Positions 1 through 64,000 of a DNA stretch of 64,000 bases are shown here, piece by piece. A program made the translations under genes and the position numbers. The DNA is from Thermoanaerobaculia bacterium. Its GTDB lineage: Bacteria; Acidobacteriota; Thermoanaerobaculia; Multivoradales; JAIOJS01. Location of the stretch: assembly GCA_030429235.1 (NCBI GenBank), contig JAUIDB010000004.1:124001-188000 (forward strand). Reading direction: 5' to 3'. Numbering within the stretch: position 1 is the stretch's first letter; the number at the start of each line of letters is the position of its first letter. The notes under the pieces were generated by a model. That model was not told where the DNA came from. It worked only from the letters and a program-made list of their open reading frames with translations, and did no database searches.

Positions 1-2
1 AC

Positions 3-746
3 CTCGCCTACGGTTTGAGCCAGTCCAGTTCGATCGGCCAGGGTGGCTTCCCCTTCACGAGCGTGGAGGTCGCCGAGGGACCGAGTCGAAGCGCCATCGC
101 GCGGGCCAACCAGATCCGTAGCCGAGTCTCTGAGCAGGTACAGGTGCTCGAGACGTTCCTCGACGAGATCGCCGCCTTCGAAGCGGTCCACGCCCAACAG
201 GCTCATTTCACGCCCTCCCTCTCGCCGCTGCGGGGTGACGACTTCGTGTTGACGAGTCCCTACGGGAATCGCCGCAACCCGTTCACCAAGAGTTCCGACT
301 TCCACGCGGGAATCGACCTCGCGGCGCCCGTCGGGTCTCCGATCTACGCACCTGCCGACGGGGTGGTGGTCTTCGCCGGCCGCTACGACCTTCGGCGGAG
401 CGTCGGTTGGTGGCGCTATGGCAACCTGGTCGTCCTGCGGCACGACGAGCGCTTCATCACCCTCTACGGCCACTGCGACGAAGTCAAGGTACGGCGGGGC
501 GACCAGGTGGAGCAGGGTGCCGTCATCGCCACGGTCGGAAACACCGGTTGGAGCACCAACCCCCACCTTCACTATGAAATCCGGCGCCGCCTCGAAACGA
601 CCGAAGACAGCGACTATCGGCCGGTCGACCCCCGAATCTACATCCTCGACCACCGATGGCGGGACGAGGAGCAACTCCTGATCCGGGCGCGCAGCGCACC
701 CGACACTTCCGAGTTCGAACCGCTTCCACGCCGCCTGTCGCGCTGA
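3..746 (+). CDS. M23 (LytM-type) peptidoglycan endopeptidase, 5' end outside the window
   Basis: The reading frame is open to the left edge, so the N-terminus is missing. The visible 247 residues are a helical segment followed by a Peptidase_M23 domain. Zinc-ligand motifs are intact: H and D in HAGIDLAAP, then the HLHYEI dyad after GNTGWSTNP, plus YGHC. The family cleaves peptide cross-links of peptidoglycan from the periplasmic side. The next gene is a bactofilin-like protein, a pairing known from cell-shape modules in other bacteria. It could instead be a degenerate EnvC-like activator, but the complete ligand set argues for activity. Confidence 0.9.
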   Translation, partial: LAYGLSQSSSIGQGGFPFTSVEVAEGPSRSAIARANQIRSRVSEQVQVLETFLDEIAAFEAVHAQQAHFTPSLSPLRGDDFVLTSPYGNRRNPFTKSSDFHAGIDLAAPVGSPIYAPADGVVVFAGRYDLRRSVGWWRYGNLVVLRHDERFITLYGHCDEVKVRRGDQVEQGAVIATVGNTGWSTNPHLHYEIRRRLETTEDSDYRPVDPRIYILDHRWRDEEQLLIRARSAPDTSEFEPLPRRLSR

Positions 747-813
747 GGGTAGGATACTGCTAGGGTACACAGAAGAGATGCACCGCGCGGCGTCGGAGAG
801 GTGACGAGGGACG

Positions 814-1632
814 ATGGCGAGATCCAACATGGGGAGTGGGGCCCCGACGATGATCATCCCCAACGGCACCCAGATCCGGGTCGATCCCCACGGCCAACTG
901 TCGATCCGAACGCCCGGCAACCTGGTGATCCAGAACTCCGGCTCCTACGCCAACCTCGAGTCGGTGTCCGGCTCGATCCGGATCGAACCCAACGTCCAGG
1001 TCGAGGCTGTGAACGTACGGTGTGCGGACACCTGCTACGTGCAGGGTAGTCTCACGGCCTGGCAGGTGGTAGCCAAGTCGCTACATCTCGACGGCGAAGC
1101 GGAAGCCCACATCCTGATGCAACAGACCGACAGCATGGAGGTGGGGCGTCAGGCGCGCCTGGTCGGCAACTTCCATTCCGAGAAGGAACTTTTTCTCCTC
1201 TTTTCCCGCTTCGCGCGCCAGGTTCGCTCCCTGCCGTTCGCGTTCGGCGAGGAGGAACGGCGCCGGGCAGTCCTCGAACCCACGGTGGGTGAGTCGGCTT
1301 CGTCACCCGAGATCATCGAAGACGAAGACGATTCGGTGCTCGAGCAGGAGACCATCGTCGAAGGGACCTCGTCGGTCGAGGAACTACCTGAGGACCTCTT
1401 CTTCGCCTACGTCCTGCTCGAGCGAGAGTCCGAGCGCTCGACGCACGGCCCGACGGTGCGTCGCCTCCTGGCTGAGTTGATCAATCTACTGCGAGACCGG
1501 GACCTCGAGACTCTCCGACATACGCACCGCACTCTGTTCGGTCGGTTCAAAGACCCCTCCGAAGATCTGGAAAAGGCGCAGCGTCTGGTGCAGGCCTACT
1601 TCGAGTCCGAGCGGGAGGCGGTCTCGCCGTGA
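814..1632 (+). CDS. Bactofilin-like beta-helix protein with acidic C-terminal extension
   Basis: A 272-residue protein. Residues about 10-125 are short alternating polar/hydrophobic strands at regular spacing (for example GSIRIEPNVQVEAVNV), the pattern of a polymer-forming bactofilin-type beta-helix. Residues about 155-190 are acidic and low complexity, followed by a helical tail. There is no signal peptide or membrane segment. Bactofilins form cytoplasmic, often membrane-bound filaments that position cell-wall enzymes. The gene lies between an M23 peptidase and a PilZ/AMIN-like gene and overlaps the latter by four bases (GTGA). The bactofilin call rests on the repeat pattern only, so a generic beta-helix protein is possible. 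Confidence 0.55.
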   Translation: MARSNMGSGAPTMIIPNGTQIRVDPHGQLSIRTPGNLVIQNSGSYANLESVSGSIRIEPNVQVEAVNVRCADTCYVQGSLTAWQVVAKSLHLDGEAEAHILMQQTDSMEVGRQARLVGNFHSEKELFLLFSRFARQVRSLPFAFGEEERRRAVLEPTVGESASSPEIIEDEDDSVLEQETIVEGTSSVEELPEDLFFAYVLLERESERSTHGPTVRRLLAELINLLRDRDLETLRHTHRTLFGRFKDPSEDLEKAQRLVQAYFESEREAVSP

Positions 1633-2981
1633 CCGAAGGCGACTTCCCAGGACCCGAACGACGAGCCCACGCTCGGTTTCCACTGCGGGGCCGGGTCCAG
1701 GTGGAGTTCGAGCAGCGCCGGTACTTTCTGACCGAAAACGTGGTCGCGGCTTCGGCCGGCGGTTTCTACGTGCAGTCGGAGCAGCCGGCCAGCGCGGGAG
1801 AGCGCATCACCTTCGATCTCAGAATGACCAGTGAAGGTCCCGTCTTCAGCGGTACGGGGGAGGTGTCGTGGGTTCGCGCCGAACCCGAAGACGGGTTCGT
1901 CCCCGGCTTCGGTGTCAGTTTCATCCGACTGGAGCCCCAGGGCGCCCAACTGCTGTTGGATCTGTCCGACGCCTTCGACCAGGGCGGAGAGGAGGCTTTG
2001 CTGCATCGCCTGGACGAGGCGGTCGCGGTCTGGAAGGCCGGACAGTTGGACGACACGGCCACCTCGGGTCCGATGGAAGACACCGAGACCCTGCTCAAGG
2101 ACACCACCGAGATGCAGCCCCTGCCGATGGACGACGCGGACACCGATCCGCTCATCCTCGCGCCCAATGGTGAGGAGGTACCGGTCTCGGACACTGCGGA
2201 AGAAGCGATCGACGAGCCAGAGCCCGCGGCCGAGGGGGACGAGGAGGCGGGAGACACCCTGGAGATCGGAGCCGAGGAGCGAGACGCCGACGAGACGGCA
2301 CCGGCCGCCACCTCCGGCCGGGACCTGTTGGGCGATGGGGACGTGCTCTCGAAGACGCTCGATCTGGGCGACGCGCGCTCGGTCCACGCGCTGCGCAACC
2401 CCGGCAAGGACCGACGCCCGGTCCCCATCTGGCCCGTGCTCCTGACCGCCGGCCTCCTGGTCGGAGGGATCCTCTGGATCACATCGCCGTCGGAGTTGCC
2501 CGCACCAGCGGCGGCGGTGGCGTCAGAACCCTCAGCCAGTGAGGGCCCAGAGGCAGCCGCCCCGCAGGCGGCGTCGGAAGTGGTGGGTTCGCCAGACCAG
2601 GAGTCGGCCCCGTTTCAGGGCATCCGAGACATCCGCTGGCGGCGCGACGGCACGGGTCTCCGCATCATCGTAGAGTTCGACGGCGTGCTTCCCGAGAACG
2701 GGTACGCCGTGCATCGCCCCGGGGCGGATCCCCCCCGTGAAGTCGTCCAGATTTTCGGAGTGGTCGCCCCCTATCCAGTCGGGGAGCTGGTGGTCGATGC
2801 CCCAGAACTCGACCGCATTCGCATCGGTCACCACGAGAACAACGGCGACGCCGAAGACCGTATCGTGCTCGATCTCCCGGAACGCGGAGTCCAGCTCCTC
2901 TCGGTCGAAGGCTACTCCGGTGAGCTCCACCTGTTCCTGGAGAGGGCTCGGAACGCCGGGCGCGCCCCCGGGCCCAACTGA
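1629..2981 (+). CDS. PilZ-domain membrane protein with periplasmic AMIN-like domain
   Basis: A 450-residue protein starting at the GTG that overlaps the previous stop. Residues about 8-115 are PilZ-like: RRAHARFPLRG supplies the RxxxR, but the usual D/N of the second motif is A in AASAGGFYV, so cyclic-di-GMP binding is uncertain. Residues 120-255 are acidic and probably disordered. One membrane helix lies at about 262-284 (VLLTAGLLVGGILWI). The C-terminal region (about 320-445) alternates strands like an AMIN domain, which binds peptidoglycan or secretin-associated partners. The architecture suggests a cytoplasm-to-periplasm coupling protein for the envelope module. The stop codon lies inside a 14-bp tandem repeat. 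Confidence 0.65.
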   Translation: MTEGDFPGPERRAHARFPLRGRVQVEFEQRRYFLTENVVAASAGGFYVQSEQPASAGERITFDLRMTSEGPVFSGTGEVSWVRAEPEDGFVPGFGVSFIRLEPQGAQLLLDLSDAFDQGGEEALLHRLDEAVAVWKAGQLDDTATSGPMEDTETLLKDTTEMQPLPMDDADTDPLILAPNGEEVPVSDTAEEAIDEPEPAAEGDEEAGDTLEIGAEERDADETAPAATSGRDLLGDGDVLSKTLDLGDARSVHALRNPGKDRRPVPIWPVLLTAGLLVGGILWITSPSELPAPAAAVASEPSASEGPEAAAPQAASEVVGSPDQESAPFQGIRDIRWRRDGTGLRIIVEFDGVLPENGYAVHRPGADPPREVVQIFGVVAPYPVGELVVDAPELDRIRIGHHENNGDAEDRIVLDLPERGVQLLSVEGYSGELHLFLERARNAGRAPGPN

Positions 2982-3034
2982 CGAGGCCCAACTGACGAGG
3001 CCCAACTGACGGGGCCTAACTGACGGGGCCCAAC
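2971..3034 (+). repeat. 14-bp tandem repeat (about 4.6 copies) spanning a stop codon
   Basis: The unit GGCCCAACTGACGA occurs four times in a row with single-base changes (GA to GG ending, one C to T), followed by a partial copy. The first copy contains the TGA stop of the PilZ/AMIN-like gene. The array fills the gap between the convergent ends of that gene and glgA. Because 14 is not a multiple of 3, copy-number change would shift the frame, but only beyond the first stop. Confidence 0.9.
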
Positions 3035-3048
3035 GCAGTCGAGCCGGC

Positions 3049-4503
3049 TCAAGCGGCGAGCAGGTCGTAGAGCCTCTCGTACTCCTTGCCCTGACGTTGC
3101 CACGAAAAGTCGCGCTGCATCCCCCGGATCTGTAGACGCTTCCAGGCCTCTGGATCCTGATGGTAGGTGCGGAGCGCGAAGTCCAGGGCCCAGCCCATGC
3201 CCACGGGGGTGAAGTGGTCGAAGACGAACCCGGTACCGGTGTCGGCCTCGGGGTCGTAGAGTTCCACCGTGTCGGCGAGTCCCCCGGTGCGTCGAACGAT
3301 CGGCACGGTGCCGTAGCGAAGGCTGTACATCTGGTTCAAACCACAGGGCTCGTACCGCGAGGGCATCAGGAAGATGTCGGCGGCGGCCTCGATCTGATGC
3401 GCCAGTTCGTTCGAGTAGCCGTGGTGGAAGGCGGCCCTGCCGGGAAAGGTCTTGGCGATCCAGGAAAGAAAGTCGGCGTAGCGGTCCTCTCCCGTGCCGA
3501 GTGCTACCAGCTGGGCTCGGCCGCGAGCCAGGACGGGGGCGAGGGTGTCGAAGAGCAGGTCGAAGCCCTTTTGAGCGGTCAGCCGCGAGACGATCGCCAG
3601 CAACGGTAGTTTCGGCTCCACCTGGAGGCCCATCCGCTCTTGCAGGGCTTGCTTGTTCTTCGCCTTGCCGGCGAGGTCTTCGGCCGAGAAGGAGTGGGGG
3701 ATCAGAGGGTCCTTCTCTGGCGACCACTCCTGGTAGTCGACTCCGTTGACGATCCCCAACAACGAGTCGCGACGGCGGCGCAGGAGCCCTTCCAGCCCCA
3801 TCCCCTGTTCCGCGGTCTGGATCTCGCTGGCGTAGGTCCGACTCACCGTCGTCACCACACTGGCGTAGAGCAGGCCGGTCTTGAGGAAGTTGATCCGTCC
3901 GGCCTGCAGGTCCTCCTGGTAGAAGAGCTCGCGGTGGGCCTCGAGTTCCAGGTCACCGAGGGCCTGCCGCGGAAAGACGCCCTGATACCCGAGGTTATGC
4001 AGCGTCAACACCGTCCGGCTCCGTTCGAACAGCCGGTCCCAGGCGTAGACGGTGCGCAGATAGAGCGGCAACAAGGCCGTGTGCCAATCGTTGCAGTGGA
4101 AGACGTCCGGGGCCCAGCCCATCCGCTGGCAGGACTCGATCACCGCCCGACACAAGGCTCCGAAGCGCAGGTACTCGTCCCAGTCGCTGCCGTACACGCT
4201 CTCGCGACCGTAGAGGGCCGGACAGTGGACGAAGTAGACCAACAAGCCACCCTCGAGTTGTGTCGTGAAGACCGAAAAGGTGAGCTGGAAACGCCCCATC
4301 TGCAATGGGATCCCCTGCAGAAAGGGGACGGGTTGAAAGTCGCGCCCGCCGCGGTCCAGCGAGGCGTAGAGGGGCAGGAACGGCCGAACGTCATGTCCCT
4401 CACGGTGCAGGTGGGCCGAGAGGGCCGCGGCGACGTCCCCCAGCCCGCCGGTCTTGGCGAACGGAGTGAACTCCGAGGTGGCGAAGCAGATCGAGCGGGG
4501 CAT
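3049..4503 (-). CDS. glgA: Glycogen synthase (ADP-glucose-dependent)
   Basis: A 484-residue GT5-family glycosyltransferase that transfers glucose from ADP-glucose to a growing alpha-1,4-glucan in the cytoplasm. The N-terminus has the ADP-glucose loop FAKTGGLGDVAAAL. HNLGYQG and the C-terminal signature PSRYEPCGLNQMYSLRYGT are present, and the length is normal for the family. It starts 11 bases after the glgC stop, so the two form a glycogen-synthesis operon. A branching enzyme is not in the window. Confidence 0.97.
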   Translation of the reverse strand: MPRSICFATSEFTPFAKTGGLGDVAAALSAHLHREGHDVRPFLPLYASLDRGGRDFQPVPFLQGIPLQMGRFQLTFSVFTTQLEGGLLVYFVHCPALYGRESVYGSDWDEYLRFGALCRAVIESCQRMGWAPDVFHCNDWHTALLPLYLRTVYAWDRLFERSRTVLTLHNLGYQGVFPRQALGDLELEAHRELFYQEDLQAGRINFLKTGLLYASVVTTVSRTYASEIQTAEQGMGLEGLLRRRRDSLLGIVNGVDYQEWSPEKDPLIPHSFSAEDLAGKAKNKQALQERMGLQVEPKLPLLAIVSRLTAQKGFDLLFDTLAPVLARGRAQLVALGTGEDRYADFLSWIAKTFPGRAAFHHGYSNELAHQIEAAADIFLMPSRYEPCGLNQMYSLRYGTVPIVRRTGGLADTVELYDPEADTGTGFVFDHFTPVGMGWALDFALRTYHQDPEAWKRLQIRGMQRDFSWQRQGKEYERLYDLLAA

Positions 4504-4514
4504 GGCTCGCGCCT

Positions 4515-5777
4515 CTAGATGACGGTACCGGGTGCGATGACCGCGTCCTTGGGAATCACGATGATTCCACCTCGGATAGCGTAGTTCTCGCCATCCGCCT
4601 CGTCGACTCCCTCGGCGTTGATCAACTCGGCGCCATCCCCGATGCGCGCATTGAGGTCGACGATGCAGTTCTTCAACTTGCAGCCTCGCCCCACGCCTAC
4701 GGCCGGGCTATTGGCGCCGCCGCCGATGTCGAACGAGGTCGCCCCCATGATGATCGAGTTGTCGATCTCACAGCCGCTCTGGACCAGCGCCCGGATGCCG
4801 ATGATCGAGCGTCGGATCGAACTCGCCGAGATGATGCTGCCCTCGCACAGCACCGACTGCAGGACCTCGCAGCGGTTGATCTTGGTCCCAGGAAGAAAGC
4901 GCGGGTGGGTGTAGATCGGGCGCTCGGCGCTGTAGAGGTTGAGCGGCGGCAGCGGTTGGGTCAGATCGAGATTGGCGCGGTGGAACGAGGGGATGGTCCC
5001 AATGTCTTGCCAGTATCCGGTGTGGCCCCAGGCGTGGACGTTGAACTGCTCGATCGCCGCGGGGATGACCTCCTGGCCGAAGTCGGACTTGGTGTTGCCC
5101 CGCAGCAGACGCCCCACCATGCCCCGGCGGAACACGTAGATTCCCATGCTGGCCAGTACCGAGCCCGCCGGTGCTTCGAAGCCCAGATGCTTCAGCTGCT
5201 CCTCGCTGAGGGCCAAGCTCTCGATCAGCTCCGGGTCCTTGGGTTTTTCGATGAACTCGACGATGCGGCCGGTATCGTCGACCCGCATGACGCCGAAACC
5301 CTGGCACTCCTGCTGCGAGACCGGCTTGACGGCGACCGTGAGATCCGCCTCGCGGGCGCGATGGTGCAGGATGAACCGCTCCAGGTCCATGAGGTAGAGC
5401 TGGTCCCCCGACAGAATCAGGAGATCATCGGGCTGCGTATCGTCGAGCCGATCCAGGTTCCTCCGCACCGCATCGGCCGTTCCCTGATACCAATCGCGGT
5501 GGCTGACGGTCTGTTCCGCCGCCAGGATGTTGACGAAACCGGGGCTGAAGACATCGAAACGGTAGGTCTGGGCGATATGGCGGTGCAGGCTGGCGCTGTT
5601 GAACTGAGTGATCACATAGATCTGGTCGATTCCGGCGTGCAGGCTATTGCTGATCGGAATGTCGATGAGACGGAACCGGCCTCCCACCGGCACCGCCGGT
5701 TTGGCACGGTACTCCGTCAAGGGCCAGAGTCGGCTGCCCTGGCCGCCCCCGAGGACTGCTGTGACGACTCCCTTCAT
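4515..5777 (-). CDS. glgC: Glucose-1-phosphate adenylyltransferase (ADP-glucose pyrophosphorylase)
   Basis: A 420-residue enzyme that makes ADP-glucose from glucose-1-phosphate and ATP, the committed step of glycogen synthesis. The nucleotide-binding signature GGGQGSRLWPLTEYRAKP lies at the N-terminus, with ILSGDQLYLMD and EFIEKPKDPE following. The C-terminus has the hexapeptide left-handed beta-helix (SIIGIRALVQSGCEI and similar). An upstream in-frame extension to 5927 exists, but the ATG at 5777 has a good site (GAGGAGGGG about 9 bases upstream) and the conserved start context MKGVVTAVLGGG. First gene of the glgC-glgA operon. Confidence 0.97.
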   Translation of the reverse strand: MKGVVTAVLGGGQGSRLWPLTEYRAKPAVPVGGRFRLIDIPISNSLHAGIDQIYVITQFNSASLHRHIAQTYRFDVFSPGFVNILAAEQTVSHRDWYQGTADAVRRNLDRLDDTQPDDLLILSGDQLYLMDLERFILHHRAREADLTVAVKPVSQQECQGFGVMRVDDTGRIVEFIEKPKDPELIESLALSEEQLKHLGFEAPAGSVLASMGIYVFRRGMVGRLLRGNTKSDFGQEVIPAAIEQFNVHAWGHTGYWQDIGTIPSFHRANLDLTQPLPPLNLYSAERPIYTHPRFLPGTKINRCEVLQSVLCEGSIISASSIRRSIIGIRALVQSGCEIDNSIIMGATSFDIGGGANSPAVGVGRGCKLKNCIVDLNARIGDGAELINAEGVDEADGENYAIRGGIIVIPKDAVIAPGTVI

Positions 5778-6003
5778 GCGCTGTGTACCCCTCCTCGTTC
5801 CGCACCGATGATTCGATCTGTGGTCTGGGCCTGATCTTACCCGGTCGGAGCCGGCGCCTCCGAGACCGGACCTGGGATCAGGAGCCGACCGTGCGACCGG
5901 GCGCAGCGTCGGAGCGCGGACTACCATAAACTCAACGCATCGAACGCCGGATGAACCCGCCGGATCCTCGCGATCGGGTTGTCCCCCAACGGAGTCTCAC
6001 TGC

Positions 6004-7224
6004 ATGCCCAACGTCGTCTTCGCCGCTCCCTTCCTCTTCGGCAACACCCTGCGATTTCTACGCGGGATGGTGCAACTCGACGGAGTCCGGCTCGCCCTCC
6101 TGACGGGTGATCCCATCGAGAAACTGCCGGCGGACCTTCGACCCGGCATCCACCACTACCACCGCATCGCCAACCCGACCGACGCCCAGGCGATTCTCGA
6201 TGGGTGCCGCGTCCTGAGTGGTGAGATGGGCTCGATCGACCGACTGATCGGAATCCTCGAGCAGATCCAGGGACAGTTGGGCGAAGTGCGCGACGCTCTG
6301 AAGCTGCCGGGCATGGGTGCCGAAGCGGCGAACAACTTCCGCGACAAGGCGCGCATGAAGGACATCCTCCGACGGGCTCAGATCCCGTGTGCACGCCATG
6401 CTCTGGCGCAGGACGAAGCCGCTGTCTGGAAGGCGGCCGAGACCATCGGCTTTCCCATGGTGGTCAAACCACCGGCCGGAGCCGGAGCCAAGGGCACCTA
6501 CCGGCTCGAGAATGCGCAGCAGGTGCGCGAGGCCCTCGCCATGGGTCCTCCGTCGGCGGGAAGGGCCTGGATGATGGAGGAGTTCGTGGTCGGAGACGAA
6601 CAGTCCTTCGACACCATCTGCATCCAGGGCAAGCCGGTATGGCACTCGTTGACCCACTACCTGCCGACGCCCCTGGAGGCGATGGAGAACCCCTGGATCC
6701 AATGGTGCGTGGTCCTGCCTCGCGAGGTAGAGCACCCACGATACGACGACATTCGTGACGCGGCGTTTCGTTCTCTCGACGCCCTTGGGATGGGTACCGG
6801 CTTTGCCCACATGGAGTGGTTTCGGCGCAAGGATGGTTCGGTCGCGGTGTCGGAAGTCGCCGCCCGGCCACCCGGCGCTCAGATCGGTCCCCTGATCCAG
6901 TTTGCCCACGGCTTCGACTTCTACCGCGAATGGTGTCGCTTGATGGTCTACGAGCGCTGGGAGACTCCGCCCCGACAGTACGCCACCGGAGCCGCCTTCC
7001 TGCGAGGTCAGCGCCCGGGACGAGTCAAGGCGGTCCATGGGCTGGACATCGTGCGCCAGGAACTGGGTCCCCTCATCGCCGAGGCCAACCTACCGCAGCG
7101 GGGGCAGCCCAAGTCGAGCAGCTACGAGGGAGAGGGCAACATCGTGTTGCGTCACCCACAAACCGAGGTCGTGGTGCAGGCGCTGCGCCGACTGATCAGC
7201 GTCGTTCGCGTCGAGATGGAGTAG
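6004..7224 (+). CDS. ATP-grasp ligase, first of a tandem pair
   Basis: A 406-residue cytoplasmic protein of the ATP-grasp superfamily, which couples ATP hydrolysis to carboxylate-amine (or thiol) ligation through an acyl-phosphate. Visible core: NNFRDKARMKDIL at about 110, the lysine strand PMVVKPPAGAGAKGTY at about 155, EEFVVGDEQSFDT at about 195, and the metal-binding strand VSEVAARPPGAQIGPLIQ at about 285. It resembles the carnosine-synthase/CPSase-like group. The next gene is a same-length paralogue four bases downstream. Substrates are not predictable from context, because no other biosynthetic gene is linked. Confidence 0.85.
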   Translation: MPNVVFAAPFLFGNTLRFLRGMVQLDGVRLALLTGDPIEKLPADLRPGIHHYHRIANPTDAQAILDGCRVLSGEMGSIDRLIGILEQIQGQLGEVRDALKLPGMGAEAANNFRDKARMKDILRRAQIPCARHALAQDEAAVWKAAETIGFPMVVKPPAGAGAKGTYRLENAQQVREALAMGPPSAGRAWMMEEFVVGDEQSFDTICIQGKPVWHSLTHYLPTPLEAMENPWIQWCVVLPREVEHPRYDDIRDAAFRSLDALGMGTGFAHMEWFRRKDGSVAVSEVAARPPGAQIGPLIQFAHGFDFYREWCRLMVYERWETPPRQYATGAAFLRGQRPGRVKAVHGLDIVRQELGPLIAEANLPQRGQPKSSSYEGEGNIVLRHPQTEVVVQALRRLISVVRVEME

Positions 7225-7228
7225 AGCC

Positions 7229-8449
7229 ATGGATGTCCTGATGTTTTCGCCGGGGTTCCCGGCCGAGATGCCCTACTTCACCCGCGGTCTGGCCGAGGTC
7301 GGGGTTCGGGTCTGGGGTCTGGGCGACCAGCCGCTACCGGCTCTGCCCGAGGTCGCGCGCCACGCTCTGTCGGGCTACCTCCGTGTCCCGCGGCTGTGGG
7401 ACTCCAAGGCCGTTCTCCACGAACTTCGGGGGTGGCAGGAAGGACCCCGAACCCTCGATCGCATCGAGTGTTTGTGGGAGCCGGGAATGATGCTGGCCGC
7501 CGAACTCCGGGAGGCGCTCGATCTGCCCGGCATGCGGCCCCACGAGACGCTGCCGTTCCGCGACAAGGGCGCCATGAAAGAGGTTCTCGACCGCGCCGGG
7601 TTGCGGACGCCGCGCTACCGGCGCGCCACCAACCCCCGGGAGGTCGAAGCGGCAGCCGAGGCGATCGGTTTCCCGTTGATCATCAAACCGATCGCTGGCG
7701 CCGGCTCCGCCGACACCTACCGCGTCGGCGACGCTGGAGAGTTGCAGACCGTCCTGCCGCGAGTCCGGCACGTCCCCGAGATGAGCGTCGAGGAGTTCAT
7801 CGAGGGTGAAGAGTACACCTACGACACCATCGGAGCCGACGGCAACCTGTTCTACGAGAACGTCGCCTGGTACCGCCCCAAACCGCTCATCGCCCGATCG
7901 GTAGAGTGGATCAGCCCGCAGACCATCACGCTCCGCGACTTCGCGGCCCCGACCCTGCGACCCGGCATCGAACTCGGGCGCAGCGTTCTGCAGGCACTGG
8001 GCTTCCGCACCGGGTTCACCCACATGGAGTGGTTTCTCAAACCCGACGGCGAGGCGATCTTCGGAGAGATCGGGGCGCGTCCTCCCGGTGCCCGTTCGGT
8101 CGAACTGATGAACTATGGCTGCGACATCGACGTGTTTCGGGGTTGGGCCGAGGCGACCTGCCACGGTCGGTTCTCGCAGGAAGTCCATCGGCGCTACAAC
8201 GCCGCCGTGATTTTCAAGCGGGCCCAGGGCGAAGGACGGATTCAACGGATCGAGGGGCTGGAGAGCATCCTCGGACACTTCGGTCCGCACATCACCTGTG
8301 TGAATCTCCTCCCCCCAGGCGCTCGGCGCCGCAACTGGAAACAGACGCTGATCTCGGATGGCTACATCATCTTGCGACACCCCGACCTCGGGGTGACCCT
8401 GGCCATGGCCGACCGCGTGGGATCGCACCTGCGGATCCAGGCGGGCTAG
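7229..8449 (+). CDS. ATP-grasp ligase, second of a tandem pair
   Basis: Also 406 residues and clearly paralogous to the preceding gene: LPFRDKGAMKEVLDRAGL, PLIIKPIAGAGSADTYRV, EEFIEGEEYTYDT, GFRTGFTHMEWF and GEIGARPPGARSVELMNYG match in order. The N-terminal about 100 residues (substrate-binding pre-ATP-grasp region) are less similar, which suggests different substrates or successive steps on one product. Spacing of four bases implies translational coupling and perhaps a heteromer. The gene ends just before the convergent rluD-like gene. Confidence 0.85.
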   Translation: MDVLMFSPGFPAEMPYFTRGLAEVGVRVWGLGDQPLPALPEVARHALSGYLRVPRLWDSKAVLHELRGWQEGPRTLDRIECLWEPGMMLAAELREALDLPGMRPHETLPFRDKGAMKEVLDRAGLRTPRYRRATNPREVEAAAEAIGFPLIIKPIAGAGSADTYRVGDAGELQTVLPRVRHVPEMSVEEFIEGEEYTYDTIGADGNLFYENVAWYRPKPLIARSVEWISPQTITLRDFAAPTLRPGIELGRSVLQALGFRTGFTHMEWFLKPDGEAIFGEIGARPPGARSVELMNYGCDIDVFRGWAEATCHGRFSQEVHRRYNAAVIFKRAQGEGRIQRIEGLESILGHFGPHITCVNLLPPGARRRNWKQTLISDGYIILRHPDLGVTLAMADRVGSHLRIQAG

Positions 8450-8456
8450 CGGCTCG

Positions 8457-9434
8457 TCAACCGCCCGTCAGCGAGGCCCACAGCTCACTGAGGTCTGAGG
8501 GCGTGGGGGCGGTGATCACCACCGGGTCGCCGAGCACCGGGTGGTCGAATGCCAATTCCAGGGCGTGCAGGGCGGGCCGAGGAAAGCTCTTCACCGCCGC
8601 TCTGAGCGGCGCGGGGAGCGCCTTCCAGCGCGCTTCGCCGTAGACCGGATCCCCGACGAGGGGCGTCCCCCCCTCCTTGGCGTGCACCCGGATCTGGTGG
8701 GTTCGTCCCGTTTCGATGCGGACCCGCACCCGAGCCAGCCCGGGGGCCCGAGCTACGACTTCGAAGTGACTGACCGCCGGCCGGCCGTCGGAGCGGACGG
8801 TCATTCGGGTGCGCTCCTGCGGATGCCGGCCCACCGGAGCGTCGATGGTCCAGCGATCTCGGGAGTGGGTCGTGAACAAAATCGCCTCGTAGACCTTGCG
8901 CACGCGACGTTCCGCAAAGGCGGCGCTGAGGGCCCGATAGGCGGCGGGGCTACGGGCAAGCACCATGACCCCACTCGTGTCCTTGTCGAGCCGGTGCACG
9001 ATGCCGGGGCGCCCCGGCCCTCCGATGCCGGCGAGTTCCGGGGCGTAAGCGAGGGCGCGGTGGACCAGGGTTCCGGTCGGGCGCCCCGCCCCGGGATGCA
9101 CCGTGAGCCCGGCCGGCTTGTCGACCACCAGCAGGTCGGGATCCTCGAACAGAATCGTCAGTTCGCCCGCCTCGGGCACGATCCGATCGTCGACGCGCGG
9201 GGGCCGGCTCCACCGGACCTCGGAGCCGGCCTCCACCGCGTGGGAAGGACGCACCACGCGCCGGTCGACGAGCACCCGGCCCTCACGGATCCAGCGCTGG
9301 ACCTGGCTCCGCGGTTCGGCGAGTTCCCGGCTCAACCATCGGTCGAGGCGCTCGCCGCCAGCTTCCGCCGGTACCGAAGTGGACTCCCAGTCTCCGACCT
9401 CCGGGCGAGGCCCTGATTCGCGGTCGCCGTTCAA
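8457..9434 (-). CDS. rluD: RluA/RluD-family 23S rRNA pseudouridine synthase
   Basis: A 325-residue enzyme. An N-terminal S4-like RNA-binding segment (ERLDRWLSRELAEPRSQVQR) precedes the catalytic domain with HRLDKDTSGVMVLA, which contains the catalytic Asp, and ETGRTHQIRVHA. It isomerises uridine to pseudouridine in rRNA; RluD acts on the helix-69 loop, and exact site specificity cannot be read here. The start is TTG at 9434, overlapping the lspA stop (TTGA). lspA-rluD adjacency is common in bacteria and supports the RluD assignment over RluA or RluC. Confidence 0.88.
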   Translation of the reverse strand: MNGDRESGPRPEVGDWESTSVPAEAGGERLDRWLSRELAEPRSQVQRWIREGRVLVDRRVVRPSHAVEAGSEVRWSRPPRVDDRIVPEAGELTILFEDPDLLVVDKPAGLTVHPGAGRPTGTLVHRALAYAPELAGIGGPGRPGIVHRLDKDTSGVMVLARSPAAYRALSAAFAERRVRKVYEAILFTTHSRDRWTIDAPVGRHPQERTRMTVRSDGRPAVSHFEVVARAPGLARVRVRIETGRTHQIRVHAKEGGTPLVGDPVYGEARWKALPAPLRAAVKSFPRPALHALELAFDHPVLGDPVVITAPTPSDLSELWASLTGG

Positions 9435-9967
9435 GCCGCTTCCGGCTCGGCCGCCTGGGCTTCCTCCTTGGCCCGCGGCCGCAGCGCATCCCAGGCCATC
9501 AGGATCAAGCCGACCGTGATGGCGCTGTCAGCGACATTGAAGGTGTGCCAGTGTTTGGTGCCGAGGTAGAAGTCGATGAAGTCGGTAACTCCGCCGTTGG
9601 CCACCCGGTCCATCAGGTTCCCGACGGCACCACCGAGTACCAGAGAGAGCGAGGTCAATAGGAGACGGTCCTCGGCCGCAGTCTGCCAGAAGTAGGCCAG
9701 GACGACCCCCAAGGCGAGCACCCCGAGTCCGCTGAGGACGAGGGTCCTCGTCGTATCGCCATGGGCGGCGAAGAGACCGAAGGCCACGCCCGTGTTCTGA
9801 ACGTGCGTCAGATTGAGGAGGCCGGGAATCACCGTCTCGCTGGCGAAGTGGGGGAGGTGGGTCTCGACCAGCCACTTGGACCACTGGTCGAGCACCAGCA
9901 CCAGCAGGGCCAGGAGGAGAAAGGCGCCCTTGGTGCGGGCCGGCGAGGTCGTCGTGCTCTGGCTCAT
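9431..9967 (-). CDS. lspA: Lipoprotein signal peptidase (signal peptidase II)
   Basis: A 178-residue inner-membrane aspartic protease that removes the signal peptide from diacylglyceryl-modified prolipoproteins. Four membrane helices are visible. The catalytic aspartates are in GNLMDRV and FNVADS, and the LTHVQNTGVAFG motif is present. The C-terminal tail is Ala/Glu-rich. It sits in a minus-strand run with acpS upstream and the rluD-like gene downstream, the latter overlapping by four bases. Its substrates here would include the cohesin-like lipoprotein at 15288. Confidence 0.96.
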   Translation of the reverse strand: MSQSTTTSPARTKGAFLLLALLVLVLDQWSKWLVETHLPHFASETVIPGLLNLTHVQNTGVAFGLFAAHGDTTRTLVLSGLGVLALGVVLAYFWQTAAEDRLLLTSLSLVLGGAVGNLMDRVANGGVTDFIDFYLGTKHWHTFNVADSAITVGLILMAWDALRPRAKEEAQAAEPEAA

Positions 9968-9996
9968 CGGTCGGCGATTCTAGCAGCAGGCCGGAA

Positions 9997-10383
9997 CTAG
10001 GATTCTGCGGCTCCTTCCAAGACCACCATCGCCGCCGCGTACCCCCGCTCGTGGCTGATGGTGAGGTGGACCGAGCGCACTCCGAGGCGAGCAGCCTGGC
10101 GCGCAGCCTCGCCGTGGAGACGAATTCCGGGACCGCCGGTGGAGCGGCGCACCACCTCGATCTGGCGGAAGGTCACGCCGCGGTCCCAACCCGTCCCCAG
10201 GGCCTTCATCACGGCCTCCTTGGCCGCAAAGAGGCCTCCCACGTGCTGTACGCGGGCCGCTCCGACGCGCTCCTGTACCTCTCCCGGGCGACAGATTCGG
10301 TCTGGGAACCGCGACGGGTGCTTCTCGAGCAAACGCTCGATCCGCGTCAGTTCCACCAGATCGAGGCCCAGTCCGACGATCAT
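9997..10383 (-). CDS. acpS: Holo-[acyl-carrier-protein] synthase
   Basis: A 128-residue 4'-phosphopantetheinyl transferase that activates acyl carrier protein for fatty-acid synthesis. The N-terminal GLGLDLVELTRIERLL carries the metal-binding Asp. FAAKEAVMKALGTG is the second signature, and TISHERGYAAAMVV closes the fold. The start is the ATG overlapping the thiE-like stop (ATGA). The frame continues far upstream, but that stretch overlaps the thiE-like coding region and has no homology to the family. Length is typical for AcpS. Confidence 0.95.
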   Translation of the reverse strand: MIVGLGLDLVELTRIERLLEKHPSRFPDRICRPGEVQERVGAARVQHVGGLFAAKEAVMKALGTGWDRGVTFRQIEVVRRSTGGPGIRLHGEAARQAARLGVRSVHLTISHERGYAAAMVVLEGAAES

Positions 10384-11015
10384 CCGAAGAGCTCCTGGGC
10401 TCGGGCCACCAGGTCCGCCACCGACCGCTCGGCCTCGAACGCGCGGATTCCCGCCATGCCCATGGCGCCATGTTGCGCCAACTGGGGCAGGCTGTCGAGG
10501 GTGAGGATTCCCCCCAGGGCCAGGACTGGAATCCCGACGCCACTCGCCTGTTGCAGTGCCTCCAGTCCCAGCGGCGGACCGAACGAGACCTTGGCGGGCG
10601 TGGCGAAGACCGGACCGAAGGTCACGTAGTCTGCTCCCTCCTCGGCCGCCTGGCGCACCTCGGCCAAAGAGTGGGTCGAACGACCGAAGAGCAGGTCTGG
10701 AAACCGCCGCTTGAGCGGAGCAAGTGGTAGCCCCTCGGCGGGAAGATGGACTCCACTCGCGCCGGTAGCCAGGGCCAGATCGGGGCGTCCATTGACGATC
10801 AACCTCGTGCTCGATCCGGTGAGGAGGGCCACCAGTCGCCGGAGGACGACTTCCAGGTCTCGGTCCGTCGTTTCCTTCTCGCGCACCTGCAGAGCCCCGA
10901 CCCCAGCCAACGCCAGCCGCTGGGCCCAGTCCTCGAGTCCAGCCGAGCCTCGGCCCGCGCTGATGGCCAGGAGTGAGAAGGGGAGGGACCTGCCCCGTTC
11001 CTCCTCCGAGGTCAA
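10380..11015 (-). CDS. thiE: Thiamine-phosphate synthase family protein (ThiE/TenI-like)
   Basis: A 211-residue TIM-barrel. Motifs: ALQVREKE (phosphate/pyrimidine site), RLIVNGRPDLALATGASGVH, FGRSTHSLAEVRQA, ADYVTFGPVFATPAK and LALGGI near the C-terminus. ThiE joins HMP pyrophosphate and thiazole phosphate to make thiamine phosphate; TenI relatives aromatise the thiazole. No other thi gene is nearby, so ThiE versus TenI is unresolved. I chose the TTG at 11015, which overlaps the upstream stop as TTGA and removes a long unrelated extension. It overlaps acpS by four bases at the other end. Confidence 0.85.
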   Translation of the reverse strand: MTSEEERGRSLPFSLLAISAGRGSAGLEDWAQRLALAGVGALQVREKETTDRDLEVVLRRLVALLTGSSTRLIVNGRPDLALATGASGVHLPAEGLPLAPLKRRFPDLLFGRSTHSLAEVRQAAEEGADYVTFGPVFATPAKVSFGPPLGLEALQQASGVGIPVLALGGILTLDSLPQLAQHGAMGMAGIRAFEAERSVADLVARAQELFG

Positions 11016-11299
11016 TCGATCGCCTCGGAGCGAGGTTCGATCGCTCGGCTGCGGACACCCTCCTGCCAGCGCTGGATCAGCAGATCGAGATCGTGGGCTC
11101 CCCAGACCAGGTGCAGCGTGCCGAAGGCGCTGACCAGACTCCGCCCCAGGGGGTGGAGAAAGGCGTGTCGTAGCCAGGTCCAGTCGACCTGGAGCCAGAG
11201 CTGATCCCAACCGCCGCGCCAAGGCCACAGAATCAGGAACGTACCGGCCTCGATGCAGTACGCCGCAAACAGTAGGGTGATGAAGGTGGTGCTGCGCAT
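11012..11299 (-). CDS. Small membrane protein of unknown function
   Basis: A 95-residue protein with two or three hydrophobic segments (TTFITLLFAAYCIEAGTFLI near the N-terminus and a second around LVSAFGTLHLVWGAHDL). It is Trp-rich, and I do not recognise a family. Its stop overlaps the TTG start of the thiE-like gene, so it appears to be the first gene of the thiE-acpS-lspA-rluD transcript. The ATG follows directly on a 13-bp perfect palindrome without any Shine-Dalgarno sequence. The four-base overlap downstream and the typical codon use support a real gene. Confidence 0.6.
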   Translation of the reverse strand: MRSTTFITLLFAAYCIEAGTFLILWPWRGGWDQLWLQVDWTWLRHAFLHPLGRSLVSAFGTLHLVWGAHDLDLLIQRWQEGVRSRAIEPRSEAID

Positions 11300-11331
11300 G
11301 CCGGTGCCCGGGATTGTACCCGGGCACCGGC
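11300..11331 (-). promoter_or_regulatory. Perfect 13-bp palindrome with TACAAT in its loop
   Basis: On the minus strand GCCGGTGCCCGGG - TACAAT - CCCGGGCACCGGC is followed at once by the ATG of the small membrane protein. The stem is 13 bp without mismatch and the six-base loop is a near-consensus -10 hexamer. If TACAAT is used, transcription would begin only a few bases before the ATG, giving a leaderless or nearly leaderless mRNA. No clear -35 is seen. The same structure could act as a transcription terminator for the FecR-DUF6600 gene, which ends 17 bases upstream on the same strand, although it lacks a U tract. Confidence 0.6.
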
Positions 11332-11347
11332 CACGGCGCGATCTCGG

Positions 11348-13696
11348 CTAGTTCGGTCGCGAGCGCCGCTGGGGGCGGTCCGACTTCTCCTTGTTGCTGC
11401 TCCGACTCGAGCTCTCCTTGCTGCCCGAGCTGCGGGTCGAACTCTGCTTGCCGGACCGGCGGTCGCCGGAGGTCGCCGAGCGCTCACCGCCCGAGCGGGA
11501 GCTCGATCGGGTCGCCGCCGAGTCCGATCCACTGCGCCGTCGGTCAGGGCTGGAGGTGGTGGAGCGAGCGGGCGGCGCCTGCCGCGGGGCGGGACGCGTC
11601 GTTCGAGGTGTCGCCCTGGTGTCGGCCTGCGGCGCGGTCTGCCGCTGCGGCCGCTCGTAGGTCGAGGAAGGGCGGGCTCGATCCGTAGAGCGCCCTCCGC
11701 TGGACGGGCTGACCCGGCGGGGGGCGGTGGCTCGCACCCCAGAGTCACTCTGCGACGTGACCCGTCGACCGGAGGCCCCATCCGTCTCGCGCGTACTGCC
11801 CTCCCGGGACGCCGGCCTCGAACCTTCGACTACCCGACGTACGATCTCCCGGTCGCGCGACGGCGAGCGCGGTGAGGTCGTGGCGCGCCCACGATCTCTG
11901 GGTGGCTGCGACCGCGTCGCGGTCGGACGCTCCTCGCGCTCGTCACCCGATCGCTGGACGCGTCGGCTGGTGGTAGCGGAGCGGTCGCCGTCGGTTCGGA
12001 CACCGCCACCCGTGGCCGATCGAACGCGTCGGGGGCTGTCGGTGGAGCGCGTCGCGGAGGGCGAACCCTCGCGGCTGCGATCCTCGACCCGGGCGCCACC
12101 GCCCGTCACCCGCTCTACGCTACGGCGGTCGCCACGACTCCCGACGGCGCGCGGCGTGTCGGTCCTCTCGCCGGTGCGATCGGTGGGCCGAACGCTTCGT
12201 CGTTCGCTCCGATCGGATCCGGTGGTCGACACGCGTGGCGGCTCGCCACTGCGGTCCGTCCGGCCCCGCGTGCCCGCCGCGCGCCCGCCGTCGGCCCGAT
12301 CGTCCGCCACCGGCATCGCCACCCGCACGATCTCGCTGCGCGTATCGCGGCGCGCCACGAAGTCGGTGAGATCCGGCAGGTTGCGCTGAGCTCGCCGCCC
12401 GTCGCGATCGGTGTGGTGCTCCAGAACCTCGATCGCCGACCGCGGCTGGCGAACCGTTTCCGGCCGGAGGCCGCGGGTATCGGTCGTGATCAAGCCGCGC
12501 GGGATCACATCGCTGCGCGAGCGTCCCACGTACTCGTGGCCACGACGCAGGTGGCGGCGGAGGTGCCGATCGTAGACCCGGTCGGAACCGACGAAGGTCC
12601 AGTACTGGTAGTCCCGATGGTGGCCGCCAGCCCAACCGTAGACCCCGACTCGCAAGCGCAGGTTGTGGTGGGAGCGACCGTAGTGGTGCCGCCCGTAGTA
12701 GCGGGTGTAGTAGCCGGTAGGACACCAACCCACGCGGTCAGTTCCCCAGTACCAGTAGACCCAGGCCGGGCGGTAGATGCGACCGGGGTACCAGACCCAG
12801 CCGTAGCGCTGGTGTCGATCCCAGGTGCCGTAGTGGTGCGGCACCCAGCCCCAGGGCTCGTAGGAGACCCAGGTCATACCGCTCGGGGTATAGACCCAGC
12901 GACCGTCCCGGTATGGGGCCCAATCGATGCTGACCCGAGGGCGCCAGAAGGAAACGCTCGACTCGACGTGCCAGCTACCATGGCGCTGGAGCGACGCACT
13001 CGCGTAGCGGAGACTGCGATCCACCTCCGGCCCACCGTAGCCACCGGCGGCCAGGCGGTCGAGTTCGGCTCCCCAGCGCTCGAGGGAATCGCTTCCACCC
13101 GCCCAGTCGATACGAACTCGAGGACGGTCGAGGCCAGTGATCGATGCCCGCTCGCGCTGCCGCACGAGGCTACTGTCGTCGCGGGTGAGGAGTTCGGCCG
13201 AACCCTCGCGCACCGTGACGGTGGATACGTACCCTCGGCTCTCCAGCCGATAGGTACCGGGCTCGACGAGATAGATGGTGCTGTTGGGAGTGTCGACCCG
13301 AGTCTGCGCCGCGCCGACCGCGTCGTGCGGCACGGTGACCAATATCTCGCCCTTGTCGAGGTAGAGCAGAGTACCGTCGCTCGAATGGTCCGCCGCGAAG
13401 GCCAACCGATCGAACGCCAACACCGTGTTGCCGTCGACCCGGACCAGGGTGGAGTCGGGAAGAATCGCCTCGACGCGACTGCCGTACGAGGTCCAGAGCT
13501 GGTCGCCGGTCATCAGGGGGTAGTTGCTCTCGACTTCACTCCGCTCTCCGTCCTGGGTGACGGTGGCCGAGCCTTCGACGACGCTGAAGTAACCGTAGCG
13601 GCCTTCATCGTCGGCCAGAACTGGCGACGAGAGGATCAGTCCGGCGGCCAACGCCAGACCCAGAAGGCGTTTGGGGTGGGTGGTGTGTCGTGCCAT
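11348..13696 (-). CDS. Secreted FecR/DUF6600-type protein with a long Arg/Ser-rich disordered tail
   Basis: A 782-residue protein. A signal peptide (LLGLALAAGLILSSPVLA) precedes a FecR-like beta domain (about 35-200: EGSATVTQDGERSEV, ALLPDSTL-type strands, DTPNSTIYLVEPGTYRL). Residues about 250-400 are very aromatic with repeated Trp/Tyr motifs (WVSYEPWGWVPHHYGTWD, YWYWGTDRVGW), the pattern of DUF6600. From about 410 to the end the protein is an Arg/Ser/Thr/Gly-rich low-complexity tail with strongly positive charge. It has a good ribosome site (AAGGAG) before the ATG. Function is unknown; location is probably periplasmic or surface. The opposite strand carries a long open shadow frame caused by the high GC content. 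Confidence 0.8.
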   Translation of the reverse strand: MARHTTHPKRLLGLALAAGLILSSPVLADDEGRYGYFSVVEGSATVTQDGERSEVESNYPLMTGDQLWTSYGSRVEAILPDSTLVRVDGNTVLAFDRLAFAADHSSDGTLLYLDKGEILVTVPHDAVGAAQTRVDTPNSTIYLVEPGTYRLESRGYVSTVTVREGSAELLTRDDSSLVRQRERASITGLDRPRVRIDWAGGSDSLERWGAELDRLAAGGYGGPEVDRSLRYASASLQRHGSWHVESSVSFWRPRVSIDWAPYRDGRWVYTPSGMTWVSYEPWGWVPHHYGTWDRHQRYGWVWYPGRIYRPAWVYWYWGTDRVGWCPTGYYTRYYGRHHYGRSHHNLRLRVGVYGWAGGHHRDYQYWTFVGSDRVYDRHLRRHLRRGHEYVGRSRSDVIPRGLITTDTRGLRPETVRQPRSAIEVLEHHTDRDGRRAQRNLPDLTDFVARRDTRSEIVRVAMPVADDRADGGRAAGTRGRTDRSGEPPRVSTTGSDRSERRSVRPTDRTGERTDTPRAVGSRGDRRSVERVTGGGARVEDRSREGSPSATRSTDSPRRVRSATGGGVRTDGDRSATTSRRVQRSGDEREERPTATRSQPPRDRGRATTSPRSPSRDREIVRRVVEGSRPASREGSTRETDGASGRRVTSQSDSGVRATAPRRVSPSSGGRSTDRARPSSTYERPQRQTAPQADTRATPRTTRPAPRQAPPARSTTSSPDRRRSGSDSAATRSSSRSGGERSATSGDRRSGKQSSTRSSGSKESSSRSSNKEKSDRPQRRSRPN

Positions 13697-13901
13697 GTTC
13701 GTTCTCCTTGATTCTCACCCCAGCACCGGGGCACCAACCTCTAAAGCAACTCGGATGCCAACCCGCAGAAGCCCCAGTTTCCTTGCATCTTGTCCATCGC
13801 ACCCGCGACGGAGTTGGGCTATACTTCGCCTCCTAATACGTCCGACCGTCACCTTGAGAGGTCGATTTCGTCCCGGGTGAGAAGGGAGAGGAGGAACCCG
13901 C

Positions 13902-14771
13902 TTGGTGATCAAGAAGCTTTTCGGCAAGAAGGACGAAGAGCAAGACTACACGATCGACGATCTGATCGTGCTCGAGCGCTACGAGGAAGCGGAGCTTCGC
14001 CTCAAGGAACGGATGGAGTTTCGCAACGACATCCACGACCACCTCAAGCTCGCCGACGTCTATCTCGGGCTGAAGCAGGTCGTCAAGGCCGTCGACGAAT
14101 ACGTGTACGTAGCCGACTCGTACGCCGATGACGGTTTTTACGAGCGGGCCATCGCCATCCTCACCAAGGCGCGTCGCCTCAACCCGATGGACGACACCTT
14201 GCAGTCCAAGGTCGAGCGGTTCGAGAGCCTCAAGGTCCTCGAACGAAAGCGTAACGCGGCCCTCGAGGGTTTCCTCGAAGGACAGCAGGGCGACGAGGCC
14301 AGCGGCACGGCGGTGATGGAGTTTCAGTCGATCTGGAACTCGTTGGCGAAGACCCGCATGGGCAAGGAACTCGACGGCGATCAGCTCCGGCTCCTCTTCA
14401 AGGCGGTCAAGGTCCACTACCCGGGTCGCGGCACGGAGGTGGTGAGCCGCGGGGCCAGTCATGAGCGCCTGTACCTGGTCGCGGTAGGGGAGGTCCAGTC
14501 GCAGATCCCCAAGGCCGGCGACGGGGCGATCGACATCCGGAGCTTCGGGGCAGGTCAGATCATCGGCGACGGAGCCCTCTTCCAACACCAGCCCTGGCCG
14601 GCCAACTACGTGGTGCGCAGCAAACGTGCGATTCTCCTATCGCTCGACCAGAAGGGTCTCGAAGTCTGCCTGACCGGCAACCCCGATCCCCGGGGTTTCC
14701 TCGACCACCTACGCCGCGAACAGAATGACCGGGAAGTGGGCCAGGCCGTGGCCCGACTCGGAGCCCGCTAG
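13902..14771 (+). CDS. TPR protein with C-terminal cyclic-nucleotide-binding-like domain
   Basis: A 289-residue cytoplasmic protein. Residues about 20-125 are helical repeats of TPR character (YEEAELRLKERMEF, AVDEYVYVADSYADDGFYERAIAILTKARRLNP). Residues about 165-280 have the jelly-roll strand pattern of a cNMP-binding domain (YLVAVGEVQSQI, GAGQIIGDGALFQHQPWPA). The phosphate-binding cassette is altered: the usual GE...R becomes GD with W/P at the Arg region, so cAMP or cGMP binding is doubtful. The start may be TTG 13902 or GTG 13905; a GAGAGGAGG site lies just upstream. It is divergent from the FecR-DUF6600 gene and 10 bases before def. Confidence 0.7.
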   Translation: MVIKKLFGKKDEEQDYTIDDLIVLERYEEAELRLKERMEFRNDIHDHLKLADVYLGLKQVVKAVDEYVYVADSYADDGFYERAIAILTKARRLNPMDDTLQSKVERFESLKVLERKRNAALEGFLEGQQGDEASGTAVMEFQSIWNSLAKTRMGKELDGDQLRLLFKAVKVHYPGRGTEVVSRGASHERLYLVAVGEVQSQIPKAGDGAIDIRSFGAGQIIGDGALFQHQPWPANYVVRSKRAILLSLDQKGLEVCLTGNPDPRGFLDHLRREQNDREVGQAVARLGAR

Positions 14772-14781
14772 ACTCAGCCCC

Positions 14782-15291
14782 ATGGCTAGACTTCCGATCC
14801 GGCTCTTTCCCGATCCGGTGCTGCGGGTTCGCTGCGCCGAGGTGAGCGTTTTCGACGCCGACCTGGAGCAGCTCGTGGCCGACATGACCGAGACCATGCA
14901 CGCCGCCCCGGGGATCGGTCTGGCCGCGCCCCAGGTCGGCATCGAGCAGCGTGTGGCGCTGGTCGACCTTTCGGTGGGGAAGGAACCGGAGGATCTCCAC
15001 GTCCTCATCAATCCGAGGATCGTGGAGAGCGACGGGAGTGGAGTGGAGCCCGAGGGCTGTCTCTCGATTCCCGACTTCACCGAGAAGGTCAGCCGTCCGA
15101 CGCACCTTCGGTTGGAGTTTCAGGATCTGCAGGGTACGACCCAGGAACTCGAAGCCGACGACTGGTTGGCGCGCGCCATCTGTCATGAACTCGACCACCT
15201 CGACGGCGTCCTGTTCGTCGATCACCTGCGGGGTCTCCGCCGCGAGAAGGCCAAGCGGGCACTCCGTAAGATGCTCAAGGAAGCACGATGA
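14782..15291 (+). CDS. def: Peptide deformylase
   Basis: A 169-residue metalloenzyme that removes the formyl group from the N-terminal methionine of new proteins. All three signatures are intact: GIGLAAPQVG, EGCLSIP with the metal-binding Cys, and HELDHLDG with the HExxH zinc/iron ligands. The ATG at 14782 gives the standard N-terminus (RLPIRLFPDPVLR). An in-frame start at 14725 would overlap the preceding gene. The stop overlaps the start of the next gene (ATGA). Confidence 0.97.
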   Translation: MARLPIRLFPDPVLRVRCAEVSVFDADLEQLVADMTETMHAAPGIGLAAPQVGIEQRVALVDLSVGKEPEDLHVLINPRIVESDGSGVEPEGCLSIPDFTEKVSRPTHLRLEFQDLQGTTQELEADDWLARAICHELDHLDGVLFVDHLRGLRREKAKRALRKMLKEAR

Positions 15292-15848
15292 ACCTCTCTA
15301 TCGCTCGGCTCGTGATCTCTTCTAGCCTCCTGCTGCTGGGCGGCCTCGCCTGTGGCGGGGGAGGAGGAGGCGGCGGTCCCACTCCACCACCCGGCCCGAC
15401 GCCGGGAGTGACCTTCACCCCCAGTCCCCCGAGTGGAGTGAACCGGGTGCTGATGCGTCATGAAAACCCTGGTTCGCTCACGACCTTCGTCTTGCAGATC
15501 GATGCCGACCAGATGACCGGTCTCTACGGCCTCGGGTTCGACCTGTCCTATCCCACCGCCCAACTCACCTACGTCTCGGCCGAAGAAGGTCCGTTCCTCG
15601 GCGCGGGCGGCGTGGGGACTTCGATTCAGGTCGTCGATGCCGGGGCCGGCCGTCTCATCGTCGGCGCGTCGCGCCAGGGTGACGTGAGCGGCGCCAGCGG
15701 CAGCGGCACCATCTTGCGCCTCGTCTTCTCGGTCGGCGCCGCCGGCTCCGGGAGCCTGCAGTTCAGCAGCCAGAGTGCCTTCGGACCAAGTGGCGGTGCT
15801 CGCGGCGACGTGCTCTGGTTCGGCGGCTCGATCAGCGTGATTCGGTAA
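15288..15848 (+). CDS. Cohesin-like lipoprotein
   Basis: A 186-residue protein with a lipoprotein signal peptide. The lipobox LGGLAC is followed by a run of eight Gly and a Pro/Thr linker, so the mature protein would be anchored by a lipidated Cys. Residues about 50-185 are a beta-sandwich with cohesin-like features (LQIDADQMTGLYGLGFDLSY, LTYVSAEEGPFL, GSGTILRLVFSV). Cohesin-type domains mediate protein-protein binding. No dockerin-type partner was recognised in the window. It is translationally coupled to def but unrelated to it in function. Confidence 0.75.
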   Translation: MNLSIARLVISSSLLLLGGLACGGGGGGGGPTPPPGPTPGVTFTPSPPSGVNRVLMRHENPGSLTTFVLQIDADQMTGLYGLGFDLSYPTAQLTYVSAEEGPFLGAGGVGTSIQVVDAGAGRLIVGASRQGDVSGASGSGTILRLVFSVGAAGSGSLQFSSQSAFGPSGGARGDVLWFGGSISVIR

Positions 15849-15859
15849 GGAGCCCGCCT

Positions 15860-17281
15860 GTGCCCCCCGAACCCCGCTTCTTCAACACCCTCGGTCGCCG
15901 CACCGAGCCCCTGGCGCCCCGCATACCCGGTCGGATCGGCCTCTACACCTGCGGCCCGACGGTCTACAACCACGCGCACATCGGCAACCTGCGAACCTTC
16001 CTGTTCGAGGACATTCTGCGGCGTAGCCTGGAGTATCTCGGCTACCAGGTGCAGCAGGTGATGAACCTCACCGACGTCGACGACAAGACGATTCGCGGCG
16101 CCCAGGAGGAGGGGGTCGCCCTCGACGACTACACCGCGCCGTACATCGAGTCCTTCTTCGAGGACCTCGCGACCCTTCGAATCCAGCCGGCACACGAGTT
16201 TCCGCGCGCCACCGAACACCTGGCCGAGATGATCGCCATGATCGAATCCCTGGTGGCCCGAGGGCACGCCTACGAGAAGGACGGCTCGGTCTTCTTCCGG
16301 ATCGCGAGCGACGAGGACTACGGCAAGCTCTCCGGCATCGATGTCGACCAGGTAGTGCAGGGAGACCGGGTGGCGTCGGACGAGTACGGCAAGGACGACG
16401 TCCGGGACTTCGTGCTCTGGAAGGCGGCCAAGGCGGGAGAACCGACCTGGCCCTCGCCCTGGGGCGCCGGGCGGCCCGGTTGGCACATCGAGTGCTCCGC
16501 CATGAGCATGAAGTACCTCGGCGAGTCGTTCGACATCCACTGTGGGGGAGTCGACAACATGTTCCCCCACCACGACAACGAGATCGCACAGAGCGAGTCG
16601 GCCACCGGTCAGCCCTTCGTCACCACCTGGCTCCACGCCGAACACCTCATCGTCGACGGCCAGAAGATGTCGAAGAGCCTGGGTAACTTCTACACCCTGA
16701 AGGACCTGCTCGAGCTGGGCAAGGACCCGCGCGCGATCCGCTACCTGCTGCTTTCGGTGCACTACCGGCAGAAGCTCAACTTCACCTTCGAGGCGGTCGA
16801 GGCCGCGGCGGCGGCCCTGCGGCGTCTCGACGACCACCGCTTCCGGGTCGAGCATGCCACCGAGGGCGGCACCGCCCGGACGGCAGTGGGCGAGGCCGCC
16901 GCGACGTTGCAGGCCGACTTCGCCCAGGCAGTGGCCGACGACCTGAACCTCTCGGCCGCCCTGGCGGCGCTCTTCGGTTTCGTCAAGGAGACCAACCGAC
17001 TGCTCGACGCCGAGGGATTAGGGGAGGGAGACCGAAGTCGCATCCTGTCCGCCCTCGGCGACGTCGACCGGGTCCTCGCGGTACTCGATCCGGGACGGTG
17101 GGAGCGACCGAGCTCCGACGGCCCCACCGACGACGAGATCCAGGCCATGGTGGAGGAGCGCGATACCGCCCGGCGCGAGCGAGACTTCGCCCGGGCCGAC
17201 GCTCTGCGCGATCGACTGGCCGAACTCGAGATCGTGCTCGAAGACACTCCAGACGGAACCCGCTGGAAGCGAGGCTCCTGA
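15860..17281 (+). CDS. cysS: Cysteinyl-tRNA synthetase
   Basis: A 473-residue class I aminoacyl-tRNA synthetase charging tRNA-Cys with cysteine. The N-terminus has LYTCGPTVYNHAHIGNLRT, containing a zinc Cys and the HIGH-type motif. Other zinc ligands are in WHIECSAMS and HHDNEIAQSE. KMSKSLGN completes the ATP site. The C-terminal anticodon-binding helical region ends with KRGS. The start is GTG. A tRNA-Cys gene lies about 670 bases downstream, an apt but not obligatory pairing. The stop overlaps the probable CTG start of yraN. Confidence 0.97.
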   Translation: MPPEPRFFNTLGRRTEPLAPRIPGRIGLYTCGPTVYNHAHIGNLRTFLFEDILRRSLEYLGYQVQQVMNLTDVDDKTIRGAQEEGVALDDYTAPYIESFFEDLATLRIQPAHEFPRATEHLAEMIAMIESLVARGHAYEKDGSVFFRIASDEDYGKLSGIDVDQVVQGDRVASDEYGKDDVRDFVLWKAAKAGEPTWPSPWGAGRPGWHIECSAMSMKYLGESFDIHCGGVDNMFPHHDNEIAQSESATGQPFVTTWLHAEHLIVDGQKMSKSLGNFYTLKDLLELGKDPRAIRYLLLSVHYRQKLNFTFEAVEAAAAALRRLDDHRFRVEHATEGGTARTAVGEAAATLQADFAQAVADDLNLSAALAALFGFVKETNRLLDAEGLGEGDRSRILSALGDVDRVLAVLDPGRWERPSSDGPTDDEIQAMVEERDTARRERDFARADALRDRLAELEIVLEDTPDGTRWKRGS

Positions 17282-17682
17282 TCGGAGACACCTCGTACTC
17301 CGACTTCGAGCAGCAGGAGCACAACCGAGGCCGCGGCACGTCGGCCGAGGACTCCGGAACCCATTGGCTGATCAGCGAGCACGGCTACCGGGTGGTGGAA
17401 CGAAACCACACCAACGCGGCCGGCGAGATCGACCTCATCGCCTGGGAGGACGACACGCTCTGCTTCGTCGAGATCAAGGCTCGGACCGACGACCAGTTCG
17501 GGCTAGCGATCGAGGCCGTCGGGCGCCACAAGCAGCGACGGCTGGGGCGAGTCGCTGCTCTCTACCTGGCGCGTTACGAAGACGATCCTCCCGTCTGCCG
17601 TTTCGATGTCCTGGGCATCGACCAGCGCGCCGGCGAGTGGGTCTACACCCTGGTGCGTGACGCCTTCCACCTCGACGACTGA
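17278..17682 (+). CDS. yraN: UPF0102 / YraN-family nuclease-like protein
   Basis: The conserved YraN domain is clear: HWLISEHGYRVVERNHTN, AAGEIDLIAWEDDTLCFVEIK, then FGLAIEAVGRHKQRRL. The E-D-ExK arrangement is that of a PD-(D/E)xK fold; cellular function is unsettled. No ATG, GTG or TTG lies at the expected distance before the domain. The best start is CTG at 17278, which overlaps the cysS stop as CTGA and gives 134 residues, close to the usual family length of about 120. Confidence 0.8.
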   Translation: MIGDTSYSDFEQQEHNRGRGTSAEDSGTHWLISEHGYRVVERNHTNAAGEIDLIAWEDDTLCFVEIKARTDDQFGLAIEAVGRHKQRRLGRVAALYLARYEDDPPVCRFDVLGIDQRAGEWVYTLVRDAFHLDD

Positions 17683-17722
17683 GCGCCTGCGCCGCCACCC
17701 TGGGATCGGAGACCGCTCGGGG

Positions 17723-17751
17723 TTGACACCTGCCGAGGCCCGATCTACTAT
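17723..17751 (+). promoter_or_regulatory. Sigma-70-type promoter of tRNA-Gly
   Basis: TTGACA (17723-17728), a 17-bp spacer and TACTAT (17746-17751) lie 11 bases upstream of the tRNA-Gly 5' end. This is a near-consensus housekeeping promoter at the right distance. It may also drive tRNA-Cys, which starts about 110 bases after tRNA-Gly ends. Confidence 0.85.
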
Positions 17752-17762
17752 TCCGGACCCGA

Positions 17763-17837
17763 GCGGGAATAGCTCAGTGGTAGAGCACAACCTTGCCAAG
17801 GTTGGGGTCGCGGGTTCAAGTCCCGTTTCCCGCTCCA
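17763..17837 (+). tRNA. tRNA-Gly(GCC)
   Basis: The acceptor stem GCGGGAA pairs with TTCCCGC. The D-arm GCTCAGTGGTAGAGC is standard, the anticodon loop is TTGCCAA with anticodon GCC, and the T-loop is GGTTCAAGTCC. The CCA end is encoded. 75 nt. Confidence 0.97.
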
Positions 17838-17949
17838 TTCAAACTTGCTACACTCCATAGGTCGCCCCCACCGGCGGCCTTCTGTGTTTCGAGCCTCCGG
17901 AGCCCTCGGGGCCTCCCAAGCTCCCGGCTTCAGCCGAGTAGTTCTTTCA

Positions 17950-18024
17950 GGCGACGTGGCCAAGTGGTAAGGCAAGGGTCTGCAAAACCCTCATTCCCCG
18001 GTTCGAATCCGGGCGTCGCCTCCA
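17950..18024 (+). tRNA. tRNA-Cys(GCA), island integration site
   Basis: The acceptor GGCGACG pairs with CGTCGCC, the anticodon loop CTGCAAA gives GCA, the T-loop is GGTTCGAATCC, and CCA is encoded. 75 nt. Its 3' 55 bases are repeated exactly at 21862-21916, so the gene marks the left boundary of an integrated element while remaining intact. Confidence 0.97.
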
Positions 18025-18025
18025 A
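17971..18025 (+). repeat. Left attachment-type direct repeat (55 bp) inside tRNA-Cys
   Basis: Runs from the D-arm end through the anticodon, variable and T-arms to the CCA plus one A. It is identical over 55 bases to 21862-21916, and identity ends immediately on both sides. This is the classic footprint of integrase-mediated insertion at a tRNA 3' end. Confidence 0.9.
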
Positions 18026-18329
18026 TCTAAGTCTCTTGGAAATATATAGATACAGCGTCAAATCAATTGGAATCGCGGTGAGCCCCGATCAACAGCAGGA
18101 AGCAAACCGGAAGCAAGAGGACTCGCCATACCAAGGGCCTAGTCGCTCATCCTTGGCCTGGCTCTCCTTCGATCGGGCTAGTTCTCAGCTCGCCACCGAT
18201 CTTTCCGCTGCGATTTCTCGCTGCATTGCAGGCCAAGAAGCGGCAGAGTTTGATCTCCCGAGTTCTGGCTCAGTCCCTCGATCAACTTCGCTCAAGCTGT
18301 CCTAACGATCCGAGGTCGAGGCAGCCCTG
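18026..18329 (+). other. Island leader region without a recognisable gene
   Basis: 304 bases between tRNA-Cys and the island gene. It contains an AT-rich patch (GAAATATATAGATACAG at about 18038-18054) that could hold a promoter, but no convincing paired -35/-10. I found no gene, tRNA or strong hairpin. Confidence 0.5.
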
Positions 18330-21300
18330 GTGAAACGACGGGCCGGCCGCGGAGCGCTACTGGCACTAGCCGCCTTTTGGGCTTCGATGGCCGTAGTGTT
18401 CTTCACGAAGGAAGACCTATGGCTTGGTATAGCTAGCCTGCTTGGAGCAGGGGTCTGCACCTTCCTTGCCGATCTACTCGGGGAACCAGCGTCTCAAGTT
18501 CTACCTTCGCTGGACCTTGATGGACCCTCGTGGCATTCAGATATCGACGATGCCGCAGCGCACATTAAGGAGGGTCGACCCGAGATCACCATCCAACTCC
18601 TGGAGAGACTGCTAGTCCGGGGGGCCGATTCCCTGAAGCCGTGGGAGCGCTTTAGAATCTATGCCAAGCTCGGGAGCGCCAACCTATCAATGAACAAGCC
18701 GATCGAGGCGGCGGCGCTCTTTAGGAAGGCACATGCCCAGAGGCCCGACAACCCGGAGGCCATGGCATACAGAGGACTTGCGGCCTTTCTTGAAGGGAAC
18801 CTGGATGAAGCCTATTCACTCGCTTCAGACGTAGCAAGTGACACCCCTGACGTTACTCTGAGCCACGTAGTGCGAGTCCGAGCAAGCCCCCCAGACACTT
18901 CGTTCCAAGAGGTTCTCGATAGCATTCCCAAGCTAGTGGCTTCGAAACCCGAAGTGCGCCTTGCTCTGTTTGAACGAGCCAGCAAGGAAGGCTTACTAGG
19001 AGAGGCCGAGCAAGTACTCCGAGAGTTCCCCCAGAGCCTTGGCGAATCTGCGGACCTCCAGTTTCATCTCGCGGAGCTAATCGTTGAGACGGAGCAGCGG
19101 CTCCTTGAACAAACTCCTCAAGGCCCGATAGTGAGTTCGCCATCACGACTTCAGGAGGCGATTGGACTTCTTAGCGATGCCGTGGAGCAGCTTCCCAGCA
19201 ACTACACGGGCATTCTGCTCACCCGTTCCTACCTGCTTAGAGGGATCAGCTACCGGTTACTCGGAGAAACCAGCTTGGCATTGAAGGACCTGCGACAGGC
19301 GCACCACCTCGACGAGTCAGACCCTGTGCCCCTTGTTCACCTCGTAGCGCTACTGGCAACCCAGGATGAGATTGGTACGTCTGATATCGAGCTGCTGGAG
19401 TCCTTTGTGGAGAAGTCGGACGCACAGGAGGTGTCCATCCTTCTCGCCGAGGTCCTGCTGAACCGCAACAGCGGAGAGGATCTACACCAAGCTCTTGCTC
19501 TTCTCAGACGGGTTCTCTCGAATCTCGACAAGTTGCCTCAGGAAGAGGCTCGATCAGCTGCTGTCAGGTTGGTAATCGAAGTCGCTGGTCGGCTGCAAGA
19601 GCCAGGCCTCGCTGTTGAAGCCATTGATTCTATCCAAGCTGGTCTCTCAGTCGGCAACAAAGCGGTTCTCCGAGGTGAAGCCCTCGCTAGAGCCGGAAGG
19701 GAGCCAGAGGCAGAGCTGGAGTTGGAGCAAGCGGACCTACTGGAAGCGGAAGCCAGTGTCGAGGCCTTAGGCTCTCTCGTTCGCCGTCGGCACGCCATCT
19801 TGCTTGAGGCCCTTGGCCATCACAAGGCGGCCTTTCAACGGTGGAGAGAGTTGGTGCGCCTTGACAGGATTTCGGACGAGACTTCACACCTCCTGAACTG
19901 CGCTCAGTTGATCGGCGCTGATGACTTCATTCTGAACTGCTGTGAGCAACTTAGGCAGGCAGACCTCCTCGACGATCGGACCGTCTATCCGGAGTTGCGG
20001 GCCCTCGTGAAATACAGCGAGTTCTCGAAAGCGCGTTCTTTGTTGGAGGAGTACCTTGAACGCTACCCGGACGACGCGGTCGCTAGGGTGAACTTGGTAG
20101 CTCTCGGCCTGCAGCTTGGCTGGGGCCAGACGGTGGACGAGAACGTGGCTTTGCTTCCAGGACTCGAAGAGGTTCCAAACCCTGAGATTGGAGCACAAGT
20201 CGTCCGCGTGTTGGGTACTGTGGGTTCGAAAGGCAAGGCTGCGGACTACGCCTACGAACTGTTCAGACGGTTTCCAGACAACGCGCACGCTCATCAAGCT
20301 CTGATCATGACGATGCTTCTGAACAGACCGGAGCCCCAGAAGGTCCTCTGCGTTGACGGGGGTGTTGCAGTCGCTTACCGCGAGGTCGATAGCACTGACA
20401 TTCGATGGCTCATCGTTGAGGACGGCAAGGACCCGGATCCGTCGCGAGGTGAGTATCCGCTTTCACACTCACTAGTCCAGGCCATGCAGGGCAAGAAGGT
20501 GGGAGAGCAGTTTGTTCTCCATCACGGAGGCCTAGGGGAGATTCTCTTCGAAATCGTTGAGTTGCGGGACAAGAGAAGCCATAGGGCGAATGAACTAATG
20601 GACAGCTGGCCTCAGCGCTTCCCAGACAACCCTGCGTTCGTTCGGTTCTCTATTGAAGCAGCTGACGACTCTTCACAGATAGACATCTCACAGATTGAAG
20701 AAGCAGCCCGACGGTTGAGCGAATGGCCCAATCACGTGGAACAGCTGTTTAGCGAAGGGAATCTCCCTATTTCGACCCTGGCGCGGGCCCTAGACAAGAC
20801 TGTCATCGAATCCCTCCGGTACGTCGCCAGCTCCAGACACCTCTCTGTTAGAGCAACGCGAGGGACAGCAAGCGAGAGATCGGCTATCAGGCCTCTCCTT
20901 GATGCAACAGACTGCGTAGTGATCGATCCAACCGTGCTCGGTACCCTTGAGTTGCTTGACGAGGTCCACCTCCTGAGTCTCTTGCCTTGCGAGGTCGTTG
21001 TTACTGAAGGGGCCCTACAGGAGCTTCGTCATCTAGGATCTGAGATAGGCCCAGAGACCCAAGGCTACATGGGGTTCACAGGTGGCCTGTGGGTTACAGA
21101 AGTGGATCAGGACGAGGCAAGAGGGACGAGAAAACGTCATCGCGATGTTCTGCAGTGGGTAGAAGAGAACCTCACCGTGGTCGGGGGCAGCGAGGCCGCG
21201 AGTATCGATGTTGCTCTCCGAGAGGAACTGGAGCAGGTAGTGGCACCGACCTCCTTGGAAGCGGTCGCCACAGCTATCAACCGCGGCTGCCCGCTTTGGA

Positions 21301-21815
21301 CGGACGACGGGTTGCTTGTTGAGATGCTGAGAAACAAACTTGAGATAGACCAAGTGTGGTCGGACGTGATATTTGATTGGCTCGCGGGTCGTGGAGTCGT
21401 CAGCAAGCAGAAGAGGGGTAGATTGGTCGCCAATCTGCTCCGGCACGGATACGCGCTGACTAGTCTCAACGCCGCTTTGATTGTGGACGTCTGCGAGCTG
21501 GCCCTTTGGTCTCCCAGCGACCCGGATCTGGCAGCAGTTCTAGCTGAGTTCGGAAATACAGAATGGGAAAGGGAATCTGCTCATCTAGTTGTTGAGCAGA
21601 CTCTCGGTGAGGTTTGGCGACAAGCACCCACACCCGAACACGCAGGAGTCGTCACGGCTAGGTTGCTACTGAACATGGGCCATCGATCCGATCTACCGCA
21701 GCTCATCCGCAGACTTATAGCCAGCGCACCCGAGCTTCTGGGAATGGCCACCGTCAGGGAACCAGCCCTGCGTAGACATCTGCACGGTCTCCTCAACGGG
21801 CGGCTAGTCCTCTAG
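18330..21815 (+). CDS. Membrane-anchored TPR - GreA/B-C-like - PIN protein
   Basis: A 1161-residue protein starting at GTG after a GAGG-type site. Residues 8-50 form two adjacent membrane helices. Residues about 70-650 are helical repeats of TPR type (for example KPIEAAALFRKAHAQRPDNP). Residues about 670-748 match the FKBP-like C-terminal domain of GreA/GreB: a G-V-AV strand, YPLSHSLVQAMQGKKVGEQF, then GGLGEILFEIVEL. Residues about 860-1010 look like a PIN nuclease domain with acidic positions D866, E893/E898 and D992/D993; the C-terminus is helical. The likely role is a sensor/scaffold coupled to an RNase, with possible contact to RNA polymerase. As sole cargo of a tRNA island it is a candidate defence or toxin effector. 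Domain calls were made by eye. Confidence 0.75.
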   Translation: MKRRAGRGALLALAAFWASMAVVFFTKEDLWLGIASLLGAGVCTFLADLLGEPASQVLPSLDLDGPSWHSDIDDAAAHIKEGRPEITIQLLERLLVRGADSLKPWERFRIYAKLGSANLSMNKPIEAAALFRKAHAQRPDNPEAMAYRGLAAFLEGNLDEAYSLASDVASDTPDVTLSHVVRVRASPPDTSFQEVLDSIPKLVASKPEVRLALFERASKEGLLGEAEQVLREFPQSLGESADLQFHLAELIVETEQRLLEQTPQGPIVSSPSRLQEAIGLLSDAVEQLPSNYTGILLTRSYLLRGISYRLLGETSLALKDLRQAHHLDESDPVPLVHLVALLATQDEIGTSDIELLESFVEKSDAQEVSILLAEVLLNRNSGEDLHQALALLRRVLSNLDKLPQEEARSAAVRLVIEVAGRLQEPGLAVEAIDSIQAGLSVGNKAVLRGEALARAGREPEAELELEQADLLEAEASVEALGSLVRRRHAILLEALGHHKAAFQRWRELVRLDRISDETSHLLNCAQLIGADDFILNCCEQLRQADLLDDRTVYPELRALVKYSEFSKARSLLEEYLERYPDDAVARVNLVALGLQLGWGQTVDENVALLPGLEEVPNPEIGAQVVRVLGTVGSKGKAADYAYELFRRFPDNAHAHQALIMTMLLNRPEPQKVLCVDGGVAVAYREVDSTDIRWLIVEDGKDPDPSRGEYPLSHSLVQAMQGKKVGEQFVLHHGGLGEILFEIVELRDKRSHRANELMDSWPQRFPDNPAFVRFSIEAADDSSQIDISQIEEAARRLSEWPNHVEQLFSEGNLPISTLARALDKTVIESLRYVASSRHLSVRATRGTASERSAIRPLLDATDCVVIDPTVLGTLELLDEVHLLSLLPCEVVVTEGALQELRHLGSEIGPETQGYMGFTGGLWVTEVDQDEARGTRKRHRDVLQWVEENLTVVGGSEAASIDVALREELEQVVAPTSLEAVATAINRGCPLWTDDGLLVEMLRNKLEIDQVWSDVIFDWLAGRGVVSKQKRGRLVANLLRHGYALTSLNAALIVDVCELALWSPSDPDLAAVLAEFGNTEWERESAHLVVEQTLGEVWRQAPTPEHAGVVTARLLLNMGHRSDLPQLIRRLIASAPELLGMATVREPALRRHLHGLLNGRLVL

Positions 21816-21861
21816 CGGCTATGCTCCTTGGCCAAGGGCTATCGAAGACAGGCCCTCTTGG

Positions 21862-21916
21862 GGCAAGGGTCTGCAAAACCCTCATTCCCCGGTTCGAATC
21901 CGGGCGTCGCCTCCAA
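21862..21916 (+). repeat. Right attachment-type direct repeat (tRNA-Cys 3' remnant)
   Basis: An exact copy of the last 54 bases of tRNA-Cys plus one A. It lacks the 5' acceptor strand and most of the D-arm, so it is not a tRNA gene. It marks the right end of the island, 46 bases after the cargo gene stop. Confidence 0.9.
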
Positions 21917-21925
21917 GGACTCCTA

Positions 21926-21979
21926 GTCACCAGGCCGAAGTGTCACCAAGCCGTAGTGTCACCAAGCCGTAGTGTCACC
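21926..21979 (-). repeat. 16-bp tandem repeat duplicating the end of the glycosidase gene
   Basis: Units GTCACCAAGCCGTAGT at 21942 and 21958, a diverged copy at 21926 and a partial copy at 21974. On the minus strand the unit reads through the codons for GDTTAW and the TGA stop of the GH44-type gene, so the extra copies lie just after the stop. The unit length is not a multiple of three. Confidence 0.85.
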
Positions 21980-24154
21980 CGACTCGAAACCGTCCTGGAA
22001 GATTCTTCCGGTGGCGACCGACTCGGCCACCACCAGGGTGACGGATCGAGCGGGAAGCTCGACTGCGAGATCGCCGCTGGTCGGTCCGACGGTGCCGACG
22101 GGACCCAGCCCCTGGGAGGCGTCGAAGCGGTAGAGGAGCGAGGGCTGGTCGCCGAACCCACCCGGGGCGGCGAGGGTGGCCTCCAGGGGCACCGTGTCGC
22201 GGTTGATCAATACGATCCAGAGCGTTCCGTCGGAGCCCTCGACCCCGTAGCTTCCCAGACGCTCGGGCGCATCGGAGGTCGCCCGCACGCTGGTCCCCTC
22301 GACCCCAGTCCCGGCCCCGTCGTAGTCGAGATAGAGCCGATAGGCGTCCTCCACTGCGGTGTGCGGCTCGGGCGCAACCCAGCGGGTGGCCAAGTCGACG
22401 CCTTCCCGACCGAAGAGCGCCAGGACCTCGGCGTGGGCCAGGGCGCTACTCGCTCCGTTGTCGGCTCCCCACTTGTACTCGGTGATCGCCAGGCCGAGGC
22501 CGGGGCAGTGATCGTCGATCCAACCCCGCAGTCGTGGGATCAGCTCGACCGGTTGGGCGATCCACGATTCCGACACGTAGCTCGGATCCCAGAGCTCGGC
22601 CACCGACCGCAGCCGGCGCGCCGCCGTCACCGGGTCTTCGCTCGATGAGCCGTCGAGCCCGGCCACCCCACCCTGGGGGTAGAAGTGCACATCGAGGTAG
22701 TCGATCGGCCGCGTTCCTTGACCGGCCGCTGTGCACACCTGTTCGAGGTACCACGGGATGAGGGCCAGCCCGCCGTGGGCCTGCCGATCCGGACCGTCGA
22801 CACAGCTGCCGTTGGGGAACGCGGCATCCGAGGCCGAGCTGAAGAACGCGCACCAGCCCCAGACCACGGGTCCGAGGACCTCGGCCGAAGGGTCGGCGGC
22901 CTTGATGGCCAGCGCCGTCTCCAGGGTGCGCTCCCACAGGCCATCGTAGGTCAGCGGGGCGGGGAAGAGGTCCCGATGGGTCGAGTTCCAGAGCATCGGT
23001 TCGTTGTCGACCGCCCAGTAGCGAACGCCCCCCTCTGCCGCCGACCCGACTCGGCCCTCGAGGTGGTCGACCCAGTCCTCGATGAACTCGGGACCGATCT
23101 CCACGGCCGTGTCGGCCGGGTCGTTGCCTTCGATGAGTCCTTCGGGAGAACAGAATCCAGTGGTATTGACGGTCGGATCGCAGGTCCCGTCGCCAGAGTC
23201 GGCCGTGCACCAGGGGGGCGGCGAAGGCCCGTAGAACGAGCACTCGTCCTCGAGCTGGGGCCCGTAGGCGGCCTGGGAAAAGGCCCAGCGCTTGGCGCGC
23301 ACCCCGAGCGGGGTGTAGCCAATCGCCGGCGCGGTCATCAGTACCTCGGCCCCGGCGGCCAGGGTCTCGTCGACGAACTGGTCGCTGCTCGACCCGTGGG
23401 GCAGGCTGGTGGGGTCGGGCACCGAGTCCACGATGTTCTGGAAGAAGTAGTCGGAGGCGGTGTTGTGGACCGCCGCCTGCCAGTTGTACCGGGTCACCGC
23501 ATTGCCGCCCCAACGACGTAGGGGGTAACCGACCTCGGCCATCCGCACCGCGTCGCCGAAGTTGACTCCGTAGATCCTGGGATCGATCGGCCGACGATCG
23601 GCGCTGGGATCGATCTCGACCAGCACTGGAGTCGGCGGAGGAGGAGGCGTATCGTCGGCTACCAGCACCAGATCATCGAAGTAGAGGGTGGCCTGGTCGC
23701 CGCCGGTGCGATCCTGGAAGACCACGCCGTCGAAGAATCCGCTGGAGAGTCCCGCTGCCCTCAGGTCGAGGACCTGCGCCACCCAGCCCGCCGCCGGGGC
23801 CGGATCGAGCGGAATCGTACCCAGCGTCGTGCCCCCCAGGACCAGACTGAGGTCAACCAGCTGGCCGCCCGCGCCGCCGTGCACCGCCACCTCGACCGCC
23901 TGCCAATCCGCCAGATCCAGGGCGGTGGTGGAGTGGAAGTAGAGACCCTCCCAGTTGTCGGGTTCCCAGGAGATCGAAAAGACTCCCGTGGCCACCGGAC
24001 TCCCGTTGGCGAGGTCGTGGGTGGCCCAGCTCCAATCCTGGAACCCGGCGGCAAGCGTGTCGTCGTAGATGACGAGGTCCTGGGCCGCAGCCAGGGCCAC
24101 GCAGGATAGGGAGACCAGGAGGGCGGCCCCGAGCCGCCACCGCGGTGAGTGCAT
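21959..24154 (-). CDS. Secreted GH44-type glycoside hydrolase with C-terminal DGFESG motif
   Basis: A 731-residue protein with signal peptide 1-24 (ending ALAAAQ). Residues 25-165 form a beta-sandwich, possibly carbohydrate-binding, followed by a Pro-rich linker. From about 176 the GH44 pattern follows: IDPRIYGVNFG, RRWGGNAVTRYNW, YWAVDNEPMLW (catalytic acid/base Glu, about residue 384) and LAITEYKWGADN (nucleophile Glu, about 558). A terminal beta domain precedes the last eleven residues DGFESGDTTAW. GH44 enzymes cleave beta-1,4-glucans or xyloglucan. The motif recurs on the beta-helix protein at 40096 and may be a sorting or anchoring tag. The gene follows the island directly. Confidence 0.85.
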   Translation of the reverse strand: MHSPRWRLGAALLVSLSCVALAAAQDLVIYDDTLAAGFQDWSWATHDLANGSPVATGVFSISWEPDNWEGLYFHSTTALDLADWQAVEVAVHGGAGGQLVDLSLVLGGTTLGTIPLDPAPAAGWVAQVLDLRAAGLSSGFFDGVVFQDRTGGDQATLYFDDLVLVADDTPPPPPTPVLVEIDPSADRRPIDPRIYGVNFGDAVRMAEVGYPLRRWGGNAVTRYNWQAAVHNTASDYFFQNIVDSVPDPTSLPHGSSSDQFVDETLAAGAEVLMTAPAIGYTPLGVRAKRWAFSQAAYGPQLEDECSFYGPSPPPWCTADSGDGTCDPTVNTTGFCSPEGLIEGNDPADTAVEIGPEFIEDWVDHLEGRVGSAAEGGVRYWAVDNEPMLWNSTHRDLFPAPLTYDGLWERTLETALAIKAADPSAEVLGPVVWGWCAFFSSASDAAFPNGSCVDGPDRQAHGGLALIPWYLEQVCTAAGQGTRPIDYLDVHFYPQGGVAGLDGSSSEDPVTAARRLRSVAELWDPSYVSESWIAQPVELIPRLRGWIDDHCPGLGLAITEYKWGADNGASSALAHAEVLALFGREGVDLATRWVAPEPHTAVEDAYRLYLDYDGAGTGVEGTSVRATSDAPERLGSYGVEGSDGTLWIVLINRDTVPLEATLAAPGGFGDQPSLLYRFDASQGLGPVGTVGPTSGDLAVELPARSVTLVVAESVATGRIFQDGFESGDTTAW

Positions 24155-24234
24155 GGAGCGAAGCTAGCACCCCGCCGGCCGGGACGCTGTGAAGCGCCTC
24201 ATAGGTCGACCTCCGACGGGTACAATCAGGGCGG

Positions 24235-24319
24235 GCCGGAGTGGCGAAATGGTATACGCAGAGGACTTAAAATCCTCCGGGCATTGCCCTTGCGGGTTCG
24301 AGTCCCGCCTCCGGTACCA
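24235..24319 (+). tRNA. tRNA-Leu(UAA)
   Basis: A class II tRNA with a long variable arm. Acceptor GCCGGAG pairs with CTCCGGT (one G-U), the anticodon loop is ACTTAAA with anticodon TAA, T-loop GGTTCGAGTCC, CCA encoded. 85 nt. A TACAAT -10 lies at 24221-24226. Its 3' 16 bases before the terminal T are repeated in antisense four times immediately downstream. Confidence 0.97.
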
Positions 24320-24321
24320 AG

Positions 24322-24681
24322 CGCAGAATGCGCTTGGAGCCGGAGGCGGGACTCGGAAGGACTACCCGCCGTTCGGCGGCTAGTCCGAGCGAGTCTGATC
24401 ACGACGCAGACCGCAGAATGCGCTTGGAGCCGGAGGCGGGACTCGGAGGAACCTTCCGCCATTCGGCGGCTAGTCCGAGCGAGTCTGATCACGACGCAGA
24501 CCGCAGAAATGCGCTTGGAGCCGGAGGCGGGACTCGGAGGAACCTGCCGCCATTCGGCGGCTAGTCCGAGCGAGTCTGATCACGACGCAGACCGCAGAAA
24601 TGCGCTTAGAGCCGGAGGCGGGACTCGGAAGGACCAACCCGCCATTCGGCGGTAGGGCCGACCGAGTCCTGGTCACGGCAC
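24322..24681 (+). repeat. Tandem array of four 90-91-bp units carrying antisense tRNA-Leu 3' sequence
   Basis: Units begin at 24322, 24412, 24502 and 24593; the last is diverged. Each carries an exact 16-base antisense copy (CCGGAGGCGGGACTCG at 24340, 24430, 24521 and 24612) of tRNA-Leu positions 24299-24314. Each unit has a further hairpin (CCGCC-ATT-CGGCGG type, flanked by GGACT/AGTCC). The first copy and the tRNA end form a 57-base hairpin (24299-24355). Open frames through the array are repetitive artefacts. Confidence 0.93.
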
Positions 24682-24848
24682 TCGGGAGCAGCAAGACGGT
24701 TGCAGTCCGAGGCCGGGCGCGAGAGGTCATGTGCGTGCGGCGGAACGCCAGCGGCAGGGGGGCCGTGGGCAGGGACACGGATTCCAATCGGGGGCCGGCC
24801 TCGTCCATCGCCTATGATTCTGCAAGCCCATTCAACAGGAGATGCACC

Positions 24849-25355
24849 ATGCCTCTGAACGCCGCCCTGCTGCCCGAGTTCGACCACGAGATGGCCAACA
24901 CCCGCAAGTGTCTCGAGCGGATCCCGGAGGATCGGCTGGACTGGCGGGCGCACGAGAAGTCGTGGACCCTGCGTGAGCTGACCACCCACCTGGCGAATCT
25001 GCCCAAGTGGACGGTGATGACGTTGGGAGCACCGAGTTTCGACCTCGAACCGGTCGGTGGGGAGCCGATTCGAGAGACGCCGATCGATTCGGTGGCCGAC
25101 GCCCTCTCGATGTTCGACGAGAATGTGGCGGCAGCCCGCCAGGCGATCGCGGCGGCCGATGACTCCTGCCTGATGGCGGACTGGGCGCTGCTCAAGACGG
25201 GCGAGCCGATCTTCTCGATGCCGCGGATCGCAGTGCTCCGAGGATTCATCCTGAACCACATGATTCACCATCGGGGCCAGCTGGGGGTCTACTTGCGACT
25301 CAACGACGTTGCGGTGCCCTCCCTCTACGGACCGTCCGCCGACGAGGCAGGTTGA
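24849..25355 (+). CDS. DinB/YfiT-like four-helix-bundle protein
   Basis: A 168-residue protein with a clear AGGAG site before the ATG. It shows the DinB-superfamily pattern: an early E/DH helix (LLPEFDHEMANTRKCLERIP), WTLRELTTHLANLPKW with a metal-binding His, and ILNHMIHHRGQLGVYLRL with the HxxxH pair. Such proteins bind a divalent metal; some are thiol-dependent transferases. The substrate is unknown. It stands alone between the tRNA-Leu repeat array and the convergent lysine operon. Confidence 0.85.
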   Translation: MPLNAALLPEFDHEMANTRKCLERIPEDRLDWRAHEKSWTLRELTTHLANLPKWTVMTLGAPSFDLEPVGGEPIRETPIDSVADALSMFDENVAAARQAIAAADDSCLMADWALLKTGEPIFSMPRIAVLRGFILNHMIHHRGQLGVYLRLNDVAVPSLYGPSADEAG

Positions 25356-25402
25356 CCGGCGCCCTCCGCGCTCGGACGAATCGATCGCAGAGGCCCGCCT
25401 AC

Positions 25403-26590
25403 TCAGTCCGAAACCCAGATCTCCTGCGGCTCGGGGTGGCTCAGGAAGTGGGACATCGCCTCGGTCCGGGCGTAGGCACCACACTGTCCGAAGGCCAAGA
25501 GGTCGCCGGCCTGGACTTCGGGCATCGAGACCACTCCTAGCCGATCGAGGCTGGTGCAGAGTGGACCGGCCAGGATCGCCGGGCGGCACTCTCCCGAGAC
25601 CTTCACCGCCCGTACCGGAAAGGCCTGCCCGGTCAGGAGGGGCCGGAGCAGATGGTTGATACCGCCCTCCAGCAGCACGAAACGGCGGCCGCGAGTCTCT
25701 TTGACCCGTACCACTCGGCTCAGATAGACCCCGCAGGGAGCGGCGAGGAAACGACCTGGTTCCAGGACCAACTCGCCGCCGAACCAGTCGTGCTCCCGCA
25801 GAAGAGCCTCGAGACCCGCGCCCAGAGCCGCTCGATCGAGGGGAGTCTCCGCTGCCGCATAGCGCACCCCGAGACCGCCTCCGAGGTCGATCTGGTCGAG
25901 CGGATCACCCAGCATCGCCTGGACTCGTCGCCCGATCCCCAGGACGACCCCGTGATTGTGGAGCAGCGTGGAGGCGGAGCGCTCGTTCGACGCGGCAAAG
26001 ACGTGGATGCCCCGCACCCGGAGAGTCCGACTGGGCCGGATCCGTTCGACGACGGCGGGAAGGGTCTCCTCATCGAAACCGAACGCCGAGGGAGCAGAGC
26101 CACCGAGCAGGGGATCCGACTCGTCGATCCCGGAGAGGGGATGGACGCGGAGATTGACGGCAGTAGGGCGGGTCGCGATCTCCTCGAGGAGGTCGATCTC
26201 CTCCCAGCTCTCCACCTGCACTCTGGCTTCCAGCGCGAGGGCCAGCTCCAACTCCCAGCGTCGCTTGGCCGGGCCGGCCAGAAACAGGTCGTTGCCCTTC
26301 GCCACTGCGGCCACACGTCGCAACTCGCCGCCCGATGCGCAATCGAATCCCAGCCCGAGCTGGGCGAACCGTGCGAGGAGGGCGGGGTAGGGATTGGCTT
26401 TGGTCGCGAACGCGAGGCGCACCCGCGTCGGTAGGACCTCACGGAGGCTCCGTACCTGGTCCGTAGCCTGACTCGCACGGTAGGCAAAGAGCGGCGTCCC
26501 GTGGTCCCGAGCCAACTCGGCGCACCGATCGTCGTCGAACGGGAAGAGGGACGGTAGGGTCCCGCTGGCAGCGGTAGCGGTCCCCCTCAT
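25403..26590 (-). CDS. lysA: Diaminopimelate decarboxylase-type PLP enzyme
   Basis: A 395-residue fold-type III decarboxylase. RLAFATKANPYPALL contains the PLP lysine. IDLGGGLGVRYA and LVLEPGRFLAAP bind phosphate, and LAGPLCTSLDRLG supplies the active-site Cys and Asp. It would convert meso-DAP to lysine as the last step of the pathway whose other genes lie directly upstream. The strand equivalent to HIGSQ reads HVFAASN, and the C-terminal Tyr region is shortened, so it belongs to a divergent branch. Start is ATG at 26590, touching the dapD stop (TGATG). An open extension further upstream runs through dapD in another frame and is not used. Confidence 0.82.
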   Translation of the reverse strand: MRGTATAASGTLPSLFPFDDDRCAELARDHGTPLFAYRASQATDQVRSLREVLPTRVRLAFATKANPYPALLARFAQLGLGFDCASGGELRRVAAVAKGNDLFLAGPAKRRWELELALALEARVQVESWEEIDLLEEIATRPTAVNLRVHPLSGIDESDPLLGGSAPSAFGFDEETLPAVVERIRPSRTLRVRGIHVFAASNERSASTLLHNHGVVLGIGRRVQAMLGDPLDQIDLGGGLGVRYAAAETPLDRAALGAGLEALLREHDWFGGELVLEPGRFLAAPCGVYLSRVVRVKETRGRRFVLLEGGINHLLRPLLTGQAFPVRAVKVSGECRPAILAGPLCTSLDRLGVVSMPEVQAGDLLAFGQCGAYARTEAMSHFLSHPEPQEIWVSD

Positions 26591-27396
26591 CACCGGAGGG
26601 CATCCTCGAGAGCCGTGGCCCCATCGGTACTCGGGTCCCGGTACTTGACGATGATCGGGGTCTGCACCCCCAGCCCCGCCTCGGCCGCCCACTCCCCCGA
26701 AGCGGGACGACACCCCGGAACCACGACCGCCCCGGCTGGCACCTCCCGCCGGTGGATTCGGCGATGCACCAGGTCGTGGAGCGGTGTCGACGCCGTGAGG
26801 GTGACTCCGGCGGCGATCACCGCTCCCCGCCGCACCAGGATTCCCTCGAACAGTCCACACAGCCCGCCCACGAACACGTCGTCTTCGATCACCACCGGTC
26901 GGGCCGAGACGGGCTCCAGCACCCCCCCGACCTGTACCCCGGCCGAGAGGTGAACGCGGCAGCCGATCTGGGCACAAGAACCGACGAGGGCGTGGCTGTC
27001 GATCATCGTGCCCTCGCCGACCCAGGCCCCGACGTTGATGTAGGCGGGGGGCATGACCACCACCCCCGGGGCGACGTGGGCTCCCCGGCGGATCGCGCTG
27101 CCTCCGGGCACCAGCCGAACCCCCGACTTCCGTTCGAGGCGGCGGGGCGGAAAGGCGCTCTTGTCGAAACAGGGTCCCCAGGTCGGCATCGACCGGACTT
27201 CCGAGGTGCGGAATGCATCGAGGATCTCCCGCTTCAGTTCGGTATCGACCTGCCAATGGCCCTCGTCATTCGGATACGCGGCCCGGCGCTGGCCGCTCTC
27301 CAACTCCCGAAGGAGCCGTTCGTGACGGCCCTCGGCGGCTCCGGTGGCTTCCCCGACCGGCGCCGCGATGCACCGCCGCAGATCAGGAAACCGCAC
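26590..27396 (-). CDS. dapD: Tetrahydrodipicolinate N-succinyltransferase
   Basis: A 268-residue left-handed beta-helix acyltransferase that makes N-succinyl-2-amino-6-ketopimelate in the DAP pathway. Signatures: VRLVPGGSAIRRGAHVAPGV, MPPAYINVGAWVGEGTMIDS, GVLEPVSARPVVIEDDVF and the GLFEGILVRRGAV turn. The GTG start lies within the end of dapA (14-base overlap). Succinylase chemistry agrees with the dapE desuccinylase at the head of the operon; dapC is absent here. Confidence 0.94.
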   Translation of the reverse strand: MRFPDLRRCIAAPVGEATGAAEGRHERLLRELESGQRRAAYPNDEGHWQVDTELKREILDAFRTSEVRSMPTWGPCFDKSAFPPRRLERKSGVRLVPGGSAIRRGAHVAPGVVVMPPAYINVGAWVGEGTMIDSHALVGSCAQIGCRVHLSAGVQVGGVLEPVSARPVVIEDDVFVGGLCGLFEGILVRRGAVIAAGVTLTASTPLHDLVHRRIHRREVPAGAVVVPGCRPASGEWAAEAGLGVQTPIIVKYRDPSTDGATALEDALR

Positions 27397-28279
27397 GGCT
27401 TCGCGCCTCCTCGATGGCTGCCTGCACGAAACGTCGGGTGGAACTGGTGGCCGGAGTGAGCGGGAGTCGGGTCCGATCGTCGGCCAGTTCGAGCGCTAGT
27501 AGCGCCGCCTTGAGGGGAATCGGGTTGCTCTCGACAAACAGCGCCTCCATCAAGGGCAGCAACTGGCGCACTCGAGCGCGAGCCCGACCCAGATCGCCCC
27601 GACGGGCGGCCCGCACCAGATCGGCCGCCGCGGCCGGAAACAGGTTCGCTACGACTGACACCAGACCCTGAGCTCCGGCCGCGATGGCCGGCAGAGCCAG
27701 GTGGTCATCGCCACACAGGAGGCTGCGGCCTGCGGGAAGGGACTGGGTTAGACGCACGGTCTGGGCCAGATCGCCGGAGGAGTCCTTGATGGCTACCACC
27801 GCGGGGATCTGCCAGAGGGCCTCTACGGCATCCGGAGGCAGGTTCCTGCCGGTCCGACCCGGCACGTTGTAGGCCACCAGCGGTAGGTCGGGAACCGCGT
27901 CGGCCAGCGCCGCGAAGTGCGCCAGAACCCCGGTGGCCTCGGGCTTGACGTACGGTGGAACCGCCACCAGCGCGCCGTGGGCTCCGAGCCGCCGAGCCCG
28001 CTGCGTCCACTCGACGGCCTGCCGGGTCGCGCTGTGTCCGGTACCCACCAACACGGCCCGCCCCTCGGCCGATTCCAGACACGTGGCCACCACCCGATCT
28101 CGCTCGTCGGGCGCGAGCAGGGGAGCTTCTCCCGTCGAGCCGAGCACGAGCAGTTGGTCGACGCCGCCGGCCACGACATGGCGCACCAGCCGTCGGAGCG
28201 CCGACCGGTCGAGGGAACCATCGGAAGTAAACGGGGTGGCCAGAGCCACCGTGAGGCCACTGAAGGGGTGAGCGGTCAT
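27383..28279 (-). CDS. dapA: 4-Hydroxy-tetrahydrodipicolinate synthase
   Basis: A 298-residue TIM-barrel aldolase condensing pyruvate and aspartate semialdehyde. LLVLGSTGEAPLL is the TTGE-like loop, LPLVAYNVPGRTGRNL carries the catalytic Tyr, and VVAIKDSSGDLAQ has the Schiff-base Lys. GGDD-like CGDDHLALPAIAAGAQGLVS follows. Start ATG 28279 overlaps the dapB stop (ATGA). Fully typical. Confidence 0.96.
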   Translation of the reverse strand: MTAHPFSGLTVALATPFTSDGSLDRSALRRLVRHVVAGGVDQLLVLGSTGEAPLLAPDERDRVVATCLESAEGRAVLVGTGHSATRQAVEWTQRARRLGAHGALVAVPPYVKPEATGVLAHFAALADAVPDLPLVAYNVPGRTGRNLPPDAVEALWQIPAVVAIKDSSGDLAQTVRLTQSLPAGRSLLCGDDHLALPAIAAGAQGLVSVVANLFPAAAADLVRAARRGDLGRARARVRQLLPLMEALFVESNPIPLKAALLALELADDRTRLPLTPATSSTRRFVQAAIEEARSRAVS

Positions 28280-28998
28280 GGTTGGTTCTCCAGAAAGAGT
28301 GGATCGATCGTCTCGCGGATGACGGCAGAGAAGGGGTACACCCCGGTGCGGCCGTGCAGCCAACGGGCCGCCAGCAGCGCGCCCTGGGCGTAGGCGGTGA
28401 GGTCTCGGGCCTCGTGCTGCACCAGGAGGCGTTCCCCCGGGGCCTCGATCCCGATCAGGTGGCTCGAAGCCCCGGCCCCGGACCGAATCGCGGCCACACT
28501 CAACTCGTGCGGTCGCAGCGGGCGGGCGGGCGGCGGGACCACCCAGACCTCCTTGTGGGCGCAAGCCTGCACCAGGGTCCTCGCCAGCAGTTTGGCGGTG
28601 CCGGAAGGGGCGTCCCGCTTCCGCGCATGGTGCTGCTCGACCAGAAACAGATCCCGTTGCGCATCGAGACCACACCAGCCACCGAGCACTCCACAGAGTC
28701 GCTCCAGCAGCGCCACGGTGGGCGAGAGATTGGGAGCGACGACGCCCCCGATCCGCTCCGCGACGCGCTCGACCAGTCCCGTCGTATCCCAATCGGTCGA
28801 CGCGATCACCAGGTCGACGTCGTGCTCGAGGGCCCACTCGAGGTGCGAGTCCACCGCCGCCCCGCTGCTGGCTTCGATGGCCACGTCCACGGGATCGGGC
28901 GGTGGAGACTGCCGAGTCACCTGCCAGACCACGGAATCGCCGAGTCGATCGAGGATCGCTCCCGCCAGCCGACCGGCGCCAAAGAGCCCGACCCTCAT
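28276..28998 (-). CDS. dapB: 4-Hydroxy-tetrahydrodipicolinate reductase
   Basis: A 240-residue NAD(P)H-dependent enzyme. N-terminal [16 protein letters not shown] is the dinucleotide-binding GxGxxG-like loop. VEQHHARKRDAPSGTAKLLA holds the catalytic His-Lys and substrate loop. ASTDW replaces the more usual GTTG-type strand, and the length is slightly short, so it is a divergent DapB. It overlaps lysC and dapA by four bases each. Confidence 0.92.
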   Translation of the reverse strand: MRVGLFGAGRLAGAILDRLGDSVVWQVTRQSPPPDPVDVAIEASSGAAVDSHLEWALEHDVDLVIASTDWDTTGLVERVAERIGGVVAPNLSPTVALLERLCGVLGGWCGLDAQRDLFLVEQHHARKRDAPSGTAKLLARTLVQACAHKEVWVVPPPARPLRPHELSVAAIRSGAGASSHLIGIEAPGERLLVQHEARDLTAYAQGALLAARWLHGRTGVYPFSAVIRETIDPLFLENQP

Positions 28999-30362
28999 AC
29001 GCTCGCGCTCCAGGGAAAGAGGACGTCGTGGAGGGCAGTCAGCGTGGTCGACCGATCCTGCTCCCGCACCACGAAGCTGAGGTTGACCTCGTTGGCACCC
29101 ATCGAGACCATCTCGATGTTGAGGGCCACGAGGGCCCCGAAGGCGGCCCCACAGAGCCCCGGGGTAGAGCGCAGTCGCTGTCCCACCACCGCCACGATGA
29201 CCCGGTCGGTCCTGACCTCCACGGTGGCCAGCTCCTCGAGTTCCGCCACCATCCGGTCGACGGTTTGCGCCCCGTCGACGGTGAGCGAGACGCTCGACTC
29301 CGCCGTGGCCACCAGGTCGACACTCACCTCGTGGCGGGAGAAGACGCTGAAGAGCGCCGCCAGGAACCCACTCTGATCGACCATTCGCGGGGAACCCACG
29401 GTGATGATGGTGACCGGTCCGCGGCTCGCCAGTGCGGTGACACCCTCCTTTGGCCGGCCCTGGTCCTCGATGGTCGTGAAGGCGCCCTCGGGCCGACCTG
29501 TGTGCCGGACCGTGACCGGGATGCCTCGTTCCACCGCCGGTTCGATGGTGGCGGGGTGGAGTACCCGAGCCCCGAACAGCGCGAGCTCGCTCGCTTCGGC
29601 GAAGCTCAACCGTTCGATCGGCCGTGCCCGCTCCACCATCCGTGGGTCGCACGTGTGAACGCCCTCGACATCGGTCCAGATCTGTACCTCCTCGCTCCCG
29701 AGATCGGCGCCGAGGATCGCCGCGGTGAGGTCGCTTCCTCCCCGCCCGAGGGTCGTGGTCAGTCCCAGCGCCGTCGCTCCCACGAACCCCTGGGTGATCA
29801 CCGCCCGTCCCGGCCCGAGCTGCGGCCGCAGTCTCTCGTCGATCCTAGCCGCGGAACGGCGCCGGTCGATCCGCGCCGCTCCGAATCGTTCGTCGGTCGC
29901 GATCAACTGCCGCGCGTCGACCCGTTCGCAGTCCACCCCAGAGTGAACCAGCCAGGCGGCGAGGATCGCCGTCGAGAGGTCCTCGCCGATGGCCGCGATG
30001 GCGTCCCGACTGCGCGGTGTCGACTCGCGAAGCAGGTAGATCCCCCGCAAGAGCACCGCCAGATCCTCCTCCGACGAAGCCAGCTGGTCGCCAAGGCCAG
30101 TGGCAGCTTCCGACCGGCCGAACAGCTCCTCGACGACATCACGGTGGTGCTGAACCACCCGGGCCCTCAGCGACTGGGAAGCTTCGAGTTCCCCGCGCGC
30201 CGACGCCGACGCCGCCGCCAGCAACCGATCGGTGGTCTCGCCGCTGGCCGAAAGCACCACCACGGGGGTGCGAGCCAGCTCACGACGGATCAAGTTCCCG
30301 ACCCGACGGAACTGCTCGGCGTCCGCGAGGGAGGAGCCGCCGAACTTCATGATCAAACTCAT
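28995..30362 (-). CDS. lysC: Aspartokinase
   Basis: A 455-residue enzyme phosphorylating aspartate, the entry to lysine, threonine and methionine synthesis. [18 protein letters not shown] is the kinase signature, and [20 protein letters not shown] and [14 protein letters not shown] are typical. The C-terminal 150 residues are two ACT domains ([37 protein letters not shown]) that usually bind inhibitory lysine or threonine. No homoserine dehydrogenase fusion. It overlaps dapE and dapB by four bases. Confidence 0.95.
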
Positions 30363-31411
30363 GCTTCCCCCCGGATCATCTCGCGGTCCAACTGGCGGCG
30401 CGCGAGCGTGGTCAAGCAGTCGATGCCGCGGGCGAGGTCGGTCAACTCGAGCGACTCCTGGTCCGAGTGGGCCAGCTCGATCGCACCCGGTCCCAGGAGC
30501 ACGGCCTCGGCGCTGGGAAAAAACGAGCGGATCGTCGGGAGGTCCGAGCCGAACGGGATACGGGTCGAGGGGAGATCCGGTACCTCCGAGAAGTAGGCTG
30601 GCTCCTCGCGCACCCGGGTGACCACCTCGGCACCGGCAGGCGCCACGCCCCGCACCTGGGCCTCGAAGTCTGAACCCGGCAGAAACCGACAGACGATCTC
30701 CGCCTGCGCCCGGGGGGCGACGACATTGGCCGCCACCCCGCCGTGGATCCGACCCACGTTCCAGACCTCCAAACCGAGACGGGGATCTTCGGGCCGTGAC
30801 GGGACTCGACGGATCCGCTCGATCCAGTCCAGCAGCTCGACCACGGCGCAGTGGCCGCGCTCGGGAGTTCCCGAGTGCGCGGCCCGGCCGTGGCAGGTCA
30901 GCTCGAGATGCAGGTATCCACGCTGTCCCGTCGCCGCCGCCAGGCCGGTCGGTTCTCCGCCCAGGACCAGTTCGACGTCCTGCAATCGATCGGCCCTTTC
31001 CGCCGCGGCCCGGGCACCCGCGGCGTCGGTCTCCTCTCCCACGACGCCGAGCCAGGCGAGGTTCGAGTAGCCCGCGGTGAGGAGCCGCCCCATCGCCTCG
31101 AGCTGGCAGACGATCTGCCCCTTGGCGTCACAAGCACCTCGACCGAACACCCGGTTTCCGACCCGCCGAGCGGGGAGGTGCGGGGCCACTGTGTCGAGGT
31201 GCGTGGTGAACAGCACTCGGGGACGGCCCGCCGTGGCGAGGATGTTGCTCCGTCCGGGATCCACCGGTTGGACCGAGGTCGAGAGTCCGACCCTGTCGAG
31301 GTGGGCCCGCAGGGTCGGGACCACGGCGTCCTCCCGGCCGGGGCCGGTATCGATGATCAGAAGCGAGAGGAGGAGATCGGCGAGGCGATCGAGTTCGGAA
31401 GTTGGGGTCAC
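30359..31411 (-). CDS. dapE: Succinyl-diaminopimelate desuccinylase-type M20 peptidase
   Basis: A 350-residue two-metal M20 enzyme. Metal ligands are all visible: FTTHLDTV, GRGACDAKGQI, GVVGEETDAAG, LGGEPTGL and ELAHSDQESLE. It would release succinate from N-succinyl-DAP. ArgE or LysK relatives look alike, but position at the head of a DAP operon containing dapD favours DapE. The start is GTG. A divergent ACT-domain gene begins 142 bases away, and that gap should contain the operon promoter. Confidence 0.88.
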   Translation of the reverse strand: MTPTSELDRLADLLLSLLIIDTGPGREDAVVPTLRAHLDRVGLSTSVQPVDPGRSNILATAGRPRVLFTTHLDTVAPHLPARRVGNRVFGRGACDAKGQIVCQLEAMGRLLTAGYSNLAWLGVVGEETDAAGARAAAERADRLQDVELVLGGEPTGLAAATGQRGYLHLELTCHGRAAHSGTPERGHCAVVELLDWIERIRRVPSRPEDPRLGLEVWNVGRIHGGVAANVVAPRAQAEIVCRFLPGSDFEAQVRGVAPAGAEVVTRVREEPAYFSEVPDLPSTRIPFGSDLPTIRSFFPSAEAVLLGPGAIELAHSDQESLELTDLARGIDCLTTLARRQLDREMIRGEA

Positions 31412-31516
31412 GGGGGCTCCGGAAGTGGTGAACGTTCGGTCCGCAGGCCCTCGGTGGGCGCGGAGCGGGCCGGAGCATCGGAGAAGGAGGCCGTGCTGTC
31501 AATTTCTCTCACTTGT

Positions 31517-31546
31517 TTGCGGTTTCCGAACTTCTCATGTTAGAAA
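31517..31546 (+). promoter_or_regulatory. Promoter of the ACT-domain gene within a possible operator
   Basis: TTGCGG (31517-31522), an 18-bp spacer and TAGAAA (31541-31546). The expected transcription start nearly coincides with the ATG at 31553, implying a leaderless mRNA; no Shine-Dalgarno sequence is seen. Two 7-bp inverted arms, AATTTCT (31501-31507) and AGAAATT (31542-31548), flank the promoter and could bind a regulator of this gene and the divergent DAP operon. Confidence 0.5.
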
Positions 31547-31552
31547 TTAAAC

Positions 31553-32194
31553 ATGCGAACGATCGCCAACGCGGTGGAGGAGCGGGTTCTTTCCACCCCT
31601 TTTTTCGAACTCGGACTGACGCAGGGCCTGCTCAATGTCTCTGCCCTGGCCCGTCGCTGGCGGCCGGGCATCGAAGAGGAGCTCTGCAAGCCGGTGTCGG
31701 AAGCGGCCGTCGCCATGGCGCTGCGCCGGCTCGCCGCCGCCCTTCCGGCGGACCGTGCTCCCACCCCGGGACGACAGATCGAGGACCTCACCGTGCGTTC
31801 GTCGTTGATCCAATTGACCTACCCGGCCTCTCCCGCGGTCCTGGAGGCCCTGCCCGAGTTCGTCCATCTCGCCGCCCGGGAGGTGGCTGGCTTCTCGACC
31901 TTCACTCGAGGTGTGGCCGAGGTGACCCTGATCCTGGATGCCCGCCTCGAGGCTCGCGCCCTGGAGATCCTGGGACGCGACACCATCACTCGCATCGACG
32001 ACCTGGCGGCGATGTCCCTTCGGCTCGCTCCCGACACCGTTGGAGTTCCCGGCGTGTACTACAGCCTTCTGAAGCAGCTCGCTCTCCGTGGGATCAACGT
32101 CGTCGAGGTGGTCTCGACCTTCACCGAACTGGCCATCATCCTGTCCCGCTCCCACCTCGATCGCGCCTTCTCGGTCCTCCTCGAACAGAGCTGA
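31553..32194 (+). CDS. ACT-domain protein, probable amino-acid-sensing regulator
   Basis: A 213-residue cytoplasmic protein. The N-terminal about 75 residues are helical (EERVLSTPFFELGLTQGLLN, VSEAAVAMALRRLAAAL), resembling a small DNA- or partner-binding unit. The C-terminal part has ACT-like strands (AAMSLRLAPDTVGVPGVYYS, LALRGINVVEVVSTFTELAI), the pattern seen in aspartokinase regulatory domains. It is divergent from the lysine operon, so control of lysine synthesis is plausible but inferred. The ATG lies a few bases from a predicted transcription start. Confidence 0.65.
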   Translation: MRTIANAVEERVLSTPFFELGLTQGLLNVSALARRWRPGIEEELCKPVSEAAVAMALRRLAAALPADRAPTPGRQIEDLTVRSSLIQLTYPASPAVLEALPEFVHLAAREVAGFSTFTRGVAEVTLILDARLEARALEILGRDTITRIDDLAAMSLRLAPDTVGVPGVYYSLLKQLALRGINVVEVVSTFTELAIILSRSHLDRAFSVLLEQS

Positions 32195-32283
32195 CCGCGT
32201 GGTACGATCGCCGCCCGGGATGCGCCGCGATTTCGACCGCAGCGGCGCCTCGATCCAGCCTGCCGAAGACCTCCCTGCGTACG

Positions 32284-33651
32284 ATGCTCGAGACCCTGAC
32301 TCCGCCCAAATCCTTGCCCCACAGCGAGGAGTCCGAGCGCGCCGTACTCGCCGGAGTCCTGCTCGAACCTCGGGCCCTGCCGACCATCTCGGGACGTCTG
32401 GTGGCCGAGGATTTCTACTTCGAGCGCCACCGTCGGATCTATGACGGCATGCTGCACCTGCTGTCGGAACAGGTCGACATCGACCTCCGTACGCTGCAGG
32501 CTCGCCTCGAGCAGCAGGGCCAGCTGGAGCAGGTCGGGGGCCTCGCCTACCTGGCCGGTCTCGACCTGGACCTTCCAGACCTGGGACGCATCGAGTCCTA
32601 CGTCGAGATCGTCAAGGAGCGTTCGCTGCGCCGGCGCCTAATCGAAGCCTGTGGCGAGGTCACCCGCAGCTGCCTGGACGGTGGGCTCGAGGCCCAGGAG
32701 GCCCTGGCCAAGGCGGAGCAGTCGATCCTCACCCTGGGTGAGGAGTCGGTCAATAAGGGTTTCTCGCCGATCGGTCGGGTGCTCGAGTCCACCCTCGAGG
32801 ATCTCGAGGAACGTCCCGGCGCCGCCCTGACGGGAGTCCCGACCGGCTTCATCGACCTGGATCGCATGACGCACGGTCTGAACCGGGGCAACCTGATCAT
32901 CATCGCCGGCCGGCCCGGCATGGGGAAGACCAGTTTCGCGCTCAATCTGGCGCAGCACGTGGCGATCCGCGAGGAGCGTCCGGTGGGCATCTTCTCCCTC
33001 GAGATGGGGGAACAGGAACTCGCCCTCCGAATCCTCTGCTCCGAGGCCGACATCGATTTCTCTCGGCTGCGGGCCGGCCACCTGTCCCAGAAGAACTGGG
33101 AATCGATCGTCAAGACCGTGCGGCGGATCGGCAAAGCGCCGATCTACATCGACGACTCGCCCAACCCGACCCTGCTCGAGTTGACCTCGAAGGCACGCCG
33201 CCTGAAGGCCGAGTTCGGGCTGGAGCTGATCATCCTCGACTACCTGCAGCTCATGCAGGCCGGAGGTCGGTTCGAGAACCGCAACCTCGAGATCGCTGCC
33301 ATCAGCCGGGGTATGAAACAGCTGGCCAAGGAACTCGAGATTCCTGTCATCGCGCTCTCGCAGCTGTCGCGCGCCCCGGAGCGGCGGGGTAGCGACCACC
33401 GGCCCCAACTCTCGGACCTCCGAGAGTCGGGATCGATCGAGCAGGACGCCGACCTGGTCGCCTTTCTTTATCGCGACGAGGTCTACGACAAGGAAGACCC
33501 CGCCAAGAAGGGGCTGGCCGAGCTCATCATCGCCAAGCACCGAAACGGCGAGACCGGTACCGTGGACCTGGCGTTCATCGGTCCCATCACCAGTTTCCGG
33601 AACCTGGCCCGAGACTCGATGGCTGGGGGTGGGGGCGCTCCTCCCTTCTGA
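32284..33651 (+). CDS. dnaB: Replicative DNA helicase
   Basis: A 455-residue hexameric 5'-3' helicase. N-terminal primase-interacting domain (EESERAVLAGVLLEPRALP), then a RecA-type motor: GRPGMGKTSFALNLAQHVA (Walker A), LELIILDYLQLMQAGGR (Walker B), DLRESGSIEQDAD and IIAKHRNGETG. ATG 32284 precedes the conserved N-terminus; the frame is open upstream but without family similarity. Normal length, no intein. Confidence 0.96.
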   Translation: MLETLTPPKSLPHSEESERAVLAGVLLEPRALPTISGRLVAEDFYFERHRRIYDGMLHLLSEQVDIDLRTLQARLEQQGQLEQVGGLAYLAGLDLDLPDLGRIESYVEIVKERSLRRRLIEACGEVTRSCLDGGLEAQEALAKAEQSILTLGEESVNKGFSPIGRVLESTLEDLEERPGAALTGVPTGFIDLDRMTHGLNRGNLIIIAGRPGMGKTSFALNLAQHVAIREERPVGIFSLEMGEQELALRILCSEADIDFSRLRAGHLSQKNWESIVKTVRRIGKAPIYIDDSPNPTLLELTSKARRLKAEFGLELIILDYLQLMQAGGRFENRNLEIAAISRGMKQLAKELEIPVIALSQLSRAPERRGSDHRPQLSDLRESGSIEQDADLVAFLYRDEVYDKEDPAKKGLAELIIAKHRNGETGTVDLAFIGPITSFRNLARDSMAGGGGAPPF

Positions 33652-33668
33652 GGGCGACGCGGGGTTCG

Positions 33669-34427
33669 ATGGATACGCTGCTTCGACTCGTCGAAGGGCC
33701 CCTGGAGCAGGTGGGGCGCTTCTTCCAGCTCTTCTGGCGCACCCTGGTCTGGACCTTCCGTCCGCCGTGGGATTTTCGGGAGTGGATCAAGCAGGCGGTG
33801 CGCGTCGGGGTGGATTCGACGCCGGTGGTCCTGCTCACGGCCCTCTTCACGGGCATGGTCATGGCGCTCCAGACCTTCAGCACCCTGCAGCGGTTCCACG
33901 CCGAGGGGTACGTCGGGTCGCTCGTCGCCCTCTCGATGGTGCGCGAACTCTCGTGCGTGCTGGGAGGCCTGGTCGTGGCGGGGCGCAGCGGCTCCGCCAT
34001 GGGGGCCGAGATCGGGACGATGCGGGTCACCGAGCAGATCGACGCCCTCGAGGTGCTGGCCACCGACCCGATTCAATACCTGGTGGTACCCCGGGTATGG
34101 GCCGCCACCCTGATGCTGCCCCTGCTGGTGGCCCTGGCCGATGGAGTCGGGATCGCCGGCGGCTACCTGGTTGCGGTCGGGCTCCTGGGGGCGAACCCCG
34201 TGACCTACATCGAGAGCACCTTCCTCTACATGGGGCTCAGCGACATCACTTCCGGTCTGATCAAGGCGGCGGTGTTCGGGCTCTTGATCTCGCTCATCGG
34301 CTGCCAGCAGGGCTACTACACCCGCGGCGGAGCCGAAGGGGTCGGCAAGGCCACCACGCGAGCCGTCGTCGTGGCGAGCATGGCGATCCTGATCTCTGAC
34401 TTCTTCCTGACCAAGGTGCTCTTCTAG
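33669..34427 (+). CDS. mlaE: Mla-type phospholipid ABC transporter permease
   Basis: A 252-residue MlaE-family integral membrane protein with five or six hydrophobic helices. TGMVMALQ and VAGRSGSAMGAEIGTMRVTEQIDALEVL are the family signatures. It forms the inner-membrane channel of an MCE-type lipid transporter. It lies 17 bases after dnaB and overlaps mlaF by one base (TAGTG), forming mlaEFD. Confidence 0.94.
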   Translation: MDTLLRLVEGPLEQVGRFFQLFWRTLVWTFRPPWDFREWIKQAVRVGVDSTPVVLLTALFTGMVMALQTFSTLQRFHAEGYVGSLVALSMVRELSCVLGGLVVAGRSGSAMGAEIGTMRVTEQIDALEVLATDPIQYLVVPRVWAATLMLPLLVALADGVGIAGGYLVAVGLLGANPVTYIESTFLYMGLSDITSGLIKAAVFGLLISLIGCQQGYYTRGGAEGVGKATTRAVVVASMAILISDFFLTKVLF

Positions 34428-35227
34428 TGTCCGGCGCGGCTTCGGATACGACCCCGGCCAGGCTCGCGGCGAGCCAACCCAAGATCCGCCTCGAAGGGGT
34501 GGAGAAGAGCTTCGGCTCCAAACGCGTCCTGGCGGGGATCGATCTCGACATCGAACGGGGCGAGTCGATGGTGCTGATCGGGGGGAGCGGCACCGGCAAG
34601 AGCGTGTTGCTCAAGCACATGATCGGTCTGCTGCACCCCGACGCCGGTCGCGTCCTGGTCGACGGCCAGGACCTGGCGCAGCTCGACTATCGGGAGATCA
34701 CCGACTTCCGGAGGCGCTTCGGGATGGCGTTCCAGGAAGGCGCCCTGTTCGACTCGATGTCGGTCCACGACAACATCGCGTTTCCCTTGCGGCGGGCCGG
34801 ATGGAAACGCGGCGAGGTCGAAGATCGGGTGGACCGCTGTCTCGAACTCGTCCGCCTCCAGGGTACCGGCGAGAAGATGCCGTCCGAACTGTCCGGGGGA
34901 ATGCGGCGCCGCGTCGGATTCGCCCGGGCCATCGCCCTCGAGCCGCAGATTCTGTTGCTCGATGAGCCGACCACCGGACTCGATCCTGTAATGTCCGCGG
35001 TCGTCGACGAACTCATCCTCGATCTCAAGCACGACCTCGACGCCACCACCGTCACTATCACGCACGACATGACGAGCGCCTTCCGCATCGGCGATCGGGT
35101 CGGCATGCTCGACCGCGGCCAGGTGATCGCGCTGGCGTCGCCGACAGAGTTTCAGAACCTGACCGATCCGCGGGTCCAACAGTTCTTGCGCCGCGAGGCG
35201 CACGGCCCGCTCAGCGAGGGGAAGTAA
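34427..35227 (+). CDS. mlaF: Mla-type phospholipid ABC transporter ATPase
   Basis: A 266-residue ATPase. GGSGTGKSVLLKHMIGLL is Walker A, LSGGMRRRVGFARAIAL the signature, LLLDEPTTGLDPVMS Walker B and ITHDMTSAFRIGDRV the switch His. It drives the permease encoded upstream. The GTG start overlaps the mlaE stop, and its own stop overlaps the mlaD start (TAATG). Confidence 0.95.
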   Translation: MSGAASDTTPARLAASQPKIRLEGVEKSFGSKRVLAGIDLDIERGESMVLIGGSGTGKSVLLKHMIGLLHPDAGRVLVDGQDLAQLDYREITDFRRRFGMAFQEGALFDSMSVHDNIAFPLRRAGWKRGEVEDRVDRCLELVRLQGTGEKMPSELSGGMRRRVGFARAIALEPQILLLDEPTTGLDPVMSAVVDELILDLKHDLDATTVTITHDMTSAFRIGDRVGMLDRGQVIALASPTEFQNLTDPRVQQFLRREAHGPLSEGK

Positions 35228-36684
35228 TGGGAAATACCGTCAAAGTAGGCTTCTTCATGACGATCGCCCTAATCGTACTGGGCTACCTGATCCTCAAAGC
35301 CGAGGATATTCGGCTCTTCGAGCCCGAAGGCGAACGTCTGGAAGCGGAGTTCGCCGATGTCGCCGGCCTGGACGACAAGTCGACCGTGCGCATGGCCGGC
35401 GTACGCGTGGGTCGGGTCGACGGCATCCGCCTGGAGGGTACCCTGGCGGTGGTCAGCCTGCTGATGGAGCGGCCCCTGCAGTTGACGCAGGGGACCCGCG
35501 CCTCGATCGCCAACCTCGGCCTTCTCGGTGACAAGTACGTCGAACTGGTACCGGGACCGGCTTCCGCCCCGCCCCTGGGGCCGGAGGACCGGATTCCTGG
35601 CTCGGCGCCAGCCAGCATGGATCGGGTCATGAGTTCGCTGGGCGACCTGGGGGAGGACCTCCAGAAGGTGACCGGCCAGCTGACCGGAACCGACGGTCCC
35701 GAAGGACCGATCGGTCGATTGATCGTGAACCTCGAGGCGACCAGCGAGCAGCTGCGCCAGATCCTCGAATCGAACCGGGACCACCTCGACACCACGATGG
35801 AGAACTTCGCCTCGGCGAGTACCACGTTGGCTACCGAACTGCCGCGCGTCGCCACCCAGCTCGAGGCACTACTGGCCGAGGTGCGCGAGGTGGTGGGGGA
35901 GAACCGAGGCCAACTGCGTTCGAGCCTGGAGAACATCGAGCAGCTGACCGAGAGCCTGCAGAGCGGCGTCGACAGCCTCAACGTGGTCAGCGCCCGCCTG
36001 GCCAACGGCGAGGGGACCCTGGGCAAGCTCTTGACCAGTGACGAGGCCCACGACGGCCTGGTGGCGACGATGGACTCCATCCGCGGCGGGGTCGACAACC
36101 TCTCGGACACACTGGGCCGGGTGCAGAAGCTGGAGCTGGAGTTGGCGATGGAAGGCTGGGTGACCGAGCAGGGGGACGAGAACTACGCATCCTTCAACCT
36201 GGGACTCGGCACCAGCTCGGGGCACCACTATCGCCTCGCGGTGGTCGATGGTCCGGGGGACATCGAGAAGCGCCAGACCGAAGTGATCACCACCACCGAC
36301 AACGAGGGGAACGTGACGGTCGAGACGATCGAGACCCTGAAGACCGAGGACGACCTGAAGTTCTCGGCCCTGCTCGGAGTGCCCTTGGCCGGCGAGTTCC
36401 GAGCCTGGACTGGCCTGATCGAGACGAGTTTCGGAGTCGAGGTCGAGTACACGCCAACGCCCCGCTGGATCTTCTCCTTCGAGGCCTTCGAGTTCGATCG
36501 ACCGGACGACCTGGAGCCACACCTCCGCTTCACTACCGGGTGGCGGCTGAGTGATCGTTTTTATCTGGTCGGCGGGTACGACGACTTCCTGACCGACGAC
36601 CAGGCCAGCCTCTTCCTCGGCGGTGGCATCCGCTGGAGCGACGACGATCTGAAGTACCTGATGGGTTCGCTTCCGAGCTTCTGA
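35227..36684 (+). CDS. mlaD: MCE-domain protein with C-terminal barrel-like region (MlaD-type)
   Basis: A 485-residue protein, far longer than E. coli MlaD (about 180). A membrane anchor (VGFFMTIALIVLGYLIL) precedes the MCE domain (about 37-115: FADVAGLDDKSTVRMAGVRVG, RASIANLGLLGDKYVELVPG). Residues about 130-300 are long amphipathic helices. From about 310 to the end the sequence has alternating strands and Gly/aromatic turns, and it ends in Phe (RFYLVGGYDDFL, ASLFLGGGIRWS, GSLPSF), like an outer-membrane beta-barrel. The protein could therefore bridge inner and outer membranes, as reported for Veillonella MlaD. No separate MlaC or MlaA is linked. Confidence 0.88.
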   Translation: MGNTVKVGFFMTIALIVLGYLILKAEDIRLFEPEGERLEAEFADVAGLDDKSTVRMAGVRVGRVDGIRLEGTLAVVSLLMERPLQLTQGTRASIANLGLLGDKYVELVPGPASAPPLGPEDRIPGSAPASMDRVMSSLGDLGEDLQKVTGQLTGTDGPEGPIGRLIVNLEATSEQLRQILESNRDHLDTTMENFASASTTLATELPRVATQLEALLAEVREVVGENRGQLRSSLENIEQLTESLQSGVDSLNVVSARLANGEGTLGKLLTSDEAHDGLVATMDSIRGGVDNLSDTLGRVQKLELELAMEGWVTEQGDENYASFNLGLGTSSGHHYRLAVVDGPGDIEKRQTEVITTTDNEGNVTVETIETLKTEDDLKFSALLGVPLAGEFRAWTGLIETSFGVEVEYTPTPRWIFSFEAFEFDRPDDLEPHLRFTTGWRLSDRFYLVGGYDDFLTDDQASLFLGGGIRWSDDDLKYLMGSLPSF

Positions 36685-36687
36685 CCG

Positions 36688-38079
36688 ATGGCGGCCGCCC
36701 CGACCCGCCGCTCGCGAAGCGGCTACTTCTGCGAAAACTGCGGCTACGAGTCGAGCGGCTGGTTGGGTCGGTGTCCCTCCTGCGACGGTTGGGACTGCTT
36801 CGCCGCCAAACCCACCGAGAGCCGCGCCGAGCGTCGAGTCCGGCAGAGCGACGAACCGACCGTCACGCCTCTGCTGGAGATCACCGAGGAGGCAGTCGAG
36901 CGGTTGGCCAGCGGGCTCCCTCTCCTCGACCGGGTCCTCGGGGGTGGGGTAGTGCCGGGCGGTGCCAGCCTGCTCGCCGGTGAGCCGGGAATCGGCAAGT
37001 CGACGCTGCTGCTGGAGGCGGCCGACGCCATGGCCCGACAGGGGCACCGGGTGCTCTACGTGTCGGCCGAGGAATCACCCCGACAGCTCCGGCTGCGCGC
37101 CGAACGACTCGGTTGTGGTCACGAGAATCTCCTGGTGGCGGGCGAGACCAGCGTCGAGGCGGTGGCCGCCGCCCTCGACGGGCAGGACCCGGCGGTCGTG
37201 ATCGTCGACTCGATCCAAGCCGTACGCAGCGACGGGGTCGAGAGCCTACCCGGCTCCGTCAGTCAGGTGCGAGCCTGCGCCGAGCTGCTGGTCGACCGCA
37301 CCAAACGGCGCGAATGCGCCCTCTTCCTAGTTGGACACATCACCAAGGAAGGCAGCATCGCCGGTCCTAAGTCCCTCGAGCACCTGGTCGATACGGTGCT
37401 GACCTTCGAAGGGGAGGGCAACGCCGAGTTCCGCCTGCTGCGGGCCGCCAAGAACCGGTTCGGAGCAACGGGCGAGGTGGCCCTCTTCGAGATGAGCGAT
37501 CAGGGACTGCAACCGGTCGCGGACCCCTCCCGGGTACTGCTGGCGCAGCGCCATCCGGAGGCCCCGGGCTCGGCGGTGGCCGCGAGTCTGCACGGCTCTC
37601 GTCCGTTGCTGATCGAGGTCCAGGCGTTGGTCCATCCCACCGCCTTCCCCAGCCCGCGGCGGATGAGTCTGGGGCTCGACGGCAACCGCGTCGCCCTGCT
37701 ACTCGCGGTGCTCGAGCGCCATACCGAACTCCGATTCGCCGATCGGGATGTGTACCTCAACGTGGTGGGAGGCCTCACCGTGAAGGAGCCCGCAGTCGAT
37801 CTGGCCATCGCGGCGGCGCTCATCTCGGCCATGACCGAGCGCCCCCTACCCGCGGACATCGCCCTGTTCGGCGAGATCGGACTGCTCGGTGAAATCCGCC
37901 CCGTGGCCCGGTCCGAAGCCCGGCTGCGCGAGATCGAGGCGCTCGGCTTTCGCCGCGCCATCGGTCCGGTGATCGAACGAGTTCGTACCCCGAAGAAGCT
38001 GAGTTGGCTCAGTCTCGAGCACGTGAGCGAACTCACTTCACGACTGGGAGCAAAACCCAGTCGAAGTCCGAAGTCGTAG
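36688..38079 (+). CDS. radA: DNA repair protein RadA
   Basis: A 463-residue RecA-related branch-migration ATPase of recombination. The N-terminal zinc finger CENCGYESSGWLGRCPSC, Walker A GEPGIGKSTLLLEAAD, the RadA-specific AAKNRFGATGEVALFEM and a C-terminal Lon-protease-like domain (VGGLTVKEPAVDLAIAAALI) are all present. It starts three bases after mlaD. It converges with recQ, the ends being 12 bases apart. Confidence 0.96.
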   Translation: MAAAPTRRSRSGYFCENCGYESSGWLGRCPSCDGWDCFAAKPTESRAERRVRQSDEPTVTPLLEITEEAVERLASGLPLLDRVLGGGVVPGGASLLAGEPGIGKSTLLLEAADAMARQGHRVLYVSAEESPRQLRLRAERLGCGHENLLVAGETSVEAVAAALDGQDPAVVIVDSIQAVRSDGVESLPGSVSQVRACAELLVDRTKRRECALFLVGHITKEGSIAGPKSLEHLVDTVLTFEGEGNAEFRLLRAAKNRFGATGEVALFEMSDQGLQPVADPSRVLLAQRHPEAPGSAVAASLHGSRPLLIEVQALVHPTAFPSPRRMSLGLDGNRVALLLAVLERHTELRFADRDVYLNVVGGLTVKEPAVDLAIAAALISAMTERPLPADIALFGEIGLLGEIRPVARSEARLREIEALGFRRAIGPVIERVRTPKKLSWLSLEHVSELTSRLGAKPSRSPKS

Positions 38080-38091
38080 GCACCACACCGC

Positions 38092-39969
38092 TCACCCGAC
38101 GGTCAACGGGTCTCGGGAATGGGCCAGGATGACGTCGAGAAAGGCCTGCCCGAAGTCGGCCAGCTTCTTTTCGCCCACCCCGCTGATCTGGTGCAGGCTC
38201 TCGAGGCTCTCCGGTTGGCGGGCCGCCATGGTGCGTAGGACGGAGTCGTTGAAGATCAGGTAGGCCGGCACCTTCCGCTCGGCCGCCAGCCTCCGCCGGA
38301 GGCCTCGCAACGCTTCGAAGAGGGATGGGTCGACCCCCTCCCAGGACTCCGTGGCGCGTTTCGCTCGACGCACCTTGATCACCGGTTGGATGAGTTGCAC
38401 CTCCTGCTCGCCCCGCAGCACCGCTCGGGCCGTCTCTCCCAGGCGGAGCACCGGATACTCGCCAGAGCTTCGGGCCAGGTGGCCGAGATCGACGAGTTGG
38501 TAGATGAGTTGGACGAGGACCCCGGAGGGCTGGTCCGCGAGGATCCCGTAGGTGCTGAGTTGGTCGTGGTGGCGCTGCCGGACCGCCTCGGAAGTAGCCC
38601 CCCGCAGGACGTCGGCCACCGCCTGGACTCCCCATCGTTCCCCCATGCGGTAGACACAGGAGAGGATCTTCTGGGCCACGACGGTCGAATCGGGCAGCGT
38701 CTGCACTTCGCCCAGGCAGACGTCGCAACCACCGCAGTCGCTCGCCAGGGGCTGACCGAAGTACTCGGACAGGCGCTGGTGCCGGCAACGAGCCACCGTG
38801 CAGTAGCTCCGAATGCCCTGGAGAAGGGACCTGCCTCGCGCCACGGTCGTGGCCGGGTCCTCCGAGTCGTGAGCACTCCGCTCGATCAGTCGCTCCCAAC
38901 GGAGGCCGTCGGCCGCCGAGTACAGCAACACGCACTCCGCCTCGAGCCCATCCCGACCGGCTCGTCCCGACTCCTGCTGGTAGTGCTCGACCGACTTCGG
39001 CATCGCCGCGTGGACCACACACCGCACGTCACTGCGGTCGATTCCCATGCCAAAGGCGACGGTAGCGCAGACGACGTCGAGTTCTTCGGCGGCGAACGCG
39101 TCCTGGATGCGGGAGCGTTCTGCGCCCTCCAGTCCGGCGTGGTACGCCGCCGCCTGGACCCCGTGCTTCCGCAGGAAGGTCGCGGTGCGTTCCGTGTCCT
39201 TGCGGCTCAGGCAGTAGACGATCACCGCCTCCTTGGCATGCCGCCGCACGATCTCCAGGGTCTGACGACGTACGTCCACGGCCGGCTGCACTCGGTAGGT
39301 GAGGTTCGGCCGATCGAACTGCCCGACCAGAATCTCCGGTTCCGACAGCGCAAGCCGCTCCACGATATCGCGACGCACTCGCTCCGTCGCGGTGGCGGTG
39401 AAGGCATGGACACTGGCCTCGGGGAATCGTTCTCGCAGCATGGCGAGCTGCCGATACTCCGGCCGAAAGTCGTGTCCCCATTGGCTGATGCAGTGAGCCT
39501 CGTCGATCGCCAGGGAGCGGACACGTTGCGCCGCCAGGAAGTCCAGGAACTCGGGCTGGACCAGACGCTCGGGAGCCACGAAGAGCAGTCGGTACTCGCC
39601 GGCCTCGACTCCACGCACCACGACCTCTTGCTCAGCGGGGCTCAGATGGCTGTGGAGGGCCGCGGCAGGGTAGCCGTTCTGCAGCAGCCCCTCCACCTGA
39701 TCCCGCATTAGCGCGATCAACGGCGACACCACCACGTCCATCCGGGCTGCCACCAGGGGGGGAACCTGGTAGCAGAGCGACTTGCCCCCTCCAGTCGGAA
39801 GCACGACCAACGAGTCCCGGTGTTCCAGACCGGCCTGAATCGCCTGCCATTGGAGCGGCCGCAGCGAATCAAAACCCCAGCACTCGCGAATCTTCGTCAA
39901 CACCGCCGGCGGTGCGGCCTGAGATGGGGTTTCGTCGCTTGGCACCAACTCGACACTATCAGGACTCAT
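38092..39969 (-). CDS. recQ: ATP-dependent DNA helicase RecQ
   Basis: A 625-residue 3'-5' helicase. PTGGGKSLCYQVP (Walker A), IDEAHCISQWGHDFRPEY (motif II), QESGRAGRDGLEAECVLLY (motif VI), an RQC zinc region (CRHQRLSEYFGQ, CGGCDVC) and a C-terminal HRDC domain (LFEALRGLRRRLAAE). The ATG at 39969 has a GGGAGGA site; a longer frame to 40086 lacks support. Length is typical. Confidence 0.96.
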   Translation of the reverse strand: MSPDSVELVPSDETPSQAAPPAVLTKIRECWGFDSLRPLQWQAIQAGLEHRDSLVVLPTGGGKSLCYQVPPLVAARMDVVVSPLIALMRDQVEGLLQNGYPAAALHSHLSPAEQEVVVRGVEAGEYRLLFVAPERLVQPEFLDFLAAQRVRSLAIDEAHCISQWGHDFRPEYRQLAMLRERFPEASVHAFTATATERVRRDIVERLALSEPEILVGQFDRPNLTYRVQPAVDVRRQTLEIVRRHAKEAVIVYCLSRKDTERTATFLRKHGVQAAAYHAGLEGAERSRIQDAFAAEELDVVCATVAFGMGIDRSDVRCVVHAAMPKSVEHYQQESGRAGRDGLEAECVLLYSAADGLRWERLIERSAHDSEDPATTVARGRSLLQGIRSYCTVARCRHQRLSEYFGQPLASDCGGCDVCLGEVQTLPDSTVVAQKILSCVYRMGERWGVQAVADVLRGATSEAVRQRHHDQLSTYGILADQPSGVLVQLIYQLVDLGHLARSSGEYPVLRLGETARAVLRGEQEVQLIQPVIKVRRAKRATESWEGVDPSLFEALRGLRRRLAAERKVPAYLIFNDSVLRTMAARQPESLESLHQISGVGEKKLADFGQAFLDVILAHSRDPLTVG

Positions 39970-40095
39970 CGGTTCCTCCCTTCCGGAACGATCGGGCCGC
40001 CAAGGCTCAGCGACACGATCGCCTCCCTCTACGAAGGGGGACTTGCTGGCCTTACACCGTCGCGGACGAGACCAGTCCGCGTCCACTGGGCCCGG

Positions 40096-41598
40096 TCAGG
40101 GGGTCGAAGCACTCCAGGCGCCGGTGGTTCCCGACTCGAAGCCGTCGGCAAACAGCGATACCGAGAGCACCTCCGGTCGCCGCACCAGGTCCAGAGTCCA
40201 GCCCGGATTGGCTCCCTCGCCGACGTAGGCGCCACGAAAGTCCGTGCCACGCGGGTCGCCGTTGAAGTCGCGATCCCAGTCCTCCCAGGTCGCCAGTCCG
40301 GTGCTATCGACCGTCAGATCGAGACCACTGCCCGCCAGCGGGTAGAGATCGAGTCCCGCTCCCGGAGCCGCGAAGGGAGCCTGCAGGTAGAGGTCGGCGT
40401 TGGCTCGCGTATCGGTGCTGTTGTCCAGCAGCGCGCCGCCACTCGTCGGAGGAGCCGCGAACAGCGCGTTGCCCGTCACCTGTTGGCTGAACGAGCCATG
40501 ACCACTGCTGACATGAATTCCCACCCCGGTCGCGACCACTGTGTTCTGGAAGGCTCGAATCCGCCGCGGTACGTCGTTGTGGGCCTGGAAGCGTACGGCG
40601 TCGCCGAAGTCGTTCACCAGGAGGTTGTCGTAGAAGATGACATTGCCTTCTCCCTGGAACAGGGGTTCGACCGTGGTCTCGTTCTGATAGAAGAAGTTCC
40701 CGTAGATCAGGTAGTCGTCGTCGGCGCCGTCGCCGCTGAGGGGCCAGTGCCCCACGAGCAGGTTGGGTCGTGAGTTTCCGCCCGACGAACTGTTCGCCGC
40801 CTTGCTGAAGACGTTGTAGCGCACGATGGTCTGGCCACTGGCGGGCATCCCAAGGCCGGTGCTGCGGCCGTTCTGGTGCTTGATCTGAGCGTTGTAGCCC
40901 ACGGTGTCCAGAATCGCGTTGTACTCGATCAGGCCGTTGACGAACTCCTCCTCACCGTTGGAGTTCCCGAGGTAGAGGCCGGTACCGCAGTTCTCGATCA
41001 GGTTGTTGCGGATCACCCAGTTCCAGGCTGGTGCCTTGGTGCTGATCCCCACCGTGCCCTGTTGGAAATCGTGGTCGTGGATGTAGAGATTCTCTAGGGT
41101 GATGTGGTGACCGAAGGTCGCGTCACCAGAGAGCTTCACGCCGTCGACGGAGAGAGTGTCTCCGGAACCGTCGAGTTCGAGGTTGCGGAACACGAGGTAG
41201 CGCGAGTCGATGATGTTGATCGTGTTGTTCGAGGTCGCGACGAAGCGGGCCGCCGGCGGCCATGCCTCCGGCCCCTCGATGAAGATGCAGTTCTCGGGGT
41301 CACCGAGCAGGCCATTGATCGGCAGACCGGAGGTATAGGTTCCGGCGGCCAGTTGCAGGGTGTCTCCGGCGTCGAGGCCGGCGAGTTGGGACAGGTAGTT
41401 GGCCGGGTCGGCCGCCACCACTTGCCCCTGTGGGGGTGTCGAACAGCCTCCGATCTCGGCAGCGCTGGTGGTGTGAGCGGGAAGCGGAACCAGCCAGGCC
41501 AACGCCAGCCCGAGCCAGGACACAGCGCGAGCTGAGAAGCGACGGTTCCGATGGCCCGCGAGGATCCGGGCCCCAAATCGGTGGTGGGTGATGGTCAT
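40096..41598 (-). CDS. Secreted right-handed beta-helix protein with C-terminal DGFESG motif
   Basis: A 500-residue protein with an extended signal peptide ending near residue 47 (LVPLPAHTTSAAE). Residues about 60-420 are parallel beta-helix coils (YLVFRNLELDGSGDTLSVDG, VIRNNLIENCGTGLYLGNSN, NVIFYDNLLVNDFGDAVRFQ) of the polysaccharide-lyase/NosD type. No catalytic residues can be assigned by eye. The C-terminus carries LFADGFESGTTGAWSASTP, sharing the DGFESG core with the GH44-type enzyme. Start ATG 41598 has a GAGGAGAAC site. Confidence 0.8.
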   Translation of the reverse strand: MTITHHRFGARILAGHRNRRFSARAVSWLGLALAWLVPLPAHTTSAAEIGGCSTPPQGQVVAADPANYLSQLAGLDAGDTLQLAAGTYTSGLPINGLLGDPENCIFIEGPEAWPPAARFVATSNNTINIIDSRYLVFRNLELDGSGDTLSVDGVKLSGDATFGHHITLENLYIHDHDFQQGTVGISTKAPAWNWVIRNNLIENCGTGLYLGNSNGEEEFVNGLIEYNAILDTVGYNAQIKHQNGRSTGLGMPASGQTIVRYNVFSKAANSSSGGNSRPNLLVGHWPLSGDGADDDYLIYGNFFYQNETTVEPLFQGEGNVIFYDNLLVNDFGDAVRFQAHNDVPRRIRAFQNTVVATGVGIHVSSGHGSFSQQVTGNALFAAPPTSGGALLDNSTDTRANADLYLQAPFAAPGAGLDLYPLAGSGLDLTVDSTGLATWEDWDRDFNGDPRGTDFRGAYVGEGANPGWTLDLVRRPEVLSVSLFADGFESGTTGAWSASTP

Positions 41599-41668
41599 GA
41601 GCGTTCTCCTCGTGTCCATCCGACCAACCGTTGGCCGGAGGTCGCGGCGACCGCCCCTCCGAAACAAA

Positions 41669-42562
41669 CTACAGGATGGGGTCCTTCCCCGTGATGCGCC
41701 GGAAGGCCTCGACGTAGCGGTCGAGCGTGCCTTGCACCACCGGCGGAGCGAGCACCGGCGGAGTGGATTCGTGGTCCCAACCCGCTTCGTCCAGCCAGTT
41801 GCGTACGTACTGCTTGTCGAAGGAGGCCGGCTCGACGCCCGGCGTCCAGGCCTCGGCCTCCCAGTAGCGAGAGGAGTCCGGCGTCAAGACCTCGTCGATC
41901 AGCACGATCTCGCCATCGAGCCGCCCGAACTCGAACTTGGTGTCCGCCAGGATCAGGCCCTGAGCTTCGGCGTGTTCTCCTCCACGCCCAAAGATCTCGA
42001 GGGTCAAGTGCCGCAACCGGTCGCTGGTCTCCTGCCCGATGGCGGCCGCCATGAACTCTTCGGATACGTTCTCGTCGTGGCCCGACTCCGCTTTGGTCGC
42101 CGGCGTGAAGATGGGGGAGGGCAGCCGATCGGCCCGTTGTAGGCCGGCGGGAAGTCGGATCCCACAGGTCTCGCCGGTGCGACTGTATTCACGGAAGGCA
42201 CTCCCCGCCAGATAGCCGCGCGCCACACACTCGAAGGGGATCACCTCGGCCTTGCGGACCAGGACCGAGCGGCCCCGGAGGATGTCGGCCGATGCGGCCA
42301 GGCTCGCCGGAAAGTCCTCCGGCTCGGTCGCCAGCAGGTGGTTCGGAACCAGCGCCGAGAACTTCTCGAACCAGAAGTTGGTCAACTGATTGAGGATCTT
42401 CCCCTTGCCCGGAATCGCTGGTTCGAGGATGTGGTCGTAGGCCGAGATGCGATCGCAGGCCACGATCAGCAGGGTATCGCCGAGGTCGTAGATATCGCGG
42501 ACCTTGCCGCGCTTGGGTGCCGGGACTCCGGCGAGGTTGGTTTCACGGACAGCTATGGACAT
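41669..42562 (-). CDS. purC: Phosphoribosylaminoimidazole-succinocarboxamide synthase
   Basis: A 297-residue SAICAR synthetase of purine synthesis. KRGKVRDIYDLGDTLLIVAC, DRISAYDHILEPAIPGKG, ECVARGYLAGSAFREY and LILADTKFEFGRLDGEIVLI are typical. A GTG at 42577 is in frame, but ATG 42562 has a CGGAGA site 5 bases upstream and is preferred. Length is that of the longer PurC subtype. It is not linked to other pur genes here. Confidence 0.96.
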   Translation of the reverse strand: MSIAVRETNLAGVPAPKRGKVRDIYDLGDTLLIVACDRISAYDHILEPAIPGKGKILNQLTNFWFEKFSALVPNHLLATEPEDFPASLAASADILRGRSVLVRKAEVIPFECVARGYLAGSAFREYSRTGETCGIRLPAGLQRADRLPSPIFTPATKAESGHDENVSEEFMAAAIGQETSDRLRHLTLEIFGRGGEHAEAQGLILADTKFEFGRLDGEIVLIDEVLTPDSSRYWEAEAWTPGVEPASFDKQYVRNWLDEAGWDHESTPPVLAPPVVQGTLDRYVEAFRRITGKDPIL

Positions 42563-42618
42563 GGTGTTCTCCGACACGGTTCGATTCGGGGGATGACTCT
42601 ATTCGAGGGACTCCGGGG

Positions 42619-44640
42619 TCAGTGGCTACCGACCCCGCGGGCGTACACGCGATCGAGAGCACCGATGAGCGTCGGATCGTCGATCGTGACGAAGCGTTGA
42701 TTCTTCCATACCGAGCCGTCGACCACTTCGTACACCGTCACCGGCTCCAGCCCCTTGAGACGGGCCCGACCCAGCTTGCGGATGCCGATGTAGAGACGCC
42801 GCTCGGCGGCGTCGATCGAGAACCCGACGTACCGGCGATTCCCGTCCTGGACGCGATACAACGACTCGATCCCAGCATCCTGGCTGATCGCTTCGATGTA
42901 CTCGCCGGTGGCGACGATTCCCTCGTTGATCAACTTGCCGTTCTGATTGAGATAGGCGTAGAAAGGCCGACTCTCCTCCTCCTTGTCCACCACATCCGCT
43001 TCCTGCACGGCCAGCGGAGAGAAGAACTGGTGCACCTCCTCCTCGCGATATCCGAGGCTGATGAGGAGAATCTTGATCTCCTCGATCTCGCGCATCGACT
43101 TTCCGGTGGTCAGGCGGGTCAGTTCGACGACGCCGTGGCCGAAGAATTCGAATCGGTCGGGACCACCCTGGGCTCCTCCCTGGATCGGTAACAGTCGGTA
43201 GTTGCCATGGTTCAGCGCGATCCGCAGGCCGCGATCGAAGGGGAACCCCTCCTCGAGAGCCTTGCGGTAGAGCCGCTGGATCTCGATCGCTACGAACAGC
43301 ATCCGCCAGGCTTCCCGGGCCGAGTAGAAGGCACCGTCGCCGAGGTACTTCTCCAGCTTCAGCCGCAGCAACGCCGCAATGCGGTTCACCCGGCGTTGGA
43401 ACCGGAACATCTGGCGGAACGCACTGTCCTGAAGCTCGGAACCGGCTCGGCGCAACATGGTGACGGTGCTGGAGAAGTCGGTGATGTCGTAGATCATGCC
43501 GAAACGCGAGACCTGCGGATCGACCACCCACGGAGCCATGAAGTCGAGCGGCCGAGTGGCGTGTGACACCTGGGTCAACGAAGCGCCGACCCAGGTCCGG
43601 TTCAGGGCTCGGTCCCGGAAGTAGTGACCGTCGTCCTTGGCCTCGAGCGGGATGATCAATCGGCGCAACCCGTGGAAGAGCTCGAACTCCTTGAGTTTCA
43701 GGAGGAGCCGTTCCCACACCTGCACCTGCTCGCGGCCCAGGAAACGATCAGGGTTGTAGCCCTCGCAGGTCGAGAGGAAGGTCATGTACCCCCGACAGCG
43801 CAACAGTTCGGCCGGATCCTGGCTGTTCACGCCCAGCAGACTCCGGGCTCCCTGGTGCAATACGGGATCGGTAGGGAAGCGCTCACGGTGCCACTCTCTC
43901 AGCTTGGCGAGACGGTAGCGAAGGTCGCGGCCATCGATCTGGAGGTTGTGCTGGAAATAGACCGTCAGCTCGGAGAGGTCGGGACTGATGTGGTCCTCGG
44001 TGAAGATCAGGACGTTGTCCCGCATGCGCCCCAGCAGGGTAGGGAAGAGCTCCTGCTCGACCTCTTCGGTGTCGGAAGCCAGGCGATGCACAGAGTCGTA
44101 GGTCAAGGCCAGCACCCGATCGAGGAAGCGGAAGAAGACCGAGTACTTGATCTCACCGCCCTTCTCGCGCCCGATCTGGGAATCGAGGCGCACGATCCGA
44201 CCAGGGGTTCCCTGCAGCACGCGCGCCACATCGAGCGAGTGCAGCAACCAGAAGATGTCGGGATACCGCCGACCGGCACTCGAGGTCGTGACGTTGTCGG
44301 TCGCTCGCTCGAGCTGACGGCGGTAGGTCTCCCAGGCCTGGTCGTGTGCCGCCTTGTCGTGGGACTGGCGCTTGAGGATCCGGACCTGCAGTTCCTCTTC
44401 GCTACGCAGATACGCCTGGAGCGAACTCTTGAGTTCCTGCAGGCCATCCGTCACCAGGATGGGGAAGCCGCGCAGCGGCGTGGCCGTCTCGTCGCGCAGG
44501 AAGATCTTCTGGGGCTGCGGCAGCCGATCCGCTACCTCCGGCATCAGTTCGAGGATCTCGGAGGGTGTCGGCCGCAGGAAGTTCATCGGTCCCCGTAGGG
44601 CCCGGGTCAAGCTCTTCAGGCTGGAGTGGTCGTCGGTCAT
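42619..44640 (-). CDS. Large protein with a divergent class III nucleotide-cyclase-like domain
   Basis: A 673-residue protein without membrane segments. Residues 1-370 are mostly helical and unrecognised. Residues about 378-530 follow the class III cyclase pattern: GMIYDITDFSSTVTML (first metal Asp), KLEKYLGDGAFYSAREAW (substrate Lys, second metal Asp), FDRGLRIALNHGNYRL, then PDRFEFFGHGVVELTRL. In the last motif the usual VNxAxR Asn is replaced, so catalysis may be lost or altered. Residues 530-673 may form a PilZ- or PAS-like beta region. It lies 57 bases upstream of purC on the same strand. Role unknown, possibly signalling. Confidence 0.65.
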   Translation of the reverse strand: MTDDHSSLKSLTRALRGPMNFLRPTPSEILELMPEVADRLPQPQKIFLRDETATPLRGFPILVTDGLQELKSSLQAYLRSEEELQVRILKRQSHDKAAHDQAWETYRRQLERATDNVTTSSAGRRYPDIFWLLHSLDVARVLQGTPGRIVRLDSQIGREKGGEIKYSVFFRFLDRVLALTYDSVHRLASDTEEVEQELFPTLLGRMRDNVLIFTEDHISPDLSELTVYFQHNLQIDGRDLRYRLAKLREWHRERFPTDPVLHQGARSLLGVNSQDPAELLRCRGYMTFLSTCEGYNPDRFLGREQVQVWERLLLKLKEFELFHGLRRLIIPLEAKDDGHYFRDRALNRTWVGASLTQVSHATRPLDFMAPWVVDPQVSRFGMIYDITDFSSTVTMLRRAGSELQDSAFRQMFRFQRRVNRIAALLRLKLEKYLGDGAFYSAREAWRMLFVAIEIQRLYRKALEEGFPFDRGLRIALNHGNYRLLPIQGGAQGGPDRFEFFGHGVVELTRLTTGKSMREIEEIKILLISLGYREEEVHQFFSPLAVQEADVVDKEEESRPFYAYLNQNGKLINEGIVATGEYIEAISQDAGIESLYRVQDGNRRYVGFSIDAAERRLYIGIRKLGRARLKGLEPVTVYEVVDGSVWKNQRFVTIDDPTLIGALDRVYARGVGSH

Positions 44641-44699
44641 GGTTGAGTGTCGTAGTCTACAACCCGCATCATTCTTGCGACGTTGTGTAGACTGCCACG

Positions 44700-45500
44700 A
44701 TGGAGTTCCCTCTGCTGGAAGTGCGTGACCTCACCGTGCGACTCCGCGACCAGCCAGCGGACCAACGTCCGCTGGTGGATCGAGTGCAGCTGACGGTCGC
44801 TCCGGGCGAGGTCGTAGCCTTGCTCGGAGAGTCCGGGGCTGGCAAGAGCTTGACCGCTCGCGCTCTGCTCGACCTCCTGCCGCCTGGCCTCGAATTCGAC
44901 GGGGAGATCCTCTGGCGGGGCCAGGTCTGGACGCGAGACGACCAGCGGCGCGCGCGCGGTCGACAGATCGGACTGGTCTTCCAGGAGACCCTGACCACGC
45001 TCGATCCCCTCTTCACGGCGCGACGCCAGCTCTGCCAAGTACTCCAGGCGTGCCTGGGGCTGGCAACGTCCGAGGCCGAGGGCCGCGTCGACGACCTCTT
45101 GGACAGCGTCGGTCTCGACCCGAAGCTCGGCGCGCGCTTTCCCCACCAGCTCTCCGGCGGACAGCGGCAGCGCCTCGGGATCGCGCTGGCGTTGGCCGGT
45201 GCACCCTCCCTGCTGATTGCCGACGAACCGACCAGCGCCCTCGACCCTCCTCGCCGGTGGGAGCTGATCCAGTGCTGGCGCCAATTGGTGAGCGAGTCCG
45301 ATCGCGCGTTGCTGCTCCTGACCCATGACTTCGAGCTGGTCGAGAGCCTCTGCGACCGAATCGTCGCCCTCGACCGTGGCCGCGTCGTCGAGGTCGGCGC
45401 CACCGCCGATCTCCTCGGCACGCCGCGTGACCCGTCGGTCCGTCGACTGGTCGATTCCTACCGAGCGGCCCGGGAACGACGAGGCTGGGACCTCTCCTGA
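44700..45500 (+). CDS. Oligopeptide/dipeptide-type ABC transporter ATPase (DppD/OppD-like)
   Basis: A 266-residue ATPase. LLGESGAGKSLTARALLDLL is Walker A, GLVFQETLTTLDPLF the Q-loop typical of Opp/Dpp, [17 protein letters not shown] the signature and LLIADEPTSALDPP Walker B. It energises import of peptides or nickel-like cargo in known systems. The partner ATPase follows with a one-base overlap (TGATG). No permease or binding protein is in the window, so cargo is unknown. Confidence 0.9.
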   Translation: MEFPLLEVRDLTVRLRDQPADQRPLVDRVQLTVAPGEVVALLGESGAGKSLTARALLDLLPPGLEFDGEILWRGQVWTRDDQRRARGRQIGLVFQETLTTLDPLFTARRQLCQVLQACLGLATSEAEGRVDDLLDSVGLDPKLGARFPHQLSGGQRQRLGIALALAGAPSLLIADEPTSALDPPRRWELIQCWRQLVSESDRALLLLTHDFELVESLCDRIVALDRGRVVEVGATADLLGTPRDPSVRRLVDSYRAARERRGWDLS

Positions 45501-46309
45501 TGTCTCCCGAACGACTCGATGGCCAGCGCGGGCCCGTAGACAACGAGGAGGCCCTGCTGCAACTCGACTCGGTCTCGCGTATCTACCCGGTGACCCGGGT
45601 TCGAGCCCTGGATCAGGTCTCGATCGCGGTCTCGGCCGGAGAGTGCGTGGGAGTGGTCGGGGAATCGGGGAGCGGCAAGTCGACCCTGGCGCGGGTCGCC
45701 GTCGCTCTGGAGCGCCCCGACACCGGATCGGTTCGGTTCGACGGTCTCGATCTGGGCACGCTCGGCGGTTCGGAGCTCCGTCGGCTCCGCTGTGAGTTCC
45801 AGCTTCTCTTCCAGGATTCCATCGCCGCCTTGCCATCCCGGCAGACGGTAGGACGCACGCTCCGCGAACCATTGCTCGCGCACCGTCGGCCCGAGGCCAG
45901 CGACCCGGAGCTGGTGGCCCGCTGGCTGGCACGGGTGGAGTTGTCTCCGGAGCTGGAACCGCGGTATCCCCACGAACTCTCCGGTGGAGAGCGCCAGCGA
46001 GTGGCCCTGGCCAGGGCGCTCGTGCTCGAACCCCGGCTCCTGGTCGCAGACGAACCGGTGAGTTCCCTCGACCCCTCGGTGCGCGAGCGGATTCTGCACC
46101 TGCTGGTCCGATTGCAGCGCGAACTGGGGCTCTCGGTTCTACTGATCAGTCACGACCTGTCGACCGTAGCCCGGATGGCGAGTCGAACGGTGGTGCTCGA
46201 TCAGGGCCAGGTGGCCGAGGAGGGCCCCACCGACCTCGTGCTGCGAGACCCGCGAGCGGTGGCGACCCGCCGACTCTTGGATCCTCCTACCACCTCCCGC
46301 GTCGGATGA
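45500..46309 (+). CDS. Oligopeptide/dipeptide-type ABC transporter ATPase (DppF/OppF-like)
   Basis: A 269-residue ATPase with [56 protein letters not shown] and LLVADEPVSSLDPSVRERIL. The C-terminal OppF oligopeptide-transporter extension is short. It forms a pair with the preceding ATPase, and both lack linked permeases. The next gene, 225 bases on, belongs to a separate export operon. Confidence 0.9.
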   Translation: MSPERLDGQRGPVDNEEALLQLDSVSRIYPVTRVRALDQVSIAVSAGECVGVVGESGSGKSTLARVAVALERPDTGSVRFDGLDLGTLGGSELRRLRCEFQLLFQDSIAALPSRQTVGRTLREPLLAHRRPEASDPELVARWLARVELSPELEPRYPHELSGGERQRVALARALVLEPRLLVADEPVSSLDPSVRERILHLLVRLQRELGLSVLLISHDLSTVARMASRTVVLDQGQVAEEGPTDLVLRDPRAVATRRLLDPPTTSRVG

Positions 46310-46498
46310 CGAGAGGCTAGAATTCGCCGGGCGTGGTCGCGGAGCCCCCGTCCGCGGGCCGCAGACGCGTCGACACCGTAGAGAGAAGGCGAATGGACGG
46401 GCCACAGCCAGCCAAAACGGCTCGCTGGGGAAACTTTTGTCGGACCTTCGCGTAGTCTCAGACAAGGGCAGGCCAGAGCCCACAACGACGGCTGAACG

Positions 46499-46510
46499 AC
46501 TCAGCTGAGT
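46499..46510 (+). promoter_or_regulatory. 12-bp perfect palindrome upstream of the export operon
   Basis: ACTCAGCTGAGT, 23 bases before the tolC-like ATG. The position suits an operator for a dimeric repressor, but there is only one copy and no regulator gene nearby. Confidence 0.3.
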
Positions 46511-46533
46511 GACTGATCAAGAGGGAGTGTGTG

Positions 46534-48174
46534 ATGAGCAGATACGATGAGAATGTGATGGGCCGCGGTGCGACTGCGCTCTGTCTCACGGGGTTGTTGG
46601 CGCTGGCGAGCGTCGGGGTCTTGCCCGCCCAGGAGAGCATCGCGCTGTCGACCGAGGTCAACCAGGACCTGGGTCCGAGCGGGGTCGAGGTTCGGGGCAA
46701 CGAGGTGCAGCTGTCGGTAGAGGATGCCGTCGCGCTCGCCCTCGGACGCAATCTGGGCCTTCAGGTCCGGCGCTACGACCGTCAGCAGTTCCAGCTGCAG
46801 ATCGACGAAGCGGTCGGCATCTACGACACCACCCTGGGGGCGCGACTCACCATTACCGAAGAGACGTCACCCTCCGCGACCGAACTCGACGGAGCGGCGA
46901 TTCTCACCGACGAGAACCGGACCTACGGTCTCGAGGTCTCACAGCTCACTCCGTGGGGAGGTACCGGCACGGTCAGCTTCGGGACCTTCAACCGAGACAG
47001 CAACTCGACCTTCAGCAGCCTCAATCCGTTCTTCTCCAGCGATCTCGACGTGACGTTCTCCCAGCCACTGCTGCGTGACTTCGGTCGGAGCGTGACGGAT
47101 CGCGGCATCGAAATCGCTCGTCTCAACGACGACATGAACCGCGAGGGTTTCGAGCAGCAGGTCACGGCCACCATTCAACAGGTGGTCAACGCCTACTTTG
47201 CGCTGGTCGAGGCGCGCGCGCAGGTCGACGTGGCGCGCGAGAGCAAGGACCTAGCGGTCGAGCTGCACGACATGAACAAGGTGCGGGTCGAAGTCGGTAC
47301 CCTCGCGCCGCTCGAGTTGACGACCAGCGAGGTCGGGATCGCCACCCGAGAGGAGGAGATCATCCTCGCCGAGCAGCGAGTCGGTGACGCCGAAGACGAC
47401 CTCCGCACCCTGCTCAATCTCGAGGAAGGTCCTCTGTGGAACACGGCCATCATCCCCGTGGCCCCTGAGGAGCCGTCCCGAGTGTCGATCGATCTCGAAC
47501 AAGCGATCGCCAAGTCCCTCGAGGCCCGCCCCGAGGTGCGCTCCAAGAAGCTCGAACTCGAGCGTCTCGGTATCGACGCCTCCTACTGGCAGAATCAGCT
47601 CCTCCCTAGTCTCAACGCCTCCCTGACCTACGGCTACAACGGTCTCGGTGGTGACGTGATCGAACGGGACATCGACGGCAACGTCCTCAGCGTAATACCT
47701 GGCGGCTTCGGCGACTCAGTGGACCAGATCCTCGATCGCGACTTCGACGGTTGGCGTTTCGAGGTGACCTTCGGGATGCCGATCCAGAACCGCACCGCGA
47801 AGGCCCGCAAGGCCCGGGCGGATCTCGATGTCGACCAGGGCCGGCTCGAGCTCACCGAGCTGACGCAGTCGATCCGTACCGAGGTGCGCAAGGCGGTGCG
47901 AGCCGTCCGCTCGGCGGAGAAGCAGATCGACTCGGCGCAGGCATCGGTGCGGTTGGCGGACAAGAACCTCGACGCCGAACGGAAGCGCTACGAGAATGGG
48001 CTCTCGACCAGTTACCAGGTTCTGGACGTGCAAGAGGACCTGAGCCAGGCCCGGAGCCGCGAGGTTTCGGCCAAGGCCTCCTACCGCCGTGCCGTGGCCG
48101 AGTACTACCGCGCCGTCGGAAACCTGCTCGAGGTATCGGGTGTGGAATGGGCCGACGAGTCGGACGTAGAGTGA
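46534..48174 (+). CDS. TolC-family outer-membrane efflux channel
   Basis: A 546-residue protein with signal peptide (ALCLTGLLALASVGVLPAQ). Two OEP repeats with long coiled-coil helices: LSVEDAVALALGRNLGLQVR begins the first, and RVSIDLEQAIAKSLEARPEV the second. ENGLSTSYQVLDVQEDLSQA is typical of the C-terminal repeat. It forms a trimeric channel for export. ATG 46534 is preferred over GTG 46531 by its spacing to GAGGGA. It heads a run with Yip1, HlyD and MacB-type genes. Confidence 0.92.
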   Translation: MSRYDENVMGRGATALCLTGLLALASVGVLPAQESIALSTEVNQDLGPSGVEVRGNEVQLSVEDAVALALGRNLGLQVRRYDRQQFQLQIDEAVGIYDTTLGARLTITEETSPSATELDGAAILTDENRTYGLEVSQLTPWGGTGTVSFGTFNRDSNSTFSSLNPFFSSDLDVTFSQPLLRDFGRSVTDRGIEIARLNDDMNREGFEQQVTATIQQVVNAYFALVEARAQVDVARESKDLAVELHDMNKVRVEVGTLAPLELTTSEVGIATREEEIILAEQRVGDAEDDLRTLLNLEEGPLWNTAIIPVAPEEPSRVSIDLEQAIAKSLEARPEVRSKKLELERLGIDASYWQNQLLPSLNASLTYGYNGLGGDVIERDIDGNVLSVIPGGFGDSVDQILDRDFDGWRFEVTFGMPIQNRTAKARKARADLDVDQGRLELTELTQSIRTEVRKAVRAVRSAEKQIDSAQASVRLADKNLDAERKRYENGLSTSYQVLDVQEDLSQARSREVSAKASYRRAVAEYYRAVGNLLEVSGVEWADESDVE

Positions 48175-48215
48175 GATAGGGAACGGGCACCCCGCCCAAT
48201 CGGGGTAGGATCCAG

Positions 48216-48263
48216 AAGGCCGTCCCGGTCGCTGCGGTAGAACCCGCATCGACGGACGGCCTT
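48216..48263 (+). other. Nested hairpin between the tolC-like and Yip1 genes
   Basis: Outer arms AAGGCCGTCC (48216-48225) and GGACGGCCTT (48254-48263) pair perfectly. Inside, GTCG/CGAC and TGCGG/CCGCA continue the stem around a TAGAAC loop. No U tract follows, so it may attenuate or process the transcript rather than terminate it. Confidence 0.6.
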
Positions 48264-48318
48264 CCGGCGTTTGGAGCGGACCGTTCCCATTCCAGAACCG
48301 TTCGAGAAGGAGAACCTC

Positions 48319-49017
48319 ATGCAAGAATCCAGTTTCGGTCGCGTCGTCGGTGCCCTGGCGAGCCCCGACAAGACCTTCGCCGCCATCGCCCAGAAACCAA
48401 CCTGGTTGGTGGCCTTCCTCGTCCTCATCGCGGCCTCACTGCTCAGCGCCGTGGTGATCACCCCGCGCGTCGATCTCGAGGATGTCGTCCAAACCTCGTT
48501 CGAACAGCGTGGACAGTCGGTCTCGGCCGAGGACCTCGACGCGGCGGTCGACATGGCCGAAAACCTCCGCTGGTTCGGAGCCGTGATGCAACTGGTGGTC
48601 GCGCCGATTATCTACCTGCTCTGCGCCGCGATCCTGATGGTCTGCTTCAAACTGGTGGGAGGAGAGATCGACTTCCGCACGAGTTGGGCCGCTTCCCTGC
48701 ACGGTTGGATGCCAATGGCGGTGCTGGCCCTGCTCATCGTGCCGGTGGTGATCGGCCAGTCGGAGGTCTCGGCCGAAGCGGTGAACTCGGGGAAGTTCCT
48801 GAGCTCCCACCTCGGCATCTTCGCCCCCGAGGGAGCCTCGAAGGCCCTCAAGGCACTGCTTTCCAGCCTCGACTTCTTCACCCTCTGGACCCTGTTCACC
48901 ATGAGCGTCGCCTACAAACACGCCGCCCGCGTGTCGATGGGCACGTCGGCCACGGTCGTCACCGGCCTCTGGTTGCTGTGGGTGGGTGTCAAGGTCGGCC
49001 TGGCGCTGATCTTCTAA
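48319..49017 (+). CDS. Yip1-domain membrane protein
   Basis: A 232-residue integral membrane protein with an AAGGAG site before ATG 48319. It starts with the typical Yip1/DUF1282 opening (FGRVVGALASPDKTFAAIAQKPTWLVAFLV). Four or five hydrophobic segments follow (LVVAPIIYLLCAAILMVCF, WMPMAVLALLIVPVVIG and others). Function in bacteria is unclear. It lies between the outer-membrane channel and the adaptor of an export system, which suggests a membrane-associated accessory role. Confidence 0.8.
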   Translation: MQESSFGRVVGALASPDKTFAAIAQKPTWLVAFLVLIAASLLSAVVITPRVDLEDVVQTSFEQRGQSVSAEDLDAAVDMAENLRWFGAVMQLVVAPIIYLLCAAILMVCFKLVGGEIDFRTSWAASLHGWMPMAVLALLIVPVVIGQSEVSAEAVNSGKFLSSHLGIFAPEGASKALKALLSSLDFFTLWTLFTMSVAYKHAARVSMGTSATVVTGLWLLWVGVKVGLALIF

Positions 49018-49073
49018 GGCGTCGTTGCCGTCGCCTCCCACTGAGTCCCTGATCTGAGAGAAAGGCATCCGCC

Positions 49074-50303
49074 GTGAAGAAGTTCGTCATCCCCACCGTC
49101 GTGGTCCTGGTTCTGCTCGCCATCGTCTGGAGCAGCCTGTCCGGTAGCTTCCAGTCCGAGAAGGGTGCCAAGGTCTACACCGAACCCGCCGAGCGGCGTG
49201 CCATCTCTCACGTGGTCAAGGCCAGCGGCCAGATCGACCCGCGTACCAAGGTCAACGTCTCAGCGCACATCGTGGCCAAGATCGAGACCCTCTACGTGGA
49301 AGAGGGGCAGGAAGTCGTCAAAGGACAGCCCTTCCTCGAACTCGAGAAGGAGACCCTGCAAGCCATCCAGCAGCAGGCCTCGGCCCAGTTGATGATCAAC
49401 CGTAGCCAGCTGCGGCAAGCTCGGATCGACCTCGAGGATGCCCAGTTGAAAAAGACGCGAGCCGAGCGTCTGCAAGGCCAGGGGATCTCGTCGGCCGAGG
49501 TCCTCGAAGCCGCCGTGCTGGCCGAGCGCTCGGCGCGGCTGCGCGTCGACCAGGCCGAAGAGGCGGTGCGCCAGGCCGAGGCCAATCTGGCCAAGGCAGA
49601 GGACGACCTCCGCAAGACGACGATCTACTCTCCGCTGACCGGTCGTGTGATCTCCCTCCAGGCCGAGGAGGGCGAGGTGGTGGTCTCCGGCACGATGAAC
49701 AACGCCGCCTCGGTGATCGGGGTGGTGGCCGATCTCTCCGAGGTGCTGGCCGAGGTCGATGTCGACGAGACCGAGATCGTCGACGTACAGTTGGGACAGC
49801 CCGCCCTGGTGGTAGTCGATGCGGTAGCAGACCACGAGTACAGCGGTACCGTGGTCGAGATCGCGTCCAGCGGTTTCCAACGACCGCAACAACCCGACGT
49901 CACCTTCTTCAAAGTCAAAGTGCTGATCGACGAACCGGACGAACGGCTCCGCCCCGGCATGTCGGCGCGCGCCGAACTCGAGGTCGCGACCCACCGCGAC
50001 ACCATCGTGGTCCCCATTCAGTCGGTGGTCTACCGGAAACCCCTGGACAGCGACTCCGACGACGAGTCGGTCGACGAGGTCAAGGTGGTCTTCACGGTGG
50101 ACGAGGGCGCGGCGAGCCAGCAGGCCGTCGAGATCGGAATCACCGACACCACCCACGCCGAGATCCTCACCGGCATCGAAGAGGGTCAGACCGTGGTCAC
50201 CGGGCCTTCGCGAACTCTCAAGAAGCTCCAACACGACGAGGCGGTGCGGGTGGAGAAGCAGGGGAGCGACGACGAGGAGGATGCCGAAGAGGAGGACAGC
50301 TAG
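49074..50303 (+). CDS. HlyD/MacA-family periplasmic adaptor
   Basis: A 409-residue protein with an N-terminal membrane anchor ([18 protein letters not shown]). A biotinyl-lipoyl-like half ([39 protein letters not shown]), a long coiled-coil hairpin (about 80-165), then [20 protein letters not shown] and a beta-barrel. The C-terminus is acidic ([11 protein letters not shown]). It should link the MacB-type pump to the TolC-type channel. GTG start; one-base overlap with the next gene. Confidence 0.92.
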
Positions 50304-51013
50304 TGGACGCTGATCTCTCGAGTCCCCTCATCGAGTTGCGCGGCATCCGCAAGACCTACGTCATGGGGAGCCAGTTGGTCCACGCCCTGGACGGCGTCGA
50401 TCTCGATATCGGGCGCGGCGAGTACGTGGCCATCATGGGCGCATCGGGAAGCGGCAAGTCCACGCTGATGAACCTCCTCGGCTGCCTGGACACCCCGACC
50501 GAAGGGCACTACTCGCTCAACGGAGTCCAGGTCGAGGAGCTGAACGACGAGGAGTTGGCCCGGATCCGGAACCGCGAGATCGGTTTCGTGTTCCAGACCT
50601 TCAACCTGCTCTCCCGAACCACGGCCCTCCGCAACGTCGAACTGCCGCTGATCTACCGCGGGATGCCCCGTCGCGAACGCCTCGAGCGGGCTCGGGCCAC
50701 GCTGGAACGGGTGGGACTGGGGGACCGAGTCGACCACCAGCCCAACGAGCTGTCCGGCGGACAGCGCCAACGCGTAGCGATCGCGCGGGCCCTGGTCACC
50801 GACCCCTCGCTGGTGTTGGCCGACGAACCGACCGGAAACCTCGACTCGGCGACTTCGGTGGAGATCATGGAGCTCTTCGACGCGCTCCACGAGCAAGGCA
50901 ATACGGTGCTGCTGGTGACCCACGAACCGGACATCGCCGAACACGCCGAGCGCCGGATCGTGCTGCGCGATGGACAGGTTCTGCGCGACGAGCGCAATGG
51001 AGAAGCGGCATGA
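50303..51013 (+). CDS. MacB/LolD-type ABC ATPase
   Basis: A 236-residue ATPase of the MacB/LolD family. [19 protein letters not shown] (Walker A), [20 protein letters not shown] (Q-loop), [31 protein letters not shown] (Walker B) and [17 protein letters not shown]. It is separate from its permease, which starts at the ATGA overlap. With the adaptor and the TolC-type channel it makes a tripartite exporter. Confidence 0.95.
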
Positions 51014-52227
51014 TCTTCTTGGAGAACTTCCGCATCGCCTTCGCGGCGCTGCGCGCCAACCTGATGCGCTCGATCCTCACCACCCTCGGGATTATCTGTG
51101 GTGTCGCCGCCGTGATCGCGGTGGTCTCGGTGGTGCAGGGCCTCCAGTACATGATCACCAGCCAGTTGCAGGGGGTGGGGTCGACCTTCATCATCGTGCA
51201 GGCACGACAGAACTTCTCGCAGCCGGGGATGGTCACCAAGCAGGTGAAACTGACCTGGGAGGACGGTCAGGCGATCCAGCAGCACGTGCGCAACGTCGCC
51301 ATGATCACGCCGCAGGTGATCGGGATCCAGGAGATCAAACACGGCGATCGCCAGCACCGCACCTACCTCTTCGGCGTCAACAGCGATTGGCCCGACGTCA
51401 ACGACTTCGCGGTCGAGCACGGTCGTTTCTTCACGCAGCTGGACCTCGATCGCCGCAACAAGGTGGCGGTGGTGGGCACCACGGTGATCGAAGAGCTCGA
51501 TCTCGAAGAACCGATCGGGAGCGAGATCTACGTCGGCAAGACCCCGGTGACGATCGTGGGGGTCATGGAAGAGAAGGGACGCTCGCTGGGATTCGACAGC
51601 GACGACCTGGTGTTCATCCCCTTCGAGACCGCCCTCGGGGTGTTCGGTCGGCGGGCCGGGGACCAGGTCGAGTTGCGACTCCAGGCCACCGACGGGGAAT
51701 CCGTCGATCAGGTCAAGGACGACATCACCCGCCTCCTGCGGGACCGCCACCGACTGGAGGAGGAGGCGCCTGACGATTTCAACGTCTTGGTGCAGGACGA
51801 ACTTCTCGACGTCTACACCCAGATCCTCGGCATGGTCACCGCGGTGATCGGAGCCGTGGTCGGGATCGCCCTGCTGGTGGGGGGTATCGGCATCATGAAC
51901 ATCATGCTGGTATCGGTGACCGAGCGCACGCGGGAGATCGGAATCCGCAAATCGGTGGGGGCCCGGCGTACCGACATCCTGGTCCAGTTCCTCATCGAAG
52001 CGGTGGCTCTGTCCTTGGTCGGTGGCGTGATCGGGCTGCTGCTCGGCTGGGGCTTCGGCGCCCTGGTCACGGCGCTGATTCCGTTCGATTTTCCCCCGGC
52101 CTACGTGCCCCTCTGGGCGATCGGCCTCTCCTTCGGGTTCTGTACCCTGGTGGGAGTGGGCTTCGGCATCTACCCGGCCAGCAAGGCCGCGGCCCTCGAC
52201 CCGATCGAGGCGCTACGTTACGAGTAG
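51010..52227 (+). CDS. MacB-type ABC permease
   Basis: A 405-residue FtsX/MacB permease. The first helix is at about 18-42 ([20 protein letters not shown]), a MacB-type periplasmic domain spans about 45-265, and three C-terminal helices follow ([58 protein letters not shown]). [18 protein letters not shown] and [18 protein letters not shown] are family hallmarks. Cargo unknown; MacB relatives export macrolides, peptides or lipoproteins. Confidence 0.94.
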
Positions 52228-52267
52228 GCTCCGACTCGGGGGGAGCGCCCCCCGGGGTCGGCGTGGT

Positions 52268-53095
52268 CTAGTCGCGGTAGGCCTCGGGACGGCGATCCCG
52301 CCAGAAGAGTCGCCGAGCCGTCGAGGTGGCGGCCGCCTGCAGGTCGATGTCGACCAGCAGGAGGTCGTCGACCCCGGCCGCTCCCCGCGCCAGGACGACT
52401 CCCTCGGGGTCGGTGACGAAGGACTCACCCGCGAAGTCGATCTCGGGGCCTTCGCGACCCACGCGGTTGCAGAGCGCGGCGAAGTATCCGTTCTGGAAGG
52501 CGTGGGTGCGCACCTCGGCCTCGAACAGACCCTCCGGCCACTCGCCGCGGGTTCCGGCCTGAGGGATCACCACCAGCTCGGCCCCCTGCACACCGAGCGA
52601 CCGCATCGCTTCGGGGTAGTGGCGGTCGTAGCAGATCGCCACTCCGACCCGACCCACCGCCGTGTCGTAGACCGGCCAACCCAGGTCGCCCGGGGTGTAG
52701 TAGTCCTGCTCCCAGAATCCGGGGAAGTGGGCCACGTGGACCATCCGACTGCGGCCCAATAGCCGGCCGTCGGCGTCGATCACCGGGGAGGTGTCGTAGC
52801 ACTGGCCCCCGTCACCCAACTCGTACAGGTTGAGGACCACGACCATCCCGAGCTCGGCCGCCAGTTCCGCGAACGGATCGGTCAGCGGACCGGGAATCGG
52901 ACTCGCGAGTTCGCGCGGTGGCGCCGAACAGCGCTCACAGGGGAAGAACCGATCGAACGCGAGTTCGGGGAAGGCGATCAGCTGTGCCCCCTCGTCCGCG
53001 GCCCGCCGCATCGTCTCCAGACCCTGCTGGAGGTTGGTGGCGCGGTCGGGGGTGGCCGAGACCTGGGCCAGCGCGAGACGAACGGGACGTTTCAT
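52268..53095 (-). CDS. Nitrilase-superfamily protein lacking the canonical catalytic lysine
   Basis: A 275-residue C-N hydrolase fold related to N-carbamoylputrescine amidase. The catalytic Glu (LIAFPELAFD) and Cys (VGVAICYDRHYPEAM) are present. The motif that is YRKMHI in amidases reads SRMVHV, placing Met at the catalytic Lys position, while the following FPGFWEQDYYTPGD aligns well. It may be an inactive relative or a subfamily using another residue. Start ATG 53095 overlaps the upstream TauE-like stop (ATGA). Confidence 0.83.
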   Translation of the reverse strand: MKRPVRLALAQVSATPDRATNLQQGLETMRRAADEGAQLIAFPELAFDRFFPCERCSAPPRELASPIPGPLTDPFAELAAELGMVVVLNLYELGDGGQCYDTSPVIDADGRLLGRSRMVHVAHFPGFWEQDYYTPGDLGWPVYDTAVGRVGVAICYDRHYPEAMRSLGVQGAELVVIPQAGTRGEWPEGLFEAEVRTHAFQNGYFAALCNRVGREGPEIDFAGESFVTDPEGVVLARGAAGVDDLLLVDIDLQAAATSTARRLFWRDRRPEAYRD

Positions 53096-53925
53096 TCGTC
53101 CGATCGTAGCGCAGCCGTCTCCGCCGTGGCGGTCACCGGAGGTGCGGGCTCGGTCCCCGACAGCTCGCTGAGGTTGCGCCCCAGGATAGCGACGCCGATC
53201 ACGACGAGAAAGAGGGCGAAGACCCGCCGCAGCTTGGCCGCCGGCACCCGCTTGCCGATCTTGCGGCCCACCAGGCTCCCGACCACACCCAGGGCCGTGA
53301 AGGCGAGAAGGACCGACCAATCGACCGCCAGATCGAGATCGCCAAGGACCTCGAGGTACTTGACGAACCCGGTGGCCGACTTGAGCGCGATGATCATCAG
53401 ACTGGTGCCGATGGCCAGGTGCATCGGTAGCCCTCCCAAGAGCACCAGCGCGGGGACGATCAGGAATCCTCCGCCCACCCCGACGAAGCCGGTGAGCACG
53501 CCGACGGCGAGCCCTTCGAGTCCAATCTTCAGTCGGGACCGCCGGGGTGGCTCCACGGGCACTTCCCTCGCGGTCTGCGGGCCGCGTAGCATCAGACCGG
53601 CCGCCAGCAGCATGACGATGGCGAAGACGATCAACTGCACCTCGCCCGATACCGGCTTCGAGATCCAGGCCCCCACCCAGGTTCCAGCCATGCCTGGCAC
53701 CCCGAAGTAGAGGACCGAACGCCAGTGCACGGTGCGACGGTAGGCGAACACCAGCCCGCCGGAGAGGGCCACGGCGCCGACGATGAACAGCGATCCCGCG
53801 ATCGCCACCTTCTCGTCCTGGCCGAGGAGATAGACCAGTACCGGGACCGTCAGAATCGAGCCCCCCGAACCGAGCAATCCGAGGCTGAGACCGACGCAGA
53901 GCGCGCCTAACCAGGCGAGAAGCAT
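53092..53925 (-). CDS. TauE/SafE-family sulfite/sulfonate exporter-like membrane protein
   Basis: A 277-residue protein with about eight membrane helices in two halves. Each half opens with the family motif (GLSLGLLGSGGSILTVPVLV and VGVLTGFVGVGGGFLIVPAL). The family exports small anions such as sulfite or sulfoacetate. ATG 53925 has GGAG at suitable spacing and avoids a non-hydrophobic extension. It is coupled to the nitrilase-like gene, which may suggest a shared organic-nitrogen or sulfur substrate. Confidence 0.87.
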   Translation of the reverse strand: MLLAWLGALCVGLSLGLLGSGGSILTVPVLVYLLGQDEKVAIAGSLFIVGAVALSGGLVFAYRRTVHWRSVLYFGVPGMAGTWVGAWISKPVSGEVQLIVFAIVMLLAAGLMLRGPQTAREVPVEPPRRSRLKIGLEGLAVGVLTGFVGVGGGFLIVPALVLLGGLPMHLAIGTSLMIIALKSATGFVKYLEVLGDLDLAVDWSVLLAFTALGVVGSLVGRKIGKRVPAAKLRRVFALFLVVIGVAILGRNLSELSGTEPAPPVTATAETAALRSDE

Positions 53926-54062
53926 GAGGAGACTCCAAACGGGAAGGGGGTGGCAGGTCGTGCCGAGCGGCCAGAGGGGCGAGCACCCCGAGCCCGGGCG
54001 AAGGGGATTGTAGAGTAGTCCAGCACTCGATCCCAAACCGCCTCCCTCCTCGAGACGATCCC

Positions 54063-54725
54063 GTGCCCCACGACTCCACCTCCACCGACCCTGCGCCGAC
54101 GTTCCACCCCAGGGGAGCGGAGACCCAGGAGACGACGCGACCTTCGGCCGATTGGTCCAGTGCGCTCCCCGTCGGCCTGGGACTGCTCCTGCTCACCCTG
54201 GCCCTGGCCGCGAGTTGGACGACGCTCTTGCCGTCATCGACCCCCTACGCTCGGCCCTCGACGAACTCCAGCGAGCCCCCCCGCGACTTAGCCCATCGCG
54301 ACCTGCTCCTTCCGGTCGAGGGTGTCACGGCCGAGGATCTCGACGACTCGTTCACCGACGCCCGTAGCGGCGGCCGCACCCACGAAGCACTCGACATCAT
54401 GGCCGCACGCGGTACCCCCGTCCTGGCCGTCGAGGACGGTTCCATCACCCGCCTCCACGTCGGCGAACGCGGCGGAATCGCCGTCTACCAACTGGGTCCG
54501 GAACAGCGCTACATCTACTACTACGCACACCTCAACGGCTACAGCCCCGGCCTCGAGGCCGGCCAGTCCGTCGCACGAGGCCAGGTCCTCGGCTACGTCG
54601 GCAGCACCGGCAACGCCCCCGACGACGCCCCCCACCTCCACTTCGCCATCTACCGAATCGACCACGCCGACCGCTGGTGGGACGGAGACCCCGTCAACCC
54701 CTTCCCCCTCTGGGCCGGTCCCTAG
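54063..54725 (+). CDS. Membrane-anchored M23 (LytM-type) peptidase
   Basis: A 220-residue protein with GTG start. One membrane helix lies at about 37-54 (VGLGLLLLTLALAASW). The M23 domain has GGRTHEALDIMAARG (His and Asp ligands), YYYAHLNGY and PHLHFAIYRI (HxH). All zinc ligands are present. Unlike the left-edge peptidase it is short and monocistronic. It ends 65 bases before the tRNA-Leu(CAA) repeat array. Confidence 0.9.
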   Translation: MPHDSTSTDPAPTFHPRGAETQETTRPSADWSSALPVGLGLLLLTLALAASWTTLLPSSTPYARPSTNSSEPPRDLAHRDLLLPVEGVTAEDLDDSFTDARSGGRTHEALDIMAARGTPVLAVEDGSITRLHVGERGGIAVYQLGPEQRYIYYYAHLNGYSPGLEAGQSVARGQVLGYVGSTGNAPDDAPHLHFAIYRIDHADRWWDGDPVNPFPLWAGP

Positions 54726-54789
54726 CCGGCGCCAGCCACCCAGAAGTCGAGGGCACTTGGAACACCGGCCGGCTCCGTCTGCGACGCTC

Positions 54790-55092
54790 CACTCAGCGAG
54801 CAGGTTGGTGGGGCAAGGGGAGTCGCTCCGAGCAGTCCTCCCTAGGAAGGGGTGCGAGTACCGGCCTCCCACCTCCGTCACAAGGCGCCCCACTCAGCGA
54901 GCCGGTCGGTGGGGCAGGGGGAGTCGCTCCGAGCAGTCCTTCCGAAGGAAGGAGTGCGACCGCCGACTCCCACCTCCGTCTCTAAGCGCGCCACTCAGCG
55001 AGCCGGTCGGTGGGGCAAGAGGGAGTCGCTCCGAGCAGTCCTTCCGAAGGAAGGAGTGCGACCGCCGACTCCCACCTCCGTCCCCAAACGCC
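54790..55092 (-). repeat. Tandem array of three 101-102-bp units carrying antisense tRNA-Leu(CAA) 3' sequence
   Basis: Units start (plus strand) at 54790, 54891 and 54992. Relative to the minus-strand tRNA-Leu they lie 3' of it, and each carries an antisense copy of its T-arm/acceptor: exact 15-base copies at 55066-55080 and 54964-54978, a 12-base match at 54866-54877. Each unit also has the hairpin GTCCTTCC-GAA-GGAAGGA (diverged in the distal unit). Sequence differs from the array at 24322, but the design is the same. Confidence 0.92.
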
Positions 55093-55107
55093 CGCACAGC
55101 GGGCGAT

Positions 55108-55193
55108 TGGTGCCGGAGGTGGGAGTCGAACCCACACACCCTAACGGGCGGCGGATTTTGAATCCGCTGCGTCTGCCATTCCGCCACTCCGGC
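55108..55193 (-). tRNA. tRNA-Leu(CAA)
   Basis: A class II tRNA, 86 nt. Acceptor GCCGGAG pairs with CTCCGGC, the anticodon loop is TTCAAAA with anticodon CAA, T-loop GGTTCGACTCC, CCA encoded. Followed on its own strand by the antisense-bearing repeat array. Confidence 0.97.
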
Positions 55194-55206
55194 CGTGAGG
55201 CTGAGG

Positions 55207-55235
55207 ATCGTAGGTCCACGCCGAGGTCGTGTCAA
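55207..55235 (-). promoter_or_regulatory. Sigma-70-type promoter of tRNA-Leu(CAA)
   Basis: On the minus strand TTGACA (55235-55230), a 17-bp spacer and TACGAT (55212-55207), 13 bases before the tRNA 5' end. Strong match to consensus. Confidence 0.85.
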
Positions 55236-55300
55236 CTGGGCCACGCCGCAACGAGGCCCAGAAGGGGCAGGAAACCAGGCCAAACCGATCGTCCCTGGCC

Positions 55301-55330
55301 TTGACAAAACACCGCCACATGGTGTATAAC
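55301..55330 (+). promoter_or_regulatory. Sigma-70-type promoter of carD
   Basis: TTGACA (55301-55306), 18-bp spacer, TATAAC (55325-55330). It implies a 5' leader of about 165 bases before carD, in which I see no known riboswitch. It is back-to-back with the tRNA-Leu(CAA) promoter. Confidence 0.8.
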
Positions 55331-55502
55331 ATGGTCGATAAGGCGAGAGGGCTCAGGGACTTAGCCGGATCCTGACGAAGCCCGACCCAGCGCCACCACA
55401 ACCAACCCGCTGCGAGCGAGGGCCGATTCCGTGCACTAGCCCGAGCCGAGCGGGTTTGTCGTCCGTACCGGCCGCCGCCGGTCGACGCCACATCAGGAAG
55501 GA

Positions 55503-56033
55503 ATGTTCAGCGTGGAATACAAAGTAGGCCAGAAGGTCGTTTACCCGTACTACGGTGTCACCAAGGTAGAGAAGATCGAGGTCGCTCGCTTCGATGGCAT
55601 CGAGGAGAAGTGCTATCACCTGCGCCTTCTGACCAACGACGTCCAGATCACCGTCCCCGTCGTCAACCAGGACCTCGTCGGTCTGCGACCGCTGTGCGAC
55701 AAGAAGGAGATCAAGGAGCTGTTCGTCGTCCTCGAGGATGGCAACATCGATACCTACAAGGACTGGAAGGGCCGCTACAAGCAGAACCTGGACAAGATGC
55801 GCACCGGGCAGCTGATCGAGGTAGCAGAGGTCCTGAAGAACCTGCGCCTGGTCAGCGAGCGCAAGAGCCTCTCCTTCCGCGAGAAGAAGATGTTCGAGAA
55901 CGCCAAACACTTCATCGTCAGCGAAGTCGCTCACGTCAAGAGCATCACCGAGGAGAGTTCGATCAAGCAGGTCGACAGCGCTCTCGAGTCGAGCCTGGCC
56001 AAGCGCCAGAAGCAGCGCGCCACGGCCAGCTAA
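55503..56033 (+). CDS. CarD/CdnL-type RNA-polymerase-binding transcription factor
   Basis: A 176-residue protein. The N-terminal Tudor-like RNAP-interacting domain (YKVGQKVVYPYYGVTKVEKI) is followed by helical DNA-contacting regions (KMRTGQLIEVAEVLKNLRLV, SLSFREKKMFENAKHFIVSE). CarD/CdnL proteins bind the RNAP beta subunit and stabilise open complexes at housekeeping promoters. AGGAAGG lies almost against ATG 55503, so GTG 55512, ten bases from that site, may be the true start. A strong promoter precedes it and an 11-bp hairpin follows. Confidence 0.92.
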   Translation: MFSVEYKVGQKVVYPYYGVTKVEKIEVARFDGIEEKCYHLRLLTNDVQITVPVVNQDLVGLRPLCDKKEIKELFVVLEDGNIDTYKDWKGRYKQNLDKMRTGQLIEVAEVLKNLRLVSERKSLSFREKKMFENAKHFIVSEVAHVKSITEESSIKQVDSALESSLAKRQKQRATAS

Positions 56034-56035
56034 GC

Positions 56036-56082
56036 GACGCACGGCCCTTCGCACGGCGCGGCGCTCGGCGTGGCCGTGCGTC
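56036..56082 (+). terminator. Hairpin downstream of carD
   Basis: GACGCACGGCC (56036-56046) and GGCCGTGCGTC (56072-56082) form a perfect 11-bp stem, with the loop itself GC-rich. It starts three bases after the stop. There is no U tract, so termination is inferred from position and stability. Confidence 0.55.
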
Positions 56083-56221
56083 CGCAGAGAACTCCACGCT
56101 CTCACCGGGCTCCACGACACCTTGACGGCCTCCGCCACAATCGGTAGGAATCCACCCTCGGGGGACGATCCGCCGGATGGCCCCTTCCGATAGCAAATCA
56201 CGACCGCGGCAAGGAAAGCAG

Positions 56222-56845
56222 ATGACTCGCGAAAACACGCTCTACCTCGTGATCGGAGTACTCTCCGGTTTCATTTCCGGATACCTCATGCACGAAACCA
56301 TGGCCGCTCGGCAGCCCGCTCGTCACGTTGCCAATCAGGCGGTAGCGGCTCCGAATCCGGCCCCGACGGCGACGCCGGGAGCCAATCCTCAGGGCGGTCC
56401 GGCGATGGAGGAGATCCTGCGTCTGCGCGATCACGTCGCGGCCAACCCCGACGATGCTGACTCGGTGCTGCTCCTGGCCAATCTCAACTACGACATCCGC
56501 CGTTGGGATCGTGCGGGCGAACTGTACGAACAGTATCTGGGCCTGGTACCCGACAGCCCCGACGTCCTGACCGACCTCGGCGTCACCCTGCGCGAGCGTG
56601 GGCAGTTCGGGGAGGCGTTGGCCAAGTTCCAGCAGGCTCAGACCCTGTCGGCCGGGCACTGGCAGTCGGTCTACAACGAAGTGGTGGTGCACGCCTTCGA
56701 TCTGCAGGACTACGCGGCCGCCGACGAAGCTCTCGGGCGCCTGCGAACCCTCCAGCCTGCAAACCCAGAGATCGAGCGCCTGGCCCAGGAAGTGGCCCGC
56801 CGCCAAAGCGCCGCCCAGAACGATCCCGCCGCCTCAGCCTCCTGA
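56222..56845 (+). CDS. Membrane-anchored TPR protein
   Basis: A 207-residue protein with AAGGAA before ATG 56222. An N-terminal membrane helix (TLYLVIGVLSGFISGYLM) is followed by an Ala/Pro-rich linker and three or four TPRs (about 75-195: NPDDADSVLLLANLNYDIRR, GQFGEALAKFQQAQTLSAGH). The arrangement resembles CcmI/CcmH-type or generic scaffold proteins. Partners unknown. Confidence 0.82.
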   Translation: MTRENTLYLVIGVLSGFISGYLMHETMAARQPARHVANQAVAAPNPAPTATPGANPQGGPAMEEILRLRDHVAANPDDADSVLLLANLNYDIRRWDRAGELYEQYLGLVPDSPDVLTDLGVTLRERGQFGEALAKFQQAQTLSAGHWQSVYNEVVVHAFDLQDYAAADEALGRLRTLQPANPEIERLAQEVARRQSAAQNDPAASAS

Positions 56846-56916
56846 CTCCCGGCAGTGGGCCGACGCTTGGCGGCGCTCGTGACGGTCCTCCGCGGGTAGA
56901 GTAGTCACGCGGCCCG

Positions 56917-57168
56917 ATGACCAAGTTCCTACTCCTCAGTTTCGTCGCCCTGCTGATCTACTGGCGGGTTCGGCGAGCCGTCCTCTACTTTCGCGCCACG
57001 GCGGAACGATTGCGCGAGGCCGCAGAGCGCCCCGCGGCCCAGAGCCCCCTGCCCACGATCGACCTGGTCACCTGTAGTTCCTGTGGCGAGTCGGTGCCCC
57101 GACAGCGGGCTTTCCTCGAGGGTGGCGGGCCCCTCTGTGACCGCTGCCACGCCGCGGAGCGTTCGTGA
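56917..57168 (+). CDS. Small membrane protein with a C-terminal zinc ribbon
   Basis: An 83-residue protein. One membrane helix near the N-terminus (FLLLSFVALLIYWRV), a basic helix, then CSSCGESVPRQRAFLEGG and CDRC, a two-CxxC zinc ribbon like that of PP0621-type small proteins. Its stop overlaps the priA start (GTGA). Function unknown; the Cys spacing supports a real gene. Confidence 0.72.
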   Translation: MTKFLLLSFVALLIYWRVRRAVLYFRATAERLREAAERPAAQSPLPTIDLVTCSSCGESVPRQRAFLEGGGPLCDRCHAAERS

Positions 57169-59597
57169 AGCCGCAGTGGTTCCAGGTCGGCGTCCCCCTA
57201 CCGATCGACGAACCACTGACCTACGCCGCCCCGGTGCAGGGGGCCGCTCACCTCGCACCGGGCATGCGGGTGCGGGTTCAGGTGGGACGCCGCCGTGTCG
57301 TCGGCATCGTCACCGAGATCCTCGAGGTGGCGCCGACCGGCTTCGAGGCCAAACCGATCCTCGAGGTCCTCGACCAGGAACCGGTGGTGCCACCGGACCT
57401 GCTCCGCCTCGCCCGGTTTGCGGCCGAGTACTACCTGACTCCGATCGGTCCGGTGCTCAAGAGCATGCTGCCGTCGCGCCTGGAGCCCTGGGGCGACCGC
57501 CGGATCCAGCTCACCGATCGGGGAGCCATGGCGCTTCCACGCTCGGAATCGCAACGGCGCGTGCTCGAGCGACTGCGCGAGGAGGGCAGAATTCGCCTCA
57601 GCGCCCTGCGCGACGAGCTGCAGCTCACGGACCTCGGCCCGACCCTCGACGGCATGGTCGAGGCGGGCTGGCTGCGACTGCTGTCGGCCGACACCCGCCG
57701 CGGCGCGCGCTATCGCACCGCCGTGGAGCTCGGGCCGGGTTCCCTGGAGACCCTCCTGGAACGCGCGGGGCGCTCCAAACCGGGCCGCGCGGTCGTCGAG
57801 TTCCTGGCCCAGGAGCGACGGCCCGCAACCCTCGACGAGGTCTGCCTGGCGGTGGGTTGCACCAAGGCGGTGCCCAATCGGCTGATCAAACTCGGCATCC
57901 TGCGACGCTTCACGGAGATCGCGCGACTCGACCTCGAGGATCACCGCATCCGGCCCCAGACACTACCGGCGGGCCGCCGTCTGACCCTTCGTCCGGACCA
58001 GGCCCAGGCCCTGGCGGCAATCACTCCGGCGCTGCAGGCCCGAGAGTACCGGCCCTTCCTGCTAGCCGGCATGACGGGCTCCGGCAAGACCGAGGTCTAC
58101 CTCCGCGCGGCGGAGGCGACGCTCCAGGCGGGGCGGAGTGCTCTGCTCCTGGTGCCCGAGATCGCCCTGGTTCCCGCCTTGGCGGCGGCGGCCGGCGAGC
58201 GATTCGGCGAGAACCTTGCCGTGCTCCATTCCGGCCTGGGGCCCAGTGAGCGGCGCCAGGAGTGGGAGCGGGTCCGCGCCGGCGCGGCCCGTATCGTGAT
58301 CGGAGCTCGCTCGGCGCTGTTCGCGCCCGTGGTCGATCTGGGGCTGATCGTGGTCGACGAGGAGCAGGACAGCTCCTACAAGCAGGACACGGCTCCCCGA
58401 TACCACGGGCGGGACCTGGCCCTGGTGCGGGCCGCGCAGGCTTCGGCGGTAGCCCTGCTGGCCTCGGCCACTCCCAGCCTGGAGAGCCGGCTCAACGTCG
58501 AGCTCGGCAAGCTCGAACTGCTCCAACTGACCCACCGCGCCGGACAGGGCCGACTGCCCGACGGCATTCTGGTCGACCTTCGGCACGAGGTGGCGGCCCG
58601 CCAACCCGGCGACGTGGTCTTCTCGGCCCTCCTGGTCGAGGAGATCGAGCGGTCGCTAGCGGAGGGGGAGCAGATCATCCTGCTGCGCAACCGCCGAGGG
58701 TACGCACCGACCTTGCTCTGCCGGGCTTGCGGCGAAGACCATCGCTGCGAGAGCTGTGGTCTCCCCAGGACGCTCCACCGTCGTGAGGGCGCGCTGATCT
58801 GCCACTACTGTGGATCGCGCCGTGCCGTTCCCATCCGCTGCGCCAGCTGCCGGGAGGAGGACACCCTCGAAGCGATCGGAGCTGGCACCCAGCGAGTGGA
58901 GGAGCGCTTCCGGGAGATGTTCCCCGACGTGCCGGTGGCAGTACTCGACCGCGACGCCGTGCAGCGTCGGGGCGGCGTGACCCACGTGCTCGAGCGCTTC
59001 GGGCGGGGAGAGGACCGCGTGCTGATCGGGACCCAGATGGTGTCGAAGGGCCACCACTTTCCGGACGTCGGGCTGGCGGCGGTGCTCTCCGCCGACAGCT
59101 ACCTCGGGTTTCCCGACTTCCGGGCCGTCGAACGCACCTACAACCTGCTGACGCAGCTGGCGGGACGGGCCGGTCGGGGAGAACGACCGGGCCGGGTCGT
59201 GATCCAGACCTACCATCCGGACCACTACGCCATCCGGGCCGCCCTCGGCCACCACGACCGAGCCTTCGCCGACGAAGAGCTGCGCTTCCGGCGAATCTTC
59301 CAGTACCCACCGTACTCCCGTCTGGTGCTATTCCTGGTCCGAGACGCCAACCAGCAGCGCGGCTGGCAGCGCATTCAAGACCTGGCGCGCCGGGCCGCCG
59401 CCCACCCGGACGCGACCGACATTCGGATCCTCGGTCCCGCGGCCGCTCCCCTGGAGCGACTCAAGGGACAGTGGCGATTCCAGCTTCTGCTTCGCGGTCC
59501 CTCGGGGACCCGGCTGCGGCGGGTAGCCGACGACCTACGGCGCGACGAGAGGAGCCGCGACCTGGTCCTCGATGTCGATCCGCTCGACCTGATGTAG
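57165..59597 (+). CDS. priA: Primosomal protein N' (replication-restart helicase)
   Basis: An 810-residue superfamily 2 helicase that reloads DnaB at stalled forks. The N-terminal 3'-DNA-end-binding domain (ARFAAEYYLTPIGPVLKSML) precedes the motor: AGMTGSGKTEVYLRAAEATL (Walker A), LIVVDEEQDSSYKQD (motif II). The zinc cluster CRACGEDHRCESCGLP and CHYCGSRRAVPIRCASC holds eight Cys. LIGTQMVSKGHHFPDV and LAGRAGRGERPGRVVIQTY follow. GTG start overlaps the previous stop. Confidence 0.96.
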   Translation: MKPQWFQVGVPLPIDEPLTYAAPVQGAAHLAPGMRVRVQVGRRRVVGIVTEILEVAPTGFEAKPILEVLDQEPVVPPDLLRLARFAAEYYLTPIGPVLKSMLPSRLEPWGDRRIQLTDRGAMALPRSESQRRVLERLREEGRIRLSALRDELQLTDLGPTLDGMVEAGWLRLLSADTRRGARYRTAVELGPGSLETLLERAGRSKPGRAVVEFLAQERRPATLDEVCLAVGCTKAVPNRLIKLGILRRFTEIARLDLEDHRIRPQTLPAGRRLTLRPDQAQALAAITPALQAREYRPFLLAGMTGSGKTEVYLRAAEATLQAGRSALLLVPEIALVPALAAAAGERFGENLAVLHSGLGPSERRQEWERVRAGAARIVIGARSALFAPVVDLGLIVVDEEQDSSYKQDTAPRYHGRDLALVRAAQASAVALLASATPSLESRLNVELGKLELLQLTHRAGQGRLPDGILVDLRHEVAARQPGDVVFSALLVEEIERSLAEGEQIILLRNRRGYAPTLLCRACGEDHRCESCGLPRTLHRREGALICHYCGSRRAVPIRCASCREEDTLEAIGAGTQRVEERFREMFPDVPVAVLDRDAVQRRGGVTHVLERFGRGEDRVLIGTQMVSKGHHFPDVGLAAVLSADSYLGFPDFRAVERTYNLLTQLAGRAGRGERPGRVVIQTYHPDHYAIRAALGHHDRAFADEELRFRRIFQYPPYSRLVLFLVRDANQQRGWQRIQDLARRAAAHPDATDIRILGPAAAPLERLKGQWRFQLLLRGPSGTRLRRVADDLRRDERSRDLVLDVDPLDLM

Positions 59598-59668
59598 CTA
59601 GAGGTTTCGGGGCCTCGTGGCATACGTCGTGCATTGACGAACGGCGCCACAGTTGCTAGTTTCCCCGG

Positions 59669-60625
59669 GTGCAAGCACTAGACGACTCCGCCTTCGAAGA
59701 ACCGTTGATCGCCCTGCGACGTCAGATCGCTGAACTCGAGGGCTACCCCGAGGGTTCGGGCCACGAAAAGGACCTCGAGCGCCTCCGGCACCGGCTCGAC
59801 AAGGAGACCGACAGTGTGTTCCGCAATCTGTCGCGCTGGCAGAAGACGCTCATGGCGCGCCACGCCGAACGACCGTATACCCTCGACTACGTCGACCTGA
59901 TGATGGACGAGTGGGTCGAGTTCCACGGCGATCGGGCCTACGCCGACGATCCGGCGATCGTGTCCGGCTTCGCCACCTTCCGTGGCCAGCACGTGGCGGT
60001 GATCGGACACCAGAAGGGGCGTGACACCACCCAGCGGATCCGTCGAAACTTCGGACAGCCTCGTCCCGAGGGATACCGCAAAGCCCTACGCATCATGAAG
60101 TTGGCCGAGAAGTTCGGTCGTCCGATCCTCACCTTCATCGATACGCCCGGCGCCTATCCCGGCATCGGGGCCGAGGAGCGCGGCCAGGCCGAGGCGATCG
60201 CTCGCAACCTCCTCGAGATGGCGTCCCTGCGCGTTCCCGTCGTGGTCACGGTCACCGGAGAGGGTGGAAGCGGCGGAGCGCTGGCCCTCGGCGTGGGCGA
60301 CCGCGTCTTCATCCTGGAGTACGGCATCTACTCGGTGATCTCTCCCGAAGGGTGCGCGGCCATCCTGTGGAAGGACCAGGGGATGAAAGCGGTGGCCGCC
60401 GAAGCGATGCGTGTGACGGCCCCCGACCTGCTCGATCTCGGCGTCGTCGACGAGATCATCCCGGAACCGAGAGGGGGGGCTCACACCGACCCCGTGCTCA
60501 CCAGCCAGCGGATCGCCGACCGCCTCGAAGCGACCCTCGAGGAGTTGAACGACCGTTCCCCCGAGGAGCTTCTCGAAGCCCGCTACGAACGCTTCCGGAA
60601 GCTCGGCGTCTTTTCCGAGAGCTGA
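59669..60625 (+). CDS. accA: Acetyl-CoA carboxylase carboxyltransferase subunit alpha
   Basis: A 318-residue subunit that, with AccD, transfers the carboxyl group from biotin to acetyl-CoA to make malonyl-CoA. Motifs: RPYTLDYVDLMMDEWVEFHG, GHQKGRDTTQRIRRNFGQPR, TFIDTPGAYPGIGAEERGQA and [20 protein letters not shown]. The GTG start gives a typical N-terminus (DDSAFEEPLIALRRQI). accD is not in the window. recJ follows closely. Confidence 0.96.
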   Translation: MQALDDSAFEEPLIALRRQIAELEGYPEGSGHEKDLERLRHRLDKETDSVFRNLSRWQKTLMARHAERPYTLDYVDLMMDEWVEFHGDRAYADDPAIVSGFATFRGQHVAVIGHQKGRDTTQRIRRNFGQPRPEGYRKALRIMKLAEKFGRPILTFIDTPGAYPGIGAEERGQAEAIARNLLEMASLRVPVVVTVTGEGGSGGALALGVGDRVFILEYGIYSVISPEGCAAILWKDQGMKAVAAEAMRVTAPDLLDLGVVDEIIPEPRGGAHTDPVLTSQRIADRLEATLEELNDRSPEELLEARYERFRKLGVFSES

Positions 60626-60690
60626 TCCTGGACACCACGACGCCCGCTTCGGCTCCTACGGTTTCCGAGCCGTCGGAGAACGCTCCCGAC

Positions 60691-62376
60691 ATGGGCCGGG
60701 ACGACCCCGGCGAGTGGATCGAAGCCGAGCGCCCCACCGCCACCGAGACGCTCGTCGCCGCCGGCTACCCTGAGGATCAGGCGTTGCTGCTGGCCCGGCG
60801 AGGGATCGAGAGTGCGGCCGCCGCGGAGCAGTTCCTCAACCCCAGTCTCGACCAGCTCCATCCCCACTTCGCCCTCCACGGCATGGACCAGGCCGTGGAC
60901 CGTCTTCTCGAGCAGCGGGGAAGGGGCGGAATCGTGGTGGTCGGCGACTACGACGTTGACGGCGTGTCGTCCACGGCGATCATGTTGGCCACGCTGAGGG
61001 CCTGCGGCATCGAGTGTGAGGCCATCCTGCCGCACCGAAAACGCGACGGCTACGGACTGCAGCCGCAACACGTCGAGCGCGCCGTGGAGCGCGGCGCCGA
61101 ACTGATTCTGACCCTCGACTGCGGCACGACGGCGCACGAGCCGATCGCCCTGGCGCGCCTCTCGGGGCTCGACGTGATCGTCGTCGACCACCACCTACCG
61201 GGCGACGAGGAACTCCCGGACGCCATCCTGGTGAATCCGCAACAACCGGACTGTGGCTACCCCTTTCCCGAGCTCGCGGCTGCGGGCCTGGCCTTCAAGC
61301 TCGCTCTGGCCGTCGCCGAACGAGCCGGTCGAGACCTGCCGGTCGAAGCTCTTCTCAGGATCGCCTGCCTCGGAACGATCGCGGACATGGTGCCGCTGGT
61401 CGGTGAAAACCGGGTCATCGCGGCCTTGGGCCTACGAGCCCTCGAGGAGACGCGCTCGCGAGGCCTGCGCGCCCTGCTGGCCGAGGCCCGCATCGAACCG
61501 CCGTACCGCGCTTCCGATGTGGGCTACCGCATCGGGCCTCGGCTCAACGCGGTCGGTCGTGTCGGTTCGGCGGATCCGGCCCTCGAGTTGCTGATGACGC
61601 GGGACGACGAACGCGCTCGCCAGCTAGCCGGCGAGCTGGAAACGAGCAACCGCGACCGGCGGGACGAGGAAGCCCGGGTGGTCAGCGAAGCGGAGAGCCG
61701 GCTCGAAGCCCTGGCCGAACTCCCTCCGATCCTCGTGCTGTGGGACCCCGACTGGCACCGCGGGGTGGTCGGCATCGCGGCCTCGCGGTTGGCTCGCAAG
61801 TACCGCCGTCCCACCCTGCTCTTGCAGGTCGAGGGCGAGCGGGCCTCCGGCTCGGGTCGGAGCGTGGCGGGGATCGAGCTGTTCGACTTCCTCGACGCCT
61901 GGCGAGATCGGCTGCTGCGCTTCGGCGGACACTCGCAGGCGGTGGGACTCAGCGTGGAGATGGAACAGCTCGAGGAGCTGGCGGCAGAGTGGAGAGAAGC
62001 GGCGTTGGTCTGGCCCGAAGAGACCCGGCAGCGACGGTACCACTACGAGCTGTCGCTGACGCCGGGTCAGATCGACCAGGATCTCTGGCATCGTCTGGTA
62101 CAGCTGGAACCCTACGGTGTCGGCAATCCGCAGCCTCTGGTCCGCCTCGGACCCTTACGGCTCGATCCTGAGCGCTCTCCTCGCACCTTCGGCCAGGATC
62201 ATCTGCGGGCCTTCGTAGTGGGTCGAGACGGGCGCAAGGCGACCTTGCTCGGCTGGGGTTGGCAGTCGAAGCGGCACCGCTTGGAGGGTGAATTCGAGGC
62301 GCTGGGACGGCTGGAGAAGGACCGCCGGTACCACAACCTCGAGCTCCACCTGTCGGAGGTACGCCCCGTTGGCTAG
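60691..62376 (+). CDS. recJ: Single-stranded-DNA-specific exonuclease RecJ
   Basis: A 561-residue 5'-3' exonuclease of the DHH family. GIVVVGDYDVDGVSSTAIML, TLDCGTTAHEP, VDHHLPGDEELPDAILVNP and the DHHA1 part (GRSVAGIELFDFL, RFGGHSQAVGLSVE) are intact. ATG 60691 is the first conventional start, with GGAGA upstream. A CTG at 60622 would overlap the accA stop as CTGA and add 23 residues. Length from 60691 is normal. The stop overlaps the start of the next gene. Confidence 0.93.
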   Translation: MGRDDPGEWIEAERPTATETLVAAGYPEDQALLLARRGIESAAAAEQFLNPSLDQLHPHFALHGMDQAVDRLLEQRGRGGIVVVGDYDVDGVSSTAIMLATLRACGIECEAILPHRKRDGYGLQPQHVERAVERGAELILTLDCGTTAHEPIALARLSGLDVIVVDHHLPGDEELPDAILVNPQQPDCGYPFPELAAAGLAFKLALAVAERAGRDLPVEALLRIACLGTIADMVPLVGENRVIAALGLRALEETRSRGLRALLAEARIEPPYRASDVGYRIGPRLNAVGRVGSADPALELLMTRDDERARQLAGELETSNRDRRDEEARVVSEAESRLEALAELPPILVLWDPDWHRGVVGIAASRLARKYRRPTLLLQVEGERASGSGRSVAGIELFDFLDAWRDRLLRFGGHSQAVGLSVEMEQLEELAAEWREAALVWPEETRQRRYHYELSLTPGQIDQDLWHRLVQLEPYGVGNPQPLVRLGPLRLDPERSPRTFGQDHLRAFVVGRDGRKATLLGWGWQSKRHRLEGEFEALGRLEKDRRYHNLELHLSEVRPVG

Positions 62377-64000
62377 TCCCCGCACCATTCGGCTGCTCAA
62401 GGCGTTCCTGCTGGGGCTGGTGGTTCTGACCCTGCTCGTGGTCGGTGCCCTCTACACGATCGGCAAGAAGGCCCAGTTCACCCCTCCCACCCGGAGCCCG
62501 GATGCGGTCGACACCGACCCTGGAACGCAGCAGCAGGGGAGCGGGTTCGACCACACCGTTTCGCGAGACGGCGAGCCGCTGTTCCGCATGCGCGGGGGCC
62601 GCGACCGTCGCGACCAGGACGGCAATCTGTTCGTCGAGGATGTTCTCGTCACGGTGTTCCGCCCCAACGGCGAACGACTCGAGGTCGTGGCCGACCAGGC
62701 GCGGTACAACCTGGAGCGCGAGTCGGCTGAACTGCAAGGCAACGTCACCATCGCCGGAGACGACGGCCTGGCGCTGACCACCGAGAAGCTCTTACTGCAG
62801 CAGGGAGGACGGATTCTCGAAAGCACCGGCGACGTCGAATTCCGCTACGGACAGAACGGAGCGATCACGGGAATGGCCGGAAAACTCCGAGCCGATCTCG
62901 AGCGCGAGGTGTTCATCTTCCAGTCCGGTGTCACTATGTCGGGGTCCCAGGACTACCAGCTGAAAGCCAACCGGGTCTTGATCGAACGCGGGGAGCGGCT
63001 GATTCGGGCGACCGGCGAGGTCCGCGTTCGTTGGCAGGATTCGGTACTCAACGCCGACCAGGTCGCCGCGACCCTGGCCTCACACCAGGACCGACTCCGA
63101 TTCCTGCGCGCCCATTGGAACGTCTCGGTTCGTCTGCATACTGGTCTCGCCGACCAGGCGCGGGTGACCCGCCTCCGCGGCAGTCGACTCGGCATTCTGT
63201 TCGACGGCCCGGAAGGCGAGGTCAGCCGCATCGAGATCGAAGACGAGGTGCGAGGACGCGCCCGCATCGAGTCGGCGAGCGCCATGGGGACCAGCGTCCT
63301 CTGGAAGACCCGCTTTTTCAAGGGGGACTTCGTGCGGGGCAACCTCAACAGCGTCCTCGCCGAGGGCAGGGCAGAGCTCACCGAGTACCTCACCGCCGAC
63401 CCGAGCTTTCTGATCCGGCGCATCTGCTCGGCGCGGTCGAACGCTCGCTTCGGCCCCAACGGCGAGATGCAACAGATCAACGCGCTGCGCGAAGTCGACA
63501 TCCAGAACCGCCAGGTACAGATGCTGGCCGACTCGACCCGTGTCACTCCCGAGAGCCTCGAGGTCGAGGGCATGCCGGTGCTGGTGGTCGGCGGGCTCGG
63601 TAAGATCGAAGCCCCGAAGGTGAACTACTCGGAATCGAACGGCCTGGTCCACGCCACCGGAGGCGTCGAGGTCGAGCTTCCCCCGGATCTCTCGAACCCG
63701 CTGGCCGCGGGTCCCCTGTCCGGCGGACAGGAGCCGGTCCGCGTCACCTCCGACGAGGGTTTCATCCGACCCAGCACCAGTTCCTTCATGTTCCAGGGCA
63801 ACGTGCGGGCCTGGTCGGGGCCCCGCCTGCTGCGTTCGCATACCCTGCGGGGCGACGCCGAGCCCCAACGGTTGACCGCGGGCGGGGGCGTGGAGAACGT
63901 CTGGAGCGTGGTGCGCACTAGTACCAACAGAGACGAACGCTCCCAGGTTCGGGTCCGCGCCGACGGCCTGATCTACGAGCCCGAGGCCTCGTTGGCCACC
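62369..64000 (+). CDS. LptC/LptA-like lipopolysaccharide-transport protein, 3' end outside the window
   Basis: A frame starting at TTG 62369, overlapping the recJ stop by eight bases, stays open to the right edge (544 residues visible). Residues 8-27 form a membrane anchor (LLKAFLLGLVVLTLLVVGAL). The rest is a long run of short beta-strands of the OstA/LptA-LptC jelly-roll type (VVADQARYNLERESAELQGN, VTIAGDDGLALTTEKLLLQQ, GDVEFRYGQNG). LptC-like and LptA-like parts appear fused in one chain. It would move LPS across the periplasm. Confidence 0.78.
   Translation, partial: MASPRTIRLLKAFLLGLVVLTLLVVGALYTIGKKAQFTPPTRSPDAVDTDPGTQQQGSGFDHTVSRDGEPLFRMRGGRDRRDQDGNLFVEDVLVTVFRPNGERLEVVADQARYNLERESAELQGNVTIAGDDGLALTTEKLLLQQGGRILESTGDVEFRYGQNGAITGMAGKLRADLEREVFIFQSGVTMSGSQDYQLKANRVLIERGERLIRATGEVRVRWQDSVLNADQVAATLASHQDRLRFLRAHWNVSVRLHTGLADQARVTRLRGSRLGILFDGPEGEVSRIEIEDEVRGRARIESASAMGTSVLWKTRFFKGDFVRGNLNSVLAEGRAELTEYLTADPSFLIRRICSARSNARFGPNGEMQQINALREVDIQNRQVQMLADSTRVTPESLEVEGMPVLVVGGLGKIEAPKVNYSESNGLVHATGGVEVELPPDLSNPLAAGPLSGGQEPVRVTSDEGFIRPSTSSFMFQGNVRAWSGPRLLRSHTLRGDAEPQRLTAGGGVENVWSVVRTSTNRDERSQVRVRADGLIYEPEASLAT

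Follow-up and report, generated by a model that had tools for sequence, protein, structure and literature searches.

Paired ATP-grasp ligase-like genes and a recurring bacterial gene set often located near glgA or glgC

The alanine-anticapsin ligase BacD/YwfE acts in bacilysin synthesis, and multi-ligase peptide clusters were reportedly predicted from gene context in the 2009 amidoligase survey of Iyer and colleagues. L-amino-acid ligases couple free amino acids to dipeptides and, according to one account (PMC6920838), those characterised so far yield dipeptides only. Two of them, RizA (4wd3) and BL00235 (3vot), resemble the gene A product described here in whole-chain fold, in motif spacing, in having Gly/Ala at one motif position and in length, at only ~19-20% identity. 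The window, the whole 64,000-nucleotide stretch of DNA that was analysed, is part of a 4.85 Mb genome in 92 contigs and contains the following features.

Gene A, 6004-7224, + strand: 406-aa ORF encoding an L-amino-acid-ligase-like ATP-grasp protein; the stop codon ends at 7224
Gene B, 7229-8449, + strand: 406-aa ORF, a paralogue of A from a second orthologous group; the ATG starts at 7229
glgC, 4515-5927, - strand: glucose-1-phosphate adenylyltransferase by family model, a divergent recurrent neighbour of A
glgA, 3049-4503, - strand: glycogen synthase by family model, a recurrent neighbour of A
rluD candidate, 8457-9434: ORF carrying the name given in the preliminary description

Genes A and B as predicted amino-acid ligases

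The ORFs and their Pfam matches confirm the preliminary description of two 406-residue ATP-grasp proteins encoded four bases apart. Gene A matches the ATP-grasp family PF02222 above the cut-off (2.3e-13). Gene B falls below it (9.6e-6, 25.8 bits, cut-off 27), passes for ATP-grasp_3 (24.3 against a cut-off of 23.2), and has a weak match, below the cut-off, to ATPgrasp_N (PF18130, E 0.0046). The N-terminal region had been singled out as the part in which the two proteins differ, a distinction that does not hold up: A and B are 30% identical over residues 1-105 and 27% identical over residues 301-406, with 32% identity overall (408 columns). The glgC homology begins at residue 51, so that the true glgC start is probably near 5777, leaving a predicted glgC-A gap of ~226 bp. 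Scanning of 5800-8600 found no promoters (0.3 expected) and three terminator-like sites (1.0 expected). Elsewhere in the window, a 782-aa ORF (11348-13696, - strand) has an arginine- and serine-rich C-terminal half.

The lysine and metal-binding strands had been described as kept, and the catalytic residues are conserved. The loci supplied 197 family members, of which 196 have a lysine at K155 (the remaining one has X); E271, E284 and R288 are invariant, and the E-x12-E-x3-R spacing that profile alignments reveal to be identical in A, RizA and BL00235 is retained in all 197. Asn is the usual residue at one ATP-grasp motif position at which A, RizA and BL00235 all have Gly/Ala. The modelled fold of A, together with the conserved Lys, Glu and Arg catalytic residues, is that of the ATP-grasp superfamily, and A and B are, judged by motif, catalytically intact.

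A profile built from 20 A orthologues and run against solved structures ranked RizA first (1.8e-26), then BL00235 (1.5e-23), and gene B alone matched the same two structures, BL00235 at 8.4e-17 and RizA at 9.1e-14. The predicted structure of A (pLDDT 89.7) is best matched by RizA (Z 35.7, rmsd 3.5, 376 aligned), with BL00235 at Z 33.4, 4dim at Z 31.3 and PurK-type and BacD/YwfE structures at about Z 28-29. With RizA and BL00235 nearest by profile for both proteins and by fold for A, and with the E-x12-E-x3-R spacing shared, A and B are, by sequence and model, L-amino-acid-ligase-like, and dipeptide synthesis is predicted. The preliminary assignment to amide- or peptide-ligase-like ATP-grasp enzymes is supported. 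Close orthology of either gene to a characterised ligase, which would have counted against that description, was not seen, the best solved relative, RizA, being 19% identical to A in the structural alignment.

A recurring gene set

The comparison covered 81 A-bearing loci, namely the window and the best 80 of at least 519 relatives found by contig scan. The sample includes 12 phyla, the phylum names being those in the titles of MAG records, some of which may be wrong. Downstream sequence of 1.5 kb or more was available at 76 loci, and in 55 of these B is the same-strand neighbour of A, directly downstream in 52 and directly upstream in 3. Of 33 A-positive genomes in a sample of 59 relatives, 26 likewise have the two genes side by side in the same orientation. 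A lack of pairing in relatives, which would have told against the preliminary description, is thus not what was found. In a loose count, with length-filtered queries, B is present in 66/81 loci. A stricter count, for which the partner families were defined from these same 81 loci, accepted genes no more than 10 kb away that matched a family member across half its length at 38% identity or more, and gave B in 65, a further paralogue group, C, in 44, and the partner families c1, c5, c4 and c3 in 40, 40, 36 and 35 loci, respectively. By the same count glgA is present in 35 loci, glgC in 16, glgP in 11, family c7 in 10 and glgB in 9; at least one glg gene is found in 47/81 loci and none in 34, and no glgA turned up in the Dormibacterota loci of the sample. 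Three or more of C, c1, c3, c4 and c5 are present in 34/81 loci, and some kind of partner in 71. The other ten (L058, L063, L070, L072, L081, L085, L089, L109, L110 and L111), some of which are on short contigs, have none of C, c1, c3, c4, c5 or the glg genes. As a control, 592 families were compared, and the commonest outside the set reaches only 5/81 loci. The nearest gene upstream of A is divergent C, glgA or glgC in 24, 15 and 12 cases, respectively, a total of 51/77 loci.

The statement that A and B stand alone, with no pathway partners, must consequently be abandoned: C, c1, c3, c4 and c5 recur beside them, and glgC and glgA, both confirmed by family models, are also recurrent neighbours. 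The window's genome has the set, but split over contigs, which is why no partners were apparent from the window. A and B adjoin glgC and glgA, the latter the sole copy above the family cut-off in this genome; C, c4, c3 and c1 are together on a second contig (C2), and there is a c5 candidate, at 40% identity, on a third (C86). Two further features of contig C2, both named by eye, are a nucleotide-sugar (UDP-glucose) dehydrogenase-like ORF directly after C (locus L135, 13826-15178, + strand) and a histidine kinase/response regulator-like pair after c1 (L135, 2327-4782, - strand).

Family c1 is a divergent ATP-grasp, with 13 of 14 members matching PF07478 (best 1.5e-5) and DdlB first when its profile was run against solved structures (5.6e-6). 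One member each was scanned of c3, a PF00756 esterase (2.5e-24, with an Enterochelin_N match below the cut-off), of c5, a smaller PF00756 esterase (1.3e-9), and of c7, a GCS2 protein (3.6e-59) restricted to four named phyla. For c4, a single member had no Pfam or NCBIfam match and the family profile reached only E 0.07 against solved structures; the S51 assignment comes from a scan of 12 members, 11 of which match PF03575 (best 5.7e-9, the first member below the cut-off), and from comparison of folds. The c4 model (pLDDT 89.0) scores Z 15.5 with pseudo-CphB, 15.2 with cyanophycinase and 14.6 with aspartyl dipeptidase, and on this model c4 has an S51 fold and is S51/cyanophycinase-like. Of 12 aligned c4 members, 11 have the putative catalytic serine of the S-A-G motif and one, from locus L123, has Ala instead; most members have a SAGAM-like motif, and a helical segment (55-165) lies outside the S51 matches.

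The set also co-occurs when its genes are unlinked. Presence of A (E<1e-100) divided 59 relatives into 33 positive and 26 negative genomes. In raw counts that ignore kinship, c4 is found in 33/33 A-positive and 2/26 A-negative relatives, c1 (E<1e-100) in 31/33 and 2/26, and B (E<=1e-80) in 31/33 and 1/26. Five genomes whose matches were weaker, at a best E between 3.4e-49 and 1.6e-5, are left out of the c1 count (G005, G013, G021, G028 and G044). B is missing from two A-positive relatives, with genome completeness of 82% and 74%, and two genomes, G034 and G046, have c1 and c4 without A. The A-negative relatives are concentrated in a few families (f3 and f5), with f2 and f9 mixed. In a sample of 247 genomes of the phylum, again ignoring kinship, A occurs in 10, c4 in 9 and both in 8. 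In one of these co-occurrences, in the single-contig genome G117, A and c4 are ~490 kb apart, which argues that their correlation is more than linkage. There were 15 genomes in which the A locus lacks an adjacent same-strand B or ends early; B is encoded elsewhere (E<1e-100) in 11 and was not found at that threshold in 4, so that A can occur without B.

The window's genome encodes two more full-length paralogues.

Paralogue C, C2:100585-101802: full-length member of the family
Paralogue D, C65:10118-11329 (locus L136, 10109-11341): full-length member of the family, in group C

A tree of 74 rows, made by a quick method with SH-aLRT support only and long outgroup branches, was confined to this family and distant outgroups from the same genome. 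In it, branches with support 100 set apart the A rows (27) and the B rows (22), and one with support 75 the C rows (18). D had been considered as a fourth group, a division rejected as the D rows are placed among the C rows. Each of the three orthologous groups, A, B and C, contains loci from many phyla and, by this sequence evidence, the duplications seem to predate the spread of the gene set. Genes of the three groups may have been transferred between phyla. Plasmid matches numbered four, all distant (24-26% identity). The contig with D also carries a Fes-like esterase, 27% identical to c3. Tandem B'-A-B'' triples, in which two diverged B copies flank A, are present at four loci (L062, L074, L077 and L089), and contig C13 of the window's genome (G000) has a second tandem pair, whose ATP-grasp proteins are more distant, at ~120573-122490.

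Proposed function and alternatives

We favour, with a probability of roughly 0.6, the reading in which A and B form amides as ligases of a single glycogen-linked pathway. From the sequence families, the predicted folds of A and c4, the motif in A, B and C, the neighbourhood and the unlinked co-occurrence, all of which are observed, we infer the amide chemistry, the single common pathway, the order of its steps and the tie to glycogen physiology. A and B would use ATP to phosphorylate a carboxylate, which an amine would then attack to form an amide and ADP, the product probably being a dipeptide or an amino-acid conjugate. A, B, C, c1 and sometimes the GCS2-type c7 would be the ligases of one conserved pathway, acting in turn or in parallel, and c4 and the PF00756 esterases c3 and c5 could cleave, trim or recycle its product. 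On this evidence it is plausible that A and B, as suggested at the outset, cooperate or act in two steps to make a small conjugate. The pathway would have a functional link to the synthesis of glycogen, and the glgA or glgC that often lies divergent to A suggests regulation in common with it. The incomplete glg linkage, with 34/81 loci having no glg gene and no glgA in the Dormibacterota loci, counts against this link. The ten loci without any partner, the genomes in which A lacks B, and G034 and G046 with their c1 and c4 but no A count against the reading as a whole.

The resemblance of the c4 fold to cyanophycinase and aspartyl dipeptidase, the SAGAM-like motif in most c4 members and the glycogen genes that adjoin in 47/81 loci would also fit nitrogen storage, in which the peptide reserve made by the ligases, short or polymeric, has a cyanophycin-like role, is degraded by c4 and is kept alongside glycogen. 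We consider this unlikely. A cyanophycin synthetase was sought in the window's genome with TIGR02068 and rejected, since no protein came above the cut-off of 850 bits (best 77.5 bits, gene A 36); the c4 helical segment (55-165) lies outside the S51 matches, the motif serine is alanine in 1/12 members, and characterised L-amino-acid ligases give dipeptides only (PMC6920838).

Close fold scores with 4dim, PurK and PurT, enzymes of other chemistry, make a non-peptide product possible. A and B might then be PurK/PurT-like ligases of carbohydrate metabolism, with a nucleotide or a sugar amine as substrate, a role with which the PurK/PurT structures at Z 27-29 and the nearby glycogen genes would agree. 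RizA and BL00235, however, come first both by profile (1.8e-26 and 1.5e-23) and by fold (Z 35.7 and 33.4), and we regard this explanation as distinctly unlikely. 

An elaboration of the favoured reading, itself unlikely, has a widespread bacterial pathway that links glycogen with amino-acid chemistry. A, B, C and c1 would together make a small peptide or an amino-acid conjugate to prime, mark or become attached to alpha-glucan, and the glucan-associated esterases c3 and c5 and the S51-like c4 would remove it.

S-formylglutathione hydrolase is a member of the PF00756 esterase fold family. With GCS2 in 10/81 loci and c3 and c5 both PF00756 esterases, c7 and the ATP-grasps might conceivably make a peptide cofactor, a small-thiol or glutathione-like conjugate, with the esterases acting on its thioesters; but c7 is rare and restricted to four named phyla, no thiol-specific gene was seen among the recurrent neighbours, and the idea is improbable. 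That A and B are chance neighbours, hitch-hikers without a functional tie to the other genes, could draw on the location of the partners on other contigs in the window's genome but is strongly disfavoured by the recurrence across named phyla and the unlinked co-occurrence, and we hold it to be highly improbable.

Comparison with known systems

A literature search recognised no description of this gene set, the 2009 amidoligase survey being outside its scope, and the first 300,000 of the 445,374 characters of a 2024 review of prokaryotic alpha-glucan enzymes (PMC11046441) contain no mention of ATP-grasp; the conserved multi-ligase gene set is apparently undescribed. The enzymes are of known kind, and the new part is the recurring gene set, with three ligase groups, c1, c4 and two esterases, often near glgA/glgC, which outweighs the A-B pair itself in interest. 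If its members do act in a single pathway, some common metabolite or modification of glycogen has so far been overlooked, and the set is compact enough for heterologous expression combined with metabolomics.

The cyanophycin system likewise combines an ATP-grasp ligase with an S51-fold hydrolase, as do A/B and c4, but its synthetase has no counterpart above the cut-off here, and A and B, judged by their length of 406 aa, lack the extra ligase domain. The gene neighbourhoods of the 2009 amidoligase survey are reportedly like the A, B and C set in having several ligases, with peptide clusters predicted from context. BacD/YwfE has a fold like that of A (Z 28.8) and differs in its longer chain (465-471 residues) and in being only 17% identical. 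Unlike RizA and BL00235, the enzymes of this family form three conserved groups within a common gene set, and for these dipeptide synthesis is predicted.

Follow-up and report, generated by a model that had tools for sequence, protein, structure and literature searches.

In the 64,000-nucleotide stretch of DNA from a Thermoanaerobaculia bacterium that was analysed (the window), the gene for tRNA-Leu(UAA) (24235..24319, + strand; ARAGORN, Rfam RF00005) is followed by a tandem array of palindromic units in which the main copy of the tRNA 3' end is antisense. Similar arrays occur behind other genes of the same genome and of related genomes, and they constitute a recurrent, apparently undescribed, new class of DNA repeat. 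With middling confidence, we read them as DNA-level palindromic arrays, produced by strand-switch copying with a shared module, tandem amplification and arm-to-arm correction, and not as a tRNA-specific antisense regulator.

A preliminary description of the window had reported four tandem units behind tRNA-Leu(UAA), each with a stretch exactly complementary to the 3' arm of the tRNA, and a hairpin between the tRNA and the first copy, all of which proved correct. The units are spaced by 90, 91 and 91 nt, the exact 16-nt complement (CCGGAGGCGGGACTCG) is present in every one of them, and the hairpin consists of two 27-nt arms (24299-24325 and 24329-24355) that are 93% complementary and enclose a 3-nt GAA loop. 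The copied sense arm of the tRNA is the segment from C56 to A76 (24299-24319, +). It is followed by hairpin A, the centre of the first palindrome (24320..24334, +; AGCGCAGAATGCGCT), and by antisense arm 1 (24335..24355, +), which is complementary to tRNA positions 56-76 with mismatches at 72-73. Antisense arms 2, 3 and 4 lie on the same strand at 24428..24445, 24519..24536 and 24610..24627, and the 18-mer arms of the array start at 24338, 24428, 24519 and 24610. The preliminary description did not mention the conserved hairpin module, here called module B, that lies between the antisense copies and ends in CGANTCC, the T-loop sequence in sense orientation. In unit 1, module B (24347..24398, +) is closed in its fold by GACTCG/CGAGTC and ends in the T-loop sense copy; it scored 30.4 bits with R2, a model for which only tRNA-linked modules served as training data. 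The same model assigned 25.4 bits to unit 2 (24437..24488, +), 26.1 bits to unit 3 (24528..24579, +) and 20.6 bits to the diverged unit 4 (24619..24671, +). Among the families of Rfam 15, only RF00005 (tRNA) exceeded its gathering threshold in the window and 11 related loci, all other matches being sub-threshold and of the hairpin type.

A unit is thus composed of the gene 3' end, hairpin A, the antisense arm, module B and a partial sense copy, and this order is repeated in tandem. In the case of tRNAs, the gene end of the unit extends from C56 to CCA, hairpin A begins directly after CCA, and the partial sense copy starts again at C56, that is at the T-loop motif CGANTCC, after which the next hairpin A comes. 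When 53 unique tRNA loci (including a few weak matches) were compared, the identity between antisense arm and tRNA at positions 56-70 amounted to 0.79-0.98, and the sense copy was kept at 0.85-0.90 for positions 56-62 and dropped to 0.37-0.75 beyond; generally only 56-62 are retained, and at some loci, such as the one for tRNA-Sec (L318), sense copies reach 21/21 nt. RNAfold predictions for about 40 modules gave a GGANTCG/CGANTCC stem, an unpaired spacer of roughly 6x6 nt with the conserved sequence GNGGTC / TCGGAG, and a variable hairpin. The arms vary with the anchor gene and the architecture of module B is constant. For tRNA-Gly(UCC) in 16 congeners, between-species identity was 0.93 for the antisense arm and 0.93 for the tRNA, 0.86 for hairpin A, 0.71 for module B, 0.61 for the distal sense copy and 0.57 for the flank.

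On the opposite strand, 31 kb from tRNA-Leu(UAA), the second anchor gene of the window, tRNA-Leu(CAA) (55108..55193, -), is followed by three antisense arms (55066..55083, 54964..54981 and 54863..54880, all -) that copy its own 3' end, which differs from that of Leu(UAA); the third arm has diverged at its T-loop end. The corresponding modules B on the minus strand are found at 55020..55074 (59.2 bits with R2), 54918..54972 (58.2 bits) and 54817..54868 (24.4 bits). A check of tRNA 3' flanks, as proposed in the preliminary description, revealed that 7 of the 39 tRNA genes surveyed in this genome possess an antisense copy of their own 3' end, spanning T-loop C56 to the acceptor, 15-30 nt past CCA. 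The seven are Leu(UAA) with four copies, Leu(CAA) with three, Ala(CGC) with four, Ala(GGC), Lys(UUU), Pro(CGG) and Ser(GCU), and no antisense arm was found at the remaining 32 flanks. The same layout exists behind the genes for tRNA-Sec and tmRNA (L317) of this genome. An antisense-arm match of at least 15/18 was obtained for 6 of 36 tRNA flanks, compared with about 54 of 108,000 random 100-nt pieces of the window (some of them being arrays themselves), or some 5 per 10,000, and chance is therefore excluded. Elsewhere in the genome (G000:C16:184841), a displaced copy of a tRNA-Glu 3' end carries a palindrome that has lost its centre (TTCGAATCCCGTACGGGCTTCGG), as would be expected from palindrome instability. 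The window also contains tRNA-Cys together with a copy of its 3' half that lies 3.8 kb downstream and is oriented like the gene (17950-18024 and 21860-21911); gene and copy enclose a gene for a 1161-aa TPR protein, and the region looks like a small integrative island with attL/attR.

Related genomes were scanned with R1, a covariance model that combines the tRNA arm with hairpin A and the antisense arm. Matches were obtained in 44 of the 72 genomes from the order; the figures for the class and the phylum were 46 of 149 and 57 of 396. Within the order they are concentrated in families f1, f2, f3 and f7 and are largely or entirely absent from f4, f5, f6, f8 and f9. In a genome of the same genus, the carriers are partly different (Ser(UGA) with three copies, two Glu and two Ala), and neither Leu(UAA) nor Leu(CAA) has an array there. 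At 11 tRNAs surveyed in distant named relatives, no arrays were found. The arms are gene-specific for Leu, Ala, Ser, Glu, Gly, Arg, Lys, Pro, Tyr, Sec and tmRNA, and the highest copy number, eight, was reached behind Gly(UCC) in genome G057. Several variants of the element were encountered. In family f39, tRNA-Ser, tRNA-Gln and tRNA-Ala are followed by an intrinsic terminator that includes a T-run, and only then by a full antisense arm; after the arm, a larger hairpin module (core CAGGTAG) and a sense copy follow (L325-L338), in arrays with units of 163-198 nt. The mirrored palindromes on both strands in f39 had been considered to be convergent tRNA pairs, an interpretation that was rejected because each proved to be one tRNA accompanied by a full antisense arm. 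In f13, tRNA-Asp (L322, L323, L339-L341) is followed by a terminator and then by an antisense arm with up to 18/18 matches and without module B, which may be the element in its simplest form. The module has different flanks in f69 and f40 (TTCAGG ... CTCGAATCC). No Rfam family matched the f39, f13, f69 and f40 forms. At one locus (L004, G007:C20), a single antisense arm precedes a 45-nt repeat of module B and CGAGTCC without further arms. The exact B pattern was not found in viral contigs.

One array lies behind a protein gene. In this genome (G000:C13, L393), a gene with GFESGDTGQW* at the C-terminus of its product precedes an array of seven copies with a 91-nt period, and the antisense arm of this array reproduces the final ~29 nt of the gene, with a local alignment score of 22 of 29. 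The module was detected by R2, and the outer boundary of the array, TTTGAATC, is the counterpart of the T-loop sequence TTCGAATC. Since this array copies the end of its own gene, the arms are not specific for tRNAs, and it argues strongly against a tRNA-specific role of the arrays. It is the sole protein-gene case found. When two genomes were scanned for module B at a low threshold, most strong matches were located at tRNA or tmRNA genes or copies of them, with the protein-gene array as the clear exception. In 1.15 Mb of fetched loci, a sample biased to tRNA genes, 77 long palindromes were situated at tRNA 3' ends and 26 elsewhere, and many of the latter look like displaced tRNA or tmRNA copies, insertion-sequence ends or terminators. 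Within the window, a 731-aa protein (21959-24154, -) has the motif GFESGDTTAW at its C-terminus, and the final codons of its gene recur in tandem beyond the stop (21919-21979, -).

The arrays were compared with known repeats. Like REP, REPIN and BIME elements, which are mobilised by RAYT, they are short, clustered, extragenic palindromes at gene ends, and G(T/G)AG often flanks module B. However, a REP family carries one stem sequence to dispersed sites, whereas the long stem here is copied from the local gene: the stems of the arrays differ from locus to locus and no shared stem was found. Matches to PF01797 (Y1 transposase) at E<=1e-5 were not found in the array-bearing genomes G043, G047, G057, G058 and G064, and the strongest Y1 matches come mostly from families without arrays. 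A RAYT-driven REP origin was therefore rejected, as RAYT/IS200-type (Y1) transposases do not co-occur with the arrays. In E. coli, tyrT is followed immediately by the tandem rtT repeats, which hold sense copies of the tRNA 3' end. The arrays share with rtT the tandem repeats directly behind a tRNA gene and the copies of the 3' end; in contrast to the sense copies at one tRNA gene in rtT, the main copy here is antisense and is found with a shared hairpin module at many tRNA genes, at tmRNA and at one protein gene.

Module B also resembles the attC sites of integrons in its imperfect hairpin, its unpaired central spacer and its tandem orientation, and one may ask whether B with its flanking arms is a folded, single-strand recombination site, with the tRNA as the primary site and the arrays as empty cassettes. 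The R box of attC has the consensus GTTRRRY / RYYYAAC. It was not found in module B, whose closing stem reads GGANTCG/CGANTCC and is not of the integron kind. The array units lack the ORF cassettes of integrons, their arms match the upstream gene, and the complementarity runs through positions 63-72, outside any such site. As regards the fold, attC sites form a hairpin with an unpaired central spacer and a variable terminal structure (PMC8946536), and the predicted succession of stem, 6x6 unpaired spacer, stem and variable loop in the ~40 modules is similar. Integron-like behaviour was considered because modules follow tRNA-Sec at kilobase spacing in genome G025, but these spaced copies proved to be ordinary islands in tandem, whose direct repeats span the anticodon loop to CCA; some of the copies have no antisense arm, and integron-like cassettes were rejected there. 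In that region (G025:C26:1-24000; L389/L390), about eight tandem 3'-half copies of tRNA-Sec flank islands of 1-6 kb that carry a Ser/Thr kinase and other genes, and none of the long ORFs was recognised as an integrase gene. An attC-like site is thus highly improbable. At tRNA att sites of tyrosine recombinases, the insert is flanked by a direct repeat of the tRNA 3' end; among the arrays, sense copies of up to 21/21 nt occur at some loci, but in general just 56-62 is retained, and the 91-200-nt units contain no recombinase gene. As REP, rtT and attC each fail a defining test, we call the class new; no published description of antisense tRNA or gene-end arrays was found in a search that was mostly outside the subscription literature. 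One could also view the arrays as a pure mutational by-product, with replication template switching at tRNA terminators giving rise to palindromes that tandem slippage multiplies, without a dedicated module or function. The mechanism is documented for DNA and RNA-gene hairpins (PMC8794818; PMC7202029), and the f13 tRNA-Asp form is just such a bare palindrome around a terminator. However, random switching does not predict that module B keeps its GNGGTC / TCGGAG flanks and hairpin at unrelated loci in several families, and the distribution among families is patchy, so that a mere by-product appears decidedly unlikely.

Another explanation places selection on the RNA. Here, the antisense arm would trap the read-through pre-tRNA (state I), the downstream sense copy of the T-loop would compete and free the tRNA (state II), and the array would tune tRNA maturation in cis or act in trans on tRNA 3' ends. 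In predicted folds, the helix between arm and tRNA is favoured over the cloverleaf plus trailer by a mean of 13.8 kcal/mol (45 loci), the 466-nt region has a folding z-score of -8.3, and the two mutually exclusive helices share positions 56-62, the sole retained part of the sense copy. The equal conservation of antisense arm and tRNA could also be explained by selection on RNA pairing, and the slightly higher predicted stability of the B region on the + strand (-1.3 kcal/mol; p=0.017) is a weak hint of an RNA function. However, if pairing on the + strand were selected, substitutions in the arms should favour changes that keep a wobble pair, and no such preference for G-U wobble was seen (29 vs 36; p=0.25). 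Moreover, a terminator precedes the antisense arm in f13 and f39, arms are also present behind displaced, non-functional tRNA copies, the presence of arrays at a given tRNA varies even inside a genus, and the protein-gene array exists. We therefore consider such an RNA switch unlikely. The sequestration of the tRNA by the arm suggested in the preliminary description is feasible in terms of predicted pairing, but as a general explanation it is unsupported in view of the protein-gene array, the terminators, the displaced copies and the missing wobble bias. The suggested role as antisense or decoy in trans likewise found no support as a general explanation, as the same module, in a 91-nt array, is found behind a protein gene, whose end is copied.

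Our preferred reading is copying at the DNA level. Whatever gene precedes an array, it is the end of that gene that the arms reproduce. The covariation between tRNA arm and antisense copy asked for in the preliminary description is present, with a score of 0.535 vs 0.154 in shuffles and with 83% vs 61% paired cells in the arm helix; such an excess over shuffles is expected if each tRNA served as template for its arm. The discriminator position departs from this pattern, being unpaired in 8 of 13 cases. A displaced, non-functional selC copy in G025 has a two-base change in its sense arm that is matched in the antisense arm, which pairs at 21/22 positions with its own arm and at 19 with the functional arm. 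Although a single case, this mirrored double change is what arm-to-arm correction predicts. We infer that DNA synthesis would switch strand at hairpin A, that the gene end would be copied backwards up to a (T)TYGAATC-type boundary, and that a second turn at module B would produce a sense-antisense-sense unit, which unequal exchange or slippage might then multiply. Pairing between arms, as a cruciform or by snap-back template switching, would keep the antisense arm matched to the gene, and the gene arm itself would be held fixed by selection on the tRNA. The preference for T-loops would follow from TTCGANTCC being the most frequent motif of this type next to a 3' hairpin.

The arrays display an inverted copy abutting a hairpin and co-varying arms, as in quasipalindromes, and template switching has been described as a source of such stems and as a means of their repair (PMC8794818). 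Quasipalindrome mutations and tandem inversion duplications likewise consist of sense-antisense(-sense) copies that turn at short hairpins and have similar arms, so that the underlying copying process may be an already known mutational one. Those products are known as single events, whereas the arrays form a phylum-wide, recurrent, T-loop-anchored class that has a conserved module and reaches eight copies. Because its architecture is common to unrelated loci, module B probably either serves as the target of some factor or is itself a short element that spreads. A more specific version of the DNA-level reading, which we put forward tentatively, is that of a short parasitic or host-domesticated DNA element: module B would home to the T-loop motif of tRNA-like genes (rarely to other TTYGAATC gene ends), reverse-copy the 3' end as an arm and amplify in tandem by means of a putative enzyme, and would thus have spread across the phylum.

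Long palindromes are usually unstable in bacteria; the palindromes described here adjoin essential single-copy tRNA genes, stay matched and recur across the phylum. Covariation with a tRNA arm alone is no proof of RNA function, which calls for caution in annotation. If RNA pairing were selected instead, the arrays would represent a new layer of tRNA control. If it is true that the module copies whichever gene lies ahead of it, this would be a mode of repeat birth without description in the literature searched, and the formation and correction of palindromes would become testable at dozens of natural sites.

Follow-up and report, generated by a model that had tools for sequence, protein, structure and literature searches.

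A little-known repeat element of one bacterial order appears to use transfer RNA genes as landing sites and, at the same time, as its template. The element lies flush against the CCA of tRNA, tRNA-Sec or tmRNA genes, and its sequence has the order S, tip hairpin, A, core, S′: the tRNA 3′ end from C56 to A76 (S) is followed by a short tip hairpin, an antisense copy of S (A), a core of the form GnGGTCGC-stem-loop-GCTCGnAG and a direct copy of S (S′). Both A and S′ begin at C56, placing the junction between T55 and C56. Units of this kind multiply into tandem arrays, and the layout was found at 17 tRNA species and tmRNA within the order.

The window analysed here is a stretch of 64,000 nucleotides from the 4.85 Mb genome of a Thermoanaerobaculia bacterium (G000). 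Behind its minus-strand tRNA-Leu(CAA) gene (55108–55193) lies a tandem array at 54785–55093, for which Tandem Repeats Finder gave a period of 101, 3.0 copies and 88% matches, in agreement with the three units noted in a preliminary description of this DNA. Along the tRNA strand the order is S, a 21-nt tip hairpin, A, a 37-nt core and a degenerate S′, after which the pattern is repeated. S comprises the last 21 nt of the gene (C56–A76; CGACTCCCACCTCCGGCACCA; 55108–55128, on the minus strand like all other features of this array), and the tip hairpin ATCGCCCGC..GCGGGCGTT (55087–55107) stands immediately 3′ of the CCA. The first unit consists of A1 (55066–55086; 19/21 matched), core 1 (55029–55065), in which GCGGTCGC and GCTCGGAG enclose the stem-loop and which is conserved across species and tRNAs, and S′1 (55008–55028; 15/21; first letters CGACTCCC). 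A2 (54964–54984; 18/21), core 2 (54927–54963) and S′2 (54906–54926; 13/21) form the second unit, and A3 (54862–54882; a score of 16/21 with gaps), core 3 (54826–54861) and S′3 (54805–54825; 12/21) the third. The 15-base antisense match reported for the two nearest units is CGGAGGTGGGAGTCG, an exact reverse complement of the tRNA-Leu(CAA) 3′ arm present on the tRNA strand in units 1 and 2; the antisense segment of unit 3 has diverged. In the predicted transcript fold the tRNA end pairs with the nearest A through CCAA/TTGG and CGCCCGC/GCGGGCG, the two inner pairs that had already been named. The fold is more stable than all 100 dinucleotide shuffles (z = −4.2), and the antisense local-alignment score is 32 versus a maximum of 22 in 100 shuffles. 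A genome search with the array sequence matched its own locus only, which rules out a dispersed repeat. Between the array and a permease-like gene lies a plus-strand open reading frame (54063–54725) that putatively encodes an M23-type peptidase; in the congener G001 the permease-like gene is directly behind tRNA-Leu(CAA). Two short tandem repeats are also present in the window, at 2971–3034 (14-bp unit, 4.6 copies) and 21926–21979 (16-bp unit, 3.4 copies).

The second host gene of the window, tRNA-Leu(UAA) (24235–24319, plus strand), is followed on the same strand by a tip hairpin (24320–24334), A1 (24335–24355; 19/21) and core 1 (24356–24389), the entire array extending over 24322–24677 (3.9 units of 91 bp by Tandem Repeats Finder). 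Its antisense local-alignment score is 32 versus a shuffle maximum of 26 (100 shuffles). The antisense segment differs from that of the tRNA-Leu(CAA) array and the overall design is the same. The two arrays had been called independent, which is correct in that they occupy separate leucine loci but not otherwise, since a shared element is shown by three features missed in the preliminary description: a sense (direct) copy, a precise boundary at T55/C56 and a core common to both. An antisense scan of the sequence downstream of the tRNA-Gly and tRNA-Cys genes of the window found no array, as had been stated. Whether all leucine or all class II tRNAs carry arrays had been raised as a question, and the answer is no: the element accompanies two of the five leucine tRNAs and is also found at Ala, Pro and Lys tRNAs, tmRNA and tRNA-Sec, so that a leucine-specific or class II-specific feature is rejected.

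When tRNA genes were required to reach an antisense score of 25 in the 400 nt that follow them, seven of the 39 in the same genome passed (Lys-UUU, Pro-CGG, Ala-CGC, Ala-GGC, Leu-UAA, Leu-CAA and Ser-GCU), and its tmRNA gene, judged from the 3′ end, also carries the element. The corresponding numbers are 8/43 in G025, 2/44 in G032 and 3/37 in G001, a member of the same genus. For the four genomes pooled, 20 of 163 tRNA genes pass downstream at this cut-off, versus one of 163 upstream (tRNA-Ser(CGA) of G025, located behind a neighbouring array) and none of 163 when the downstream sequence is reversed. In other families of the order the element stands behind Arg, Glu, Gly, Tyr, Ser and Lys tRNAs, tRNA-Sec and tmRNA; the tmRNA genes of G025 and G029 were confirmed with Rfam, and the gene end coincides with the element start. 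In G000 the contigs end within the Pro and Ser arrays, an expected outcome for repeats that interrupt assembly. The tRNA-Pro(CGG) array occurs a second time in this genome (L223, G000:C38, 2014–2077, minus strand), behind a degenerate T-arm with no tRNA gene, and in G025 the tRNA-Arg(UCU) array and tRNA-His are separated by a c-di-GMP-I-GGC riboswitch (RF03167; L117, G025:C34, 1637–1753, minus strand).

To characterize the element across genomes, 51 first units from 19 genomes were parsed; six were misparsed, and the conservation counts refer to the remaining 45. The left end of the core begins with G in 44/45 units and continues as nGGTCGC or a similar sequence, and the GCTCGnAG-like right end closes with A in 43/45 and G in 41/45, the inner core stem being preserved through changes on either side. 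All 21 nt of S′ are identical to S in five of the 45 units, namely LysUUU, tmRNA, tRNA-Sec and ArgUCG of G025 and tRNA-Tyr of G031, where CGAATCCATCCACCTCCACCA occurs twice, as S and as S′; such perfect copies are expected if insertion in the T-loop duplicates the tRNA end. An A-core-S′ covariance model trained on 18 units matches 24 of the 72 genomes of the order, with E values down to 5e-15 and some model sequences included among the matches. In one of these 24 carriers (G008) the match has no adjoining tRNA. Among 148 genomes of the class, a single match was obtained outside the order (G131), and no tRNA lies beside it. Where inspected copies lacked a called tRNA, most stood behind tmRNA, tRNA-Sec or a degenerate T-arm, or at the end of a contig. 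A scan of genome contigs returned 57 stretches, of which 13 were counted as the element, all in three Acidobacteriota MAGs (one of them from Thermoanaerobaculia); the remaining 44 have neither a tRNA end nor an A:S match. These results bear on the possibility that the palindromes arose by chance and share no element, replication having slipped and switched template at the native terminator hairpin that follows each tRNA gene. Most units do show a short hairpin-like stretch after the CCA and the tandem arrays are homogeneous, both of which would suit such an origin; however, the core is homologous over different tRNAs and families, as the covariance model matches attest, the sequence that precedes C56 is not its source, and the junction is constant. 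This explanation is already disfavoured and we regard it as very improbable.

The presence of the element varies between close relatives. The tRNA-Leu(CAA) gene of G001 has no element, and G001 carries elements at GluUUC, GluCUC and SerUGA, whereas both tRNA-Glu genes of G000 are free of it; gain or loss is thus quick enough to separate congeners. When the sequences downstream of the tRNA genes of G000 and G001 were aligned, the score exceeded 50 at 16 of 25 element-free tRNAs and, beyond the element and within the stretch compared, at none of seven element-bearing tRNAs. At tRNA-Leu(CAA) the break in synteny is only local, because the shared downstream gene reappears about 1.1 kb farther off. 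Core identity is 0.717 between elements at the same tRNA in other genomes (61 pairs), 0.662 between other tRNAs of the same genome (114 pairs) and 0.639 where neither is shared (1000 pairs), and this comparison shows no recent burst within a single genome. In the genus g3 the GluUUC element is present in nearly all of 21 genomes. The grouping of cores by tRNA and the inheritance of the GluUUC element in g3 indicate that most elements are old and tied to their own tRNA, and that mobility is mostly old. One g3 genome (L359) has at GluUUC the tip hairpin and lacks A, core and S′, a state that can be a loss or an empty site.

The relation between A and its host tRNA is the central feature to be explained. 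The preliminary description held that the antisense segments change in step with the tRNA sequences, and the wider comparison bears this out: A best matches its own tRNA in 23 of 26 units, and across species it follows the tRNA for LeuCAA, LysUUU, GluUUC and AlaCGC. The three exceptions are a tie at a tmRNA, a Lys unit for which the sole better match is the same tRNA trimmed differently, and the unit behind a 1.26-kb insert, which does not match. At GluUUC, for example, the tRNA has ..GTTGGGGCT and A reads AGCCCCAAC in G001, and the corresponding sequences in G068 are ..GTTGGGGAC and GTCCCCAAC. A tRNA-Sec pseudogene of G025 bears a two-base lesion (TTCCC to TGACC) that is mirrored in A, while S′ retains the old bases. 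One contig of this genome has a pair of tRNA-Sec-like 3′ ends separated by about 8 kb (L227, G025:C26, 1816–1879 and 10121–10185, minus strand); one has a damaged T-arm and both carry the element.

Complementarity of this kind might reflect selection on a functional RNA, one that serves as a switch, a processing signal or a terminator when A base-pairs with S′ or the tRNA 3′ arm, or one that is released as a regulator of the rtT type. The S-A hairpin is predicted to be very stable, A is matched at 16–21 of 21 positions in 38/45 units, the A of unit 1 matches better than that of unit 2 (27 arrays, p = 0.001, in a scan that included some spurious weak windows), and the persistence of the GluUUC element in g3 also speaks for such a role. 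Selection for RNA pairing should, however, favour those substitutions in A that leave a G-U pair, namely A to G and C to T, and such substitutions are not enriched among the 131 A:S mismatches (10 G-U-preserving changes, 33 pair-breaking transitions and 88 transversions), so that this form of selection was rejected. Furthermore, A tracks the lesion of a pseudogene, presence varies between congeners and most tRNAs are without the element, and in the minimum-energy fold the hairpin pulls the tRNA 3′ arm out of the cloverleaf. We consider a functional RNA unlikely.

The alternative is that A is corrected at the DNA level with the tRNA as template. In seven units with S′ matched at least 20/21, A scores 12–17, versus a median of 19 in the other 42 units (p = 0.0004); the rank correlation between the freshness of S′ and the match of A is weak over all 49 units (ρ = −0.15, p = 0.32) and stronger when the well-sampled genus g3 is left out (ρ = −0.39, p = 0.013), all of these values coming from units that are not independent and from a relation that was sought after individual cases had been noticed. 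A poorer A beside a fresh S′ fits A becoming matched after arrival. In the GluUUC arrays of g3, A retains shared mismatches against an invariant tRNA, which indicates that templated correction is inefficient, and unit 2 of the arrays shows no sign of correction between S′1 and A2. Template switching during DNA replication is reported to create and maintain hairpins (PMC8794818), and inverted-repeat arms are reported to be homogenized (PMC8604942). Taking together the fit of A to its own tRNA, the mirrored pseudogene lesion, the negative G-U test and the poorer A beside an intact S′, we favour, with moderate confidence, DNA-level correction of A templated by the tRNA over selection for RNA pairing. 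Of the two interpretations offered in the preliminary description, function or a tRNA-templated mechanism, it is thus the templating that gains support; function receives no direct support.

A further possibility is that the units are integron-like cassettes, with the T-loop of the tRNA as the attachment site and A-core-S as a folded attC-like site; A would then have to match S because a DNA hairpin has to form. Integron attC arrays likewise comprise folded sites in tandem, with inverted boxes around unpaired spacers, a variable stem and a junction inside one box, all of which recur here, including the constant T55/C56 junction. The R boxes of attC sites are RYYYAAC/GTTRRRY. In contrast, the present boxes are the tRNA sequence GGANTCG/CGANTCC, and almost all units are gene-free. 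No recombinase or other mover was identified among the candidates considered, which comprised integron integrases, Y1 transposases and PF00589 proteins. Integron integrase shows no association with the element, being present in 4/24 carriers and 12/48 non-carriers of the order. PF00589 matches were listed in seven genomes, among which there is no common candidate integrase; none is tied to the element, and the carrier G038 has only two. Genome G000 itself encodes an IntI integrase (TIGR02249, 443.8 bits) in a canonical integron (L330, G000:C73, 10686–11717, minus strand, and 11800–13882), whose attC-like repeats, different from the present element, carry GCCCAAC/GTTGGGC boxes 646 bp apart and whose open reading frame ends in what is presumably a TIR-domain-like stretch.

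Long inserts bear on the same possibility. In G025, 1.26 kb separates tRNA-Arg(UCG) from a core and a perfect 21-nt copy of the tRNA end (L228, G025:C16, 1490–2824, minus strand), as would befit a cassette; no convincing gene was found within this insert, and its A does not match its own tRNA (rank 6 of 40). In G038 a 161-aa SnoaL/DUF4440-like open reading frame is flanked by tRNA-Glu(CUC) and what is left of its array (L240, G038:C262, 490–975, plus strand), and the 0.9-kb segment there looks inserted into an older array. With two long inserts only, one of them better read as an insertion into an array, the reading of the inserts as cargo cassettes was rejected, and we judge an integron-like origin to be improbable. 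A bolder proposal, equally improbable in our estimate, is that the tRNA genes of the order are platforms for single-strand-hairpin recombination, in which the tRNA end and A would form an attC-like site, the units would re-supply the tRNA 3′ end and E. coli tyrT/rtT would be a distant relic.

Among known systems, the closest in arrangement are the repeats of E. coli tyrT/tyrV (rtT/RttR RNA, tpr), which lie directly behind a tRNA and show the same S-A-core-S′ order. To our knowledge, rtT is known from one tRNA locus. In an E. coli K-12 control, tandem 178-bp repeats with direct 3′-end copies were found behind tyrV; the final 19 nt of each of the three units copy the tRNA end from A58 onwards. 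The units carry a 10-nt exact antisense copy, GGGGAAGGAT, and of 5000 shuffles, 6 reached a run of that length. The predicted rttR fold has A:S′ as its outer stem and a free CCA tail. The E. coli repeats differ in their 178-bp unit, a shorter antisense segment, a boundary 2–3 nt later and another core. When the window and nine element loci were searched with cmscan, the units fell in no known Rfam family and gave no rtT match at the gathering score. As judged from sequence, the element is laid out like E. coli rtT but lies outside the Rfam rtT family.

Mobile elements with tyrosine integrases use tRNA and tmRNA genes as att sites and leave a downstream copy of the 3′ end. The present element likewise targets tRNA, tRNA-Sec and tmRNA genes with a junction in the T-loop and has a direct 3′-end copy at its far end, perfect in 5/45 units; it differs in being about 80 bp long, having no integrase or genes and containing an inverted copy of the target. 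REP/BIME palindromes are dispersed in intergenic regions and linked to RAYT transposases. They resemble the present element in their tandem palindromes and in a GGAG/GTAG-like foot ahead of the hairpin, whereas the present element is confined to tRNA and tmRNA ends. Y1 transposases occur in most genomes, but Y1_Tnp is absent from eight carriers and shows no association with the element, and REP/RAYT was rejected as the mover. One paper links rtT-like sequences to BIMEs (PMC2965389). The literature passages searched contain no description of the antisense half of tyrT-type repeats, and no description of the present element was found in the largely open-access literature searched.

The explanation that we propose, and to which we give about even credence, is that the arrays are a family of short non-coding, tRNA-anchored palindromic repeats that originate in the T-loop, grow into arrays and have their A rewritten from a template. 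Site-specific insertion or duplication in the T-loop would copy the 21-nt tRNA end and yield the first unit, and ordinary unequal exchange or slippage would enlarge the arrays. Template switching across the hairpin (quasipalindrome correction) would then rewrite A from the tRNA; through this step, which we infer, A would track its tRNA without selection at the RNA level. If E. coli rtT is a guide, small RNAs may be released from read-through transcripts, and their A:S′ hairpin would mimic a CCA-ended acceptor/T minihelix. The proposed explanation requires no function of the element in the cell. A second type of repeat was observed at tRNA-Leu(CAA) of genus g3 (L156, G032:C6:1590905–1592387; also L068 and L070), where tandem 91-bp units consist of 51 nt of sense-strand tRNA 3′ sequence, copied from within the variable arm onwards, and a 40-nt insert containing a hairpin made of anticodon-stem sequence; in this order, tRNA-end duplication is thus not confined to the T-loop type.

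The E. coli tyrT repeats, a long-known curiosity, become one example of a recurrent layout. Because constraint falls on the tRNA arm and spares the antisense arm, the loci offer a natural test of template switching versus selection, a distinction that matters wherever covariation is read as proof of RNA structure. For the genomes that carry them, the elements break contigs at tRNA genes and duplicate tRNA ends, and annotation can be misled.
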